Source of the DNA: Prochlorococcus sp. AG-412-P08 | Lineage (GTDB): Bacteria > Cyanobacteriota > Cyanobacteriia > PCC-6307 > Cyanobiaceae | Direction: 5' to 3' | NCBI GenBank assembly: GCA_003214695.1 | Contig: QCLI01000008.1 | Coordinates: 1-52,261 of the forward strand | DNA length: 52,261 nt | The notes under the pieces: generated by a model | Database searches by the model: none | The model's input: the letters and a program-made list of their open reading frames with translations, nothing else | Told to the model about the DNA's origin: nothing | Made by a program: the position numbers and the translations under genes | In this document: piece after piece, positions 1 through 52,261 of the stretch | How the letters are laid out: each line of letters begins with the position of its first letter | Numbering within the stretch: the stretch's first letter is position 1

Positions 1-757
1 ATTCGCCTATTTTGCCTTTAACTAAAGCAACATGCTCTGTGCCGTCTAATTCATTGGTGTAACCAATTGCCTGGAAATTACCAAAAATACTGGGTAGTTT
101 AGTTTCTGCTTTCTTATATACGAAACGTTCATTTTCGAGCCTGTATTTTATTAAATCGGCAATGCTTATAATTTTCAGCCCCCAGTTTTTAGCATATTTT
201 CTTAATTCTGGTAGTCGAGCCATTGAACCATCCGAATTCTGAATTTCACAGATAACTCCAGCTGCAGATAATCCAGATAATTGAGAAAGGTCTACAGCCG
301 CTTCAGTATGTCCAGCCCTTTTTAATACACCACCTTTGTTAGCCCTTAAAGGAAACACATGTCCTGGTCTTCTTAAGTGACCTGGCTTAGCTTTGGAATT
401 TAAGGCTACTTGAATGGTCCTTGCTCTATCTTCTGCTGATATTCCTGTTGAAACTCCAAATTCCGGGCCAGCATCAATACTTACAGTGAATGCTGTTTGA
501 TTTGAATCAGTATTTCTATCAACCATTAAGGGTAGGTCTAATAGATCTAGCTTTTCTCCGTCCATCGCTAAACAAATTAATCCCCTTGCTTCCTTTGCCA
601 TAAAATTAATTTGTTGAGGAGTCGCAAATTGAGCGGCACAAATAAGATCACCCTCATTTTCCCGACTTTCGTCGTCAACTACAACGACACACTCACCATT
701 TCTTATAGCAGCTAGAGCATCTGCTATTTGATCAAATGCCAGTTTTGTCGAATCCAT
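1..757 (-). CDS. ribBA: RibBA: DHBP synthase / GTP cyclohydrolase II (3' end beyond window)
   Basis: The first 252 codons are present and the gene runs off the left edge. It makes two riboflavin precursors: 3,4-dihydroxy-2-butanone 4-phosphate from ribulose 5-phosphate, and the pyrimidine from GTP. The N-terminal DHBP synthase half is clear: the acidic metal-binding motif VVVDDESRENEGDL lies near residues 25-38, and the RPGHVFPLRA and RAGHTEAAVDL motifs lie near residues 130-155. The sequence passes the end of the DHBPS domain (about residue 200) into the start of the GTP cyclohydrolase II half, which supports the fused form. The ATG is followed by MDSTKLAFDQI, a normal N-terminus. It is divergent from argC across a 99-base gap that must hold both promoters. 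Confidence 0.95.
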   Translation of the reverse strand, partial: MDSTKLAFDQIADALAAIRNGECVVVVDDESRENEGDLICAAQFATPQQINFMAKEARGLICLAMDGEKLDLLDLPLMVDRNTDSNQTAFTVSIDAGPEFGVSTGISAEDRARTIQVALNSKAKPGHLRRPGHVFPLRANKGGVLKRAGHTEAAVDLSQLSGLSAAGVICEIQNSDGSMARLPELRKYAKNWGLKIISIADLIKYRLENERFVYKKAETKLPSIFGNFQAIGYTNELDGTEHVALVKGKIGE

Positions 758-856
758 TGATTTCAAGGTTTACCCCTTTTAGATGGTGAAGAGTTATTGT
801 GTTTTTAAACTCATTAATAAGTTCATAGTAATTATGAGAACCTATATTATTAGTTT

Positions 857-1936
857 ATGGACCAAATAAACAATAATCTAACGCGTGTTGCTGTGATAGG
901 GGCTTCTGGGTATGGTGGTCTTCAGACCATAAGATTACTAAAAGATCATCCCTTTTTTCAGATTAGCTATCTTGCAGGTAAAAAGACTAGTAATAAAAAA
1001 TGGAATCAATTATGTCCTTTTCTTCCTTTAAAAGATGACCCTACTATTCAACCTATAAATATAGAACAAATAGCTTCTAGTAGCGATATTGCCATATTGA
1101 GTCTACCGAATGGACTTTCAGCTGAATTAACTCCAAAACTTTTAGATTCTAATATTAAAGTTATTGATCTTTCAGCAGACTTTAGGTATCGATCATTATC
1201 CAAGTGGAAGGAAATTTATTCAATGGTATCAAGCAAAACTGAACGGAAGGATAAAGAACTCTGTGCTCGAGCTATTTATGGTTTACCAGAATGGAATGGC
1301 AGTAATATTTCAAAAGCAAATTTAGTTGCTTCTCCTGGATGTTTCCCAACGGCAAGCCTTCTTTTACTTATTCCATTTCTTAAGCAAGGCCTTATAGAGA
1401 AAGATGGTATTATTATTGATGCTAAATCTGGAACATCAGGAGGAGGTAGAGAGGCTAAAGAGCATTTATTATTGTCAGAAGCTTCAGAAACATTCTCTCC
1501 CTATGCAGTTATTGGACATAGGCATACATCCGAAATTGAACAAGAATTAAGCTTAGTATCAGGTACAGATATTAATTTACAATTTACGCCACATTTGCTT
1601 CCAATGGTAAGAGGTATATTATGTACAGTTTATGCTCGATTAAGGGATCCCTGTCTTACAGCTGAAGATTGTAAAATAGTCTTAGAAGCTCTTTATCGAA
1701 AGCACAACAATATAGAGATTCTACCTGTAGGAACGTACCCGAATACAAAATGGGTCAGATATACAAATAAAGCACAATTAAGTGTTCAAGTTGACAAGCG
1801 AACTGGAAGAGTTGTTCTCATGTCTTCTATAGATAATTTATTAAAAGGTCAGGCAGGGCAAGCTATACAATCATTGAATTTGATGTATGGTCTAGATGCT
1901 GATATGGGCCTCCCAATTAATAACTTCTATCCATAA
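857..1936 (+). CDS. argC: N-acetyl-gamma-glutamyl-phosphate reductase
   Basis: NADPH-dependent reductase of the third step of arginine synthesis, turning N-acetylglutamyl phosphate into the semialdehyde. The dinucleotide-binding start (VAVIGASGYGGLQTIRLL) lies at residues 11-28. The catalytic Cys162 sits in SPGCFPTA, followed by the family segment KSGTSGGGREAKEH and a histidine-rich stretch (IGHRHTSEIEQE). The C-terminal NLLKGQAGQAIQSLN is also typical. Length 359 matches the family. It converges with purN, with only two bases between the stop codons. The presence of argC argues against a Paulinella chromatophore, which is reported to lack arginine synthesis. Confidence 0.96.
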   Translation: MDQINNNLTRVAVIGASGYGGLQTIRLLKDHPFFQISYLAGKKTSNKKWNQLCPFLPLKDDPTIQPINIEQIASSSDIAILSLPNGLSAELTPKLLDSNIKVIDLSADFRYRSLSKWKEIYSMVSSKTERKDKELCARAIYGLPEWNGSNISKANLVASPGCFPTASLLLLIPFLKQGLIEKDGIIIDAKSGTSGGGREAKEHLLLSEASETFSPYAVIGHRHTSEIEQELSLVSGTDINLQFTPHLLPMVRGILCTVYARLRDPCLTAEDCKIVLEALYRKHNNIEILPVGTYPNTKWVRYTNKAQLSVQVDKRTGRVVLMSSIDNLLKGQAGQAIQSLNLMYGLDADMGLPINNFYP

Positions 1937-1938
1937 AA

Positions 1939-2568
1939 CTAATTATTTCTCCATTCCTTGGCCGCTAAAGCTATACCTAAACTAATAATCTTATGCTCAT
2001 AATACTGTACAGATGAAAGCAAACTAATGTCATTATCATTAGCTAATACTGGTAAGGCAGCTTGTATAATAATTTTACCTGAATCTAATTCCTGATCAAC
2101 TAGATGTACAGTACAGCCAGTTATAGTTACCTTGCTTTTTAAAGTCTCAAGAATTGCATTGCTTCCTTTAAAACTTGGTAGTAATGAAGGATGTAAATTA
2201 ACCACTCTTCCTTTAAATTCACTTAGCAGGATATTTGTAACTATTCTCATCCAACCCACCATAACAATTCCTTCGACATTGTACTGTTTGATTGTATTTA
2301 ATATAGCGCGATCGAATTCCTCACGATTGTTATAATCCTGGTGCTTATGGATGATAAAAGGCACTGAATACCTTTTTGCTACATTAATTGCACCACAATC
2401 TGATTTGTTTACAATAAGACATTTGATATTGGCATCTAATTTATTACTTTTTATATCAACAAGAATTCTTTCAAAGTTACTTCCTTTGCCAGATGCCAAT
2501 ACAGCTAATTCTAATTTTGGCGTAAAACTAGGTATTTCAATAGGAGAAGGATTGATAAAACCACGCAT
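1939..2568 (-). CDS. purN: Phosphoribosylglycinamide formyltransferase
   Basis: Transfers the formyl group of 10-formyltetrahydrofolate to GAR in purine synthesis. The N-terminal ELAVLASGKGSNFE motif marks the GART fold. The catalytic region VVNLHPSLLPSFKGSNA contains the invariant His in HPSLLP, and the later TGCTVHLVDQELDSGKII carries the conserved His and Asp. I chose the ATG at 2568 (MRGFINPSPIEIP). An upstream in-frame TTG at 2583 or GTG at 2580 would add up to five residues. The roughly 20-residue leader before the fold is common in picocyanobacterial PurN. It is transcribed away from pgi. Confidence 0.93.
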   Translation of the reverse strand: MRGFINPSPIEIPSFTPKLELAVLASGKGSNFERILVDIKSNKLDANIKCLIVNKSDCGAINVAKRYSVPFIIHKHQDYNNREEFDRAILNTIKQYNVEGIVMVGWMRIVTNILLSEFKGRVVNLHPSLLPSFKGSNAILETLKSKVTITGCTVHLVDQELDSGKIIIQAALPVLANDNDISLLSSVQYYEHKIISLGIALAAKEWRNN

Positions 2569-2751
2569 TTCTAGCTTCACCAAGACCTAGTTGAAATTCA
2601 TGTTATCTTTATTATATTGCGATTTTCAATATTAATAATTTAAATTATAGTTCCAAGACCATATAAGTTGTTTTTTGAATAATTATCGATTTTATCTCCT
2701 ACATCATTCATACTGGTAATACTATATTGTTGAGCGTTGGATTAGTCCGAT

Positions 2752-4362
2752 ATGACATATATGAATTTCCCTGATTTCGAGAAGAACAATTCACAAAATC
2801 AATGGAATCGCTTTTGCGAACTTCTTTTTTTTGATAACGAGATAGGTTTGTGGCTTGATATCAGCAGAATGACCTTATCTGCAACAGATTTTGAAAGCCT
2901 ACAGAAACCTTTTGATAAAGCTTTCTCCTCAATGCAAGAGTTAGAAAATGGAGCAATAGCAAATCTTGATGAGAATAGGCAAGTGGGCCATTATTGGCTT
3001 AGAGATCCTTCTCTTGCTCCTTCAAAAAAAATCACTGAATCGATATCGAATGAAAGGAATAAAATAAAAAACTTTGGAGAGGAGATTTTAAGTGGGGCCT
3101 TGAAGACTGATCAGGGCAGTAATTTTACTGATGTTCTTTGGATAGGTATAGGTGGAAGTGGCTTAGGGCCTCTTTTATTAGTTAATGCATTGCAGATTAA
3201 AGGCAAAGGCTTAAATTTTACTTTCCTGGATAATGTAGATCCAAATGGAATTTACCAGAAATTAGATTCTTTAAAAGATAAGTTAGAAACAACATTATTT
3301 GTTGTTGTTAGTAAGTCAGGAGGTACGCCAGAACCACAAATTGCAATGGATCAAACTAAGAATTTCCTAACTTCCCATGGATACGACTGGGCATCGAGAG
3401 CAGTAGCAATAACTATGGCTAATAGTGCCCTTGACAAAAAAGCTTTGTCTGAGAATTGGCTTAACAGATTTGATCTACCCGATTGGGTTGGAGGCAGAAC
3501 AAGTATTACTGGAGCAGTAGGACTTCTTCCACTTGTTTTAATTGGCAGCAGTGGTGACGATTTTCTTAATGGGGCAAAAAAAATGGATGAAATAACAAGA
3601 AGAAGGGATTTGAATATTAATCCAGCAGCATTGCTATCAGCCTCTTGGTTTTTTTCTGGTCAGGGCAAGGGTAGAAGGGACATGGTTGTTCTCCCATATC
3701 AGGATAGTTTAGAGGTTTTTAGTAAGTATCTTCAACAGTTAGTTATGGAATCACTTGGCAAGGAACTTGATAGAGACGCAAATAAAGTTAATCAGGGGCT
3801 AGCTGTTTATGGCAACAAAGGATCAACTGATCAACATGCTTATGTGCAGCAATTAAGAGATGGATTAGATAATTTCTTTGTTTCCTTTATTGAAATTCTT
3901 GAAGATAATAGTCATGTTCCGAAAATTAATAAGAAGGCGCCTGGTGATTACTTGTCAGGTTTTTTGCAAGGTACAAGACTAGCCTTATCTGAGAATGATA
4001 GGCAAAGCCTTACTATTACATTGAGAAAGTTCAATGCTTATTCACTAGGCTCATTAATTGCTTTATTTGAAAGAGCCGTTGGTCTGTATGCTGAACTAAT
4101 AAATATTAATGCATATCATCAACCTGGTGTTGAGGCTGGTAAAAAAGCAGCATCCAATATATTAGAGTTACAGTCTAATATTGAATCAGTACTTGAAAGC
4201 AAAGAAAGATATTCAATTTATGAGATACAAAAATTAATTCCAACCTCTTCAGCTGAATCAATTTTTATAATATTAAGGCATCTTATCTCTAACAATATGA
4301 ACTATAAAATAGAGGGAGATTGGTCGTCACCCACATCATTGAAAATTCAAAAGAATAACTAG
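2752..4362 (+). CDS. pgi: Glucose-6-phosphate isomerase
   Basis: Interconverts glucose 6-phosphate and fructose 6-phosphate in the cytosol. Sugar-phosphate binding motifs are visible: IGIGGSGLGP, SKSGGTPEPQ, and KGSTDQHAYVQQLRDG with the ring-opening His. The C-terminal INAYHQPGVEAGKKAA carries the catalytic Lys. Length 536 is normal for the cyanobacterial form. A second in-frame ATG three codons downstream is an alternative start. Its TAG stop overlaps the leuS stop by four bases on the opposite strand. Confidence 0.96.
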   Translation: MTYMNFPDFEKNNSQNQWNRFCELLFFDNEIGLWLDISRMTLSATDFESLQKPFDKAFSSMQELENGAIANLDENRQVGHYWLRDPSLAPSKKITESISNERNKIKNFGEEILSGALKTDQGSNFTDVLWIGIGGSGLGPLLLVNALQIKGKGLNFTFLDNVDPNGIYQKLDSLKDKLETTLFVVVSKSGGTPEPQIAMDQTKNFLTSHGYDWASRAVAITMANSALDKKALSENWLNRFDLPDWVGGRTSITGAVGLLPLVLIGSSGDDFLNGAKKMDEITRRRDLNINPAALLSASWFFSGQGKGRRDMVVLPYQDSLEVFSKYLQQLVMESLGKELDRDANKVNQGLAVYGNKGSTDQHAYVQQLRDGLDNFFVSFIEILEDNSHVPKINKKAPGDYLSGFLQGTRLALSENDRQSLTITLRKFNAYSLGSLIALFERAVGLYAELININAYHQPGVEAGKKAASNILELQSNIESVLESKERYSIYEIQKLIPTSSAESIFIILRHLISNNMNYKIEGDWSSPTSLKIQKNN

Positions 4363-6962
4363 ATAACAATATTTATAAGTTTACCTTTAATAATTATTAG
4401 TCTTTTAGTAACTTGACCTTTTAACCACTTTTTAGCAACCTGACTATTAAGAGATTGTTTCTTTATTTGTTCTTCATTATAGTTACTTGGGATCATTATA
4501 AATCCCCTAACTTTCCCATTTACCTGGATAATTAACTTATATTCCTCTTCTACTAGTACTGTAGAATCATAATCCAACCAAGATTCATTGTGAATGCTTT
4601 TTTCTTTACCAAGCATTTTCCATAATTCCTCAGATAAATGCGGAGCAAATGGTGCGATTAGTAGTGTTAGTGCTGTCATACCTTGATTTATCACTAATGG
4701 TTTACATTTATCCCTAAATTCATATAAGGCATTTAATAGTATCATTATCTCTGATATGGCTGTGTTAAATTGTGAATTTAGTTCCAGATCTTTTGTTACT
4801 TCTTTAATCGCTCTGTGAATTATTCTTGTTAATTGCTTATCCTCTTTAGTGAGATCCTTAGGCTTAACTGATGGCGATACATATTTTAATTCAAAATTAG
4901 TTCTAGTATCAGTAAAGATTCTCCAAATTCTATTTATAAATCTAAATTGTCCTTCAACATCTGATTCATTCCATTCTAAGTCCTTTTCGGGAGGAGCCTT
5001 AAATAATATAAATAATCTTGCAGTATCTGCTCCATATTTATTAATAACCTCTGAAGGTTCTACTCCATTGTACTTTGATTTAGACATCTTTTCATATATT
5101 ATATCGAGATTATCTCCTGTATCTGGATCAATAGGATTAAGCGGGTCTTTGATTAATTTAGAGGCTACATATTTATGCGTAACCTTATTTTTATAGGTTA
5201 GACCTTGTACCATACCCTGCGTTAGAAGGTTTCTAAATGGTTCATCTATATTAATTAATTTTGTGCTTTTTAGAGCCTTGACAAGGAATCTTGAATATAA
5301 CAAATGAAGAATAGCATGCTCAATTCCACCAACATATTGGTCGACAGGTAGCCATTTATCTATTAAATCAGAACTAAATGGTTTATTAGAGTTTTTATTA
5401 TCAACATATCTGAGAAAATACCATGAAGAACACATGAAGGTATCCATAGTATCAGTCTCGGCAGTTGCTTGTTTCTGACATTTTGGACAAATAATTTTTT
5501 CAGCTTTATTTTTCATAGTCGAATTATTATTACTTGGACTATCTAATTTTATTGGTAAGGATTCTTTATCAACACCTACGACACCACATGACTTGCAGTG
5601 AATTACAGGTATTGGACAACCCCAAAATCTTTGCCTCGATATTAACCAATCTCGTAATTTATAACTTACTTTTCTATTAGCCCAGCCTTTTTCCTCTCCA
5701 AATTCGATAATTTTACTTTTAGCTATATCTGAATCAAGGCCTGTGAAATCTCCCGAATTAATTAAAATACCTTTTTGTGTATAAGCTTTATTTAATTGTT
5801 CCTTTGAACTGTCTTTAGAATCTTGTATGACATATGTAATTGGGAGGGAATACTTTGTCGCAAAATCGTAATCTCTATCATCATGAGCTGGTACTCCCAT
5901 TACTGCTCCCGTAGCATAAGTTGACAGGACATAATCTCCTACCCAAATAGGGATTATTTCACCATTAACAGGGTTTATGGCATCTCTCCCTATATAAATA
6001 CCAGTTTTAGTTTTAGTTTCAGAGGTTCTATCTTGATCACTAAGGTTGTTGATACTTTCTCTAAAATCTTTAAGAGCTTGCTTATAATTTATATCTATAA
6101 TATCATCAATAATTGAATGTTCAGGTGAAATAACAATATAATTAGCTCCAAAAAGCGTATCTGCTCTAGTTGTAAAAATTTTAATCTTTTGATTAACGTT
6201 TGAATCTTTTATTAAAAAGTCAATTTCAGCTCCTATAGATTTTCCAATCCAATTTTCTTGCATTACTTTAACATTTTCTGGCCAACCTTTTAAGTTATTT
6301 AGATCTTGTAAAAGTTCTTCAGCATAATCCGTTATTTTAAGAAACCATTGTTTTAATTTTCTTTTTTCTACTTTAGCCCCAGATCTCCAAGATCTTCCAT
6401 TTGAGTCTACTTGTTCATTAGCTAAAACAGTTTTGTCAATTGGGTCCCAATTAACTGTTGCAGATTTTTGATAGGCAAGGCCTGCGTTAAATAATTCTAG
6501 GAAAATATATTGTGTCCATTTATAGTAATCTTCATGACATGTCCTTATCTCTTTATCCCAATCTATTGATAGTCCAAGCCTTTTAAGTTGTTTCCTCATT
6601 TGATCTATATTTGTATTCGTCCAAGTATTAGCTTCAATTCCCCTTTCTCTTGCTGCATTCTCAGCTGGTAAGCCAAATGCATCCCAACCCATTGGATGCA
6701 AAACAGCTTCTCCTTTCATACGATGAAGCCTTGCTATGACATCTGTTATTACATAATTACGCACATGCCCCATGTGTAGGGATCCTGACGGATAAGGGAA
6801 CATGGATAGAGCATAAAAAGTCTTTTGGTTGGCGATAGGCTTCTTTGTTCTATATAAATTTGACTTTGTCCATTGCTTTTGCCACTTCTGCTCTATTTCA
6901 ACGGCCTTGTAGCTATTAAAGGAAGATTCGAGAGAAATCTGAGGTTGGAGTTCTGATGTCAC
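4359..6962 (-). CDS. leuS: Leucyl-tRNA synthetase
   Basis: Class I synthetase that charges tRNA-Leu. The HIGH-type motif is YPSGSLHMGHVRNY near residue 58. The CP1 editing domain contains TTRADTLFGA and the conserved VPAHDDRDYDFA. A zinc-ribbon-like pair of CxxC motifs (HCKSCG, CPKCQ) lies near residues 445-485. The second catalytic loop KMSKSKYNG is intact, followed by the anticodon-binding helices and a C-terminal domain with IQVNGKVRG. Length 867 is typical. The start is GTG, giving MTSELQPQ. It converges with pgi through shared CTAG at the stops, so there is no room for a terminator between them. Confidence 0.97.
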   Translation of the reverse strand: MTSELQPQISLESSFNSYKAVEIEQKWQKQWTKSNLYRTKKPIANQKTFYALSMFPYPSGSLHMGHVRNYVITDVIARLHRMKGEAVLHPMGWDAFGLPAENAARERGIEANTWTNTNIDQMRKQLKRLGLSIDWDKEIRTCHEDYYKWTQYIFLELFNAGLAYQKSATVNWDPIDKTVLANEQVDSNGRSWRSGAKVEKRKLKQWFLKITDYAEELLQDLNNLKGWPENVKVMQENWIGKSIGAEIDFLIKDSNVNQKIKIFTTRADTLFGANYIVISPEHSIIDDIIDINYKQALKDFRESINNLSDQDRTSETKTKTGIYIGRDAINPVNGEIIPIWVGDYVLSTYATGAVMGVPAHDDRDYDFATKYSLPITYVIQDSKDSSKEQLNKAYTQKGILINSGDFTGLDSDIAKSKIIEFGEEKGWANRKVSYKLRDWLISRQRFWGCPIPVIHCKSCGVVGVDKESLPIKLDSPSNNNSTMKNKAEKIICPKCQKQATAETDTMDTFMCSSWYFLRYVDNKNSNKPFSSDLIDKWLPVDQYVGGIEHAILHLLYSRFLVKALKSTKLINIDEPFRNLLTQGMVQGLTYKNKVTHKYVASKLIKDPLNPIDPDTGDNLDIIYEKMSKSKYNGVEPSEVINKYGADTARLFILFKAPPEKDLEWNESDVEGQFRFINRIWRIFTDTRTNFELKYVSPSVKPKDLTKEDKQLTRIIHRAIKEVTKDLELNSQFNTAISEIMILLNALYEFRDKCKPLVINQGMTALTLLIAPFAPHLSEELWKMLGKEKSIHNESWLDYDSTVLVEEEYKLIIQVNGKVRGFIMIPSNYNEEQIKKQSLNSQVAKKWLKGQVTKRLIIIKGKLINIVI

Positions 6963-7079
6963 TTATGTTTTATTAAATATAGTAATGCTTATACTCCATT
7001 CTTACTAGTAAGGTATTTATTAATTTTAAATAAGCCATAGACTCTTGCTGTTATATTAAAAGCTATAGATATATAGGAT

Positions 7080-7949
7080 ATGAAATCCATAAACTTCGCA
7101 AAATATCAAGGCATAGGTAATGATTTCATCATAATTGACTCTCGAGGTACAGATCTACATCAATCTCTAATTGCTTCCAAAAAAAAAATAGTTAGCAATA
7201 TATGTGATAGGCATTTTGGGGTAGGTGCCGATGGATTGATATTGCTTATGGATTCTAATAATGGTGCAGATGCTCGAATGGAAATATTTAATTCTGACGG
7301 TACAATTGCTGAAATGTGTGGAAATGGAATACGGTGTCTAGCTAATTATATTAAAGATCAAAGCGACAAGGAAGTATCTGATAATTGTATTATTCAGACG
7401 TTAGCTGGAAATATAATGGCCTCTTTTTCTATCTCTGGTAACGTTATAATTGATATGGGAACTCCTAAGTTTACACCATTAGAAATACCAACTAATTTAA
7501 AATTAGATAGCAATAATATAGCCTCTGGGGATGTTGTTCTTGACGGCACAACTTTAAAAGTATATGCAGCAAGTATGGGTAATCCACATGCTATTACCTA
7601 TGTAGATACCATAGAATCGATACCATTTGAAGCATGGGGCAAACAATTAGAAAATCATTCCCTTTTCCCAAATAAAACAAATGTTCATTTTGTCGAAATT
7701 ATAAATAGGGCTAAATTGAGAATAAAGGTATGGGAAAGGGGCTGTGGAGCTACCCTCGCTTGTGGAACTGGTGCATGTGCTGTTTTAGCTGTTACATATA
7801 GGTTGAATTTATGTAATAAAGAAGCATTGATTCAACTTCCAGGAGGTTCTCTAGATATAAATTGGCCATCACATGATGGTCCTATTCTTATGAGTGGTCC
7901 TGCTAAGTTTGTTTATAGTGGAAATATAGATATAGACTTACATAGTTGA
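7080..7949 (+). CDS. dapF: Diaminopimelate epimerase
   Basis: Epimerises LL- to meso-diaminopimelate for lysine and peptidoglycan. The two catalytic cysteines are visible: Cys80 in EMCGNGIRC and Cys228 in the ACGTGACA segment. The N-terminal YQGIGNDFIIID is also diagnostic. Length 289 is normal. It is followed one base later by a cysteine desulfurase on the same strand, so the two are probably co-transcribed. Confidence 0.97.
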   Translation: MKSINFAKYQGIGNDFIIIDSRGTDLHQSLIASKKKIVSNICDRHFGVGADGLILLMDSNNGADARMEIFNSDGTIAEMCGNGIRCLANYIKDQSDKEVSDNCIIQTLAGNIMASFSISGNVIIDMGTPKFTPLEIPTNLKLDSNNIASGDVVLDGTTLKVYAASMGNPHAITYVDTIESIPFEAWGKQLENHSLFPNKTNVHFVEIINRAKLRIKVWERGCGATLACGTGACAVLAVTYRLNLCNKEALIQLPGGSLDINWPSHDGPILMSGPAKFVYSGNIDIDLHS

Positions 7950-7950
7950 G

Positions 7951-9141
7951 ATGAGATCCTTAAAAGATATTATTTACTTAGACGCATCAGCAACTTGTCC
8001 TCCTCATGAAAAGGTTATACGTGAGGTTTTGAAAGTAGAAAAAAATCACTGGGCTAACCCTTCAAGTTTACATACACTAGGGATACAGGCTTTAGATATA
8101 TTAGAAAGAAGTCGTAATTCAATAGCTAAGAGCTTTAACGTTTTACCAGAACAGGTACTAATTACATCTGGAGCAACTGAATCCTCTAATTTGGCATTAA
8201 AGGGATATGCAAGTTCACTTTCCCCAGGAAGAATGATTATTAGTTCTGTTGAGCACCCTTCCGTCCAATCTGTCGCAAATTCCTTAAAAAAAGATGGATG
8301 GACTATCCAATATTGGCCTGTTGATAATCAAGGATTGATTGACATTAATCTCTTGGATGAACTTTTATCTCCGCCAACAAAATTAGTATCTTTAATTTGG
8401 GGACAAAATGAGATTGGTACACTTCAACCAATTAATATTATTGCTACTGAATGCAAGAAGAGAAAAATATTTTTTCATACTGATGGGACTCAGGTCATAT
8501 CTCAAGGTTTATTTGATTTTAGTCAACTAGAAATAGGTGCACTTTCAGCATCCGCTCACAAGTTTAGAGGACCAAAAGGTATAGGGTTTCTTCTCATTGA
8601 TAAGCAATACTTAGGATTAATAAGCCCAATCCAAGGTGGAGGAGGACAGGAGTATGGACTTAGATCAGGGACACAATCAGTTTCTTTAGCTCATGGAATG
8701 GCAATTGCTCTTCAGCAAATTTCATTTCATATTGATATAATTAATAAAAAAGCGAAATTTCCTTCTACTCGAACCTCATCACTAACTAGCACCCTATTGT
8801 CACGTTTATTAAATTTACAAGGTATTTCACTTACAGGTCATCCTGAAAATAGATTACCAAATTTAATCTCGCTTATTATATGCTCTAAGAATAATATACC
8901 TATCTCTGGAAGAATGTTGGTTCGAGAACTTTCTAATTATGGAATATTTGTAAGCAGTGGTAGTGCTTGTTCTTCAGCTAAGAATAACTCTAGTACTGTA
9001 TTGGAGGCAATAAATATCGATAAAAAGTTAATTCAATCAAGCTTACGTATTAGCTTGGGAAGCTGGTTGACAGATTTAGATTTTGATTATATTACTAATA
9101 CTATTACTAAAACTATAGAAAAAATCGCACTAATCAAATAA
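7951..9141 (+). CDS. Cysteine desulfurase (NifS/IscS class V aminotransferase family)
   Basis: PLP enzyme that removes sulfur from cysteine as an enzyme-bound persulfide, used for Fe-S clusters or thio-modification. The N-terminus IYLDASATCPPHEKV fits the family (usually LDNAATTP). The PLP lysine is Lys204 in SAHKFRGPKG, and the catalytic cysteine is Cys340 in SSGSACSSAK. The long Cys loop suggests a group I (NifS/IscS) enzyme rather than SufS. It overlaps the following DUF1995 gene by one base (TAATG), which implies translational coupling. Which sulfur acceptor it serves cannot be told from the sequence. Confidence 0.9.
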   Translation: MRSLKDIIYLDASATCPPHEKVIREVLKVEKNHWANPSSLHTLGIQALDILERSRNSIAKSFNVLPEQVLITSGATESSNLALKGYASSLSPGRMIISSVEHPSVQSVANSLKKDGWTIQYWPVDNQGLIDINLLDELLSPPTKLVSLIWGQNEIGTLQPINIIATECKKRKIFFHTDGTQVISQGLFDFSQLEIGALSASAHKFRGPKGIGFLLIDKQYLGLISPIQGGGGQEYGLRSGTQSVSLAHGMAIALQQISFHIDIINKKAKFPSTRTSSLTSTLLSRLLNLQGISLTGHPENRLPNLISLIICSKNNIPISGRMLVRELSNYGIFVSSGSACSSAKNNSSTVLEAINIDKKLIQSSLRISLGSWLTDLDFDYITNTITKTIEKIALIK

Positions 9142-9776
9142 TGCCCTCAGAAAACCTAGTCTTACCTTCTGATTTATTACAGTGTGAAGAAGCATTATTG
9201 GATTCATTACTTACCAGCAAAAAAAGTAGTTCCTTTAGTCGATTAGCAGTCAATTTGAAGTTTGAGGGATTAAAAATAGACCCTGTTATATTCCGACTTA
9301 TAAAACGATTAGATTCAGCTTTGATTAAAAGTTGTATAGCATATTCTGATGTAGGTAGCTCTGCGCTCGCTAAAAGAGACTACCCCAATTTCAGTGATAG
9401 GATTTTTACATTTAAAGACCTAATATCTAATCAGAAGTTCGATTTAGACACACTAATTATAGCAGTATCTCCACAACCATATGACTTTGATCAGTTTGAG
9501 GATATGTCAATTAACAATGATAATGACATCCTGATGATCAATGGAAGATTAGAAGAAACATCTATTGGAGTAGGACTTGTTGGTAGAGAAAAGCGTGTAA
9601 GATTTATAAGATCTTGGGAATATATTTTTTGGTTAGAACCACTACCGAACGGAGCAATATATCGTAATTATCCTTCAGAATGGAAAGTCTTTAAATATAC
9701 AAGAGATGGTTACATTTATAAGAATGCCTATTCCAAATACCCTGCCAGTGATTTATTAGATCTAGTTTTAAACTAA
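9141..9776 (+). CDS. DUF1995 family protein
   Basis: This 211-residue protein matches the DUF1995 family of cyanobacteria and plastids by its N-terminal lead-in and the C-terminal block with GLVGREKRVRFIRSWEYIF, WLEPLPNGAIYRNYP and WKVFKYTRDGY. No transmembrane helix or signal peptide is visible, so it is probably cytosolic or peripheral. From memory, a plant member (LPA3) is linked to photosystem II assembly; a role here is inference only. The ATG overlaps the stop of the cysteine desulfurase. Confidence 0.75.
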   Translation: MPSENLVLPSDLLQCEEALLDSLLTSKKSSSFSRLAVNLKFEGLKIDPVIFRLIKRLDSALIKSCIAYSDVGSSALAKRDYPNFSDRIFTFKDLISNQKFDLDTLIIAVSPQPYDFDQFEDMSINNDNDILMINGRLEETSIGVGLVGREKRVRFIRSWEYIFWLEPLPNGAIYRNYPSEWKVFKYTRDGYIYKNAYSKYPASDLLDLVLN

Positions 9777-9791
9777 TATTTTGAATTATTT

Positions 9792-11051
9792 ATGAAAATT
9801 AAAAACTTTGTCTATTATATTATCCTTGTTATTATACTAATATTCATAGTAAATAAGAATAACATTAGGTATTTATTTCTATTATTAAATTCCAGATATA
9901 CAGATCTCTATTCCTTTTTTAATAAGCCAAATTCACGAATTAATATTTGTTTTTCTCTTCAAGACAAATTAACTAATCTAGTTGGCAAAAATAATGAAAA
10001 TATAGCAATAACTATATTAGACTCTAATCATAATATTATTTCCGATATTAATGGTAATAAGTTATTTATACCAGCCTCAAATCAAAAGCTTTATTCGTCA
10101 GCATATGCTCTTCATAAAAAGGGACCTTTTTATAGACTTGAGACTAATATATACAAGAATTCAAGAGGATATTATGAGATAACAGGAAGTGGAGATCCAG
10201 ATATAAGCATTAATCACATAAGAATACTTGCTAATCAAATTAAGACTAACCCTTATTTAACTTATCCAAGAAGTTCACTTATATTATATGAAGAACCACA
10301 AGATTTATGGTGGCCAGAAACATGGTCTATTCCAGATAGAAAAGAAGATTATGGAGCACCTATTACTCGTTTAGCGTTAAATGGCAATGCAGAAGATTTA
10401 GCAGTGCAGAATCCGTTGTTTAGATTTAAATCCTTCTCATCTTCAATTCTACTAAATAATAATATTACAATTGATATTCTTACAAAATCTCAACAATCCT
10501 TCAACCAAGGATTAAATCGAAAACTACTTTTAAGCTTACCTTCAGCACCTCTATATATGTTGATGAATTTAGCCAATTCTGAAAGTCACAACTTTAGCAG
10601 TGAGATACTTTTACGCAATACTTCTAATAGTTGGAATAATAAGATTGCTACACAAAAGCTTTCTAAATGGGTTGAATCTATAGGCGTTGAAAAAGAACAA
10701 TTTAAGTTTGCAGATGGTAGTGGTTTGTCTCGGGATAATAGAACGACTACAAAAGCACTTTCTCATGTTCTAGCTTTTATGGACAAGCATCGTTATAGTA
10801 ATTATTACATTTCATCAATGTCTTTAATTGGAAAACGTGGAACATTGCGCAATCAATATGCTATGCATGGCTCATCAATTAGGTTTCACGGTAAATCAGG
10901 GACTTTAAGTGATGTACGTTCCTTATCCGGCTACCTATATACTCCTTCACGTAAAAGTATAGTTAGCATTATTCAAAATAATAAAGTCTTAGATGAGACT
11001 ATATTTAGTAATATCCTCTCCGTTTTAAGTTCTGAATATAATTGTAGTTAG
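9792..11051 (+). CDS. dacB: D-alanyl-D-alanine carboxypeptidase / endopeptidase, PBP4 (DacB) type
   Basis: Serine peptidase (S13) acting on peptidoglycan stem peptides in the periplasm. An N-terminal hydrophobic helix (about residues 6-33) serves as signal or anchor. The SxxK motif is SNQK within [10 protein letters not shown], the SxN motif is SHN in [13 protein letters not shown], and the KTG-type motif is KSG in HGKSGTLSD. The PBP4-typical [10 protein letters not shown] is also present. Length 419 is shorter than E. coli PBP4 (about 477), as in other picocyanobacteria. The stop overlaps that of coaD by four bases. Confidence 0.88.
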
Positions 11052-11533
11052 CTATATATAATATCGAACTTTTCATAAAGATCTTTTGCTATAATCCTAG
11101 GAACCATATGGTCAACATTCCCACCAAACATAGCTACCTCTTTTACAACAGAACTACTTAAAAAGCTATGATGTGCATCTGTAGCAAGGAAAATAGTTTC
11201 TATTGAGGCGTCTATCGATCTATTTGTATGAGCAATTTGAAGCTCGTATTCAAAGTCACTCATTGCTCTGAGGCCACGTAATATTAGATCCACCTGAAAT
11301 TTTTTAGCACAATCAACAGTTAAGCCTTTGTAGGAAATTATCTCAATTTTACTTAATTGATTTGTTGCTTGCTTTATTTGCTCAAGTCTTCTATTTACGG
11401 TAAAGGTTGACTTTTTTGTTGGGTTCTCAAGAACAGCGATAATTACTTCCCCAAAGGAATCAATGGCGCGTTCGATTAGATCAAGATGTCCAAATGTTAG
11501 TGGATCGAAACTACCAGGGTAGAGAACTTTCAT
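11048..11533 (-). CDS. coaD: Phosphopantetheine adenylyltransferase
   Basis: Adenylates 4'-phosphopantetheine in coenzyme A synthesis. The nucleotidyltransferase signature [19 protein letters not shown] at the N-terminus carries the (T/H)xGH motif as [17 protein letters not shown] and the [12 protein letters not shown] segment near residue 127 complete the family pattern. Length 161 is typical. It is convergent with dacB. Confidence 0.96.
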
Positions 11534-11600
11534 GATTTACTTCCTAGTTTGATCATATTTTTGATTAAGTGATTACAGTTAGGATACTTAATGGCATTCC

Positions 11601-12083
11601 ATGGAACTTAATTTAGAAGCAAAAAAGACTCTTCTCAGAAAGATACCCCACGGATTATTTATTTGCACTGTTCGTGAAGGTGACGAGATCAATGGTTTTA
11701 CAGCAAGTTGGGTAACACAGGGTTCGTTTGTTCCACCTTTAGTTGTTATGGCTGTAAGGGCGGATGGCTCCAGTCATGGAATGATAAATCGTACTAAGAA
11801 ATTCTGCCTCAACGTACTTAGATCAGATCAAAAAGAACTTGCAGCTATATTCTTTAAACCGCAGAAAGGGCTTGGTGGTCGTTTCGAATCAACAGTTTAT
11901 ACTTTTGGTGAGAACGGTCTCCCAGTTTTGGAGGATGGTATAGGGGGTCTCGAATGTAATGTCATCAATTCTATTGAACATGGTGACCATACTGTTTTTG
12001 TTGCCGAAGTGGTTTCAGCTGTTGTCCATAACGACACCGATCCATTAATTTTATCCGAAACAGGATGGAGTTACGGAGGATAA
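11601..12083 (+). CDS. Flavin reductase-like (FMN-binding split-barrel) protein
   Basis: A single flavin-reductase-like split barrel of 160 residues. Family features are the N-terminal [17 protein letters not shown], the substrate or flavin loop [18 protein letters not shown], the KFCLNVL strand, and the C-terminal [12 protein letters not shown] with the conserved Asp-His. It resembles the C-terminal domain of cyanobacterial flavodiiron proteins but stands alone, so it may reduce FMN or act as a small diflavin partner. It lies just upstream of uvrC (7 bases), probably in one transcript; no functional link is evident. Confidence 0.8.
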
Positions 12084-12090
12084 CTTAACT

Positions 12091-14013
12091 TTGTCCTTTA
12101 ATAAAGCTAAAATATCACTTATAGAAGATAAGGATAAGGTTAAAAGGATTATTAGTTTAATTCCTGCTTTGCCAGGTTGCTATATAATGAAGGATAATTC
12201 TGAAAGAATACTATATATAGGTAAATCTAAAAGCTTAAGAAGCAGAGTAAGCTCATATTTTAGAAACAAATCTGGTTTATCACCAAGAATATCTCTTATG
12301 GTGAGACAAATTTTTGATATAGAATATATTATTACTGATACAGAAAATGAAGCACTTACACTAGAGTCTAATTTAATTAAAAACAATAAACCTTACTATA
12401 ATATACTATTAAAAGACGATAAAAAATACCCATATTTATGTATTACATGGAGTGATGATTACCCTAGAATATTTATTACAAGAAGGAGGCGTGATAGGCA
12501 TATAAAGGATCGATATTATGGACCTTATGTTGATGTCACTCTCCTTAGAAATACACTAAATGTTATAAAAAAAGTCTTTCCAATTAGACAGCGATTTAGG
12601 CCATTGTACAAAGATAAGACTTGTTTGAATTATTCAATAGGTAAGTGCCCTGGAGTATGCCAGGAGATTGTAAGTGCAGAAGTCTATAGGGAAACAATTA
12701 AACGTATATCTATGGTCTTTCAAGGAAGGACAGAAGAACTGAATTCTATACTTCATTCTAGGATGTTATCTTACTCGTCAAAATTAGAATATGAAAAGGC
12801 TAATGAAATAAAGCTTCAGATTGAGGGATTAAATAAACTTAGCGAATCACAGAAAATTACTGATCCCGACTCTTCTATCAATAGGGATATTATAGCATTT
12901 GCTAGTAATGAAATAATAACATGCGTACAGCTTTTTCAAATAAGGTCTGGCAAAATAATTGGAAGATTAGCATTTTCAGCCGATACCTCTAACCATACTC
13001 CTAGTAATGTTATCAGGCGGGTAATAGAAGAGCATTATAGTGATATTGATCCTGTAGAGATACCCTCGGAAATTATTATTGAAACCTCTTTTGATAATAT
13101 ATATTTAATAGAAGAATGGCTTACCGAATTAAAAGCAAATAAAGTTAGATTGTTTACACCCAAGCGAAATATTAAAGCGAGACTTGTTAACTTAGTTAAG
13201 AAAAATGCAGAAGTAGAGCTTAAGAGACTATCTCAAGGAATTGAAAAAGCCTCTGAATCCCTTGAAGAATTGTCTATACTTTTAGATTTGCCTAGAAAAC
13301 CAAGAAGAATAGAAGGTTATGATATAAGCCACATTCAAGGTAGTGATGCTGTAGGTTCACAGGTTGTTTTTGTAGATGGCTTACCAGCTAGGCACCATTA
13401 TAGAAAATATAAAATTAAGTCAGAGGCTATAAAGGTTGGCTATAATAATGATTATTTAGCAATAGGCGAAGTTATAAAAAGGAGATTTAGAAGGTGGTCA
13501 ATTTATAAGAAGGAGGGGATGCTAATTTCAGACTTAATGAATCATAAGGCTTCAGTATTTGATCCTATGTTGGTTCAGGATTTTCCTGACTTAGTAATGA
13601 TTGATGGAGGAAAAGGTCAGCTTAACTCTGCGTTAAAAGCGCTTTCAGAATTAAATCTTGAAAATGATATCCGCATATGCTCTCTAGCTAAAAAGAGAGA
13701 AGAGTTGTTTGTCCCCGGCCAAAGTAAGGCTATTTCTTCATCTAAAGAAGATACAGGCCTATTGCTTTTGCGAAGACTTCGAGATGAAGCTCATAGGTTC
13801 GCGATTTCCTTTCATCGAGATCGTAGATCCAAAGGGATAAGAAGATCAGAGCTTTCTGGAATTCCTGGTGTAGGGCCTAAAAGAATAAAAGTATTATTAG
13901 AACATTTCCAATCTATGCAAGCTATAAGAATGGCATCTAAAGATCAGCTTTCAAAAGTTGAAGGCCTAGGCAATGAATTAGCAAATACTATTTGGTCATA
14001 TTTCAATAACTAA
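12091..14013 (+). CDS. uvrC: Excinuclease ABC subunit C
   Basis: Dual-incision nuclease of nucleotide excision repair. Domains in order: GIY-YIG nuclease (residues about 27-105; [20 protein letters not shown]), a Cys-rich linker ([16 protein letters not shown]), a UVR helix pair near 210-245 that binds UvrB, an RNase H-like nuclease ([20 protein letters not shown] and later MIDGGKGQL), and C-terminal helix-hairpin-helix motifs ([23 protein letters not shown]). Length 640 is normal. The start is TTG, supported by GGAGGA ten bases upstream, inside the end of the preceding gene. Confidence 0.96.
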
Positions 14014-14120
14014 CTATGGTATTTAAAAACCGATAAAATATAACAAATTTTATAATCAATCATTATATGAGATGACATTTAATAAATTCTGTCTATCATA
14101 AATATACTATAATTAGTAAT

Positions 14121-14678
14121 ATGACTTTGCCACCAGAGGCATATTTATGGTTTAAATCTCTCCATATTATTGGAGTAGTTGTTTGGTTTGCGGGTCTCTT
14201 TTATCTTGTTAGACTTTTTATTTATCATGTAGAGGCTAAGGAGCTGGAAGGTGATGTAAAGCATGCCTTTGTCAATCAATATTCATTAATGGAAAAGAGA
14301 TTGGCCAATATTATTACTACTCCTGGCATGATACTTGCAGTCAGCATGGCGGTAGGATTGTTAATACTTCAACCAACCTGGTTATCTGAACGGTGGATGC
14401 AAGTAAAGCTGATTTTTGTTGCCCTGCTAATTTGTTATCATTTTTATTGTTATAAATTAATGCATTCCTTAGCTAATAATAAATGTCTGTGGACAGGGAA
14501 GCAATTAAGGATACTTAATGAGCTTCCCACACTGTTTCTAGTGATTGTTGTTATGTTAGTTGTATTTAAAAATAATTTTCCCACTAGTTCAGCTACCTGG
14601 TTAATAGTTGGACTTGTAGTATTTATGGCACTTTCTATACAATTCTATGCTAGATATCGACGTTTACGTAACAGTTAA
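14121..14678 (+). CDS. hemJ: Protoporphyrinogen IX oxidase, HemJ type
   Basis: Integral membrane enzyme oxidising protoporphyrinogen IX to protoporphyrin IX, the last shared step before heme and chlorophyll branch. The N-terminal FKSLHIIGVVVWFAGLFYLVR contains the conserved heme-ligand His. About four to five hydrophobic helices follow, with the conserved MEKRLANIITTPGM and ILNELPTLFLVIVVMLV segments. Length 185 fits the UPF0093/HemJ family, which replaces HemG and HemY in most cyanobacteria. Confidence 0.9.
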   Translation: MTLPPEAYLWFKSLHIIGVVVWFAGLFYLVRLFIYHVEAKELEGDVKHAFVNQYSLMEKRLANIITTPGMILAVSMAVGLLILQPTWLSERWMQVKLIFVALLICYHFYCYKLMHSLANNKCLWTGKQLRILNELPTLFLVIVVMLVVFKNNFPTSSATWLIVGLVVFMALSIQFYARYRRLRNS

Positions 14679-14692
14679 ATATCTATTAAACT

Positions 14693-15343
14693 GTGTCTAT
14701 AAATCATCCTATTGTTGATGTATTATCTAATATTGATAGTCTGAGTTGCCCTAGAAGTATCAATTTTCATTGCCATACTACAGCTAGTGATGGTAGCATG
14801 GACCCTATAGAACTTATTAAACAGGCGTCTACTTTAGGCCTAAATCATTTAGCAATAACAGATCATCATTCTATCGATGGTTATCTAAAAATAAAAAGGT
14901 ACCTTGAAGAATCAAATTTCTCCACATCTCCTACTAATTTATGGACTGGCATAGAAATTAGTTGCCTATTAAAAGGTTGTTTAGTACACGTTATAGGATT
15001 GGGCTTCGATATATACTCTCAACCTATTCAACCATATTTACATGGAGAAGCCGTCACAGGTTCATCCTTAAGAGCTGAAAATGTGGTCAAAGCTATTAGT
15101 AAATCAAGTGGAATCTCTATTTTGGCTCATCCCGCTAGGTACAGGATCGATTTCCTATCCTTAATTCACGAGGCTCATCTTATTGGTATCAATGGTCTTG
15201 AAGTATGGTATGACTATGATCTATCTCCCAAGTGGAGTCCTTCTCGATTAGTCTGCAAATCTATTAGTCAACTAGCTGTGAAATATAATATGTTGTCTTC
15301 TTGTGGAACTGATACCCATGGTTATTCACTTTTAGGTAGGTAA
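14693..15343 (+). CDS. PHP-domain phosphoesterase
   Basis: A metal-dependent phosphoesterase of the PHP family. Metal ligands can be read in NFHCHTTASDGSM, AITDHHSIDGY, SILAHPARYR and the C-terminal CGTDTHGYSL. At 216 residues it is shorter than TrpH-type nucleoside-3',5'-bisphosphate phosphatases (about 280), and the substrate is unknown. The start is GTG, 14 bases after the hemJ stop, so it is likely co-transcribed with hemJ. It converges with cobN. Confidence 0.82.
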   Translation: MSINHPIVDVLSNIDSLSCPRSINFHCHTTASDGSMDPIELIKQASTLGLNHLAITDHHSIDGYLKIKRYLEESNFSTSPTNLWTGIEISCLLKGCLVHVIGLGFDIYSQPIQPYLHGEAVTGSSLRAENVVKAISKSSGISILAHPARYRIDFLSLIHEAHLIGINGLEVWYDYDLSPKWSPSRLVCKSISQLAVKYNMLSSCGTDTHGYSLLGR

Positions 15344-15363
15344 TAATATATATAGGTTCATTC

Positions 15364-18300
15364 CTAGAAATTAAATTCTTCTATATTTTTTTCAGATAAT
15401 AATACTATTTCTTTTATGAGTTTGAGTTCTTCCTCATTTGCATTCCACATACCTCTATTGGCTGCCTCAAGGAATCGTTCTGTTATATCTCTGAGTACCC
15501 AAGGATTTTCATTCATAAAGAATTTGAGTGTATCTTCATCCTTTAGCCAACTTTTAAGTATTGATGAATAAGTCCAATCAGAAACTACATCAGTAGTCGC
15601 GTCATAGGCAAAAAGGTAATCTAAACTAGCTGACATTTCAAAGGCACCTTTATACCCATGCTCTTTAATCCCTTCAATCCATTTTGGATTTAATAATCTA
15701 GATCTTATAACTTTATCGATTTCTTTTTGTAATTTGTGTACTTTGGGACGATTATGTCTAGAATTATCTCCAAAATATATGTTTGGCTGTTTGCCAGAGA
15801 CTTTCTTTACTGCATTTGATAATCCTCCATGGAATTGATAATAGTCATCAGAGTCTAATAAATCGTGTTCTCTATTATCCTGGTTATGCATCACTACACT
15901 TATATTTTTAAGAGTTTGTTCCAGTTCTTTCTTGTTACTTACAGGTTCATTAGAATCATTATACTGCCACTTACTATGCTCAATAAAACAATTAGCCAGT
16001 TCTTCTTGGCTATCCCAACTCGATAGGCTTATGAATTCCTGTATGCCTGTTCCATAGCCTTCTGGGGATGATCCATATACCCTAGCGACAGGTTCTCCAT
16101 TCCTATTTGCAAATGCATAAGGGTTGAGTTCTTCTGGTTCGTTTAATGATCTTATTTTTGCTTGTGCTTTATTAACCAAAGCAATTAAATTGGGGAAAGC
16201 ATCTCTAAATAATCCAGATATCCTAAGCGTTACATCTACGCGTGGTCTATTTAATATATTTAGAGGTATAACTTCAATGTCAATTAATCTGCGTGTTACT
16301 CTGTCCCAGACAGGCTGGATGCCAATTAATGCTAAAAGTTGCGCAATGTCCTCTCCACCGTTTCTCATAGTAGAAGTAGCCCAAACAGAAAGTGCAAGAT
16401 GAGTTAAATTTGCTCCATTCTCTAATACATATAATTCTGTGATCAATTCAGCGCTACGACGTCCAAGGTCCCATGCAGATTCTGTTGGTAAGGAACGTAA
16501 ATCGACACTGTAGAAATTCTTTCCAGTTGGTAGGACATCTGAGTCTCCTCTTGTTGGTGCACCAGAAGGACCACTTGGAATTCGTAATCCTTTAAAGGAA
16601 TTTTTGACAGCCAGCATTTCCCTCTTAGGGGAAGCTAGAATTTTAGGTATAATATTATTTTTTAGATGATTTATTGATGGGTTAATAATATCTTCATCTA
16701 TGAAGTATTGTAATTCATCTATAATCAAATTTGTTTGATTAGGACCATCAATTGCCTCAGCTTTTAAAAGATAAAAAGCTACTATATATTGAGCTTGGTT
16801 TGTGATCCAATTTATAAAATCTCCTTTAATCCTCATTCTAGTACTCGTTAAATGTGAAAGTTTCTCTAAATCTTTCTTGTCAATTTCATCTTCCTCAGCA
16901 TCACTCCAAGGATCTATATCAATTTTTAAATAAGAAGCTAATGCCTGTGTTATACCAATAGTTTTTAAGCTAGGGGGTAGAAATATTGATAAAGTTAATT
17001 CTATTAACTTTGAATTACTTGGCAAAGAACCATATACATGCAATCCTGATCTTATTTGTGATTCTTTTAGCTCACATAAATAGCCTTCGATTTTATTATA
17101 GAGATTTTCCTTATGTAAACTTAAGTTATCGTTATTAGAGCGTGGAAATATATTTGTAAGGTTGAGATCCTTAATAAGTTTATCTAGCCTAGCTCTTATT
17201 ATCTTCATGCGACTTGAATCTAGTATCTTAGCTTCGTGATATTCGTCTAATAAATATTCGACCTCGATAAGATCATTTGTAAGACCAGACCTTGCTAAAG
17301 GAGGTGTTAAATGATCTAAAATAGTCGTATGAGTTCTTCTTTTAGCCTGAGAACCTTCACCAGGGTCATTAACAATAAAAGTGTAAAAATATGGTAGAGG
17401 AGGAATAATAATTTGTGGGAAGCAGTTTGGACCCAATCCAACACTTTTACCTGGCAACCATTCTGCAGTGCCATGTTTACCCATATGTAAAATTAAATTA
17501 GCTTTAAATTCATTTGTAATCCAGTGATATTGAGCAAGGTACCGATGCGGAGGCGCAAGTGTTGGTGAGTGAATATCATCTATGTTATCTTCTGTATATC
17601 CTCTAGAAGGTTGTATTAAAAGTACAATATTACCAAACTGAACTCCATGAATAGCAAAACCAGCTTTTTCTAATTCCTTAGATTCATGTGGTTTTTTCCA
17701 TGATTTAACTACTTTTTCTCTTACTTTCTCTGGCAATCCTTCCCAATATTTAATATATTTATCGAGGGATAGATAAGCAAGTGCTGGATTGGATCTAGTC
17801 TCTTGTGAGTTTGTCCTATGAGAAAGTATTAATCTCATTAATTCCTTAGGTTCTTTTGGTAAACTATCTTCTCCAAGATAATATCCCTCATTCTGAAGAA
17901 GTTTTAGAATAGATAAGATACTTGCTGGTGTGTCTAATCCAACGCCGTTTGCTATCCTTCCATCTCTAATTGGGTAATTCGACAACATTAATATTGCTTT
18001 TATGTCTTTCTTCTGTGCTTTTTGTAAGTATATCCATGACGACGTAAAGGAAACAATCCAACTGAGGTTTTTATTATCTGCTTTTAACTTATATATAGGA
18101 AAGTAGAGTGATAAATCATCTTCAATCTTTTCTTTAAAAGCTGCTATTTTGGTATTGATTCGACCATCTAGTTCTGGCATTACTACCTGCATTGACAGAT
18201 CTAGAGGATCTATACCTCTAGAAGATTTTTCCCATTGCTTTTTTGGTTTATTAGACGTTAGTATTTGAAATACTGGTAGGTTTAATTTGTCCCATATCTG

Positions 18301-19119
18301 CGAGCCATCAGAAGAATCCTCGAAGTTAACAGAAGCAAAGGATGTAGCAGTTATAATACAACTAAGATTCTCATTTTTAAAAAGTGTAAGTATTCTCTTT
18401 TGTACATATTCTTTTTTTAAACTACTTACCCAAATAGCCCTTGGATTAATCCCCTCATTCCTCAATAATGTTAATAGTTTATATGCATATTCTGAATTTC
18501 CTGAATTAAGCATTGAGCTATAAAAAATAATTCCAACTTTATTACCTTTGCCTTTCTTCCAATCCCATAAATAAGGGTCTTCTAATTCAGTTACCTTAAA
18601 TTGATTTATGTTAACCTCTTTATTCTCTAAATAATCGGATATTATTTTAAGGAATATTTTCATATTTTCAAATCCACCTACTCTTAGTAATTTGCCCAGT
18701 TTTCTTGATATATCAAAATTTATATTACCCATACCATTTAACTCAACCTCTTCCTCTTCTGTTCCAGATAGGATTATTAGCTTCCTATTAATTGTATCTT
18801 TAGAAGCCCAAACTAATAATTGTTCAAATCCATAGGACCAATCGGAGCGGCTTCCCAGGAATCTAACTATTATTATTATGGCTTTAGAGCCTGTGGTAGA
18901 AATATAGTGGTCAATTTGCGCATTATGTTTAAGAGAATTGAGGTGAATAGCTCTTATTTCATATCCTTGCTTAACAGCCTTTTTCTCTTGGAGAACATAA
19001 GCTAATGTTGAAACATCTGAAGCTGCAGATGTAAGGAAGAGGACAGGCGCATAGGGTTGCTCAATTAGTGATAAATTTTCAGAAGGTTCTTCAGTTGGAA
19101 TACTGGCGATTCTATGCAT
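15364..19119 (-). CDS. cobN: Cobaltochelatase subunit CobN
   Basis: The large subunit of the ATP-dependent cobalt chelatase of aerobic B12 synthesis, homologous to ChlH. Family blocks: GVGLDTPASIL, the HMGKHGTAEWLPGKSVGLG segment, YPFIVNDPGEGSQAKRR-type sequence near residue 600, GLRIPSGPSGAPTRGD, and the C-terminal YKGAFEMSASLDYLFAYDA. I chose the ATG at 19119 (MHRIASIP), giving 1251 residues, the usual size. An in-frame TTG at 19179 would add 20 hydrophobic and basic residues. It is divergent from ilvE with a 74-base gap. ChlH was considered, but the overall sequence and length fit CobN better. Confidence 0.88.
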   Translation of the reverse strand: MHRIASIPTEEPSENLSLIEQPYAPVLFLTSAASDVSTLAYVLQEKKAVKQGYEIRAIHLNSLKHNAQIDHYISTTGSKAIIIIVRFLGSRSDWSYGFEQLLVWASKDTINRKLIILSGTEEEEVELNGMGNINFDISRKLGKLLRVGGFENMKIFLKIISDYLENKEVNINQFKVTELEDPYLWDWKKGKGNKVGIIFYSSMLNSGNSEYAYKLLTLLRNEGINPRAIWVSSLKKEYVQKRILTLFKNENLSCIITATSFASVNFEDSSDGSQIWDKLNLPVFQILTSNKPKKQWEKSSRGIDPLDLSMQVVMPELDGRINTKIAAFKEKIEDDLSLYFPIYKLKADNKNLSWIVSFTSSWIYLQKAQKKDIKAILMLSNYPIRDGRIANGVGLDTPASILSILKLLQNEGYYLGEDSLPKEPKELMRLILSHRTNSQETRSNPALAYLSLDKYIKYWEGLPEKVREKVVKSWKKPHESKELEKAGFAIHGVQFGNIVLLIQPSRGYTEDNIDDIHSPTLAPPHRYLAQYHWITNEFKANLILHMGKHGTAEWLPGKSVGLGPNCFPQIIIPPLPYFYTFIVNDPGEGSQAKRRTHTTILDHLTPPLARSGLTNDLIEVEYLLDEYHEAKILDSSRMKIIRARLDKLIKDLNLTNIFPRSNNDNLSLHKENLYNKIEGYLCELKESQIRSGLHVYGSLPSNSKLIELTLSIFLPPSLKTIGITQALASYLKIDIDPWSDAEEDEIDKKDLEKLSHLTSTRMRIKGDFINWITNQAQYIVAFYLLKAEAIDGPNQTNLIIDELQYFIDEDIINPSINHLKNNIIPKILASPKREMLAVKNSFKGLRIPSGPSGAPTRGDSDVLPTGKNFYSVDLRSLPTESAWDLGRRSAELITELYVLENGANLTHLALSVWATSTMRNGGEDIAQLLALIGIQPVWDRVTRRLIDIEVIPLNILNRPRVDVTLRISGLFRDAFPNLIALVNKAQAKIRSLNEPEELNPYAFANRNGEPVARVYGSSPEGYGTGIQEFISLSSWDSQEELANCFIEHSKWQYNDSNEPVSNKKELEQTLKNISVVMHNQDNREHDLLDSDDYYQFHGGLSNAVKKVSGKQPNIYFGDNSRHNRPKVHKLQKEIDKVIRSRLLNPKWIEGIKEHGYKGAFEMSASLDYLFAYDATTDVVSDWTYSSILKSWLKDEDTLKFFMNENPWVLRDITERFLEAANRGMWNANEEELKLIKEIVLLSEKNIEEFNF

Positions 19120-19193
19120 TAACCTATTATCTAAGTTGGTTGGTCTAATCGTGAAAAACCGTAAAAGAAAGATGAGCAAGGGTTTTTATTGTT

Positions 19194-20114
19194 ATGCATG
19201 ATTTTCTTCCATATGCTTGGTTCAAAGGCAAGTGCGTACCATTTGAAGAAGCAAAAATATCTATAGCAACCCATGCTCTCCATTATGGGACTGGGGCTTT
19301 TGGTGGAATGAGGGCTATCCCAGATCCCTCTGATTCTGAAAAATTCCTTTTATTTAGGCTAGATAGACACGCTAAGAGGCTGTCCCAAAGCGCACGTCTT
19401 CTCCTTACCGAATTAAGCGAAGAAACCATTATTAATAGTATCGAAAAGTGGATTCAAGTAAACAAGCCTTCAAAACCTATTTATATAAGACCATTTGTTT
19501 TTACAAGTGATCTGGGTATTGCCCCAAGGTTACATAATATAGAAACAGACTTTTTCATTTATGGTTTAGAGCTTGGAGACTATCTTTCTCCGGAAGGGGT
19601 TACTTGCCGAATTAGCAGTTGGCAGAGACAAGAAGATTCTTCCTTGCCATTGAGAGGAAAAATAAGCGGAGCGTATATAACAAGCTCCCTGGCTAAGACA
19701 GAGGCTGTTAAATCGGGATTTGACGAGGCACTATTATTAAACTCAAGAGGCAAAGTTAGTGAGGCAAGTGGTATGAACTTGTTTCTTGTTAGAGATGGTA
19801 ACCTGATTACTCCAGGTGTTGATCAAGATATCCTAGAAGGTATTACAAGGGCAAGTGTGATAGAAATTGCTAATTATTTGAATATAAACGTAATAGAAAG
19901 ACCAGTCGATAAAACTGAGCTTTTTATAGCAGATGAAGTTTTTCTTACTGGCACGGCAGCAAAAATTACTCCAGTAAAGAAAATAGAAACTACGGTGCTT
20001 AAAAATGATCGTCCTATAATGATGAAACTAAAAAGCTTACTTATCAATATTACCGAAAATAAATCAGAGGTTTTTCGCGATTGGGTTAGCACAATTGACT
20101 TAAGAGGTGATTAA
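19194..20114 (+). CDS. ilvE: Branched-chain amino acid aminotransferase
   Basis: PLP class IV aminotransferase acting at the last step of valine, leucine and isoleucine synthesis. The N-terminal ATHALHYGTGAFGGMRA is diagnostic. The PLP lysine is in RGKISGAYITSSLAKTEA, and SRGKVSEASGMNLFLVRDG carries the conserved Glu. EVFLTGTAAKITPV near the C-terminus binds the cofactor phosphate. Length 306 is typical. It is followed 36 bases later by metH on the same strand. Confidence 0.93.
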   Translation: MHDFLPYAWFKGKCVPFEEAKISIATHALHYGTGAFGGMRAIPDPSDSEKFLLFRLDRHAKRLSQSARLLLTELSEETIINSIEKWIQVNKPSKPIYIRPFVFTSDLGIAPRLHNIETDFFIYGLELGDYLSPEGVTCRISSWQRQEDSSLPLRGKISGAYITSSLAKTEAVKSGFDEALLLNSRGKVSEASGMNLFLVRDGNLITPGVDQDILEGITRASVIEIANYLNINVIERPVDKTELFIADEVFLTGTAAKITPVKKIETTVLKNDRPIMMKLKSLLINITENKSEVFRDWVSTIDLRGD

Positions 20115-20150
20115 TTAAGAGCATTACTTTTATGATATATTCTAAATGAC

Positions 20151-23100
20151 ATGATTAGCTTTACAGATTACTTTAATTCTAATTTGAAGCCTATAATAGT
20201 TTTTGATGGAGCTATGGGAACAGCTCTTCAAGATCAGAATCTACAGGCGAAGGATTTTGGAGGACCAGAACTAGAGGGTTGTAATGAGAATTTAGTTAGG
20301 TCAAATCCAGAAGCTGTTAAGTTGGTACATAGAAGTTATTTAGAAGCTGGCTGCGATGTCATAGAAACAAATACATTTGGAGCCACCTCTATAGTTTTGG
20401 AAGAATATAACCTACAAAATGATGTATATGAAATAAACCTTAAGGCTGCTAAGTTAGCAAAAGAATTAGCAATAAAATATACTACGAAAAATAAGCCAAG
20501 ATTCGTAGCAGGATCTATTGGTCCTACAACTAAACTACCTACACTTGGACATATTAAATTTGATGCACTGGTTGATTCCTATATGGAGCAAGTTGAAGCA
20601 CTTATAGATGGAGATGTAGACTTAATTGTTATTGAAACATGCCAAGATGTTCTCCAAATAAAGTGTGCAATTAATGGAGTAAATAAAGCTATGATTTCTA
20701 GGAATAAACGACTTCCTATAATGGTTTCAGTAACCATGGAGACTACAGGAACTATGTTACTTGGCACTGAAATATCAGCAGTTATAAATATACTGGAGCC
20801 TTTTAAAATAGATATTTTAGGGATTAATTGTGCTACAGGCCCTGCAGAAATGAAATCACATATAGAATATTTAAGTGCAGAATCACCATTTGAAATTAGT
20901 TGTGTGCCCAATGCAGGCCTTCCTGAAAATATATCTGGAAAAGCCCACTATAGATTGACTCCAATAGAATTAAAAATGCAATTAATGCATTTTATAAATG
21001 ATTTAGGAGTTCGTATTGTAGGAGGTTGTTGTGGCACTACTCCTGAACATATTAAATCATTAGTTGACCTAACTAGCGACATAAAGGATTCAACCCTACT
21101 AGCTAGGTCTAATAATAATAGAAGAAAAGGTATCTCATCAGTATATGAAATGACAGAATATAATCAAGATAGTTCATTCCTAATAGTAGGAGAACGTTTA
21201 AATGCAAGTGGATCAAAAAAAGTTAGAGACCTTCTAAATGAAAATGACTGGGATGGACTAATTCAGGTTGCTAAAACTCAATTAAAGGAGCATGCTCATG
21301 TAATTGATGTAAATGTAGACTATGTCGGAAGAGATGGAGAAGAAGATATGGAGGAATTGGTTTCAAGATTAGTTACTAATATAAATCTCCCCTTAATGTT
21401 GGATTCTACCGATTTTCGAAAAATGGAGCGGGGATTAAAACGAGCTGGAGGTAAATGTATTCTCAACTCTACTAATTATGAAGATGGTAATGATCGATTC
21501 TTTAAAGTTCTAGACCTCTGTAAGGCTTATGGTTCAGCCGTAGTTATTGGTACAATTGACGAAAATGGCATGGCCCGCGGCCATGAGGAAAAATTAGAAA
21601 TAGTTAAGAGATCCTATATAGATACTATTGAATATGGCATAAGTGATTCGGATATTTTTTATGATCCATTAGTCCTTCCAATTTCTACAGGTTTAGAGGA
21701 GGATCGTAAAAATGCTAGTGAAACAATTAAGGCTATAGCTAAAATAGACAATTTATATCCAAATGTTCATATCATTCTTGGAATATCTAACGTAAGTTTT
21801 GGTTTAAACCCAGCAGCTCGCATCACTTTAAACTCTGTATTTCTAGATGAATGTTTAAAGGTTGGACTAGATTCAGCTATTGTATCTCCGGCTAAGATTC
21901 TCCCACTCCAAAAAATAACCAAGGATCAACTAAAAGTTTGTTTAGATCTTATCTATGATAGACGTAAATTCGAGGATGGTATATGCACTTATGATCCATT
22001 AACTCACTTAACTAATTTATTCTCTAATATTTCTCCTCAAAGTCTTAAACAACGAACAAGCGAATTAAAGAAGCTTCCCTTAGAGGAACGGCTAAAGAAA
22101 CATATTATAGATGGAGAAAAGGTAGATCTTGAGGATAATTTGAATTCTGCACTTAAACTATATGAACCCTTACATATAATAAATAATTATTTATTGGATG
22201 GGATGAAGGTAGTAGGTGATTTATTTGGCTCAGGAAAAATGCAACTCCCCTTTGTATTACAGGCTGCTGAGACTATGAAATATGCAGTATCAATTTTAGA
22301 ACCTCACATGGAAAGTGATGAACAAGGTATCCAATCAAAGGGCACCTTCTTGATAGCAACTGTTAAAGGAGATGTACATGATATTGGTAAGAATCTAGTA
22401 GATATTATATTATCTAATAATGGCTATAAAGTGATAAACCTTGGTATAAAACAAGATATCTCAGAAATCATTGGAGCACAAAATAAATACCAAGCAGATT
22501 GCATAGCAATGAGTGGATTACTAGTTAAATCGACAGCTTTTATGAAGGATAATCTTGAAGCTCTTAATAAAGAAGGAATTTCCGTACCGGTAATTCTTGG
22601 AGGCGCAGCACTTACTCCTAAATTTGTAAATGGGGATTGTAATAGTGTTTATTCTGGCATAGTTATTTATGGCAAAGATGCTTTTACTGATTTAAGATTT
22701 ATGGACGAGTATATGAAAGCAAAGAATTCTAATAAGTGGAATGATAAAGTAGGTTTTATAGATTCTTTACCTGAAGGAATATCTATTAAGCAAAAAGAAA
22801 TACAAGACGAACCTAAAATTGATAATAAACGTATTTCGCAAACAAGTACTTCTAAGGTACTTAACATTTCCACAGTTAGATCTCCATTTATAAAGAAGGA
22901 ACTTCCTATCGTTCCTCCATTTGTGGGAACTAGAGTATTACAATATAATGAGTTAGATGTAGACAAATTATTTTACTTATTAGATAAAAATGCCCTATTT
23001 TCAAGCCAGTGGCAATTCAAAAAAGCCAAGGATCAAACTAAAGCTGATCATATTAGGTTTCTCGATTCAAAAGCTTCTAAAATCCTTTCCGATTGGAAAT

Positions 23101-23708
23101 ATAGAGTTATAGAGGAACAACTAATTAACCCATCTCTCGTTTATGGTTATTTTCCGTGTATGCGGTTTGGTAATCAGTTAAGGGTATATTCATTTAATCA
23201 AACAAGATTACTAGGTACTTTTAATTTTCCTAGACAGAAAGGAAAGAGTCAATATTGTATTTCTGATTATTTTAATGAAAATCTGAATAGCAAACCTATA
23301 GATTTCCTTCCTATGCAGGCAGTAACTATGGGCCAAGTAGCTTCTGAATTTGCCCAGTTTCTTTTTAAAGAAGATAGATATTCTGATTATTTATATTTCC
23401 ATGGCCTGACTGTGCAGTTAGCAGAGGCATTAGCTGAATATTGTCACTCATTAATAAGAATCGAATGTGGATTCTCATTAGAGGAACCAGATGATATTAG
23501 AGGTATACTTGCGCAAAGATATAGAGGTTGCAGATACTCATTTGGATATCCAGCTTGCCCAAATGTTAGTGATTCTAGAAAGCAATTAGATTGGCTTGAA
23601 GCTTCTCGCATTGGATTAACTATTGACCAGTCTGATCAACTTATACCTGAACAAAGCACCACGGCTATTATAGCGTTGCATTCAAAGGCTAAATACTTCA
23701 GTGCCTGA
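20151..23708 (+). CDS. metH: Cobalamin-dependent methionine synthase
   Basis: Transfers a methyl group from methyltetrahydrofolate to homocysteine through cobalamin. All four modules are present: the homocysteine domain (1-310) with zinc cysteines in GINCATGP and GGCCGTTPEH; the pterin-binding domain (about 340-600; VGERLNASGSKKVRDLL); the Cap and B12-binding domains (about 640-880) with the cobalt-ligand motif KGDVHDIGKN; and the C-terminal AdoMet reactivation domain (about 930-1185; RGCRYSFGYPACP). Length 1185 is full-size. With cobN and cobU in the same window, it points to B12 made in-house for methionine synthesis. Confidence 0.97.
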   Translation: MISFTDYFNSNLKPIIVFDGAMGTALQDQNLQAKDFGGPELEGCNENLVRSNPEAVKLVHRSYLEAGCDVIETNTFGATSIVLEEYNLQNDVYEINLKAAKLAKELAIKYTTKNKPRFVAGSIGPTTKLPTLGHIKFDALVDSYMEQVEALIDGDVDLIVIETCQDVLQIKCAINGVNKAMISRNKRLPIMVSVTMETTGTMLLGTEISAVINILEPFKIDILGINCATGPAEMKSHIEYLSAESPFEISCVPNAGLPENISGKAHYRLTPIELKMQLMHFINDLGVRIVGGCCGTTPEHIKSLVDLTSDIKDSTLLARSNNNRRKGISSVYEMTEYNQDSSFLIVGERLNASGSKKVRDLLNENDWDGLIQVAKTQLKEHAHVIDVNVDYVGRDGEEDMEELVSRLVTNINLPLMLDSTDFRKMERGLKRAGGKCILNSTNYEDGNDRFFKVLDLCKAYGSAVVIGTIDENGMARGHEEKLEIVKRSYIDTIEYGISDSDIFYDPLVLPISTGLEEDRKNASETIKAIAKIDNLYPNVHIILGISNVSFGLNPAARITLNSVFLDECLKVGLDSAIVSPAKILPLQKITKDQLKVCLDLIYDRRKFEDGICTYDPLTHLTNLFSNISPQSLKQRTSELKKLPLEERLKKHIIDGEKVDLEDNLNSALKLYEPLHIINNYLLDGMKVVGDLFGSGKMQLPFVLQAAETMKYAVSILEPHMESDEQGIQSKGTFLIATVKGDVHDIGKNLVDIILSNNGYKVINLGIKQDISEIIGAQNKYQADCIAMSGLLVKSTAFMKDNLEALNKEGISVPVILGGAALTPKFVNGDCNSVYSGIVIYGKDAFTDLRFMDEYMKAKNSNKWNDKVGFIDSLPEGISIKQKEIQDEPKIDNKRISQTSTSKVLNISTVRSPFIKKELPIVPPFVGTRVLQYNELDVDKLFYLLDKNALFSSQWQFKKAKDQTKADHIRFLDSKASKILSDWKYRVIEEQLINPSLVYGYFPCMRFGNQLRVYSFNQTRLLGTFNFPRQKGKSQYCISDYFNENLNSKPIDFLPMQAVTMGQVASEFAQFLFKEDRYSDYLYFHGLTVQLAEALAEYCHSLIRIECGFSLEEPDDIRGILAQRYRGCRYSFGYPACPNVSDSRKQLDWLEASRIGLTIDQSDQLIPEQSTTAIIALHSKAKYFSA

Positions 23709-23717
23709 GATAAACTC

Positions 23718-23954
23718 TTAGTTTGATTCGCAACATATTTCTTCCATCATTAAAATTATTTCTTCTTGAAATGTATCCATTTCATCGGAGTCACTTAGGT
23801 CCACGCCCTCACCAGCGGCATTTTGAATTAATTCCTGGTAATGAAAAGCGCCTTCGCCATTTGCCAGAAATTCAATTGCTGCTTTTTCACCACTTTCACG
23901 AAATGCTTCGCAAAGAGCGATGAAAGCAGTGTCTTCTGAGAACTCCCAATCCAT
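23718..23954 (-). CDS. Conserved hypothetical acidic protein
   Basis: A 78-residue, strongly acidic protein of unknown function (FREGxEKAAIEFLANGEGAF-like centre, ending in EEICCESN). No signal, membrane helix or known motif is visible apart from a C-terminal Cys pair. Its codon use resembles that of the flanking genes. It looks like a small conserved picocyanobacterial hypothetical, but I cannot name a family. It converges with metH, with nine bases between them. Confidence 0.6.
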   Translation of the reverse strand: MDWEFSEDTAFIALCEAFRESGEKAAIEFLANGEGAFHYQELIQNAAGEGVDLSDSDEMDTFQEEIILMMEEICCESN

Positions 23955-24097
23955 TGAGGAGATATTACTGATTGATTCCTAGACCTTCCCCCCCCTATTA
24001 CGTCAAGTATTTTTCTTAAGAAGCTGGTAATATTTAATGAAGGTAAGACATTTTTTTTTGTTTGTTTGGTGAAAATAGTCTTCTAACAAGGCTTTTC

Positions 24098-24123
24098 ATA
24101 AAGATAGGCTTTATTTATTTTTT
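24098..24123 (+). terminator. Weak hairpin with T tail
   Basis: ATAAAG and CTTTAT form a 6-bp stem around the loop ATAGG, followed by TTATTTTTT. The stem is AT-rich, so termination would be weak. No plus-strand gene ends nearby (metH stops about 390 bases upstream); either metH has a long 3' tail or an unseen transcript ends here. Confidence 0.3.
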
Positions 24124-24150
24124 CAAAATAAATTTACTCTGAGAAGAAAT

Positions 24151-24252
24151 TTAAAATGTAATTAAGTAAAAGTGACGGGACAATTGACGAGAATTTGCTC
24201 GCGCATAGGCCTCTAGGCGACCCAGCAAGCGCCTTACGCGTACTTTTGGCAT
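24151..24252 (-). CDS. Possible 33-residue basic small protein over a GC-rich spot
   Basis: ATG-initiated reading frame of 33 codons beginning MPKVRVRRLLGRLEAY and ending in LITF. It is rich in Arg and Leu and could form a basic amphipathic helix. It uses CGC, CTG, GCG and GCC, codons rare in the flanking genes, so either it is not a typical gene or the GC content reflects a structured RNA. No Shine-Dalgarno sequence is obvious. I do not recognise a family. Confidence 0.25.
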   Translation of the reverse strand: MPKVRVRRLLGRLEAYARANSRQLSRHFYLITF

Positions 24253-24484
24253 ATTTTGATCTGAATTTCAGCTTTGAGCAGCTTAAGCCATAAAATTAAG
24301 TCGAGAAGAGATTCTTCAGTTGCAAGCTAAATTGCTCTTATATATTTGCTTCGCGAAAAATGCAAGTATTTCCATTAATCTAATTTGTTATAAATTGATT
24401 GATATATTACTTGTCTGTATGATAAAGACTAATATAGTGAGGCTTATTTAATTTAAACCTTATAATATTATCTGAATCATTGAT

Positions 24485-25339
24485 ATGGTTATCAAAAGAA
24501 AAGAAAAATATTGGCAGAAATCTCTAGAAATTAGTCAATTAGCTTTAACTACAAAAAGTCTGCAACCACTTTCTACAGAATCTAAAAAATTATTGTTAGG
24601 AAATAATTTATCTTATGAATATAGGAAAATAAAGTCTATAAATTTCAAGTTATCTAGTTTTATAGGACCAAAATTAAATCCTTTTTTACCATGGGATAGA
24701 AATCTTGAGATAGATATGATAGGAAACGATCATGTCCTTATTCTTAACAAGTTTCCAGTCCAGGCTGGTCATATGCTATTAATTACAAGTTCATGGAAAC
24801 CTCAGGATGGATGGTTAGATAGTAGTGACTTCAAATCATTATTATCAATAGAACTAGATACATCTGGTCTCTGGTTTTTTAATAGTGGCCCTAAAGCTGG
24901 CGCAAGTCAAACTCATAGACACCTTCAACTGCTTAGACGTACGGATTTAGAAATGATTTGTCCGTTTGAGAGTTGCTATAAGGAGCCAGCTTCATCAACC
25001 TTCAGAGAAAGTAGTTTACTCAGCAAAAATATATTTGTGAGAACAAGAAATAATGACAGAGAGTCTGATTTGTACTTAAACTACCTTGAACTTACTTCAA
25101 TGGCTGGATTAGGTAATCCTAACAATTTTTTAAAGCCATTGTTCCCCTATAACCTATTGATATCTCCATCATGGATTGCATTAATTAGAAGATCAAAAGA
25201 ATTTGCATACGGTTATGGATTAAATGCTCTAGCTTTTGCTGGATATTTCCTTGGAACAGTTAATTCAGATGAAAGATGGTTTAAAGAAAATGGACCAATA
25301 AATTTATTAGAAGCTGTAGTTGATACAAATTTATTCTGA
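24485..25339 (+). CDS. Ap4A phosphorylase II / ATP adenylyltransferase
   Basis: HIT-superfamily enzyme that splits diadenosine tetraphosphate with phosphate to give ADP and ATP. Key segments are HVLILNKFPVQAGHMLLI (residues about 80-97), NSGPKAGASQTHRHLQLLRR with the histidine cluster HRHLQ, and the C-terminal LLISPSWIALIRRSKE. Length 284 fits cyanobacterial Apa-type proteins. Its last nine bases overlap the end of the convergent small gene. Confidence 0.85.
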   Translation: MVIKRKEKYWQKSLEISQLALTTKSLQPLSTESKKLLLGNNLSYEYRKIKSINFKLSSFIGPKLNPFLPWDRNLEIDMIGNDHVLILNKFPVQAGHMLLITSSWKPQDGWLDSSDFKSLLSIELDTSGLWFFNSGPKAGASQTHRHLQLLRRTDLEMICPFESCYKEPASSTFRESSLLSKNIFVRTRNNDRESDLYLNYLELTSMAGLGNPNNFLKPLFPYNLLISPSWIALIRRSKEFAYGYGLNALAFAGYFLGTVNSDERWFKENGPINLLEAVVDTNLF

Positions 25340-25615
25340 TAGCTGTGAATCTCTACCTATTTGTTGTTCCAATGTCTTTATTGAAGCTGATATAGCCGAT
25401 ATTCTTCTTTCTAGTGAATCCCTATACATTGTTAGCATTTCAAGTTTCCTTTTGTGAAAATAAGTCCTTCTTTTCTCCGGAGAACTAGCTGATGTACAAA
25501 TTTCAGAAATGAACATAATTGAGAAAATATTTTTTTTATCATAGTTAAAAAATACAAATGTTGTGATCATTGTATTTTCATCATCTTTATTTGCCAACTT
25601 AAACGCATCACACAA
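25331..25615 (-). CDS. Conserved hypothetical protein with C-terminal coiled coil
   Basis: A 94-residue protein, soluble by appearance. The C-terminal half (about residues 50-90; YFHKRKLEMLTMYRDSLERR then SASIKTLEQQIG) is helical and likely coiled-coil. The start taken is TTG at 25615; an ATG at 25570 would give 79 residues. No function can be assigned. It converges with the Ap4A phosphorylase gene and is divergent from the RHH/J-domain gene. Confidence 0.6.
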   Translation of the reverse strand: MCDAFKLANKDDENTMITTFVFFNYDKKNIFSIMFISEICTSASSPEKRRTYFHKRKLEMLTMYRDSLERRISAISASIKTLEQQIGRDSQLSE

Positions 25616-25717
25616 AATTAAGGAAAAATAATCACTCTATCAAAATGTAAATAAGAATTTACTCATACCGTCCAAACCATAATAGACACTTAATGTAAAT
25701 TCAGTTGTTCTTCAACA

Positions 25718-26785
25718 GTGCCATCATCGGATCATGAAGGATTAAGGAGAATATCAGTAGATCTTCCAATCGATTTAATAGATCGGTTTGACGAATTAAA
25801 AAATCAATGGGGCTTAAGAAGACGAGGAGCAGTATTAGAAAGATTATTAGAGACTCTATTTGATGATGAGAATACAGAAAAAGAAAAGGATTTGCCTTTT
25901 ACTTCAACTTCTATAGTTAATCTAGAGGAAAATCAACTTGAAATAAAAGACATACAAGAAAAAAGCTATATTGATGATAATGCAATCATATTAATTAACT
26001 CCGAAAAAATAGAAAAGGTATCATCGAATTCAAAAGAAACAAAAGTAGAATTAAATCTGGGCAAAAATAGTGACGTATCTAAGCTTAAGAATAGGCAAAC
26101 TAAAGGTATCGACCTGCCAGGGTTCATAAGAAAAAAGACAGAGCGACTGAAAACAAGCCTAGGTAAAACACAAAGTTTTGATAAAGACTATCACTCAATT
26201 ATCCATTCAATTAACCAATCTGTTCTTCAGGAATGTATAGACGAATCAATTTCACACTGGGTTGCTCTATATGGTAACAAACCAAAGGATGAGGTAATAG
26301 AAGCTGGGATGATATGGATTGCTAGGGAAATTTGGCCATATCTTGATGATACTGAGAACCTTCCCTTTACTTGGTTTGCTGCTAATAAACTAATGACAAG
26401 ATTCTGTCCTTCTTGGGTGAAGAAAGAACCTTCATTTCAATTAATAATGGTGATTGCCGGCGTACTAGAAGATCCATTTGCAACAAATACTTTACGGGAT
26501 AGAATTCCTACCCTTATAAGAAGATTTGTAAATAGCTTTAAACGAAGACAAAATGTTACCTCATTCCAAACACTTGAATCAACAATGACAATTCATGGCG
26601 CGCTTCGATTACTAGATTTACCAGTAACTGCGGGCAAGTCAATATCTCTATCTACAGTTAGAGATGCATATAAAAAACTTGCTCTTTCAAATCATCCAGA
26701 CTCTGGGGGTTCAACAGAAGCTATGCGCAAAGTTAATGAAGCTTATCAACTACTTAAAGATCTCTATAAAAAGAAGGATAAGTAG
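25718..26785 (+). CDS. Ribbon-helix-helix-like protein fused to a C-terminal J domain
   Basis: 355 residues, GTG start. Residues about 9-48 (RRISVDLPIDLIDRFDELK then RRRGAVLERLLETLF) look like a ribbon-helix-helix DNA-binding fold. A charged low-complexity linker follows (about 50-150), then a helical middle domain of unknown type, and a C-terminal J domain from about 305 with His326-Pro-Asp in SNHPDSGG. J domains recruit Hsp70, so this is probably a DnaK co-chaperone with an additional DNA-binding or dimerising head. A J-only annotation would miss the N-terminal part. The HPD motif and position are seen; the RHH call rests on pattern only. Confidence 0.7.
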   Translation: MPSSDHEGLRRISVDLPIDLIDRFDELKNQWGLRRRGAVLERLLETLFDDENTEKEKDLPFTSTSIVNLEENQLEIKDIQEKSYIDDNAIILINSEKIEKVSSNSKETKVELNLGKNSDVSKLKNRQTKGIDLPGFIRKKTERLKTSLGKTQSFDKDYHSIIHSINQSVLQECIDESISHWVALYGNKPKDEVIEAGMIWIAREIWPYLDDTENLPFTWFAANKLMTRFCPSWVKKEPSFQLIMVIAGVLEDPFATNTLRDRIPTLIRRFVNSFKRRQNVTSFQTLESTMTIHGALRLLDLPVTAGKSISLSTVRDAYKKLALSNHPDSGGSTEAMRKVNEAYQLLKDLYKKKDK

Positions 26786-26904
26786 TATCAATAGTCTCAT
26801 ATAGGACTCACTCCTGGTCCAATAAAGGGTCTCAGTTGAGAGTTACTATACGCTACTTTGTTATTATCTAGGCCGTCGATGAAACATATAAGCCAAGACT
26901 TATT

Positions 26905-26940
26905 CATATGGAAATCTATAATTTCAGTATGATTTTTTTT
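26905..26940 (+). terminator. Putative intrinsic terminator downstream of the J-domain gene
   Basis: CATAT-G-GAAAT pairs with ATTTC-A-GTATG (one G/A mismatch and one wobble) around the loop CTATA. A single A and then eight T follow. It lies 120 bases beyond the stop of the RHH/J-domain gene, the only upstream plus-strand gene it could serve. Confidence 0.45.
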
Positions 26941-27086
26941 AGTTTTTTTCCTTTAAATTTACTTATTTGTATATCCCTCTATAGCTAGATACATTTGAAA
27001 TCGCTTTTTATTAGGCATTAGCCTAACTGAAATCATTTTATCAGCCAATTACGGACAAAATTCGGCCAGATTATATATACACATGG

Positions 27087-27111
27087 AAAATCATTGCACT
27101 GCAATGGTTTT
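27087..27111. repeat. Inverted repeat with A-tract and T-tract ends
   Basis: AAAATCATTGCA, a single C, then TGCAATGGTTTT: twelve pairs with one T-G wobble. As RNA it would fold as a 10-bp stem with loop CACUG and U residues at the end, so it could terminate transcription in either direction. It abuts the next inverted repeat. Confidence 0.6.
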
Positions 27112-27153
27112 CAGTGCTGCGTAACTGCCTGATAGACAGTTACGCAGCACTGA
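27111..27153. repeat. Perfect 17-bp inverted repeat with 9-base loop
   Basis: TCAGTGCTGCGTAACTG (27111-27127), loop CCTGATAGA, then CAGTTACGCAGCACTGA (27137-27153), with no mismatch. As RNA, three T-G wobbles could extend the stem outward. It has no T tail, so it is not a standard terminator. A perfect 17-bp stem in AT-rich intergenic DNA is unlikely by chance. Confidence 0.85.
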
Positions 27154-27453
27154 GGGGATATTCTCGGACCCAGTTAGAAATTGAATTCGTCGCGTTCGTT
27201 GTGTTTCGTATTGCTTAGATGGGACTCAGATATAGACCCAGATTGGTTCTTATTTGAGACTAGGTAGATAGGTTTTCGGGTTTTAGATTACCCTTTAAAT
27301 TAAATCTGTAAATACAACGATCCTCAAGGCTTCCTATTTAGACTGGTTTACCAGTCTCGCATGAGTCCCACTTATGGACTTATAGTGAGTCTAAAATGCT
27401 ACTGACGATACGTTGCACTTCGGCTAATTTGTTTATATGAGCACTAGTAGAAT

Positions 27454-28830
27454 TTGTTGATCTCAGCCTCGTTATTTTCTGGCAGTGTCATTAAAGTGTT
27501 TTGCCATGATCTTGATAAATTGGGAATAGGGATATGTAAGTTTGAGTCGATAGTTATTTTTGTCCATGGTCTAATTCCAGGAGATTTAGCAGAAGTTACC
27601 TGCACATATAAAAAAGGCAATCTTTGGTATGCTGAGTTAAATAAACTTATCAATAAATCTATTTACAGGAGAGAACCTCCATGTAAGGTTTTTAATGATT
27701 GTGGTGGATGCTCTCTTCAACAGATTGATTATAAGTATCAAGTCCAAATTAAGAATAAATCCCTTTTGGATAATTTACAAAGGATTGGAAGTTTGACTAA
27801 TCTTCCAGCTATTAATAGCATATCATCTTCTCAAATATATAATTATCGCAATAAAGCCATTATTCCAGTTAGAGCAAATAAGCAAACCGGAATAATTTCA
27901 GGTTATTACAGGCCTGGGAGTCATGAGATTGTAAATATAGAGAATTGCCCAGTTATATACGAGGACCTAAATTCTGTTTTCATTACTATAAAGTCTATTA
28001 TTAATAATAAAGGGTTAAAGGCAGACCCTGATAGTATTGAGAAGGGTTATCTCAGACATATTGTTTTAAAACAGGCCTATTATACAGGGGAGATTCAGGT
28101 TGGTTTTATTTCAGGTCATCCACTAAATGATGAATTCAATTCAATTGCAATTGAATTGTCTAGGAATTTCCCACAAATAGTCAGTATAGTAAACAATATC
28201 CAACCATTAAACACTAATAAAATATTTGGTATTACGACTAATGTTTTATACGGAAGAGAATATATATTTGAGCTATTTTGTAATCTCAAATTTATTATCG
28301 GTATTCAGACCTTTTTTCAAGTTAACATTAAAGAGGCACAGCGAGCTATAGACCTTATAAGAAAGGATGTCAAAGCTAACGTAACTACAAACAAAGTAAT
28401 AGATGCATATTCTGGCATTGGCACAATATCTCTTCCTGTTTCTTCATTAGGTATTGAAGTCATAGGTATAGAACAAAATAATGATTCCTATAATTATTCA
28501 TTAATTAATAAAGCAAATAATTCACTAAATTCCGTTGAATTCATACATGGAGATGTTCAGAATCATCTTATTGACCTTTTGAGTAGTTCTGATTATTTAA
28601 TTGTGGATCCGCCAAGAAAAGGTTTGTCTGAAAAGGTTTTAAAAACTATAATAACTAAGAAGCCAAAGCATATAAGTTATCTTAGCTGTAACTCAGCAAC
28701 ACTCTCTCGAGATCTCAAGATTTTGTGCAATCATAATTTATATTTTCTTAGGTCAATCTACACATTTGATTTCTTCCCTCAGACAACACATCTCGAATCC
28801 TTAGTATTTTTAAGTTTAACTACTTCTTAA
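27454..28830 (+). CDS. 23S rRNA (uracil-C5)-methyltransferase, RlmD/RumA family
   Basis: SAM-dependent methyltransferase forming m5U in 23S rRNA. The N-terminal TRAM/OB domain (residues about 10-65), the Fe-S cysteines in CKVFNDCGGC plus a fourth in ENCPVIY, the SAM motif IDAYSGIGTISLP, DPPRKGLS, and the nucleophilic Cys in LSCNSATLSRDL identify the family. Length 458 is typical. The start is uncertain: TTG at 27454 or 27457, with no in-frame ATG nearby. Whether it is RlmD or RlmC/TrmA-like by target cannot be decided here. Its end overlaps pheT by 15 bases, convergent. Confidence 0.88.
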   Translation: MLISASLFSGSVIKVFCHDLDKLGIGICKFESIVIFVHGLIPGDLAEVTCTYKKGNLWYAELNKLINKSIYRREPPCKVFNDCGGCSLQQIDYKYQVQIKNKSLLDNLQRIGSLTNLPAINSISSSQIYNYRNKAIIPVRANKQTGIISGYYRPGSHEIVNIENCPVIYEDLNSVFITIKSIINNKGLKADPDSIEKGYLRHIVLKQAYYTGEIQVGFISGHPLNDEFNSIAIELSRNFPQIVSIVNNIQPLNTNKIFGITTNVLYGREYIFELFCNLKFIIGIQTFFQVNIKEAQRAIDLIRKDVKANVTTNKVIDAYSGIGTISLPVSSLGIEVIGIEQNNDSYNYSLINKANNSLNSVEFIHGDVQNHLIDLLSSSDYLIVDPPRKGLSEKVLKTIITKKPKHISYLSCNSATLSRDLKILCNHNLYFLRSIYTFDFFPQTTHLESLVFLSLTTS

Positions 28831-31314
28831 CTCTATATGCAATTTTGACTTGAGCTGTTTCATTATGTTTTCTTGTATTGGTTCAATCTCCTGTTCAGTC
28901 AATGTATTTTTTTTACTTCTATATATAATTCTAAATGCCTGACTAATTTTTCCTTCAGGAAGACCTTTCCCTTCATATCTATCAATTAACTCTACTTTTT
29001 CTAGATAAGGTTTACCAGCTTTTCTTATAATATTTATTAAGTCTGCACATCTTATATTTTTATCTATTAATAGGGATATATCTCTTTCCATAGTAGGTAC
29101 TGTAGGGAAGGGTTTATATTTAGTGACTAATCTACCTTTTCTATTGGTTGCTAAGAGCATTAATTCTAGATCAATCTCAAATAAATAAATACTTTTTGTT
29201 AGTCCAAATTTTTCTGAGAAGGTAGGGTGGAATTGACCAAATTTACCTAGCAATTTACCTTCTAAAATTAATTTCGAGGATTTACCTGGATGGAATAATG
29301 GGTCTTCATTTAATTCTTGGTCAATTACACTTAAATTAAGGCTTTTAAAAACCGAACCTAGGAGACCTCTTGCTTCATAATAATCTATAGAGTCTTTTTT
29401 AGTTGATTCTTGCCATTTCCCGAATGTTCTGTTACCTGTGATTGCTCCAGATATAAGTTTTCGTTCTTTTATTTGCTCTTTTTCCTGTAAATATATTGAC
29501 CCTATTTCGAATATCCAACATCCGGTTTGTCCTGCATTAATATTTCTTTTGCAAATGGATAGATGCTCTTCCCAAAGATTATTTCTAAGGCAACTTGTTT
29601 CTGAAAGCAGTGGATTAGTTAAAGATATTCTATTTTTAGATACTTTGTCAGTTGCTACTAAAGACATAGTTGTAATCTCCTGTAGTCCAGAGGATGTAAA
29701 TAACTGCCTTATACTTCGTTCTGTTTTTTGTCGATTTGTAAGCCCTCCAGGCTTTATGGGATCTGGTAAACTTGAATCAAACCTTTCATATCCAACTATT
29801 CTAGCTACTTCTTCTATTAAATCTATTTCTCTGTTTAGATCATTACATCTTATGGCAGGGACAATTACCTCCCACCCTTCCTTGACAGGTAATAAAGAAC
29901 ATCCAAGTCTTATTAGAGCATCTTTGATTTCAGAATCACTTAAATTATTTTTAATGTAATCCACTGTATTGTTTGTATCAATATCTTCTGATTGTTTATC
30001 TATTACAGGAGATAAAACCCTTCCAAGAATATTATGGACCTTATTTCTATTCAATAATATTGCTTTAGAATTAGAATGAGTATCATTTATTGCCCAGTTA
30101 TTATCTAGTTTGCAATCAAATTGACTTAATAATAGGTCAATTGCTCTTTGAGCTGCTGGTATGGTTTGTTCGGGTGAAATACCCTTCTCATATCTGCTAC
30201 TTGATTCAGTTCTAAGACCTATTTCTCTGGAAGTTATTCTTACAGCTTCTGGTTTAAATAAAGCTGCTTCTAGCCAAATTGATTTTGTATGAGTATTTAC
30301 TGCACAGTCTTTACTTCCTACGATACCTGCTATAGCAATTATTTTATCAGCGCATGTTATAACACTACATTTATTTGATAATACGTAAATCTTATCATCA
30401 ATTCCCGTGCACTTTTCTCCTTCCTTAGCTTTTCTAAAACCGAAATCTTTAATAGTAGCTCTTCTACCAATTAATCTGTCTATTAAATCTGCATCATAAG
30501 CATGCAAGGGTTGTCCTTGTTCAATCATTACATAGTTTGCTATATCAACTATTGCATTAATTGGCTTTAATTGAATATTATTTAGTCGATCTTTAATCCA
30601 TTTTTTTGATTTTTCTTCCCCTCTAACATTCTCTATACGACGTAGGGTAAAATTCCCATTGGAAGGCACCATCTCGGTTGATTTATTAACTGGATCAAAT
30701 AGCGAAATATTTTGCTCTTTCGATATTTTAGGTAGATTCAATTTCGTTTGTTTTAAGGCAGAAACCTCCCTCGCAATTCCAATCATTGACATTCCGTCAG
30801 GCCTATTTGCTGTAATGGCTAGGTCTAAAATAATGTCATTTAGCCCAAGTGCCTCGGCTGGAGATGAACCAAGAGGAGGAATTTCGCTAATCATTTCCTC
30901 AAGGATTGCTATTCCCTGGTCTTGTGAATTGATACCAATTTCAGTCAATGAACAAATCATTCCTTGACTCAATACACCTCTCAATTGACTAACTTTTATT
31001 TTGAGATCAATTGCTTTTAGGTAACTTCCTTCCAAAGCAACAAGTACATGAATGCCTTCTTTTACGTTAGGAGCTCCGCAGACAATTTGTAATTGATTTG
31101 TTTCTCCAACATTAACCTTGCATATACGAAGCTTATCAGCATTTGGATGAGGGGAAACCTCCTCAACTATGCCGACAACAATTCCTTTTATCGAATCCTC
31201 GAGATCTTCCAACTCTTCTACTTCAAATCCTGACATAGAAAGAGATTCTGCTATTTCGTTAACTCCGCAAGGGATATCAACTAATTCTTTTAACCAAGAT
31301 AACGAAACCTTCAT
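28816..31314 (-). CDS. pheT: Phenylalanyl-tRNA synthetase beta chain
   Basis: Beta subunit of the tetrameric synthetase. Domains in order: N-terminal tail, EMAP-like OB fold (about 40-155; IVVGIVEEVSPHPNADKLRIC), B3/B4 editing domain with GQPLHAYDAD, B5 domain, the catalytic-like core (GLQEITTMSLV; LTNPLLSETSCLRNNL), and the C-terminal ferredoxin-fold anticodon-binding domain (FPTVPTMERDISLL to AFRIIYRSKKNTLTEQE). Length 832 is normal. ATG start. Confidence 0.96.
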   Translation of the reverse strand: MKVSLSWLKELVDIPCGVNEIAESLSMSGFEVEELEDLEDSIKGIVVGIVEEVSPHPNADKLRICKVNVGETNQLQIVCGAPNVKEGIHVLVALEGSYLKAIDLKIKVSQLRGVLSQGMICSLTEIGINSQDQGIAILEEMISEIPPLGSSPAEALGLNDIILDLAITANRPDGMSMIGIAREVSALKQTKLNLPKISKEQNISLFDPVNKSTEMVPSNGNFTLRRIENVRGEEKSKKWIKDRLNNIQLKPINAIVDIANYVMIEQGQPLHAYDADLIDRLIGRRATIKDFGFRKAKEGEKCTGIDDKIYVLSNKCSVITCADKIIAIAGIVGSKDCAVNTHTKSIWLEAALFKPEAVRITSREIGLRTESSSRYEKGISPEQTIPAAQRAIDLLLSQFDCKLDNNWAINDTHSNSKAILLNRNKVHNILGRVLSPVIDKQSEDIDTNNTVDYIKNNLSDSEIKDALIRLGCSLLPVKEGWEVIVPAIRCNDLNREIDLIEEVARIVGYERFDSSLPDPIKPGGLTNRQKTERSIRQLFTSSGLQEITTMSLVATDKVSKNRISLTNPLLSETSCLRNNLWEEHLSICKRNINAGQTGCWIFEIGSIYLQEKEQIKERKLISGAITGNRTFGKWQESTKKDSIDYYEARGLLGSVFKSLNLSVIDQELNEDPLFHPGKSSKLILEGKLLGKFGQFHPTFSEKFGLTKSIYLFEIDLELMLLATNRKGRLVTKYKPFPTVPTMERDISLLIDKNIRCADLINIIRKAGKPYLEKVELIDRYEGKGLPEGKISQAFRIIYRSKKNTLTEQEIEPIQENIMKQLKSKLHIELRSS

Positions 31315-31430
31315 TTTAATTTTTGACTATTCATTGATCCTACGGTTTCAAAGCATTATTGGAAAATGATCACCTCAGCTTGTAGGATTAATGTTTGTAC
31401 CAAGTATCGCAGAAGCGACACTACGTCCTT

Positions 31431-31625
31431 ATGGCTAAAAACAAGGGCGTCCGGATCGTAATCACTCTTGAGTGTTCCGAATGCCGGTCCAATCCCTCAA
31501 AACGTTCTCCAGGTGTGTCTAGATACACAACTGAGAAGAATAGAAGAAACACTACAGAAAGACTTGAAATCAAGAAATTCTGTCCACATTGCAATAAAGC
31601 AACTCCTCATAAGGAGATTAAGTAA
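31431..31625 (+). CDS. rpmG: 50S ribosomal protein L33
   Basis: 64 residues starting [22 protein letters not shown] and CPHC give the four-cysteine zinc-ribbon form, and the ending [10 protein letters not shown] is typical of L33. I took the ATG at 31431; the frame is open upstream to another ATG at 31395, but the extra residues are not part of L33. It is followed by rpsR, the usual order in picocyanobacteria. Confidence 0.95.
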
Positions 31626-31663
31626 CACCTCATTAGTTTTATTGATTACATTGTATTTAAAAA

Positions 31664-31885
31664 ATGCCTACTTCTTTCTTTAAAAAAAAGCTATCCCCTA
31701 TCAAGCCTGGTGATCCAATTGATTACAAGGATGTAGAAACCCTTAAGAAATTTATTACCGAACGTGGAAAAATTTTACCAAGACGCCTAACAGGACTTAC
31801 AGCTAAACAACAAAGAGACCTAACAACAGCAGTAAAGAGAGCACGGATAATTGCATTGCTACCATTTGTTAATTCTGAAGGCTAA
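31664..31885 (+). CDS. rpsR: 30S ribosomal protein S18
   Basis: 73 residues with the S18 core [40 protein letters not shown] and [10 protein letters not shown]. Binds 16S rRNA in the platform with S6. Full length. It is in the same reading frame as the downstream RNB gene, separated from it by the rpsR stop codon. Confidence 0.96.
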
Positions 31886-32017
31886 TTAGCTTCACAGAGG
31901 CTGAGGTATAGATATAGGTTATATATCCTCAAACTTCCTATTATCAAGAAAAGTCATCATTATCAGGAATCTGTTAAAGAAATAGAGGAAATAATTCAAA
32001 GGAATAAAGATATTCTC

Positions 32018-33241
32018 TTGAATTTTTATTTATATAAAGACTATCTAGACCTAACACATTTAAAAACCTATACCATAGATGATATTGGTGCTCATGAAAT
32101 TGATGATGCTATTTCATATGAATATATATCATCAAATCATATATTTTGGATCCATATAGCTTGTCCAGCAATTTCTGTAGATATTAATTCTAAAATAGCA
32201 AAAGATGCTCTAGCAAAAGCCTCTACCATATATATGCTAGAGAAGACCGAATATATGTTTCCTCCTCTACTAATTAAGAACAATCTAAGTCTATTATCGG
32301 GAAATAACCGTATAGTGCTAAGTCTTAAGATTGAACTTGACGAAAAATTTATTATTAGAAAATATAGCTTTCATAAAGCTATTATAAGTCCGCGATATTC
32401 TCTATCCTACGAAGATGCAGATGAAATACTTGATCTTCAACCAAGAGAAGAGTCGGAATTATTAGCTATAGAAAGAATTACTAAGCAGCATTCACTAGAG
32501 AGGCACAATAATGGAGCTATAACAATCTCAGAACCTGAAGGTTATATTTCAAAAATAAAAGCTGAATATATTTTATGCCAACGCTCTAGAACAGCATCTA
32601 GGAAATTAGTTAGTGAATCAATGATTATATATGGGGAATTTGTAGCTAAGTATTGTATAGATAGAAATATACCAGTACCTTACAGGAATCAGTCAAAACC
32701 AGTTAAGTCAAGAATCACTCAAGTTATGGAATCATCAAACGTACATATAAAAAACTTTCAGTTAAGGAATTCACTCCCAAAGACAACAATAGATATGAAA
32801 GTAAAGGGCCACAATAGTCTAGGCCTAGAAGGATATGTACAAGCTACTTCTCCATTAAGAAGATACTTAGATTATCTTACTCAATGCCAATTAATTAAGT
32901 ACATTAACAATGAAGATCTCTTAGATGTAGAATTTATAGCTAGTAGAATTAAGTCATTTAATAAAAAGCAAAGAGAAAATATTATAATTTTTAGGGATGA
33001 TAGGAGAAGAAGCCTATTAAATTGGTTCAAGCTTAATAATCAGATTTATTGGACAGTCCTTTTTATGCAATGGCTTAATAAAAAAAAATCAATTGCCTTA
33101 ATATATTTTTGTGATCTTAGAGTTGATATGAGTTGTCAGTTAGATTTTGTCGAAGGCGCAGAGTTGGGAGATAAGTTTAAGATTTCTATTGAATTTATCA
33201 ACACTGAACTCGATATTCTCCGTACTAAACTGTATTGTTAA
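32018..33241 (+). CDS. Minimal RNase II (RNB) family exoribonuclease
   Basis: An RNB catalytic domain without recognisable cold-shock or S1 domains. The magnesium-binding cluster reads TIDDIGAHEIDDAIS: Asp21, Asp29 and Asp30 fit D201, D209 and D210 of E. coli RNase II, while the D207 position is Glu27. The later SPLRRYLDYLTQCQL is the conserved arginine motif. The start is problematic: TTG at 32018 is the first usable one, yet the frame is open back to the rpsR stop and contains a plausible helix (ESVKEIEEIIQRNKDIL) without ATG or GTG. The N-terminus may be longer, using a rare start. 407 residues as given. Confidence 0.8.
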   Translation: MNFYLYKDYLDLTHLKTYTIDDIGAHEIDDAISYEYISSNHIFWIHIACPAISVDINSKIAKDALAKASTIYMLEKTEYMFPPLLIKNNLSLLSGNNRIVLSLKIELDEKFIIRKYSFHKAIISPRYSLSYEDADEILDLQPREESELLAIERITKQHSLERHNNGAITISEPEGYISKIKAEYILCQRSRTASRKLVSESMIIYGEFVAKYCIDRNIPVPYRNQSKPVKSRITQVMESSNVHIKNFQLRNSLPKTTIDMKVKGHNSLGLEGYVQATSPLRRYLDYLTQCQLIKYINNEDLLDVEFIASRIKSFNKKQRENIIIFRDDRRRSLLNWFKLNNQIYWTVLFMQWLNKKKSIALIYFCDLRVDMSCQLDFVEGAELGDKFKISIEFINTELDILRTKLYC

Positions 33242-33314
33242 TAATCTATATCTACTATATAATATATATACAAGATAAGATTAAGCTTCGCAATAGAGGC
33301 TATAAAGCAAACAA

Positions 33315-34850
33315 ATGTCAAATATAACGATTACCACACCCTTATATTATGTTAACGATAAACCTCACCTCGGTAGTATATACACAACAATTGCATCAGA
33401 TGCCTACGCAAGGTTTCAGAGATTAAATGGAAATAAAGTAATGTTTATTACAGGTGTGGATGAACACGGTCAAAAAATACAGAGAACAGCTGAATTAAAT
33501 AAAACAACCCCTATAAACCACTGCAATACAATTTCTCAAAAATATAAGTCACTCTGGGAGAAATGGTCCATATCTAATGATTGTTTTATTAGGACCACCG
33601 ATCCCCATCATCAAAAATTGGTTGAACAATTTTTTCAACGAGTTCAGTCTAAAGGAGACATACGCATAGGCAATCAACAAGGCTGGTATTGCGTTGGGTG
33701 CGAGGAATACAAGGAAGAGTCAAAAGACTCGAGTAAGCCCATTTGCCCTATTCATTTAAAGGAACTTGAATGGAGAGATGAAGAGAATTTATTTTTTTGT
33801 CTATCAAATTACCAGACTCAAATTGAGAATATATTACAAAACCCAGAATTTATCCAACCCAAATCAAGACGGAACGAAATTATTAAATTTGTTTCCAAGG
33901 GTCTAAAAGATTTTTCAATCTCAAGATTAAACTTAGAGTGGGGAATACCAGTGCCTGGTTTTGATGGACACACCTTTTATGTTTGGTTTGACGCACTACT
34001 AGGGTATATTTCTGCTCTACTGCCAAAAGGGGAAGAAGTTGATTTAGACGATATAAATAACTTTAGCTGGCCACCAGAAATACACATTATAGGAAAGGAT
34101 ATTTTGCGCTTCCACGCTGTTTACTGGCCAGCAATGTTACTCTCGGCTGACTTGGATTTACCAAGAAAAGTTTTTGGGCATGGTTTCTTAACTAGAGAGG
34201 GCCAGAAGATGGGCAAATCGTTAGGGAATGTTCTGGATCCCGAGTTGCTTCTAAATAAGTATGGAGAAGATGCTATCAGATGGTATTTATTAAGTGATTT
34301 TAGATTTGGACAGGATGGAGATTTTCAACAAAAAAGATTTATAGACCTAGTTAATAATGATTTAGCAAATACAATTGGAAATTTGTTAAACAGGACTTCA
34401 TCCATGAGCCGTAAGTGGTTTACAAACAAAGTTCCCGATTTTACTTATGATTCAAATGAAGAGGAATTGAAGAATCTTTCAAATAGTACAATAATAGAAG
34501 TAAAAGGATATCTTGATAATTTATGTTTTAAGGAAGCTTGTTCATCAATTCTTAATTTAGCTTCCTCAGCTAATCTCTATTTAAATGATAATAAACCTTG
34601 GACCCTGATTAAGGAAGTTAAAAATATAGAAAGGGTAGGATTTTGCCTTTATAATGTACTAGAAACAATAAGAATTGTCGCGATTTTAATTAATCCGTTA
34701 GTACCAAACCTAAGCAAGGATATTTTATATCAATTGTCATATAATCATAATCAGATAAACTGGAATATTGATCTTGAATGGGGCAAATTAAAAAAATCAT
34801 CCTCCTTGCCAAAACCATCCCCTATTCTTGTCAAACTAGAAGATGAATAA
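33315..34850 (+). CDS. metG: Methionyl-tRNA synthetase
   Basis: Class I synthetase for both initiator and elongator tRNA-Met. TPLYYVNDKPHLGS holds the HIGH-type motif, CVGCEEYKEE is the zinc or knuckle insert, and QKMGKSLGNV is the KMSKS loop. Length 511 indicates the form without the C-terminal tRNA-binding (EMAP-like) extension. The stop overlaps the next gene by eight bases. Confidence 0.96.
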   Translation: MSNITITTPLYYVNDKPHLGSIYTTIASDAYARFQRLNGNKVMFITGVDEHGQKIQRTAELNKTTPINHCNTISQKYKSLWEKWSISNDCFIRTTDPHHQKLVEQFFQRVQSKGDIRIGNQQGWYCVGCEEYKEESKDSSKPICPIHLKELEWRDEENLFFCLSNYQTQIENILQNPEFIQPKSRRNEIIKFVSKGLKDFSISRLNLEWGIPVPGFDGHTFYVWFDALLGYISALLPKGEEVDLDDINNFSWPPEIHIIGKDILRFHAVYWPAMLLSADLDLPRKVFGHGFLTREGQKMGKSLGNVLDPELLLNKYGEDAIRWYLLSDFRFGQDGDFQQKRFIDLVNNDLANTIGNLLNRTSSMSRKWFTNKVPDFTYDSNEEELKNLSNSTIIEVKGYLDNLCFKEACSSILNLASSANLYLNDNKPWTLIKEVKNIERVGFCLYNVLETIRIVAILINPLVPNLSKDILYQLSYNHNQINWNIDLEWGKLKKSSSLPKPSPILVKLEDE

Positions 34851-35490
34851 ATTGCAAATATCCAAACGTGTAAGTTACGTATTTTTACTTGCAATTTTTC
34901 TATCAGCCTGTTCCAATGAGCCTGATAACAAACAAATCTCCTCCTTTAAATTTAATGATATATATGTAGAACAATTAGATAAGAATGGAATAAAGCAATT
35001 CACCTTTAAGACTAAAAAAGCTAAAATAAATGAACTAGATAAATCAATAAAGGCAAAGGATTCTCTAGTTATTTTTTTTCAAGGGAACAAACCAAACTAC
35101 AAGTTAACATCTAATACTTCTAACTTAACAGGTAATGGAGAGAAAATTCTACTAGATTCAGGAATTGAGATGATCAGCTTATTGAATAATGATTTTTCAT
35201 TAAAAGCAGATAGTATTCTTTGGATTAAGGAATTAGCTCAAGCAACAATTGAAGGAAATATTGTAGTTAAAATCAAAGGCTCTAGTTTTTTAGCAAAGAA
35301 GGCTATTTATAATCATAAACAAAATACAGTTAAATTTACAGGGATTGATGAATATAATTATTCAAACTTGAACAACAAAGCAAAAATAAGTCTCATGGCT
35401 GAGAATGCCATGTGGAGGGGTGATATTAATACTTTAACCTTTACTAATAATGAAAGTAAGGTTTTAACAAAAATATTTATTTATAAATAG
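34843..35490 (+). CDS. LptC-like periplasmic lipoprotein
   Basis: 215 residues. The N-terminal signal ends in a lipobox LSAC (about residues 20-23), so the mature protein should be lipid-anchored at a periplasm-facing membrane. The body is rich in beta-strand and fits the LptC/OstA-like fold (LTGNGEKILLDSGIEMIS; ATIEGNIVVKIKG), which carries lipopolysaccharide across the periplasm. It overlaps metG by eight bases, implying coupled translation. The family call is by fold-type pattern, so moderately sure. Confidence 0.7.
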   Translation: MNKLQISKRVSYVFLLAIFLSACSNEPDNKQISSFKFNDIYVEQLDKNGIKQFTFKTKKAKINELDKSIKAKDSLVIFFQGNKPNYKLTSNTSNLTGNGEKILLDSGIEMISLLNNDFSLKADSILWIKELAQATIEGNIVVKIKGSSFLAKKAIYNHKQNTVKFTGIDEYNYSNLNNKAKISLMAENAMWRGDINTLTFTNNESKVLTKIFIYK

Positions 35491-35493
35491 TTA

Positions 35494-36108
35494 TTATTTA
35501 AAGATTACAGATATCTTCTTTGACCACCCTTCCAGCCAAATTTCATCTGATTTTGTAAAACACCTTTCTGACCAGCCGCCTACGATTAGCCAACAGTCTG
35601 AAGACACTGGCAGAACTATTACAGCTGGTAAATCCTTTAAAATTGTGTCAAACTCTTCCTTACCAGGATAAAACTTAGTACTCACTAACGATATATATTT
35701 AGATTTCTGTTTAGAAGCTAAGCATATATTACCAGGTTTAAAAATCTCCTCAGAAATAATACCTCTTTTCAATATTGTTGCACCTTTATTATATATTAGT
35801 ACTGTTACAGAAGCTGTTGCAGTTAATATCATATGAGTACCCCAGGCTAATTCATTTTTTTCTTCCTGAGTTAATTCATCTGAGATGTAGAAGCCCTCTT
35901 TTGCATTTATTGTTAACTTACTATTTGGTTTATATGTTGGTGTTTGTTGGATATATCCTATTAGTAAAATCGTCATTGATGTTAAAGCTGATATTACCTC
36001 AGATCTAATTATTACAGGGGAGAGTTCATTTATAGTAATAGCATTGATTAAAGTTAGACCAAACATAATCAAGCCAATAGTAATTGATATATTAGATGAA
36101 ATATTCAT
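35494..36108 (-). CDS. Cofactor assembly of complex C subunit B (CCB2/CCB4-like)
   Basis: 204 residues with two N-terminal transmembrane helices (about residues 9-28 and 38-53) and a soluble domain. The segments GFYISDELTQEEKNELAWG, LKDLPAVIVLPV and WLIVGGWSERCFTKSDEIW match cyanobacterial and plastid CCB2/CCB4 proteins, which help attach heme ci to cytochrome b6 of the b6f complex. The ligand residues are not known to me. It converges with the LptC-like gene. Confidence 0.75.
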   Translation of the reverse strand: MNISSNISITIGLIMFGLTLINAITINELSPVIIRSEVISALTSMTILLIGYIQQTPTYKPNSKLTINAKEGFYISDELTQEEKNELAWGTHMILTATASVTVLIYNKGATILKRGIISEEIFKPGNICLASKQKSKYISLVSTKFYPGKEEFDTILKDLPAVIVLPVSSDCWLIVGGWSERCFTKSDEIWLEGWSKKISVIFK

Positions 36109-36204
36109 TTATTTATAGCTTAATTTGATTGAATGTATAAGCTCAAGCATTAGTAAAATAAATTTGCTTAGGATTGATAATCCTATTATTTAAGTTAGTT
36201 TGTA

Positions 36205-36576
36205 ATGATTATAGACAAACTAAGCAAAAAATGCCAAAGTAGAGGAAATTATTTTTTAATAGCTGTGATAAGAAGAAATCTCCAAATATTTTGTATTTCT
36301 TTGTCTCTTGTGGCTTGCCTTGTTTTAGCTAAACCCTCAAGTGCTATATCAGCTACAACAAAATTCAATCATTTACATTCAAATACAATCCCTTTTGCAG
36401 CTCTTAATTATGAGATTAAGGAGTCAACCTCGCTTACAGCTCCTATAACAGATCCCAATTTTAATGTTATGAGGAAAAAGGAATTAGGTAGATCATTGGC
36501 TATCCCATTAGTCATAGGTGTTCTTATAATTGCCATTGTTGCTCCATTAGCTACCTGGTGGTTCTTCTCAAAATAA
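36205..36576 (+). CDS. Hypothetical membrane protein with signal peptide
   Basis: 123 residues of unknown function. A basic N-terminus is followed by a hydrophobic segment (about 26-45) ending at a possible signal-peptidase site after SSAISA, then a short luminal or periplasmic stretch, and a single C-terminal transmembrane helix (LAIPLVIGVLIIAIVAPLAT, near 98-118). Such a layout suits a small thylakoid or plasma-membrane protein. It is followed 15 bases later by cobU, so it is probably co-transcribed. Confidence 0.6.
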   Translation: MIIDKLSKKCQSRGNYFLIAVIRRNLQIFCISLSLVACLVLAKPSSAISATTKFNHLHSNTIPFAALNYEIKESTSLTAPITDPNFNVMRKKELGRSLAIPLVIGVLIIAIVAPLATWWFFSK

Positions 36577-36591
36577 ATCTATATCTTTAAG

Positions 36592-37134
36592 GTGGTTAAT
36601 AATAATTCCAATGGTATTATTTTAATATCCGGACCTGTCAAAAGTGGTAAGAGCTGTTTTGCAGAAAAAATGTTAATAAATAAGCATGATGTAACCTATT
36701 TAGCTACTGGAATATTAGATGATGGTACAAAATCTTGGGAAAATAGAATTATAAAACATCGTAAGTCAAGGCCAATTACCTGGAAAACAATAGAGTCTAC
36801 AGATATCATATCAGCAATAGCAAAAATAACTAGTAACAGTACTCTATTAATTGATTCGATTGGGGGTTTTGTTAGTGCCTATCTTGAATTATCTGAAGAA
36901 GATTGGCTTATACTTCTTCAAAATACAATTACAGCTATAAAGTCCTTTGAAGGTCTAGTTGTTTTAGTAGCGGAGGAAGTTGGATGGGGGGTATGTCCTC
37001 CTACTATTATTGGTAACTTGTTTATAGATAGACTTGGGTTAACTATAACTGAGGTAGGTTCAATTGCTACTCAATCCTGGCTTGTTCTACATGGACGTGC
37101 AATAAATCTTTCTCAAAATAGTATTCCTATATGA
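36592..37134 (+). CDS. cobU: Adenosylcobinamide kinase / guanylyltransferase
   Basis: Phosphorylates adenosylcobinamide and attaches GMP while the lower ligand of B12 is assembled. The P-loop is GPVKSGKSCFAEKM near residues 13-26, followed by YLATGILDD and KHRKSRPITWKTIES, both family markers. The guanylylated His lies in the HRKSRP region. Length 180 is typical. The start is GTG. It overlaps the next gene by four bases (ATGA). Confidence 0.92.
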   Translation: MVNNNSNGIILISGPVKSGKSCFAEKMLINKHDVTYLATGILDDGTKSWENRIIKHRKSRPITWKTIESTDIISAIAKITSNSTLLIDSIGGFVSAYLELSEEDWLILLQNTITAIKSFEGLVVLVAEEVGWGVCPPTIIGNLFIDRLGLTITEVGSIATQSWLVLHGRAINLSQNSIPI

Positions 37135-37625
37135 TTAAATCATTGTCAGCAAGAAGTTTTAGAGTAGGAATTTTTGAACCAAGAATTCCTCAGAATACAG
37201 GAAACATTGGTAGAACATGTCTCGCTTACAATCTTCCTCTTGATTTGATTAAGCCCTTAGTTTTTTCAATAGAAGATAAATATCTTAAGAGAGCCGGCTT
37301 AGACTACTGGAAAAATATAGATTTAAATCTACATGAAAATTTTGAATTCTATAAGAGATATAATATAAATTCTAGGATCATAGGTTTTAGTAAGAAAGAT
37401 GGAATAGATCTTAGTCTATTTAAATTTAAAAATAACGATTGCTTATTATTTGGTAGAGAGGATACAGGTTTACCGCAATCAATCAGAGATAAATGTCATA
37501 CAATCTGTACAATTCCTATGCCTGGAATAGCCAGTAGTGAAGACAAAAAAGGTGTAAGGAGCCTAAACATATCAGTTGCTTGTGGAATTGCTATCTTTAA
37601 TGCTTACCTATCTTGTAGAGATTAA
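37131..37625 (+). CDS. trmL: SPOUT RNA methyltransferase, TrmL type
   Basis: 2'-O-methyltransferase acting on the wobble base of tRNA-Leu in characterised members. The N-terminal GIFEPRIPQNTGNIGRT, the SAM-knot segment LLFGREDTGLPQSI, and the C-terminal MPGIASSEDKKGVRSLNISV establish the family; the length of 164 fits TrmL. It is translationally coupled to cobU. An intrinsic terminator begins within its last codons. Confidence 0.9.
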   Translation: MIKSLSARSFRVGIFEPRIPQNTGNIGRTCLAYNLPLDLIKPLVFSIEDKYLKRAGLDYWKNIDLNLHENFEFYKRYNINSRIIGFSKKDGIDLSLFKFKNNDCLLFGREDTGLPQSIRDKCHTICTIPMPGIASSEDKKGVRSLNISVACGIAIFNAYLSCRD

Positions 37626-37641
37626 GAGGGAGGTTTTTTTT
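37607..37641 (+). terminator. Intrinsic terminator at the end of trmL
   Basis: CCT-A-TCTT pairs with AAGA-GGG-AGG, leaving a small internal loop, around a nine-base loop, and is followed directly by eight T. The left arm lies within the last trmL codons, so it would end the cobU-trmL transcript. Confidence 0.5.
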
Positions 37642-37737
37642 CGTTCCAGAAAATCTATCGAAGATAATTTTAGCTAGAGGTGTCCTTTGACTATGATGAT
37701 TATCTAATTTTTTTCTAATAAGCCTATACCGAATTTG

Positions 37738-37779
37738 TCTGTATAAAGCATAAAAATGGGAGATTATGTTTTATACAGA
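37738..37779. repeat. 16-bp inverted repeat between trmL and the tRNA gene
   Basis: TCTGTATAAAGCATAA (37738-37753) and TTATGTTTTATACAGA (37764-37779) pair fully apart from one G-T wobble, around the loop AAATGGGAGA. There is no T tract after it on either strand. It lies about 60 bases upstream of the tRNA. Confidence 0.75.
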
Positions 37780-37840
37780 ATAAGCAGGAGAAGTACTTGG
37801 AATAATTTCAACGCTGGTTTATTATATATTGGTAACACCT

Positions 37841-37914
37841 GTCAGTGTAGCTCAGCCGGTTAGAGCACAGCATTCATAACGCTGAGGTCGAGAGTTCAAG
37901 TCTCTCCACTGACA
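37841..37914 (+). tRNA. tRNA-Met (CAU), elongator type
   Basis: A complete cloverleaf of 74 bases: acceptor GTCAGTG/CACTGAC, D stem GCTC/GAGC, anticodon loop TTCATAA, T stem GAGAG/CTCTC with loop TTCAAGT, discriminator A, and no encoded CCA. The paired first base (G-C) and an anticodon stem lacking the three G-C pairs exclude the initiator. The closing pair of the anticodon stem is A-C (stem CAGCA/CGCTG), a mismatch. A CAU tRNA could also be tRNA-Ile2 read after lysidine modification; I cannot exclude that by eye. Confidence 0.9.
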
Positions 37915-38038
37915 TTTTATAATTATATTATTTTCTTAGAAGGTATAGCCAGTAAAAATACAATATTATTGTTTTTAATATCAAAAAATTATAATATACA
38001 ATTGCTTTCTTGCAATAAAAAAACAATATGCAAATATA

Positions 38039-38188
38039 TTAATAATCCTTATTGCTAGTAGTAAAATTGTTATGAGTTCTTGGTAATGGATGCTTAATCA
38101 GTTCATTTTTAAGAAATGAAATAATTCGAGTATGGGAGGTTGAATTAAATTTTCTAAGGACGGACATGTCCCATTTTGTTTGACTCAT
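38039..38188 (-). CDS. Small hypothetical protein, 49 residues
   Basis: A 49-codon ORF with ATG start, beginning MSQTKWDMSVLRKFNSTSH and ending NNFTTSNKDY. The N-terminal two-thirds has the mixed hydrophobic and charged pattern of a folded helical protein (RIISFLKNELIKHPLPR), and its AT-rich codon use matches the neighbouring genes. It is divergent from the peroxiredoxin gene. I do not recognise a named family, and no motif is evident. Confidence 0.5.
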   Translation of the reverse strand: MSQTKWDMSVLRKFNSTSHTRIISFLKNELIKHPLPRTHNNFTTSNKDY

Positions 38189-38222
38189 GTGTCCAAGATT
38201 AGAAGAGCAGGTGTGTTCAGCA

Positions 38223-38252
38223 TTGACCTCACATTTATTTATTTTCTATGTT
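38223..38252 (+). promoter_or_regulatory. Candidate sigma-70 promoter of the peroxiredoxin gene
   Basis: TTGACC, then an 18-base spacer and TATGTT, 55 bases before the start codon. The -35 match is good and the -10 is moderate. AT-rich DNA gives many weak matches, so this is tentative. Confidence 0.35.
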
Positions 38253-38306
38253 AAATTATAAGAGGTTTGTAGACAAAATCCAAGCAAACCTAAAATTCAT
38301 TAATTA

Positions 38307-38906
38307 ATGATCATGACAGAAGGCTGTTTAAGAGTTGGCCAAGAGGCACCAGTTTTCACTGCAGAAGCAGTTATAGATCAAGAGTTCAAGCAAATAACCC
38401 TATCTGATTACAGAGGGAAATGGGTAGTCTTGTTTTTCTATCCCTTAGATTTCACCTTTGTCTGTCCAACAGAAATAACTGCTTTCAGTGATAGATTCAG
38501 TGATTTCTCCTCAAAAAACACAGAAATTCTTGGTGTCTCTGTTGATAGTGTGCATTGTCACCTTGCTTGGATACAAACTCCTAGAAATAGAGGAGGTATA
38601 GGGGATATAGCATATCCTTTAATCTCAGATCTAAAAAGGGAAATAGCTAGTGCTTATAATGTCCTTAATGATGATGGAGAAGCCGATAGAGGCTTGTTCC
38701 TAATAAATCCCGAGGGTGTAATAATGCATAGCACAGTTAATAAGGCTCCTGTAGGTAGGAATGTAGATGAAACATTAAGAGTATTGCAGGGGTATCAGTA
38801 TGTTGCTTCTAACCCAGATCAAGTATGCCCAGCAAACTGGACGCCAGGAGATAAAACTATGTTGCCTGATCCAAAAGGAAGTAAGGAATACTTTTCTTCA
38901 CTTTAA
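38307..38906 (+). CDS. 2-Cys peroxiredoxin
   Basis: Thiol peroxidase that reduces hydrogen peroxide and is recycled by thioredoxin. The peroxidatic Cys is in [12 protein letters not shown] and the resolving Cys in [10 protein letters not shown] near residue 172, so it is a typical 2-Cys enzyme. Length 199 fits. A second ATG two codons downstream (MTEGCLRVG) is equally plausible. Conserved [13 protein letters not shown] and [12 protein letters not shown] segments are present. Confidence 0.93.
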
Positions 38907-38937
38907 TTACTTTCTATCAGCCAATTTTTTAATTACC

Positions 38938-39759
38938 TTAACTAGAGATTCCAAAAGCCAATCCAAAAGAAAATATTGTTAATTGCAATAGGGTTTTAAT
39001 ATAATTATAATTGTAATTATTAAAGTAATTACAATATAAATCTGATAAACCTGTTCCGAATATCATATAGTTAAGTAAAGCACATAGCAAAATATTTAAA
39101 GATGCAATTGTTAGGATTAGGCATATAAATATTCTATCCTGACTAAAAATAAATGCATTGATAGAGTTTATTGAACTAAGGTTCAAATGGTCTATCTTAA
39201 AAATATACACTGTTAAAATTACATATAAAGGAATGTTATTTAAATAAAGTAAAATTATACTATTTCTACTAGCAAGAGAAAATAATACTATAATCATATA
39301 AATCAGCAGGAAATACGGATTAAAAACATATTCTATTAAGTGTGAAAGCTGTGAAGAAGAATTAAGATAGTCAAAGGTTGTATAATTATCTATAAGATAC
39401 TTGAAAGAAAATACAAATATCAGATAAATAATCGTTAGCATTATTAGTAAATATGCTACGTATTTATTAATTGGTAATGTTTCCTCTGTTGTAGAAATAC
39501 TCTTAGTAATTGAAATTAATTTATTCCATGATTTGTACCATTTCCATATTATAAAGAATGGAATAAAACAAATAACAGATGACAGTATGTGGTACATGGT
39601 TAAATAATTAGAGTTACTATTCCACTCATAGCCTGATAAAAGATGTACCTTGTGAAGAAATTGCCCCCAAAGTAAATAGAACATTATAAAAAGAAAATTC
39701 AGAAAGAAATTATTAAATGAAATCCTTATGCCTAATAAATCTTCTAAGAAGCTCTTCAT
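38938..39759 (-). CDS. Polytopic membrane protein of unknown function
   Basis: 273 residues, very hydrophobic, with roughly seven to eight transmembrane segments, rich in Ile, Leu, Tyr and Asn. A Tyr-Asn repeat region (NYFNNYNYNYIK) lies before the last helix. No transporter, peptidase or enzyme motif is recognised. The ATG sits two bases after the stop of the FtsH-like gene upstream, so they form an operon and may be partners. Fast divergence or lineage restriction is likely, since the composition is skewed. Confidence 0.6.
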   Translation of the reverse strand: MKSFLEDLLGIRISFNNFFLNFLFIMFYLLWGQFLHKVHLLSGYEWNSNSNYLTMYHILSSVICFIPFFIIWKWYKSWNKLISITKSISTTEETLPINKYVAYLLIMLTIIYLIFVFSFKYLIDNYTTFDYLNSSSQLSHLIEYVFNPYFLLIYMIIVLFSLASRNSIILLYLNNIPLYVILTVYIFKIDHLNLSSINSINAFIFSQDRIFICLILTIASLNILLCALLNYMIFGTGLSDLYCNYFNNYNYNYIKTLLQLTIFSFGLAFGISS

Positions 39760-39761
39760 AG

Positions 39762-41528
39762 TTAGTCTGTGTAGGAGTTAGTGGCTGTTTTAAATAGTGT
39801 TTCAAAACGTTCTTTAGTGAATACTTCCTCCTCTAAAAGTGATGCCGCCATAATGTCTAATACATTTAGGTAGGGGGTTATTTTTTGTTTGGCTTTTTCT
39901 TGTGAATCTCTTATTAATGTAGTTATTAGACTATCTATTTGCTTATTTGTCCTATTTGCGTAAATAGATTTTGATCCCAGTAAACTGGATTCAAAGCCTT
40001 TTGCCAACTTATCAATAACTATTGAAATTGGCCCTAAGTCTGAAAAGCCATATTTAGTGACCATTTTGTTAGCTAGTAATGTTGCTTCATCCAATTGATT
40101 TGATGATATTTGAGTGATTTCGGATTTTCCAAAAATGAGTTCCTCTGCAGCTCTTCCGCCTAGAGAAACCATAAGTTTATTTTCAAGGTATCTTTTAGAG
40201 AAATATCCATCTTCGCTATTTTGAGTTAAATTGGTAAACCTTGTATTTCCAGTTAGGCTTCCACTTCTTCTAAGTATTGTTATCTTGTCCACTGAATCAG
40301 CAGATGGAGTTAAATAGGCAACAAGCGCTTTGCCTATCTCGTGATAAGCAATTATCCTTAATTGATTTAAGCTCTTAAGGGGATAGTCTCTTAAGCCCAG
40401 TGTAATTCTATCTAGAGACTTCTCTAATTGTTTTTCTCCTATTCTTTTCTTGTTTTCTCGAGCTGTAATTATAGCTGCTTCATTTAAGAAATTAGATAGA
40501 TCTGCTCCAGAAAAACCGGGTGTTCGTATAGCCCATTCCTTAAGAATAACATTGTCACATAATGGTTTTGAAAGAGCATGAATAGACAAAATATCTTCTC
40601 TACCTTTTCTATCTGGAAGAGATACATTTATTCTTCTATCAAATCTACCTGGCCTAATTAATGCTGGGTCTAATACTTCCTCCCTATTAGTAGCAGCTAT
40701 GACAATTACACCAGAGTTTTGTGGAAAACCATCCATTTCTATGAGTAACTGATTAAGTGTTTGTTCTCTTTCATCATTACCACCTCCAATTCCAGAACCT
40801 CTCTTTCGTCCAATTGAATCTATTTCATCAATAAAAATAATACTTGGAGATTTACGCTTAGCTTGAGCAAAAAGACTACTCACTCGGCTTGCTCCGATTC
40901 CAACAAATAATTCTACAAATTGGGAGGCAGAAGTAGAAATAAAGGGCACACCAGCTTCTCCTGCTAGGGCCTTCGCTAGTAATGTTTTACCTGTTCCAGG
41001 AGGGCCAGTTAAAAGAAAACCCTTAGGAATACTAGCTCCTAAATTATTATATTTATCAGGTATTTTCAAAAAAGAAACTATCTCTTTTACTTCTTCTAGA
41101 GCCTCTGGAATACCTGCTATATCATCAAAACGGGTAACTATATTTATTGTATCTTCAAAAGAAGCTTTCCCACTCAAAAAAGAAATACTTTTATTAGCTA
41201 ATTTTGCAGACTTCTTGATTAATATTATACATAATAAAATAAATATAAAACCAAGAGTAAAACTTGCAGTAAAGGAAGCGAAAGTCTCTTCAGCCCTTCC
41301 ATCTCTAACTTCTAATACAATACCATTTGATTCTGCAGTCTCAAGTACTGTTTGATCATTAGGGAAAATAGGAATTATTTTTGACTGACCATCTTTGTAT
41401 TTAGCATGGACTTCTCTTCTAGATGGAATAAGGATCAGTGATTCGATATTTTGAGATGCCATGTCTTCTAATAGGCTGCTATAGCTATTAGAATCATTAT
41501 CTTTATTTGAAATAAACCTCGAAAACAC
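39762..41528 (-). CDS. FtsH-like AAA+ protein with degenerate protease site
   Basis: 588 residues. The AAA+ part is intact: Walker A GPPGTGKT (175-182), Walker [12 protein letters not shown], and the second region of homology [22 protein letters not shown]. The M41 zinc site is not: the HExxH motif reads HEIGK (His396, Lys400), and the third ligand position, Asp in SNDxxxAT, is Gln478 (SNQLDEAT). The N-terminus begins in the periplasmic or luminal domain and has one membrane helix (about 86-104) instead of two. It is therefore probably an ATPase or unfoldase without proteolysis. GTG start; no ATG upstream before the in-frame stop. It is co-transcribed with a polytopic membrane protein. Confidence 0.85.
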
Positions 41529-41675
41529 TTTCTTAGGGACGTGGCACTGAACAATTATATTAATTTAAATTCGAAAATTTTAATTATTGAGCTTTATATT
41601 TTTGTTTCCCAAGCCTCATATATTTGACTAAAGGCCTTCGAGGGACAGATAATATAAGATTGGTAATTAATTAAA

Positions 41676-41849
41676 ATGGCTGTACCAAAGAAAAAGACAT
41701 CAAAAGGTAAAAGAAATCAACGCCATTCCGTTTGGAAGGCAAAAGCCGGAGATGCGGCTAAGAAAGCATTATCACTAGGCAAATCGATACTTAGTGGGCG
41801 TGCTCAAGGTTTTGTCTACCCTGTGCAGGAAGAGGGTGACGACGAATAA
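41676..41849 (+). CDS. rpmF: 50S ribosomal protein L32
   Basis: 57 residues starting [20 protein letters not shown], the L32 signature, and ending in an acidic tail EEGDDE. It lacks the C-terminal zinc cysteines, as in other cyanobacteria and plastids. It is divergent from the FtsH-like gene with a 147-base gap. Confidence 0.95.
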
Positions 41850-41893
41850 GGCTCTATTTAGCTCCTATAGATGGTATAGATTAATAACGGCTG

Positions 41894-42229
41894 CTATGAG
41901 CCAAGTTTAAATGCCTCTAATACAATTGCGTAAGTAATACCAATTCTAAAATTATCGACAATTAGCAGTAATGGAAATTGATTTAGCCTTATTAAATTTC
42001 TTCTATATCTAATTGCTATTTCGAGAAGAAAACATAAAAGGCCAACTACTAAAATTCTTTGACGAAATTCCTCAAGATAATAAGCTGTAATTGTACTGGC
42101 TAAATAGAAACCAATTAATACTGACAGCAATCCTACACTTCTGCTTCTCCATGGCCCAATTAGGGAATTATTTAAACCCTTAAATAAGGACTTAACAAAA
42201 GAATCATAATTAGTTTTATAGACTTTCAT
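41894..42229 (-). CDS. ycf20: DUF565 / Ycf20-like membrane protein
   Basis: 111 residues with two to three hydrophobic segments. The block RSRSVGLLSVLIGFYLASTI and the following VVGLLCFLLEIAIRYRR fit the Ycf20 (DUF565) family of cyanobacteria and plastids. In Chlamydomonas a homologue (NPQ5) influences non-photochemical quenching; a role here is inferred. It lies 18 bases downstream of the HAD gene, same strand. Confidence 0.75.
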   Translation of the reverse strand: MKVYKTNYDSFVKSLFKGLNNSLIGPWRSRSVGLLSVLIGFYLASTITAYYLEEFRQRILVVGLLCFLLEIAIRYRRNLIRLNQFPLLLIVDNFRIGITYAIVLEAFKLGS

Positions 42230-42247
42230 AAAGCTTTAATTAATTTA

Positions 42248-42991
42248 TTAATTAATTAATGATTGTAGAGATTTGTAGGTAATAATAGAATCTAGTCTAT
42301 TTCCTTGTAGTGCAACAGAAGCATTATCTTGATCTCCTAGACTATCAACGACTAGCTGAGTTTCAATTATACCTTCTGGAATTTTTGTTAACCAGGGTGA
42401 CAAGGTAATTAGTGTTTTAAGCGTAGATGCTGAGGCTGCCTGGTAACCAATTAAGGAATCCTCAATGGCTAATGAATTAATAGGTTCGGCACCACTATTT
42501 TTGATGGCCTTAAAATAAGCTTCTGGGTGAGGCTTAAGCTCTAGAACATCCTCAAATGTTGTATATCCTCCAAAGGGGGATACACTTCGAGGAAATAATT
42601 TTTTTAATAAGGCTTTAACTGCTAATTTTGAAGAAGTTGTTACAATCCATTGATTAGTATTTTTAGCATAAAGCTCTAACACAAGTCTCATAACTCCTCT
42701 CCTTAGGCTTATACTTCCAGAATGCAATATTTCCTGATAATACTTTTGTTTTTGTTGATGCAATAAATTAATTGTTCTAATATCTAGTTTAACGTTCTTT
42801 TCTCTTGCAAAATACTTAATTCTATTTTTACCACCTGGAATGGAAAGTAACCTACTATAAGTGTTCTTGTCCCACGTCCAGTCTAGTTGGAATTCTGAAA
42901 ATGATTGGTTAAAAGCTTTCCTGTGGCCCATCATCTCTGTATCAGCCATGGTGCCATCTAGATCCCAAAAAACAGTATGCAAACGATTCAT
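42248..42991 (-). CDS. HAD-superfamily hydrolase, CbbY-like
   Basis: Haloacid-dehalogenase phosphatase or phosphomutase. Motif I is WDLDGTMADTE near residue 9, motif II VTTSS, motif III the Lys in LKPHPEAY, and motif IV AIEDSLIGYQAA. An alpha-helical cap lies between motifs I and II. Length 247 resembles CbbY, which degrades xylulose 1,5-bisphosphate, a Rubisco inhibitor, in other phototrophs. The substrate is not fixed by the sequence. It is divergent from recJ. Confidence 0.8.
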   Translation of the reverse strand: MNRLHTVFWDLDGTMADTEMMGHRKAFNQSFSEFQLDWTWDKNTYSRLLSIPGGKNRIKYFAREKNVKLDIRTINLLHQQKQKYYQEILHSGSISLRRGVMRLVLELYAKNTNQWIVTTSSKLAVKALLKKLFPRSVSPFGGYTTFEDVLELKPHPEAYFKAIKNSGAEPINSLAIEDSLIGYQAASASTLKTLITLSPWLTKIPEGIIETQLVVDSLGDQDNASVALQGNRLDSIITYKSLQSLIN

Positions 42992-43045
42992 TCTCTAATC
43001 TCAATTTTGGTACAAGAAGTTAATAGGATTTATTGAGGTATTAAT

Positions 43046-44935
43046 ATGTCTGATCATATCTGGAATGTACCTAAAAACCTAAATATTGAATCATTATCAG
43101 ATATTCCTCTTTCAAGTAAGCTAAAAGAGGTTTTAATTAGAAGGGGACTTACTAACCCTAAGGCTATTAATAATTATCTGAATCCACAGCCGCTGCCCGA
43201 ATCGGCGAAACATTTTCCAGATTTAGATAAAGCAACAAATAAGATAATTAATTCAGTAAAAACGTGCCAATCTATTGCTATTTGTGGAGACTACGATGCT
43301 GACGGAATGACTAGTACAGCTCTCCTTGTAGATGTGTTGTCAAAAATAAAAGGCAGGCCAGTACCATTTATTCCTTCAAGACAGAATGAAGGTTATGGTT
43401 TAAATATCTCATTAGTTAATAAAGTTGCAAAAGCAGGGATAAAGTTAATTATTACAGTAGACAATGGTGTCTCTGCTAATAGAGCAATTCAGCATGCCAA
43501 TAATTTAGGAATAGAGCTAATAATTACAGATCATCATAAGATTAATTGTAATTTAAGTAACATTTTTGCATTAATTCATCCAGACACTACACCTAAGGAT
43601 TCTCCCTATAGAAGTATTGCTGGAGTAGGGGTAACCTATATTTTAGCTGAAAGTATTGCAAATACATTTAAAGGTAGGGATTCTCTAGCTATTGCTAGAG
43701 ACCTTTTATGTATAGGGACAATTGCAGATATGGCAAGCTTAACAGGAGCTAATAGATACTGGTTAAAAAAATGGATTAAGAATATTCAAAATACAGAATG
43801 CATCGGTTTAAAAGGTTTGATGAAGAATGCAAAAATCTATAATAAGTCAATTACATCACATGATATTGGTTTTAAAATTGCTCCACGAATAAACTCAATA
43901 GGTAGAATAGATGATCCAAAGTTAATTATAGAACTTCTTCTTGAAAAGGATGAATCTAAATTGTCTGAAAAATTATCGACCTGTGAAGAAATAAATAAAC
44001 GGCGTAAGTTTATTACTTCTAGTGTTGAAAAAGAAGCTCTCAAGATAGTAACAGCAGACAATAAGTACATTAACTCATTCATACTATTAGCTCAACCTCA
44101 TTGGAATCCTGGTGTTATAGGCTTAGTAGCATCAAGATTAATGGATAAGTTTAATAGACCTACGGCCATCCTGACCAGCGACGGAGAGGGAAACTTCAGA
44201 GGTTCCGCTAGATCTCCTAAAAATTTCGATATTGTTGAGGCTCTTAATAGTTGCTCAGATTTATTAGAACAATATGGAGGTCATTCTGCAGCTGCAGGTT
44301 TCACTGTTAAAGCTAGAAATTTAATGAAACTAGAGAATAAACTTCAATCAATTTCTAATAATTGGATAACTAATAAAGAAAATCTATTTAGATTGAACCC
44401 AGAGTCAAATCTATCTTTTAATGATATAAATACAAAATTATTAGAAGATATTAGCAAGCTAGAACCTTTTGGAATTAACAATAGTAAACCTATATTCTGG
44501 AGCCGAGGTTGCGAGGTTTTATCTTCATACTACGGTTATTTGGATCAATTGATATTAAAATTATACCAATGTGGTAAAACAATTGAAGCCATAAAATGGG
44601 GAGGCATTAAAGATAAGAGTTGCCTACCAAAAAAAATAGATATCGTATTTAACATCGAAACTAAATCAACAAAGAAGGGAATTATTCCATTGTTAAATAT
44701 AGTTGATATAAATAAATATTCAGAAGAAATTCAATTTAAAATAAATAAAAGGAAATATAGATGCATGTTAGATAATAATAATACGATAATTATTAGGAAT
44801 CAAGAAAATGATTGCATAAAATATGTACTTGGTAACAAGGAAGAGTATAATAAGTTTACCAAATCAAACGGTACATATATTAAGGAGCTAATAGATATAA
44901 GCATATCTATACTTGGAGTTAATATTAATACTTAG
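43046..44935 (+). CDS. recJ: Single-stranded-DNA-specific exonuclease RecJ
   Basis: 5'-3' ssDNA exonuclease of the DHH family used in recombination and repair. Motif I is CGDYDADGMTSTALL (about residues 84-98), motif III the DHH in IITDHHKINCN, and the DHHA1 motif is GGHSAAAGFTVK. Length 629 is close to the family norm, with a C-terminal OB domain. Confidence 0.93.
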   Translation: MSDHIWNVPKNLNIESLSDIPLSSKLKEVLIRRGLTNPKAINNYLNPQPLPESAKHFPDLDKATNKIINSVKTCQSIAICGDYDADGMTSTALLVDVLSKIKGRPVPFIPSRQNEGYGLNISLVNKVAKAGIKLIITVDNGVSANRAIQHANNLGIELIITDHHKINCNLSNIFALIHPDTTPKDSPYRSIAGVGVTYILAESIANTFKGRDSLAIARDLLCIGTIADMASLTGANRYWLKKWIKNIQNTECIGLKGLMKNAKIYNKSITSHDIGFKIAPRINSIGRIDDPKLIIELLLEKDESKLSEKLSTCEEINKRRKFITSSVEKEALKIVTADNKYINSFILLAQPHWNPGVIGLVASRLMDKFNRPTAILTSDGEGNFRGSARSPKNFDIVEALNSCSDLLEQYGGHSAAAGFTVKARNLMKLENKLQSISNNWITNKENLFRLNPESNLSFNDINTKLLEDISKLEPFGINNSKPIFWSRGCEVLSSYYGYLDQLILKLYQCGKTIEAIKWGGIKDKSCLPKKIDIVFNIETKSTKKGIIPLLNIVDINKYSEEIQFKINKRKYRCMLDNNNTIIIRNQENDCIKYVLGNKEEYNKFTKSNGTYIKELIDISISILGVNINT

Positions 44936-44971
44936 TTTATTTCTTTTTCAAATTTAAGTATGAAAAGGTAT

Positions 44972-45055
44972 TTATGCTCCTCTTCTATAGAATACTAGGG
45001 CAATGATTGCTGGACCTGCTAGTGCTACAGCAGCAAGAGGCAAAAGGTTTCCCAT
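44972..45055 (-). CDS. psb30: Psb30 (Ycf12)-like photosystem II small subunit
   Basis: A 27-residue ORF, MGNLLPLAAVALAGPAIIAL then VFYRRGA, with a single transmembrane helix. The AGPxxIAL and RRG pattern fits the Psb30/Ycf12 family, a peripheral photosystem II subunit. It is slightly shorter than many members (about 30-45). It is convergent with recJ, with a 36-base gap between the stops. Confidence 0.65.
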   Translation of the reverse strand: MGNLLPLAAVALAGPAIIALVFYRRGA

Positions 45056-45144
45056 TGAAGTGAGTTTAATTTAAGTTATTTTTATTATAAATCTATGGAG
45101 GTTATAATTGAGATTGGTTTATTATTTGTAATTACTCTGTTGCA

Positions 45145-45537
45145 ATGAGTAATAGCAAGGCATTAAAGCGAGAAATTATGGCTAAGCAGGTAAAATGGAG
45201 CTGTTCAGATTATTGCGGTGCATGTTGCAAACTTGACCCAGTTCAGCGTCAGGAGGCTTTAGGAGCTCTTTCTCAAAAAGAACAGACCCTTTATTTATCT
45301 ATGGTTGCAAAAGATGGATGGTGCCATCATTTTGATAAGGTTTCTAGGAAATGCACTATCTACAAGAATAGGCCTAGCTTTTGTGATGTAAAAAAATTTT
45401 CGCATAATTTTCAAGTAGAAAACGATAAATTTGACCAGTTTGCAATTTCCTGTTGTAAGCAACAAATAAGATATTTATATGGCGGTAGGAGTCTTGAAAT
45501 GAAAAACTTTATCAAGATTAATTCTTCCAAAAATTAA
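45145..45537 (+). CDS. YkgJ-type cysteine-cluster protein
   Basis: 130 residues with CSDYCGACCKL near the N-terminus, then WCHHFDKVSRKCTIYKNRPSFC, a pattern of the UPF0153/YkgJ zinc- or iron-binding family. Function is unknown; some members are thought to bind a metal or an Fe-S cluster. The later ATG at 45178 (MAKQVKW) is an alternative start. It is followed five bases later by the first GDT1-like gene. Confidence 0.8.
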   Translation: MSNSKALKREIMAKQVKWSCSDYCGACCKLDPVQRQEALGALSQKEQTLYLSMVAKDGWCHHFDKVSRKCTIYKNRPSFCDVKKFSHNFQVENDKFDQFAISCCKQQIRYLYGGRSLEMKNFIKINSSKN

Positions 45538-45542
45538 TCTAT

Positions 45543-45887
45543 ATGACATCAAATAAGTCTAATAAAAAATTGCTAAATAAAGAGAATCTATCTAATAACG
45601 GTTTTCTCCAAACTTTTATTACCACATTCACAACAGTCTTTATTGCAGAGTTAGGAGATAAGACACAGATAGCCACATTACTTCTATCTGCAGATACTGG
45701 CAGGCCATTATACGTCTTTATTGCAGCTGCATTGGCTCTTATTCTCTCCAGCTTAATTGGTGTTATCCTCGGGACCTATATATCAAGTAAAATTAGTCAA
45801 AACACCTTTAATAAAGTTGCTGGAGGTATTATGATCTTTATTAGTATATATATCTTTTTTAATGTATTTAAAATTTATTTCTCTTAG
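45543..45887 (+). CDS. GDT1/UPF0016 family half-size cation transporter, first gene
   Basis: 114 residues with three predicted helices and the family motif ELGDKT in FIAELGDKTQIATLLLS. UPF0016 proteins exchange Mn or Ca; in Synechocystis the homologue Mnx exports Mn from the cytosol to the thylakoid lumen. Full-length members have two motif-bearing halves; here each half is a separate gene, and the two products presumably form a heterodimer. It lies just upstream of the second half. Confidence 0.87.
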   Translation: MTSNKSNKKLLNKENLSNNGFLQTFITTFTTVFIAELGDKTQIATLLLSADTGRPLYVFIAAALALILSSLIGVILGTYISSKISQNTFNKVAGGIMIFISIYIFFNVFKIYFS

Positions 45888-45898
45888 TTTTACCTGAA

Positions 45899-46198
45899 AT
45901 GTCAATTACTATTTTCTTTTCAATATTTCTGACAATTTTCATAGCTGAATTGGGAGATAAAACTCAAATAGCAACTTTAGCTATTAGTGGATCTAGCAAC
46001 TGGCCATTGGCAGTTTTCCTTGGGTCATCCTTCGCTTTGGTGCTTGCTTCATTGTTAGGGGTCTTATTAGGTGGCTCTATAGCAAAATTAATACCTGAAC
46101 TTCTAATAGAGCTTATTGCTGCAGTAGGTTTCATGCTTATAGGACTGAATCTCGTAATGACAGGCCAGGAAAATGAGGGTAGGGATTCGACTGAATAA
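45899..46198 (+). CDS. GDT1/UPF0016 family half-size cation transporter, second gene
   Basis: 99 residues with the same motif in FIAELGDKTQIATLAIS and three helices. It pairs with the preceding gene, 11 bases upstream; together they would rebuild the six-helix, two-motif transporter. The tail is short and acidic (QENEGRDSTE). Confidence 0.87.
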   Translation: MSITIFFSIFLTIFIAELGDKTQIATLAISGSSNWPLAVFLGSSFALVLASLLGVLLGGSIAKLIPELLIELIAAVGFMLIGLNLVMTGQENEGRDSTE

Positions 46199-46268
46199 TG
46201 ATAAATAACCTTTGAAGTTTCATAAAATTCCATTCTGCTTAAAGCCTTAGAATATACTTAATGAGCAA

Positions 46269-46297
46269 CTGTACTTAATTACCTACTCAAAGTACAG
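46269..46297. promoter_or_regulatory. Inverted repeat just upstream of the RNB-S1 gene
   Basis: CTGTACTT and AAGTACAG, an 8-bp perfect inverted repeat with a 13-base spacer, so the half-sites are 21 bases apart centre to centre, about two helical turns. It ends 11 bases before the start codon. It could be an operator for a dimeric regulator or an RNA hairpin over the ribosome site. It does not fit a standard LexA spacing. Confidence 0.35.
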
Positions 46298-46308
46298 ATC
46301 ATCTAATC

Positions 46309-48621
46309 ATGTTTACGGTAGCCAAAATACTTGAAATGTTACCCAGAGAGGGTGGTGTAGAGTTAAAAACCTTGGAAAAAATGCTCAAGTTAACCAAGAA
46401 GATAGAGAGAGCTAGGCTTGATATTGCCTTAAATGCGCTTACAAAGCTAAAAATTATTGAAAAAGATAATGAAAATTTTGTAAAAAGATCCTTAGATGAG
46501 AAGGTAATCAAAGCTTCTATTCGGTGCAGTAGCAAAGGTTATTGTTTTGCAGTTAGAGATGATGGAGAAGAAGATATCTACATACGTGAGAACTTCCTTA
46601 ACCATGCCTGGCATGGAGACAAAGTACTTGTAAAGATAACGAAGGAAGGCGTCAGGCGAAGATCACCTGAAGGTGAGGTTCTTTGCATATTACAAAGGAC
46701 AAGAACAAATATACTTGCTTCTCTTGTAATAAATGATGGCCATCTAACAGCCAAGCCTCTCGATGAAAGAATATTATCAACAATAGAATTACCAGAAAAG
46801 GACTCTAAATACCTCAACACAAATAATGAAAATAATATTATAGATGTTAAAATAAATAGGTTTCCGTTAGCTCAATTATTAGCTAAGGGAGAAATTGTTA
46901 GAAAATTAAGCTTAGATGGTGGGCCTGAGGGTGATTTAGAGATCATTAAAACCAAATATAATTTGTCCACCAATGACAAGCCTCCTAATGTTGCAATTAA
47001 GAAGCCTCTAACTAAACAACGTAAGAACTTAGAAGAGCAGCCTTCATTATTATTTAGAGCATGGCATTCAGACGAATCACCTCTCTTACCTTCTATTTAT
47101 GCAGAACCAAGTGAAGGAGGCTTTAAATTATGGGTCCATGTCCCAGCTGTTAGTGAAAGAATTAATTTAGGTAGTAAATTAGACGAGTGGATTAAGAATC
47201 GGTCAAAATCAATTTGCTTAGGCAATACTTGGCAAAATCTACTAAGTTCTAAACTGCTTGATGAGGCTGGTTTTAAAGTTGATGAAATTAATAGTGCTAT
47301 AACAATAGAAGTGTTTATTAATAAAGAAGGCGAGGCCACCAATTGGGATTTTTATCTAAGTACAATAAAACCTGTTGCAATAATAAATGAAGAGAAGTTA
47401 AATATTTTAATTAAGAGAAAACCTGGAGCTAAAACCATTCCAGCTAAATTAAAGTCAATTAAAAATTCCATAAATACCATTGAATCAATAATATTCCTCT
47501 CCAATTTATTAAATAATACCCTAATGGAAGCTGGCCTTATAGAATTGGATTCTGACCTACCAAAAATTAGCAACTTAAAAGATTTAATCTATTCATCTCC
47601 AGGGTTAGACCTAGATGGTTGGATGCCCTCATTTATGATGAGCGATCCACAATCTATCATTAGTTTACTCACTAAGTATTCAAATATAATACTATCTAAG
47701 CATTTTAAAGCCTATAATATCGATTCAATAAACCTATCAAAACCCTTCCAAGAGAATTTACAAGTCAACGATATTATTAAATCAGCTTTATTACTTGACA
47801 CGCAAATAACTCTAGATGACGAAGGAACTGTAAGTTTGACAGAATTATTGAAATCAATAAAAGCTAGTCCAAATAAGCATTTCATACAAAAATTAGCAAA
47901 AAATTATATAATTGACTATAAATATAAATATTCATCAGGAGACGAAGAAGATCTTAACGAATACTCTAATTCTAAACTAATAAATTTCCCATTGTATGAT
48001 GAAACACCATGGAGTAATCCTGGAATGAATTACGCAGATATTATTAACCAATATATACTCTGTAAGTTTTTAGTTGAAGGTAAGCAAAACAAGAACATTA
48101 AGCCACCTGATCAACGATCATTAGGCAGGAAATGTTCTAGGCAGGATATAGATTGGCAAATCTTCACTAATACTCAAAAATCATTGATCTCCAAATTATG
48201 TAGTGAAAGTCAAATCACTGAGTTGAACACAAAAAGAAATCAGGCTAAGTTCTTTAGACAAGGCTTAATTTCAATCATTCAATTAAGGTCTGTAGAGAAA
48301 AATATTAATCAGATTATTCAAGGAACAATTACAGGTGTTCAAAGCTATGGCTTCTTTGTGGAGATTGAACCATCGCTAGCTGAAGGTCTCGTCCATGTAA
48401 GTTCTCTTGATGATGATTGGTATGAATATAGATCTAGGCAAAATCTATTAGTCGGTAGGAAAAATAAGAAAACCTATCAGATTGGAGATAATGTCAACGT
48501 AAAAATCCAAAAAGTAGATTTACTAAGAAACCAAATTGATCTAGATCTATATGATGATGAATCAATAACTAATAATGATAAGGAAATATCAATTGATTCA
48601 GACTCTAAAATAATCAAATAA
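46309..48621 (+). CDS. RNB-S1 protein (Zam/RNase R-like) lacking the catalytic acidic cluster
   Basis: 770 residues. An N-terminal winged-helix-like region (about 1-65) is followed by cold-shock-like OB sequence (GYCFAVRDDGEEDIYIREN; AWHGDKVLVKI), an RNB-like core (about 250-600), and a C-terminal S1 domain from about 670 (GTITGVQSYGFFVEI; AEGLVHVSSL). Where RNase II/R has the TIDxxDxxDxDDA metal site, this one reads AWHSDESPLLPSIYAE and then GFKLWVHVPAVSE, so the domain fold is recognisable but the catalytic Asp are absent. It is probably an RNA-binding protein without nuclease activity. It overlaps ubiX by one base. Confidence 0.78.
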   Translation: MFTVAKILEMLPREGGVELKTLEKMLKLTKKIERARLDIALNALTKLKIIEKDNENFVKRSLDEKVIKASIRCSSKGYCFAVRDDGEEDIYIRENFLNHAWHGDKVLVKITKEGVRRRSPEGEVLCILQRTRTNILASLVINDGHLTAKPLDERILSTIELPEKDSKYLNTNNENNIIDVKINRFPLAQLLAKGEIVRKLSLDGGPEGDLEIIKTKYNLSTNDKPPNVAIKKPLTKQRKNLEEQPSLLFRAWHSDESPLLPSIYAEPSEGGFKLWVHVPAVSERINLGSKLDEWIKNRSKSICLGNTWQNLLSSKLLDEAGFKVDEINSAITIEVFINKEGEATNWDFYLSTIKPVAIINEEKLNILIKRKPGAKTIPAKLKSIKNSINTIESIIFLSNLLNNTLMEAGLIELDSDLPKISNLKDLIYSSPGLDLDGWMPSFMMSDPQSIISLLTKYSNIILSKHFKAYNIDSINLSKPFQENLQVNDIIKSALLLDTQITLDDEGTVSLTELLKSIKASPNKHFIQKLAKNYIIDYKYKYSSGDEEDLNEYSNSKLINFPLYDETPWSNPGMNYADIINQYILCKFLVEGKQNKNIKPPDQRSLGRKCSRQDIDWQIFTNTQKSLISKLCSESQITELNTKRNQAKFFRQGLISIIQLRSVEKNINQIIQGTITGVQSYGFFVEIEPSLAEGLVHVSSLDDDWYEYRSRQNLLVGRKNKKTYQIGDNVNVKIQKVDLLRNQIDLDLYDDESITNNDKEISIDSDSKIIK

Positions 48622-49223
48622 TGATTTCTCCGATAGTAATAGGGGTAACTGGGGCATCTGCTCAAATACTTGCTGAAAGGTCTATAGATTTACTTCTTCA
48701 AGCAAATTACTCAATAAATCTTATTTTGAGTAAAGGAGCATATGAGGTCTGGAACTCAGAAAATAATATTCATATTCCCTTAGACTCTTTAAAACAAGAA
48801 AAGTTTTGGAGAGAACGGCTAAAAAATTCTAATGGCAAGCTTACATGTCATAAATGGAATGAAAATTCAGCGAGTATTGCAAGTGGAAGTCATAAAACAA
48901 AAGGAATGGTCATTCTCCCCTGTTCGATGGGAACTCTTGGAAGAATAGCTTCTGGTAGCTCAATCAATTTGTTAGAACGGTGTGCAGATGTTCATTTAAA
49001 AGAAGGCAGACCCCTAATCATTTCTCCTCGGGAAAGCCCATTTAATTTAATACACTTAAGGAATATGGCGACCTTATGTGAGTCCGGGGCTAAAATAGTG
49101 CCTTGTATTCCAGCATGGTACTCCCAGCCAAGTGATATAGATGAAATGATTGATTTTATGGTGGTTAGACTATTCGACTCACTTAATCTTGATTTAAAAG
49201 AGATCAATAGATGGAAGGCATAA
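48621..49223 (+). CDS. ubiX: UbiX-type flavin prenyltransferase
   Basis: Attaches a dimethylallyl group to FMN to make prenylated FMN for UbiD decarboxylases. The N-terminal VIGVTGASAQILAERSID binds FMN. MVILPCSMGTLGRIASGSS and LIISPRESPFNLIHLRNM are diagnostic. Length 200 is typical. The ATG overlaps the stop of the preceding gene (TAATG). Some cyanobacterial annotations call it 3-octaprenyl-4-hydroxybenzoate carboxylyase. Confidence 0.93.
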   Translation: MISPIVIGVTGASAQILAERSIDLLLQANYSINLILSKGAYEVWNSENNIHIPLDSLKQEKFWRERLKNSNGKLTCHKWNENSASIASGSHKTKGMVILPCSMGTLGRIASGSSINLLERCADVHLKEGRPLIISPRESPFNLIHLRNMATLCESGAKIVPCIPAWYSQPSDIDEMIDFMVVRLFDSLNLDLKEINRWKA

Positions 49224-49227
49224 TTTA

Positions 49228-49773
49228 ATGAAAATACTAAGAAATACCTTATTAATAAGTTCTATAGTACCTATATTTTTTACATTCTATGTAGCAGCAT
49301 TAAATTTGAATAGAACAACAAAGATAAAAATTCTGATATGGGAGATAGACCAACCAAGAATTGGCCTGCTTATAGCTCTAGGAAGTACAGTAGGTTTTTC
49401 AGTCTCTTCTCTAAATGTCCTATTAAGTAGTAATCATTCAATTCCAAAAACACGCAGAGTTAGAAAAAAAATAAAGGAAAAAGAGATCTCAAATGAAGAA
49501 GTAGGTAATTCTGATGAATTTAATGAAAATGATAATCAAGAGTATTATTTTGAAAGAGGAATTAGAGAACCGTCTCCCACAATATCTGTCCCTTATAAGA
49601 TCACACGTAAGCCTATAGAAAAAAATTTATACGATGAATCAAAATATGAACAAGAATATGATGAGGTTCGACCCACATCATATTCTTCTAGGGACAATCG
49701 TGTTCCTTTTTCTCAAGAAGCGGATTCTGTAATAGAAAATGACTGGTCATCTTTTCCTAATGAAGATTGGTAG
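49228..49773 (+). CDS. Hypothetical two-helix membrane protein with acidic tail
   Basis: 181 residues. Two hydrophobic helices (about 7-26 and 45-66) are followed by a basic patch (KTRRVRKKIKEK) and a long charged, probably disordered tail with many Glu, Asp, Asn and Tyr. No family is recognised. It begins four bases after the ubiX stop, so it belongs to the same transcript. The ending WSSFPNEDW looks like a conserved terminal patch. Confidence 0.6.
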   Translation: MKILRNTLLISSIVPIFFTFYVAALNLNRTTKIKILIWEIDQPRIGLLIALGSTVGFSVSSLNVLLSSNHSIPKTRRVRKKIKEKEISNEEVGNSDEFNENDNQEYYFERGIREPSPTISVPYKITRKPIEKNLYDESKYEQEYDEVRPTSYSSRDNRVPFSQEADSVIENDWSSFPNEDW

Positions 49774-49839
49774 CCAATCTCTCTAAATCTCTAACAATTG
49801 ATAGTTTTTGTATAAGATTAAAATAGCAATAATCAACCC

Positions 49840-50280
49840 TTGGAACAAAAGAAAGAACCTGTATTAAATCAGCAATCAAATTCAACAGATGCTCCAACTG
49901 CTAAGCCACAAAAACCTCTAAAAATTGAAGAAAAGCCCTTTGATGAATTTATTAACGAGCATCTTCTTCCATCCATTGAAAATGAATTAAGGAAAAAGTC
50001 ATGTCCAGCCAATTCATTGGTCTTTAGGAAGGGTGAGAGGCCTGTAACAGGAGGAGAATGTTGGCTAATTCAGGGTGAATTAGCCACTGGTAGAAAGTTT
50101 TACCTAACCTTTAGTACCAATAGCATTAAGTCCTTAAAAAACATTTCCTTAGCAGAGTCAGGCTCCGAACCAAGCTGCCTAGAATCATTCCTTATAGATG
50201 AAAAAAAAATAACACTGCAGCTTTTAACCTCTCGATTAATGCAGAGGTTAAATGGTCAAAAGTGGTTTGGCAACAACTAA
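49840..50280 (+). CDS. DUF2996-like hypothetical protein
   Basis: 146 residues with TTG start. The N-terminus is a low-complexity linker (about 1-28), then a compact domain whose start (EKPFDEFINEHLLPSIENEL) and later CWLIQGELATGRKFYLTF fit DUF2996, found in cyanobacteria and plant plastids. Function is unknown to me. It has no membrane segment. It is 66 bases downstream of the previous gene. Confidence 0.65.
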   Translation: MEQKKEPVLNQQSNSTDAPTAKPQKPLKIEEKPFDEFINEHLLPSIENELRKKSCPANSLVFRKGERPVTGGECWLIQGELATGRKFYLTFSTNSIKSLKNISLAESGSEPSCLESFLIDEKKITLQLLTSRLMQRLNGQKWFGNN

Positions 50281-50351
50281 TTAGACCGAAATTCAGCAAC
50301 TTAGTTGGGTTTAGATTCCTATCTGGTTAGAAAGTCACTTCTTCTAGCAAC

Positions 50352-50414
50352 ATGAAGTTCTTGATAGAAAGTGTGCAAAAAGCCTTATTATTGATATACG
50401 AATTGAATGAGTAA
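50352..50414 (+). other. 20-codon ORF ending directly before acsF
   Basis: ATG-initiated ORF (MKFLIESVQKALLLIYELNE) whose TAA stop is immediately followed by the acsF ATG. It could be a leader peptide that couples translation to acsF, or chance. No family is recognised. Confidence 0.2.
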
Positions 50415-51458
50415 ATGACGACTGCTACACCTGGAGGAATTGGAACAATTGGACGCAATGAACTTCCCCCACATTTAGACGAGAACCTGCTTACACCAAG
50501 GTTTTATACTACAGAATTTGAAAAAGCCGCCAAAACAGACTTAGAAATTGCCCGAAAAGACTTTGAGGCAATGTTTAAGGAAATGGAAGCAGATTACAAC
50601 TTAAAGCATTTTGACCGTAAAGCATCCCTAGAAAGGTTACAAGAACTTTCTCCAGAAGATAAAGCAGTCTATGAAAGTTATTTAGTACGATCAGTAGTTT
50701 CTGAATTTTCTGGTTTTTTACTCTTCAAAGAAATTTCTAACCGCTTTAAGAAAGCAGGTAGAACTGAACTTGGTCAATTTTTCACCTTTTTAGCTAGAGA
50801 TGAAGCTCGTCATGCTGGCTTTCTTGGAAGAGCACTAAAGACTGAAGGTATTAACGTAGACTTGCCTAACCTTCCAAAGAAGAGAGCAGCAACATTCTTT
50901 CCTCTGAGTTGGGTTTTATACTCGTTATATCTTTCTGAGAAGATTGGATATTGGAGATACATATTAATTAATAGGCATCTTAAAGCAAATCCAGATAAAG
51001 TATGTGCGCCTTTATTTGACTTTTTTGAGCCATGGTGCCAAGACGAGAATCGTCATGGAGATTGTATAAATATGATGATGCGTTGTTGGCCTGGTATGAC
51101 TAAAGGAATTAGAGGTAAAATACTAAGCAGATTTTTCCTCTGGACAGTATTTCTGACCCATACACTTACTGTCTGTGAAAGGGGTGAATTCTATGAGCTA
51201 CTGGGAATAGACCCAGTATTATTTGATGAAGAAGTAATCATACAAACAAATAATACATCGCGTAATGCATTTCCTTGGGTTTACAAGTTTGATGATGGTA
51301 AATTTCTTAAGATGAGATTAGATATTTTAAACGCTTTTAAAAATTGGAGAAAAGAAAGTGGTGTAAGAAAGCCTTTGGCCTTAAGTAAGTTTGTTATTTT
51401 GATATTAAAGCAATTTGTATTACCTATGGAGAAAACAAATTGTATTAGATATAGCTAA
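50415..51458 (+). CDS. acsF: Mg-protoporphyrin IX monomethyl ester oxidative cyclase, AcsF (oxygen-dependent)
   Basis: Diiron oxygenase that closes the isocyclic E ring of chlorophyll. The two Glu-x-x-His iron motifs appear as DEARHAGFLGRAL near residue 132 and DENRHGDCIN near residue 214. The N-terminal block LTPRFYTTEFEKAAKTDLE is also family-typical. Length 347 is normal. It faces the ferredoxin-ycf54 operon, which suggests a chlorophyll cyclase cluster. The start is set by MTTATPGG, common to picocyanobacterial AcsF. Confidence 0.96.
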   Translation: MTTATPGGIGTIGRNELPPHLDENLLTPRFYTTEFEKAAKTDLEIARKDFEAMFKEMEADYNLKHFDRKASLERLQELSPEDKAVYESYLVRSVVSEFSGFLLFKEISNRFKKAGRTELGQFFTFLARDEARHAGFLGRALKTEGINVDLPNLPKKRAATFFPLSWVLYSLYLSEKIGYWRYILINRHLKANPDKVCAPLFDFFEPWCQDENRHGDCINMMMRCWPGMTKGIRGKILSRFFLWTVFLTHTLTVCERGEFYELLGIDPVLFDEEVIIQTNNTSRNAFPWVYKFDDGKFLKMRLDILNAFKNWRKESGVRKPLALSKFVILILKQFVLPMEKTNCIRYS

Positions 51459-51482
51459 AAAGAAGCAATTAAAATATATAAA

Positions 51483-51854
51483 CTAAATATCGAAGGGATT
51501 TCCAGCTTCATTTTTAATAGATCCCAGGTATTTGCCAAATTGCAATTCATAAACTTCATCTTCTTCTTGGGTCTCCAACTCAGCAGTTCCATTTGCAAGT
51601 GCGATACAAAGCAAACCATACCCTTTTGACTGCATTTGTTTAGATAATCCAATACCTTGGGACTGATCAATTGTTCCTGAAACTATCTTCACTGCACAGG
51701 TTGTGCAACAACCATTTCTGCAAGAGTATGGTAATTCTTCACCATTCTCTTCAAAATGCTGAAGGATACTTGATCCATCAGGTACATACATCGTTATTTG
51801 TTTATTCTCTTGTTTGAAATTAATAGTAATTTTATGGGATTGGTTGCTATTCAT
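51483..51854 (-). CDS. 2Fe-2S ferredoxin (plant type, with C-terminal extension)
   Basis: 123 residues. The 2Fe-2S ligands are three cysteines in YSCRNGCCTTCAVKI and a fourth in YGLLCIALA, the spacing of plant-type ferredoxins. The domain is followed by an unusual acidic C-terminal extension (EEDEVYELQFGKYLG) and a tail. PetF-type ferredoxins are about 97-99 residues, so this is a variant form. It lies ten bases downstream of ycf54, and opposite acsF, so it may supply electrons to the cyclase; this is inference. Confidence 0.88.
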   Translation of the reverse strand: MNSNQSHKITINFKQENKQITMYVPDGSSILQHFEENGEELPYSCRNGCCTTCAVKIVSGTIDQSQGIGLSKQMQSKGYGLLCIALANGTAELETQEEDEVYELQFGKYLGSIKNEAGNPFDI

Positions 51855-51864
51855 GGTGAATTGA

Positions 51865-52197
51865 TTAGTGAGATGCGCTTATATCCTTTATAGGGGCTGC
51901 TGGGGGTAGATCCATTGCTTCGCTCTTAAGCTGATCCAAATCAAATTCCATTATAGAAATTTCTCCTCCAAATCTAAGTCGCAACCAATTAATTGCTGTT
52001 TGATCCCCTGCTACGACTGCCTCAACTTCTTCAAGGGATACACAGAATCGTTTAATCAATTCTGGTGAAAGATACCAGAAGGGAACATCGTTTCCCTTTC
52101 TATTACGTCTTTCGGAAATTGTTTCACGTAATTGGCCATTGCCACAAAGTTGTCCAATAGAGGCAACCAATACATAAAAAGGCTTTTTGTCACTCAT
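51865..52197 (-). CDS. ycf54: Ycf54 (MgPME-cyclase accessory protein, DUF2488)
   Basis: 110 residues. FYVLVASIGQLCG, the ERRNRKGNDVPFWYLSPE segment and TAINWLRLRFGGEI follow the Ycf54 layout. Ycf54 is needed for normal AcsF activity in Synechocystis and plants. Its position in an operon with a ferredoxin and next to acsF supports the call. The identity was read from family pattern only. Confidence 0.8.
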   Translation of the reverse strand: MSDKKPFYVLVASIGQLCGNGQLRETISERRNRKGNDVPFWYLSPELIKRFCVSLEEVEAVVAGDQTAINWLRLRFGGEISIMEFDLDQLKSEAMDLPPAAPIKDISASH

Positions 52198-52261
52198 ACC
52201 TAAAAAATCGCTTTAGATTTCTAATGGGATACTAGATCTATAACTATAAACAAATAAATGA

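Follow-up and report, generated by a model that had tools for sequence, protein, structure and literature searches.

Why would a picocyanobacterium retain an FtsH-type protein in which the ATPase motor is complete and the zinc site of the protease domain is lost? The question is raised by a gene in a 52,261-nucleotide stretch of contig QCLI01000008.1 of Prochlorococcus sp. AG-412-P08 (the window), from a genome assembly of 1.55 Mb that comprises 52 contigs and is 82.8 % complete. The gene, located at 39762..41528 on the minus strand, has a GTG start and encodes 588 amino acids; it was assigned as an FtsH-type pseudoprotease from its open reading frame, Pfam domains and motifs. The locus is orthologous across picocyanobacteria: rpmF (ribosomal protein L32; 41676..41849, plus strand), the divergent upstream neighbour, adjoins it in 69/69 orthologue rows, and these rows form one group with support of 100 in the FtsH tree.

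Domains and motifs of the window protein

The two domains that characterise the FtsH family occur together in this protein, both above their Pfam cut-offs (AAA, 148 bits; Peptidase_M41, 140 bits). Motif reading bears out the first-pass annotation in its claims of a complete AAA+ motor and a broken zinc site. Walker A (GPPGTGKT, residues 175-182; 40983..41006, minus strand), Walker B (IIFIDE, residues 230-235; 40824..40841, minus strand), FVG at 208 and RPGRFDR at 292 are all present. The former HExxH motif reads HEIGK (residues 396-400; 40329..40343, minus strand), with Lys400 where the second His would be, and Gln478 (40095..40097, minus strand) occupies the position of the third ligand, which we take, from work on E. 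coli and Thermotoga, to be an aspartate in FtsH. The combination of HExxH with a third acidic ligand expected of the family is therefore absent (HEIGK, Gln478), and the score against the NCBIfam FtsH equivalog TIGR01241 (598 bits) is 2 bits below the cut-off of 600.

A structural model based on the window protein together with 36 relatives (mean pLDDT 75, pTM 0.42) is fairly confident for the individual domains and not for their mutual arrangement. Its components are an N-terminal domain, a single long helix in the membrane, the AAA region and an M41 region in which the main helices are present. The membrane helix spans residues 78-118 in the model and approximately residues 86-106 by hydropathy (41211..41273, minus strand). 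The M41 domain (PF01434, residues 389-577; 39798..40364, minus strand) is predicted to keep its fold despite the lost zinc site. The top Foldseek match was a model of E. coli FtsH, followed by a chain of the Ycf2-FtsHi motor and then by FtsH crystal structures, with TM-scores by query length of ~0.4-0.46. The best solved relative by sequence is an FtsH (E 7e-129).

Extent of the zinc-site loss

Our sample of 158 genomes comprised 14 from the genus of the window and 151 from across the family (at least 80 % completeness), with 7 common to both, and the orthologue was read in 142 of these picocyanobacterial genomes. HExxH is absent in 30/30 genomes from six genera (g1, 10 genomes; g13, 9; g38, 7; g28, 2; g12 and g4, 1 each), whereas HExxH and the third-position Asp are intact in 112/112 genomes of 31 other genera. 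Among the latter, g24 has genomes of 2.3-2.9 Mb and loci with more than 50 % GC. Intact orthologues in sister strains had been named in the first-pass annotation as the sign of a strain-specific lesion; such orthologues exist outside the affected clade, but none was found inside it (0/30). A strain-specific lesion is ruled out, as the site is missing from every copy read in the six genera. In the genus of the window HExxH is missing from all 10 full-length orthologues, compared with HExxH plus Asp in 19/19 FtsH paralogues checked. An eleventh orthologue (genome G006), split across two contigs, has NEIGT and a Tyr at 478, and this copy is predicted to be inactive too.

The 16 genomes outside the 142 are G006, one with a match whose sequence was not read (G076) and 14 with no orthologue-level match. 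Because rpmF is also missing in 12/14 of the last set, the locus is probably unassembled there, and these assembly gaps mostly account for the apparent gene losses; G090 and G145 have rpmF and no match to the ftsH orthologue. A search of named genomes with the window FtsH protein itself gave no match. With RpmF as query 80 named loci were found, 39 with an FtsH beside rpmF and 41 with none beside it. Seven of the 39 are inactive, all labelled Prochlorococcus (AG-363-B05, AG-363-M21, AG-402-B05, AG-402-L09, AG-402-K04, AG-439-M18 and AG-363-C02). The remaining 32 keep HExxH, with the third ligand unreadable in one (L278), and include three labelled Prochlorococcus (AG-409-L18, AG-363-K07 and AG-363-P08). 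Given seven inactive and three intact Prochlorococcus-named loci, the loss marks much, not all, of Prochlorococcus. The AG-363-M21 protein likewise combines HEIGK with Gln478, though it is only 54 % identical to the window protein.

The motor is conserved throughout. Walker A (GxPGTGKT) and Walker B are retained in 142/142 orthologues, active and inactive, the pore motif is FVG in 140 and FIG in 2, and three arginines are retained in 141/142, the last being Lys in the other. All 30 inactive genomes across the six genera therefore conform to the description of FtsHi, an FtsH homolog without HExxH that keeps the AAA motifs. This conservation bears on the possibility that the protein serves to dampen or titrate active FtsH hexamers and makes little use of its motor. 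A dead subunit in a mixed ring would indeed reduce the number of cleavage sites, but with ATPase motifs in 30/30 inactive genomes and the AAA domain the most constrained part of the protein, such a role is unlikely. The most divergent orthologue (L058, from G016 of genus g4; 45 % identity, end branch 2.39) has RNASK at the zinc motif, a Ser in Walker A and a Lys replacing the last SRH arginine.

Origin of the loss and order of the residue changes

The FtsH tree comprises 107 rows, and its 26 inactive rows, of which two are identical, group as a single clade within the active orthologues, with an SH-aLRT of 92 that is not strong by the standard of the program and involves long branches. A tree of neighbouring genes made by a quick method (RecJ, peroxiredoxin, HAD, DUF565 and RpmF, with ftsH left out) also unites the inactive genera, 22/22 rows among 57, with an SH-aLRT of 100, and a smaller tree of 33 rows, with g12 and g13 left out, agrees (16/16 inactive rows together). 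Since the inactive orthologues form one clade in both the FtsH and neighbour-gene trees, the simplest reading is that the zinc site was lost once, and a single loss in one ancestor of most Prochlorococcus is likely. Several separate losses are supported by neither tree, although the modest value in the FtsH tree should be borne in mind. recJ adjoins the locus in other inactive genera and was not found in the 11.7 kb covered for five loci of g12 and g13 (L060-L064).

The affected residues vary within the clade. Position 400 is Lys in 15, Arg in 14 and Ile in 1 of the 30 inactive genomes, none of which has the second His; the first His is kept in 6 and the Glu in 20, and position 478 is Asp in 18 and Glu in 3. 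Because the second His is never found while the Asp persists in 18 genomes, the second His was probably the first to go, and Gln478 would be a later change. The proposal of two independent ligand losses is consequently not supported, Gln478 appearing secondary, nor are Lys400 and Gln478 fixed in the orthologue group, as had been asked of them. It is conceivable that the protein is still a protease with another metal arrangement, given the residues that survive at the first His, Glu and Asp positions; however, the second His is gone from every inactive copy and all three positions vary, which makes this hardly credible. Lys or Arg at 400 is accompanied by an acid at 397 or 478 in 28/29 cases, among sequences that are related, and this pairing suggests that a salt bridge may have taken the place of the zinc.

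Absence of the first membrane helix

The protein has a single membrane helix and lacks the first. No first helix is encoded upstream in the window, where the frame closes 36 bases 5' of the GTG and the divergent rpmF lies beyond. By hydropathy, a clear first helix is missing in 68/69 orthologue rows, which represent 67 genomes with active and inactive sites; the exception (L114) has several possible starts, among which lies a hydrophobic stretch (1.84). A hidden first helix is thus ruled out for the window and for 68/69 rows, with L114 ambiguous. The helix is clear (2.2-2.8) in five paralogues of the genus and weaker (1.5-1.95) in four relatives from other cyanobacteria. As it is missing from protease-active orthologues too, its loss appears older than and separate from that of the protease site, and compatible with a complete zinc site. 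The absence noted in the first-pass annotation is therefore real in the window, but is not part of the change that removed the protease. In the nearest relatives, from other cyanobacteria (L129-L132), the weak first helix has an end resembling that of a signal peptide, e.g. ASPVIA, which might explain why the helix was dispensable.

Selection on the inactive orthologues

For the window gene and its closest counterpart (L077), dN/dS is 0.15 over the whole gene (dN 0.036, dS 0.24), 0.12 over the AAA domain (0.021 and 0.18) and 0.11 over M41 (0.042 and 0.38); a ratio near one across the ATPase domain, named in the first-pass annotation as grounds for refutation, is not seen. Median ratios in the inactive genera are 0.22 in g1 (45 pairs, with a median dS of 1.64 that is near saturation), 0.09 in g13 (36 pairs) and 0.08 in g38 (21 pairs), compared with 0.03 in g24 (11/28 pairs, the remainder dropped for saturation), 0.08 in g5 (28 pairs) and 0.05 in g20 (3 pairs), where the sites are intact. 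In inactive and active genera alike M41 evolves faster than AAA, the ratio of their dN values being 1.7-2.5 in the former and 1.5-1.8 in the latter. These ratios, well below one, indicate that the pseudoprotease has been kept under purifying selection with its ATPase motifs intact.

Gradual erosion of a dispensable gene, as its genome shrinks, could account for a protein that evolves faster than its counterparts in active genera and than FtsH3, and that has a truncated gene for a neighbour. It is nevertheless very improbable, since the frame is open in every full-length copy read and dN/dS is ~0.08-0.22 in three inactive genera (0.22 being near saturation), with 0.05-0.13 for AAA. Long end branches are also found in the active relatives g35 and g22, so part of the speed predates the loss of the zinc site. 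The view of the first-pass annotation that this is not a random defect is upheld, the zinc loss being clade-wide, on intact ATPase motifs and under purifying selection.

Identity of the gene and a possible role beside an active FtsH

The window gene is the most divergent of four FtsH types and is for that reason taken for picocyanobacterial FtsH4; by elimination and from papers on other strains, it is most likely the counterpart of Synechocystis FtsH1 (slr1390). In the text available, one paper equates FtsH4 with Synechocystis FtsH1 by a link 'less obvious than the others' (PMC6300248) and a table in another makes the same equation (PMC11262661). Synechocystis FtsH1, as described there, shares this fourth cyanobacterial type and the AAA and M41 domains; in contrast, the inactive clade lacks the zinc site and the whole picocyanobacterial group the first helix. 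The Synechocystis FtsH1/3 complex is described as essential for a reason that is unresolved, and as degrading the free Fur repressor (PMC11287208), and FtsH1 levels drop when FtsH3 is repressed (PMC9020784), as far as the accessible parts of these papers go.

The best explanation, to which we attach an even chance, is that the gene encodes a pseudoprotease selected across the clade as a non-cutting motor subunit beside an active partner of the FtsH3 type. The FtsH3-type paralogue, which we take to be L002, has an intact zinc site, with HEAGH plus Asp in the copy of the window's genome. From elimination and papers on other strains, the partner in this genome is probably the gene at 88679-90382 of contig C2. 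Most simply, one ancestor of most Prochlorococcus lost the zinc site of this FtsH, a Lys or Arg usually replacing the second His; the FtsH1 counterpart would still form a mixed hexamer with the protease-active paralogue. Within such a ring the pseudoprotease would take up substrates at the membrane, unfold them and thread them through, and the partner subunits alone would cut, while the Lys or Arg in the empty zinc pocket, against a remaining acid, would hold the fold. One observation counts against a mixed hexamer: comparison of 15 genome pairs from the genus gives 0.32-0.48 differences per residue for the pseudoprotease and 0.02-0.09 for the L002-type paralogue, and such faster change than in the presumed partner does not suggest a tightly fixed interface.

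If the FtsH1 counterpart has functioned since this common ancestor with one of the two kinds of protease site missing, cutting by that subunit is dispensable and its motor is what was retained; a free-living bacterium would then parallel what happened to FtsHi in plants. This would concern one of the most abundant phototrophs and a complex that is essential in a model cyanobacterium. In an Arabidopsis heterocomplex the protease activity of type B is dispensable, to judge by the title of a cited paper. Mixed hexamers of FtsH-type subunits, in alternation, are also known from the mitochondrial m-AAA protease (AFG3L2 and paraplegin), although no inactive subunit is described for that pair in the text examined and the inactive subunit proposed here is inferred.

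The inactive FtsH was partly anticipated in print: Mishra et al. 2019, in the portion available, describe a single FtsH of P. marinus SS120 that lacks HExxH and no such protein in the chlorophyll a cyanobacteria checked, and the accessible text of Mishra and Funk 2021 repeats the SS120 case. The FtsHi of plants and of SS120 is likewise an FtsH with an AAA domain and no HExxH. The difference is that here a single loss lies inside the picocyanobacterial orthologue group, with Lys or Arg at the second His; the likeness considered here is one of motif. The word 'zinc' does not occur in the available text of Bonisteel et al. 2018, and a search of the open-licence literature found no paper on how widespread the inactive Prochlorococcus FtsH is, how it arose, which residues it carries or what lies beside it.

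A truncated UPF0182 gene beside the inactive ftsH

Two bases downstream of ftsH in the window, at 38938..39759 on the minus strand, is a gene for a 273-aa multi-helix membrane protein that has no Pfam or NCBIfam match, and no PF03699 match was found in this genome. Among active loci of at least 7 kb, the next gene after ftsH in 16/37 encodes 915-955 amino acids, starting -4 to +68 bases from the stop, and all 16 of these places have a match to UPF0182 (PF03699). Seventeen short proteins were combined into a profile, which hhalign aligned over 245 columns with the N-terminal part of the 16 long proteins (98.4 %, E 9.4e-15), whereas column-shuffled controls gave 0.1 % or less in 20/20 cases. By this profile match the neighbour is a remnant of UPF0182 that corresponds over ~245 columns to the N-terminal membrane part and lacks ~650 C-terminal residues. 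UPF0182 occurs in 109/151 genomes and 30/40 genera, and in 0/6 inactive genera. The short form, with dN/dS of 0.24-0.46 in six chosen pairs, appears to be under purifying selection itself.

A truncated UPF0182 gene next to an inactive ftsH, with the full-length gene in active relatives, is a new observation; our literature search on UPF0182, judged by titles and the beginnings of abstracts, found no paper on cyanobacteria or FtsH. Both the shortening of UPF0182 and the loss of the zinc site map to a single stem branch, so that their association amounts to one event. Loss of UPF0182 as a general cause of protease loss was rejected: g8 (7/7 read) has an active site and no UPF0182 match.

Another explanation for the inactive FtsH is that it acts alone as a non-proteolytic membrane motor, forming homohexamers that would pull on membrane proteins or remodel them, perhaps together with the protein encoded downstream, akin to plant FtsHi in protein import. 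Such a motor is possible, and we hold it tentatively. Its ATPase and pore motifs are intact, the protein diverges fast from its paralogues, the small membrane protein is conserved alongside it in the window and in 18/25 inactive loci checked, and chains of the Ycf2-FtsHi motor rank high among its structural matches. However, the structural match does not discriminate, as FtsH and FtsHi have a common fold, and the neighbour is missing from the other seven loci, all from g38 (7/7), which retain the pseudoprotease. The Ycf2-FtsHi motor of chloroplast import also consists of non-cutting FtsH-type ATPases in a membrane complex; there the complex and its import function are known, whereas here the comparison draws on genes and a model.

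A more speculative and rather doubtful proposal is that a single module, made up of the pseudoprotease and the shortened UPF0182 protein, was remodelled as a unit in the ancestor of Prochlorococcus. What had been a membrane protease with a large partner would have become a small, non-cutting, ATP-driven motor for membrane proteins, a counterpart in bacteria of the FtsHi import motor of chloroplasts, and a Lys/Arg-acid pair would have replaced the zinc. Elsewhere in the window (45543-46198) there are two adjacent half-size genes that both contain ELGDKTQIATL, which we take to be a motif of the GDT1/UPF0016 manganese-calcium transporters.
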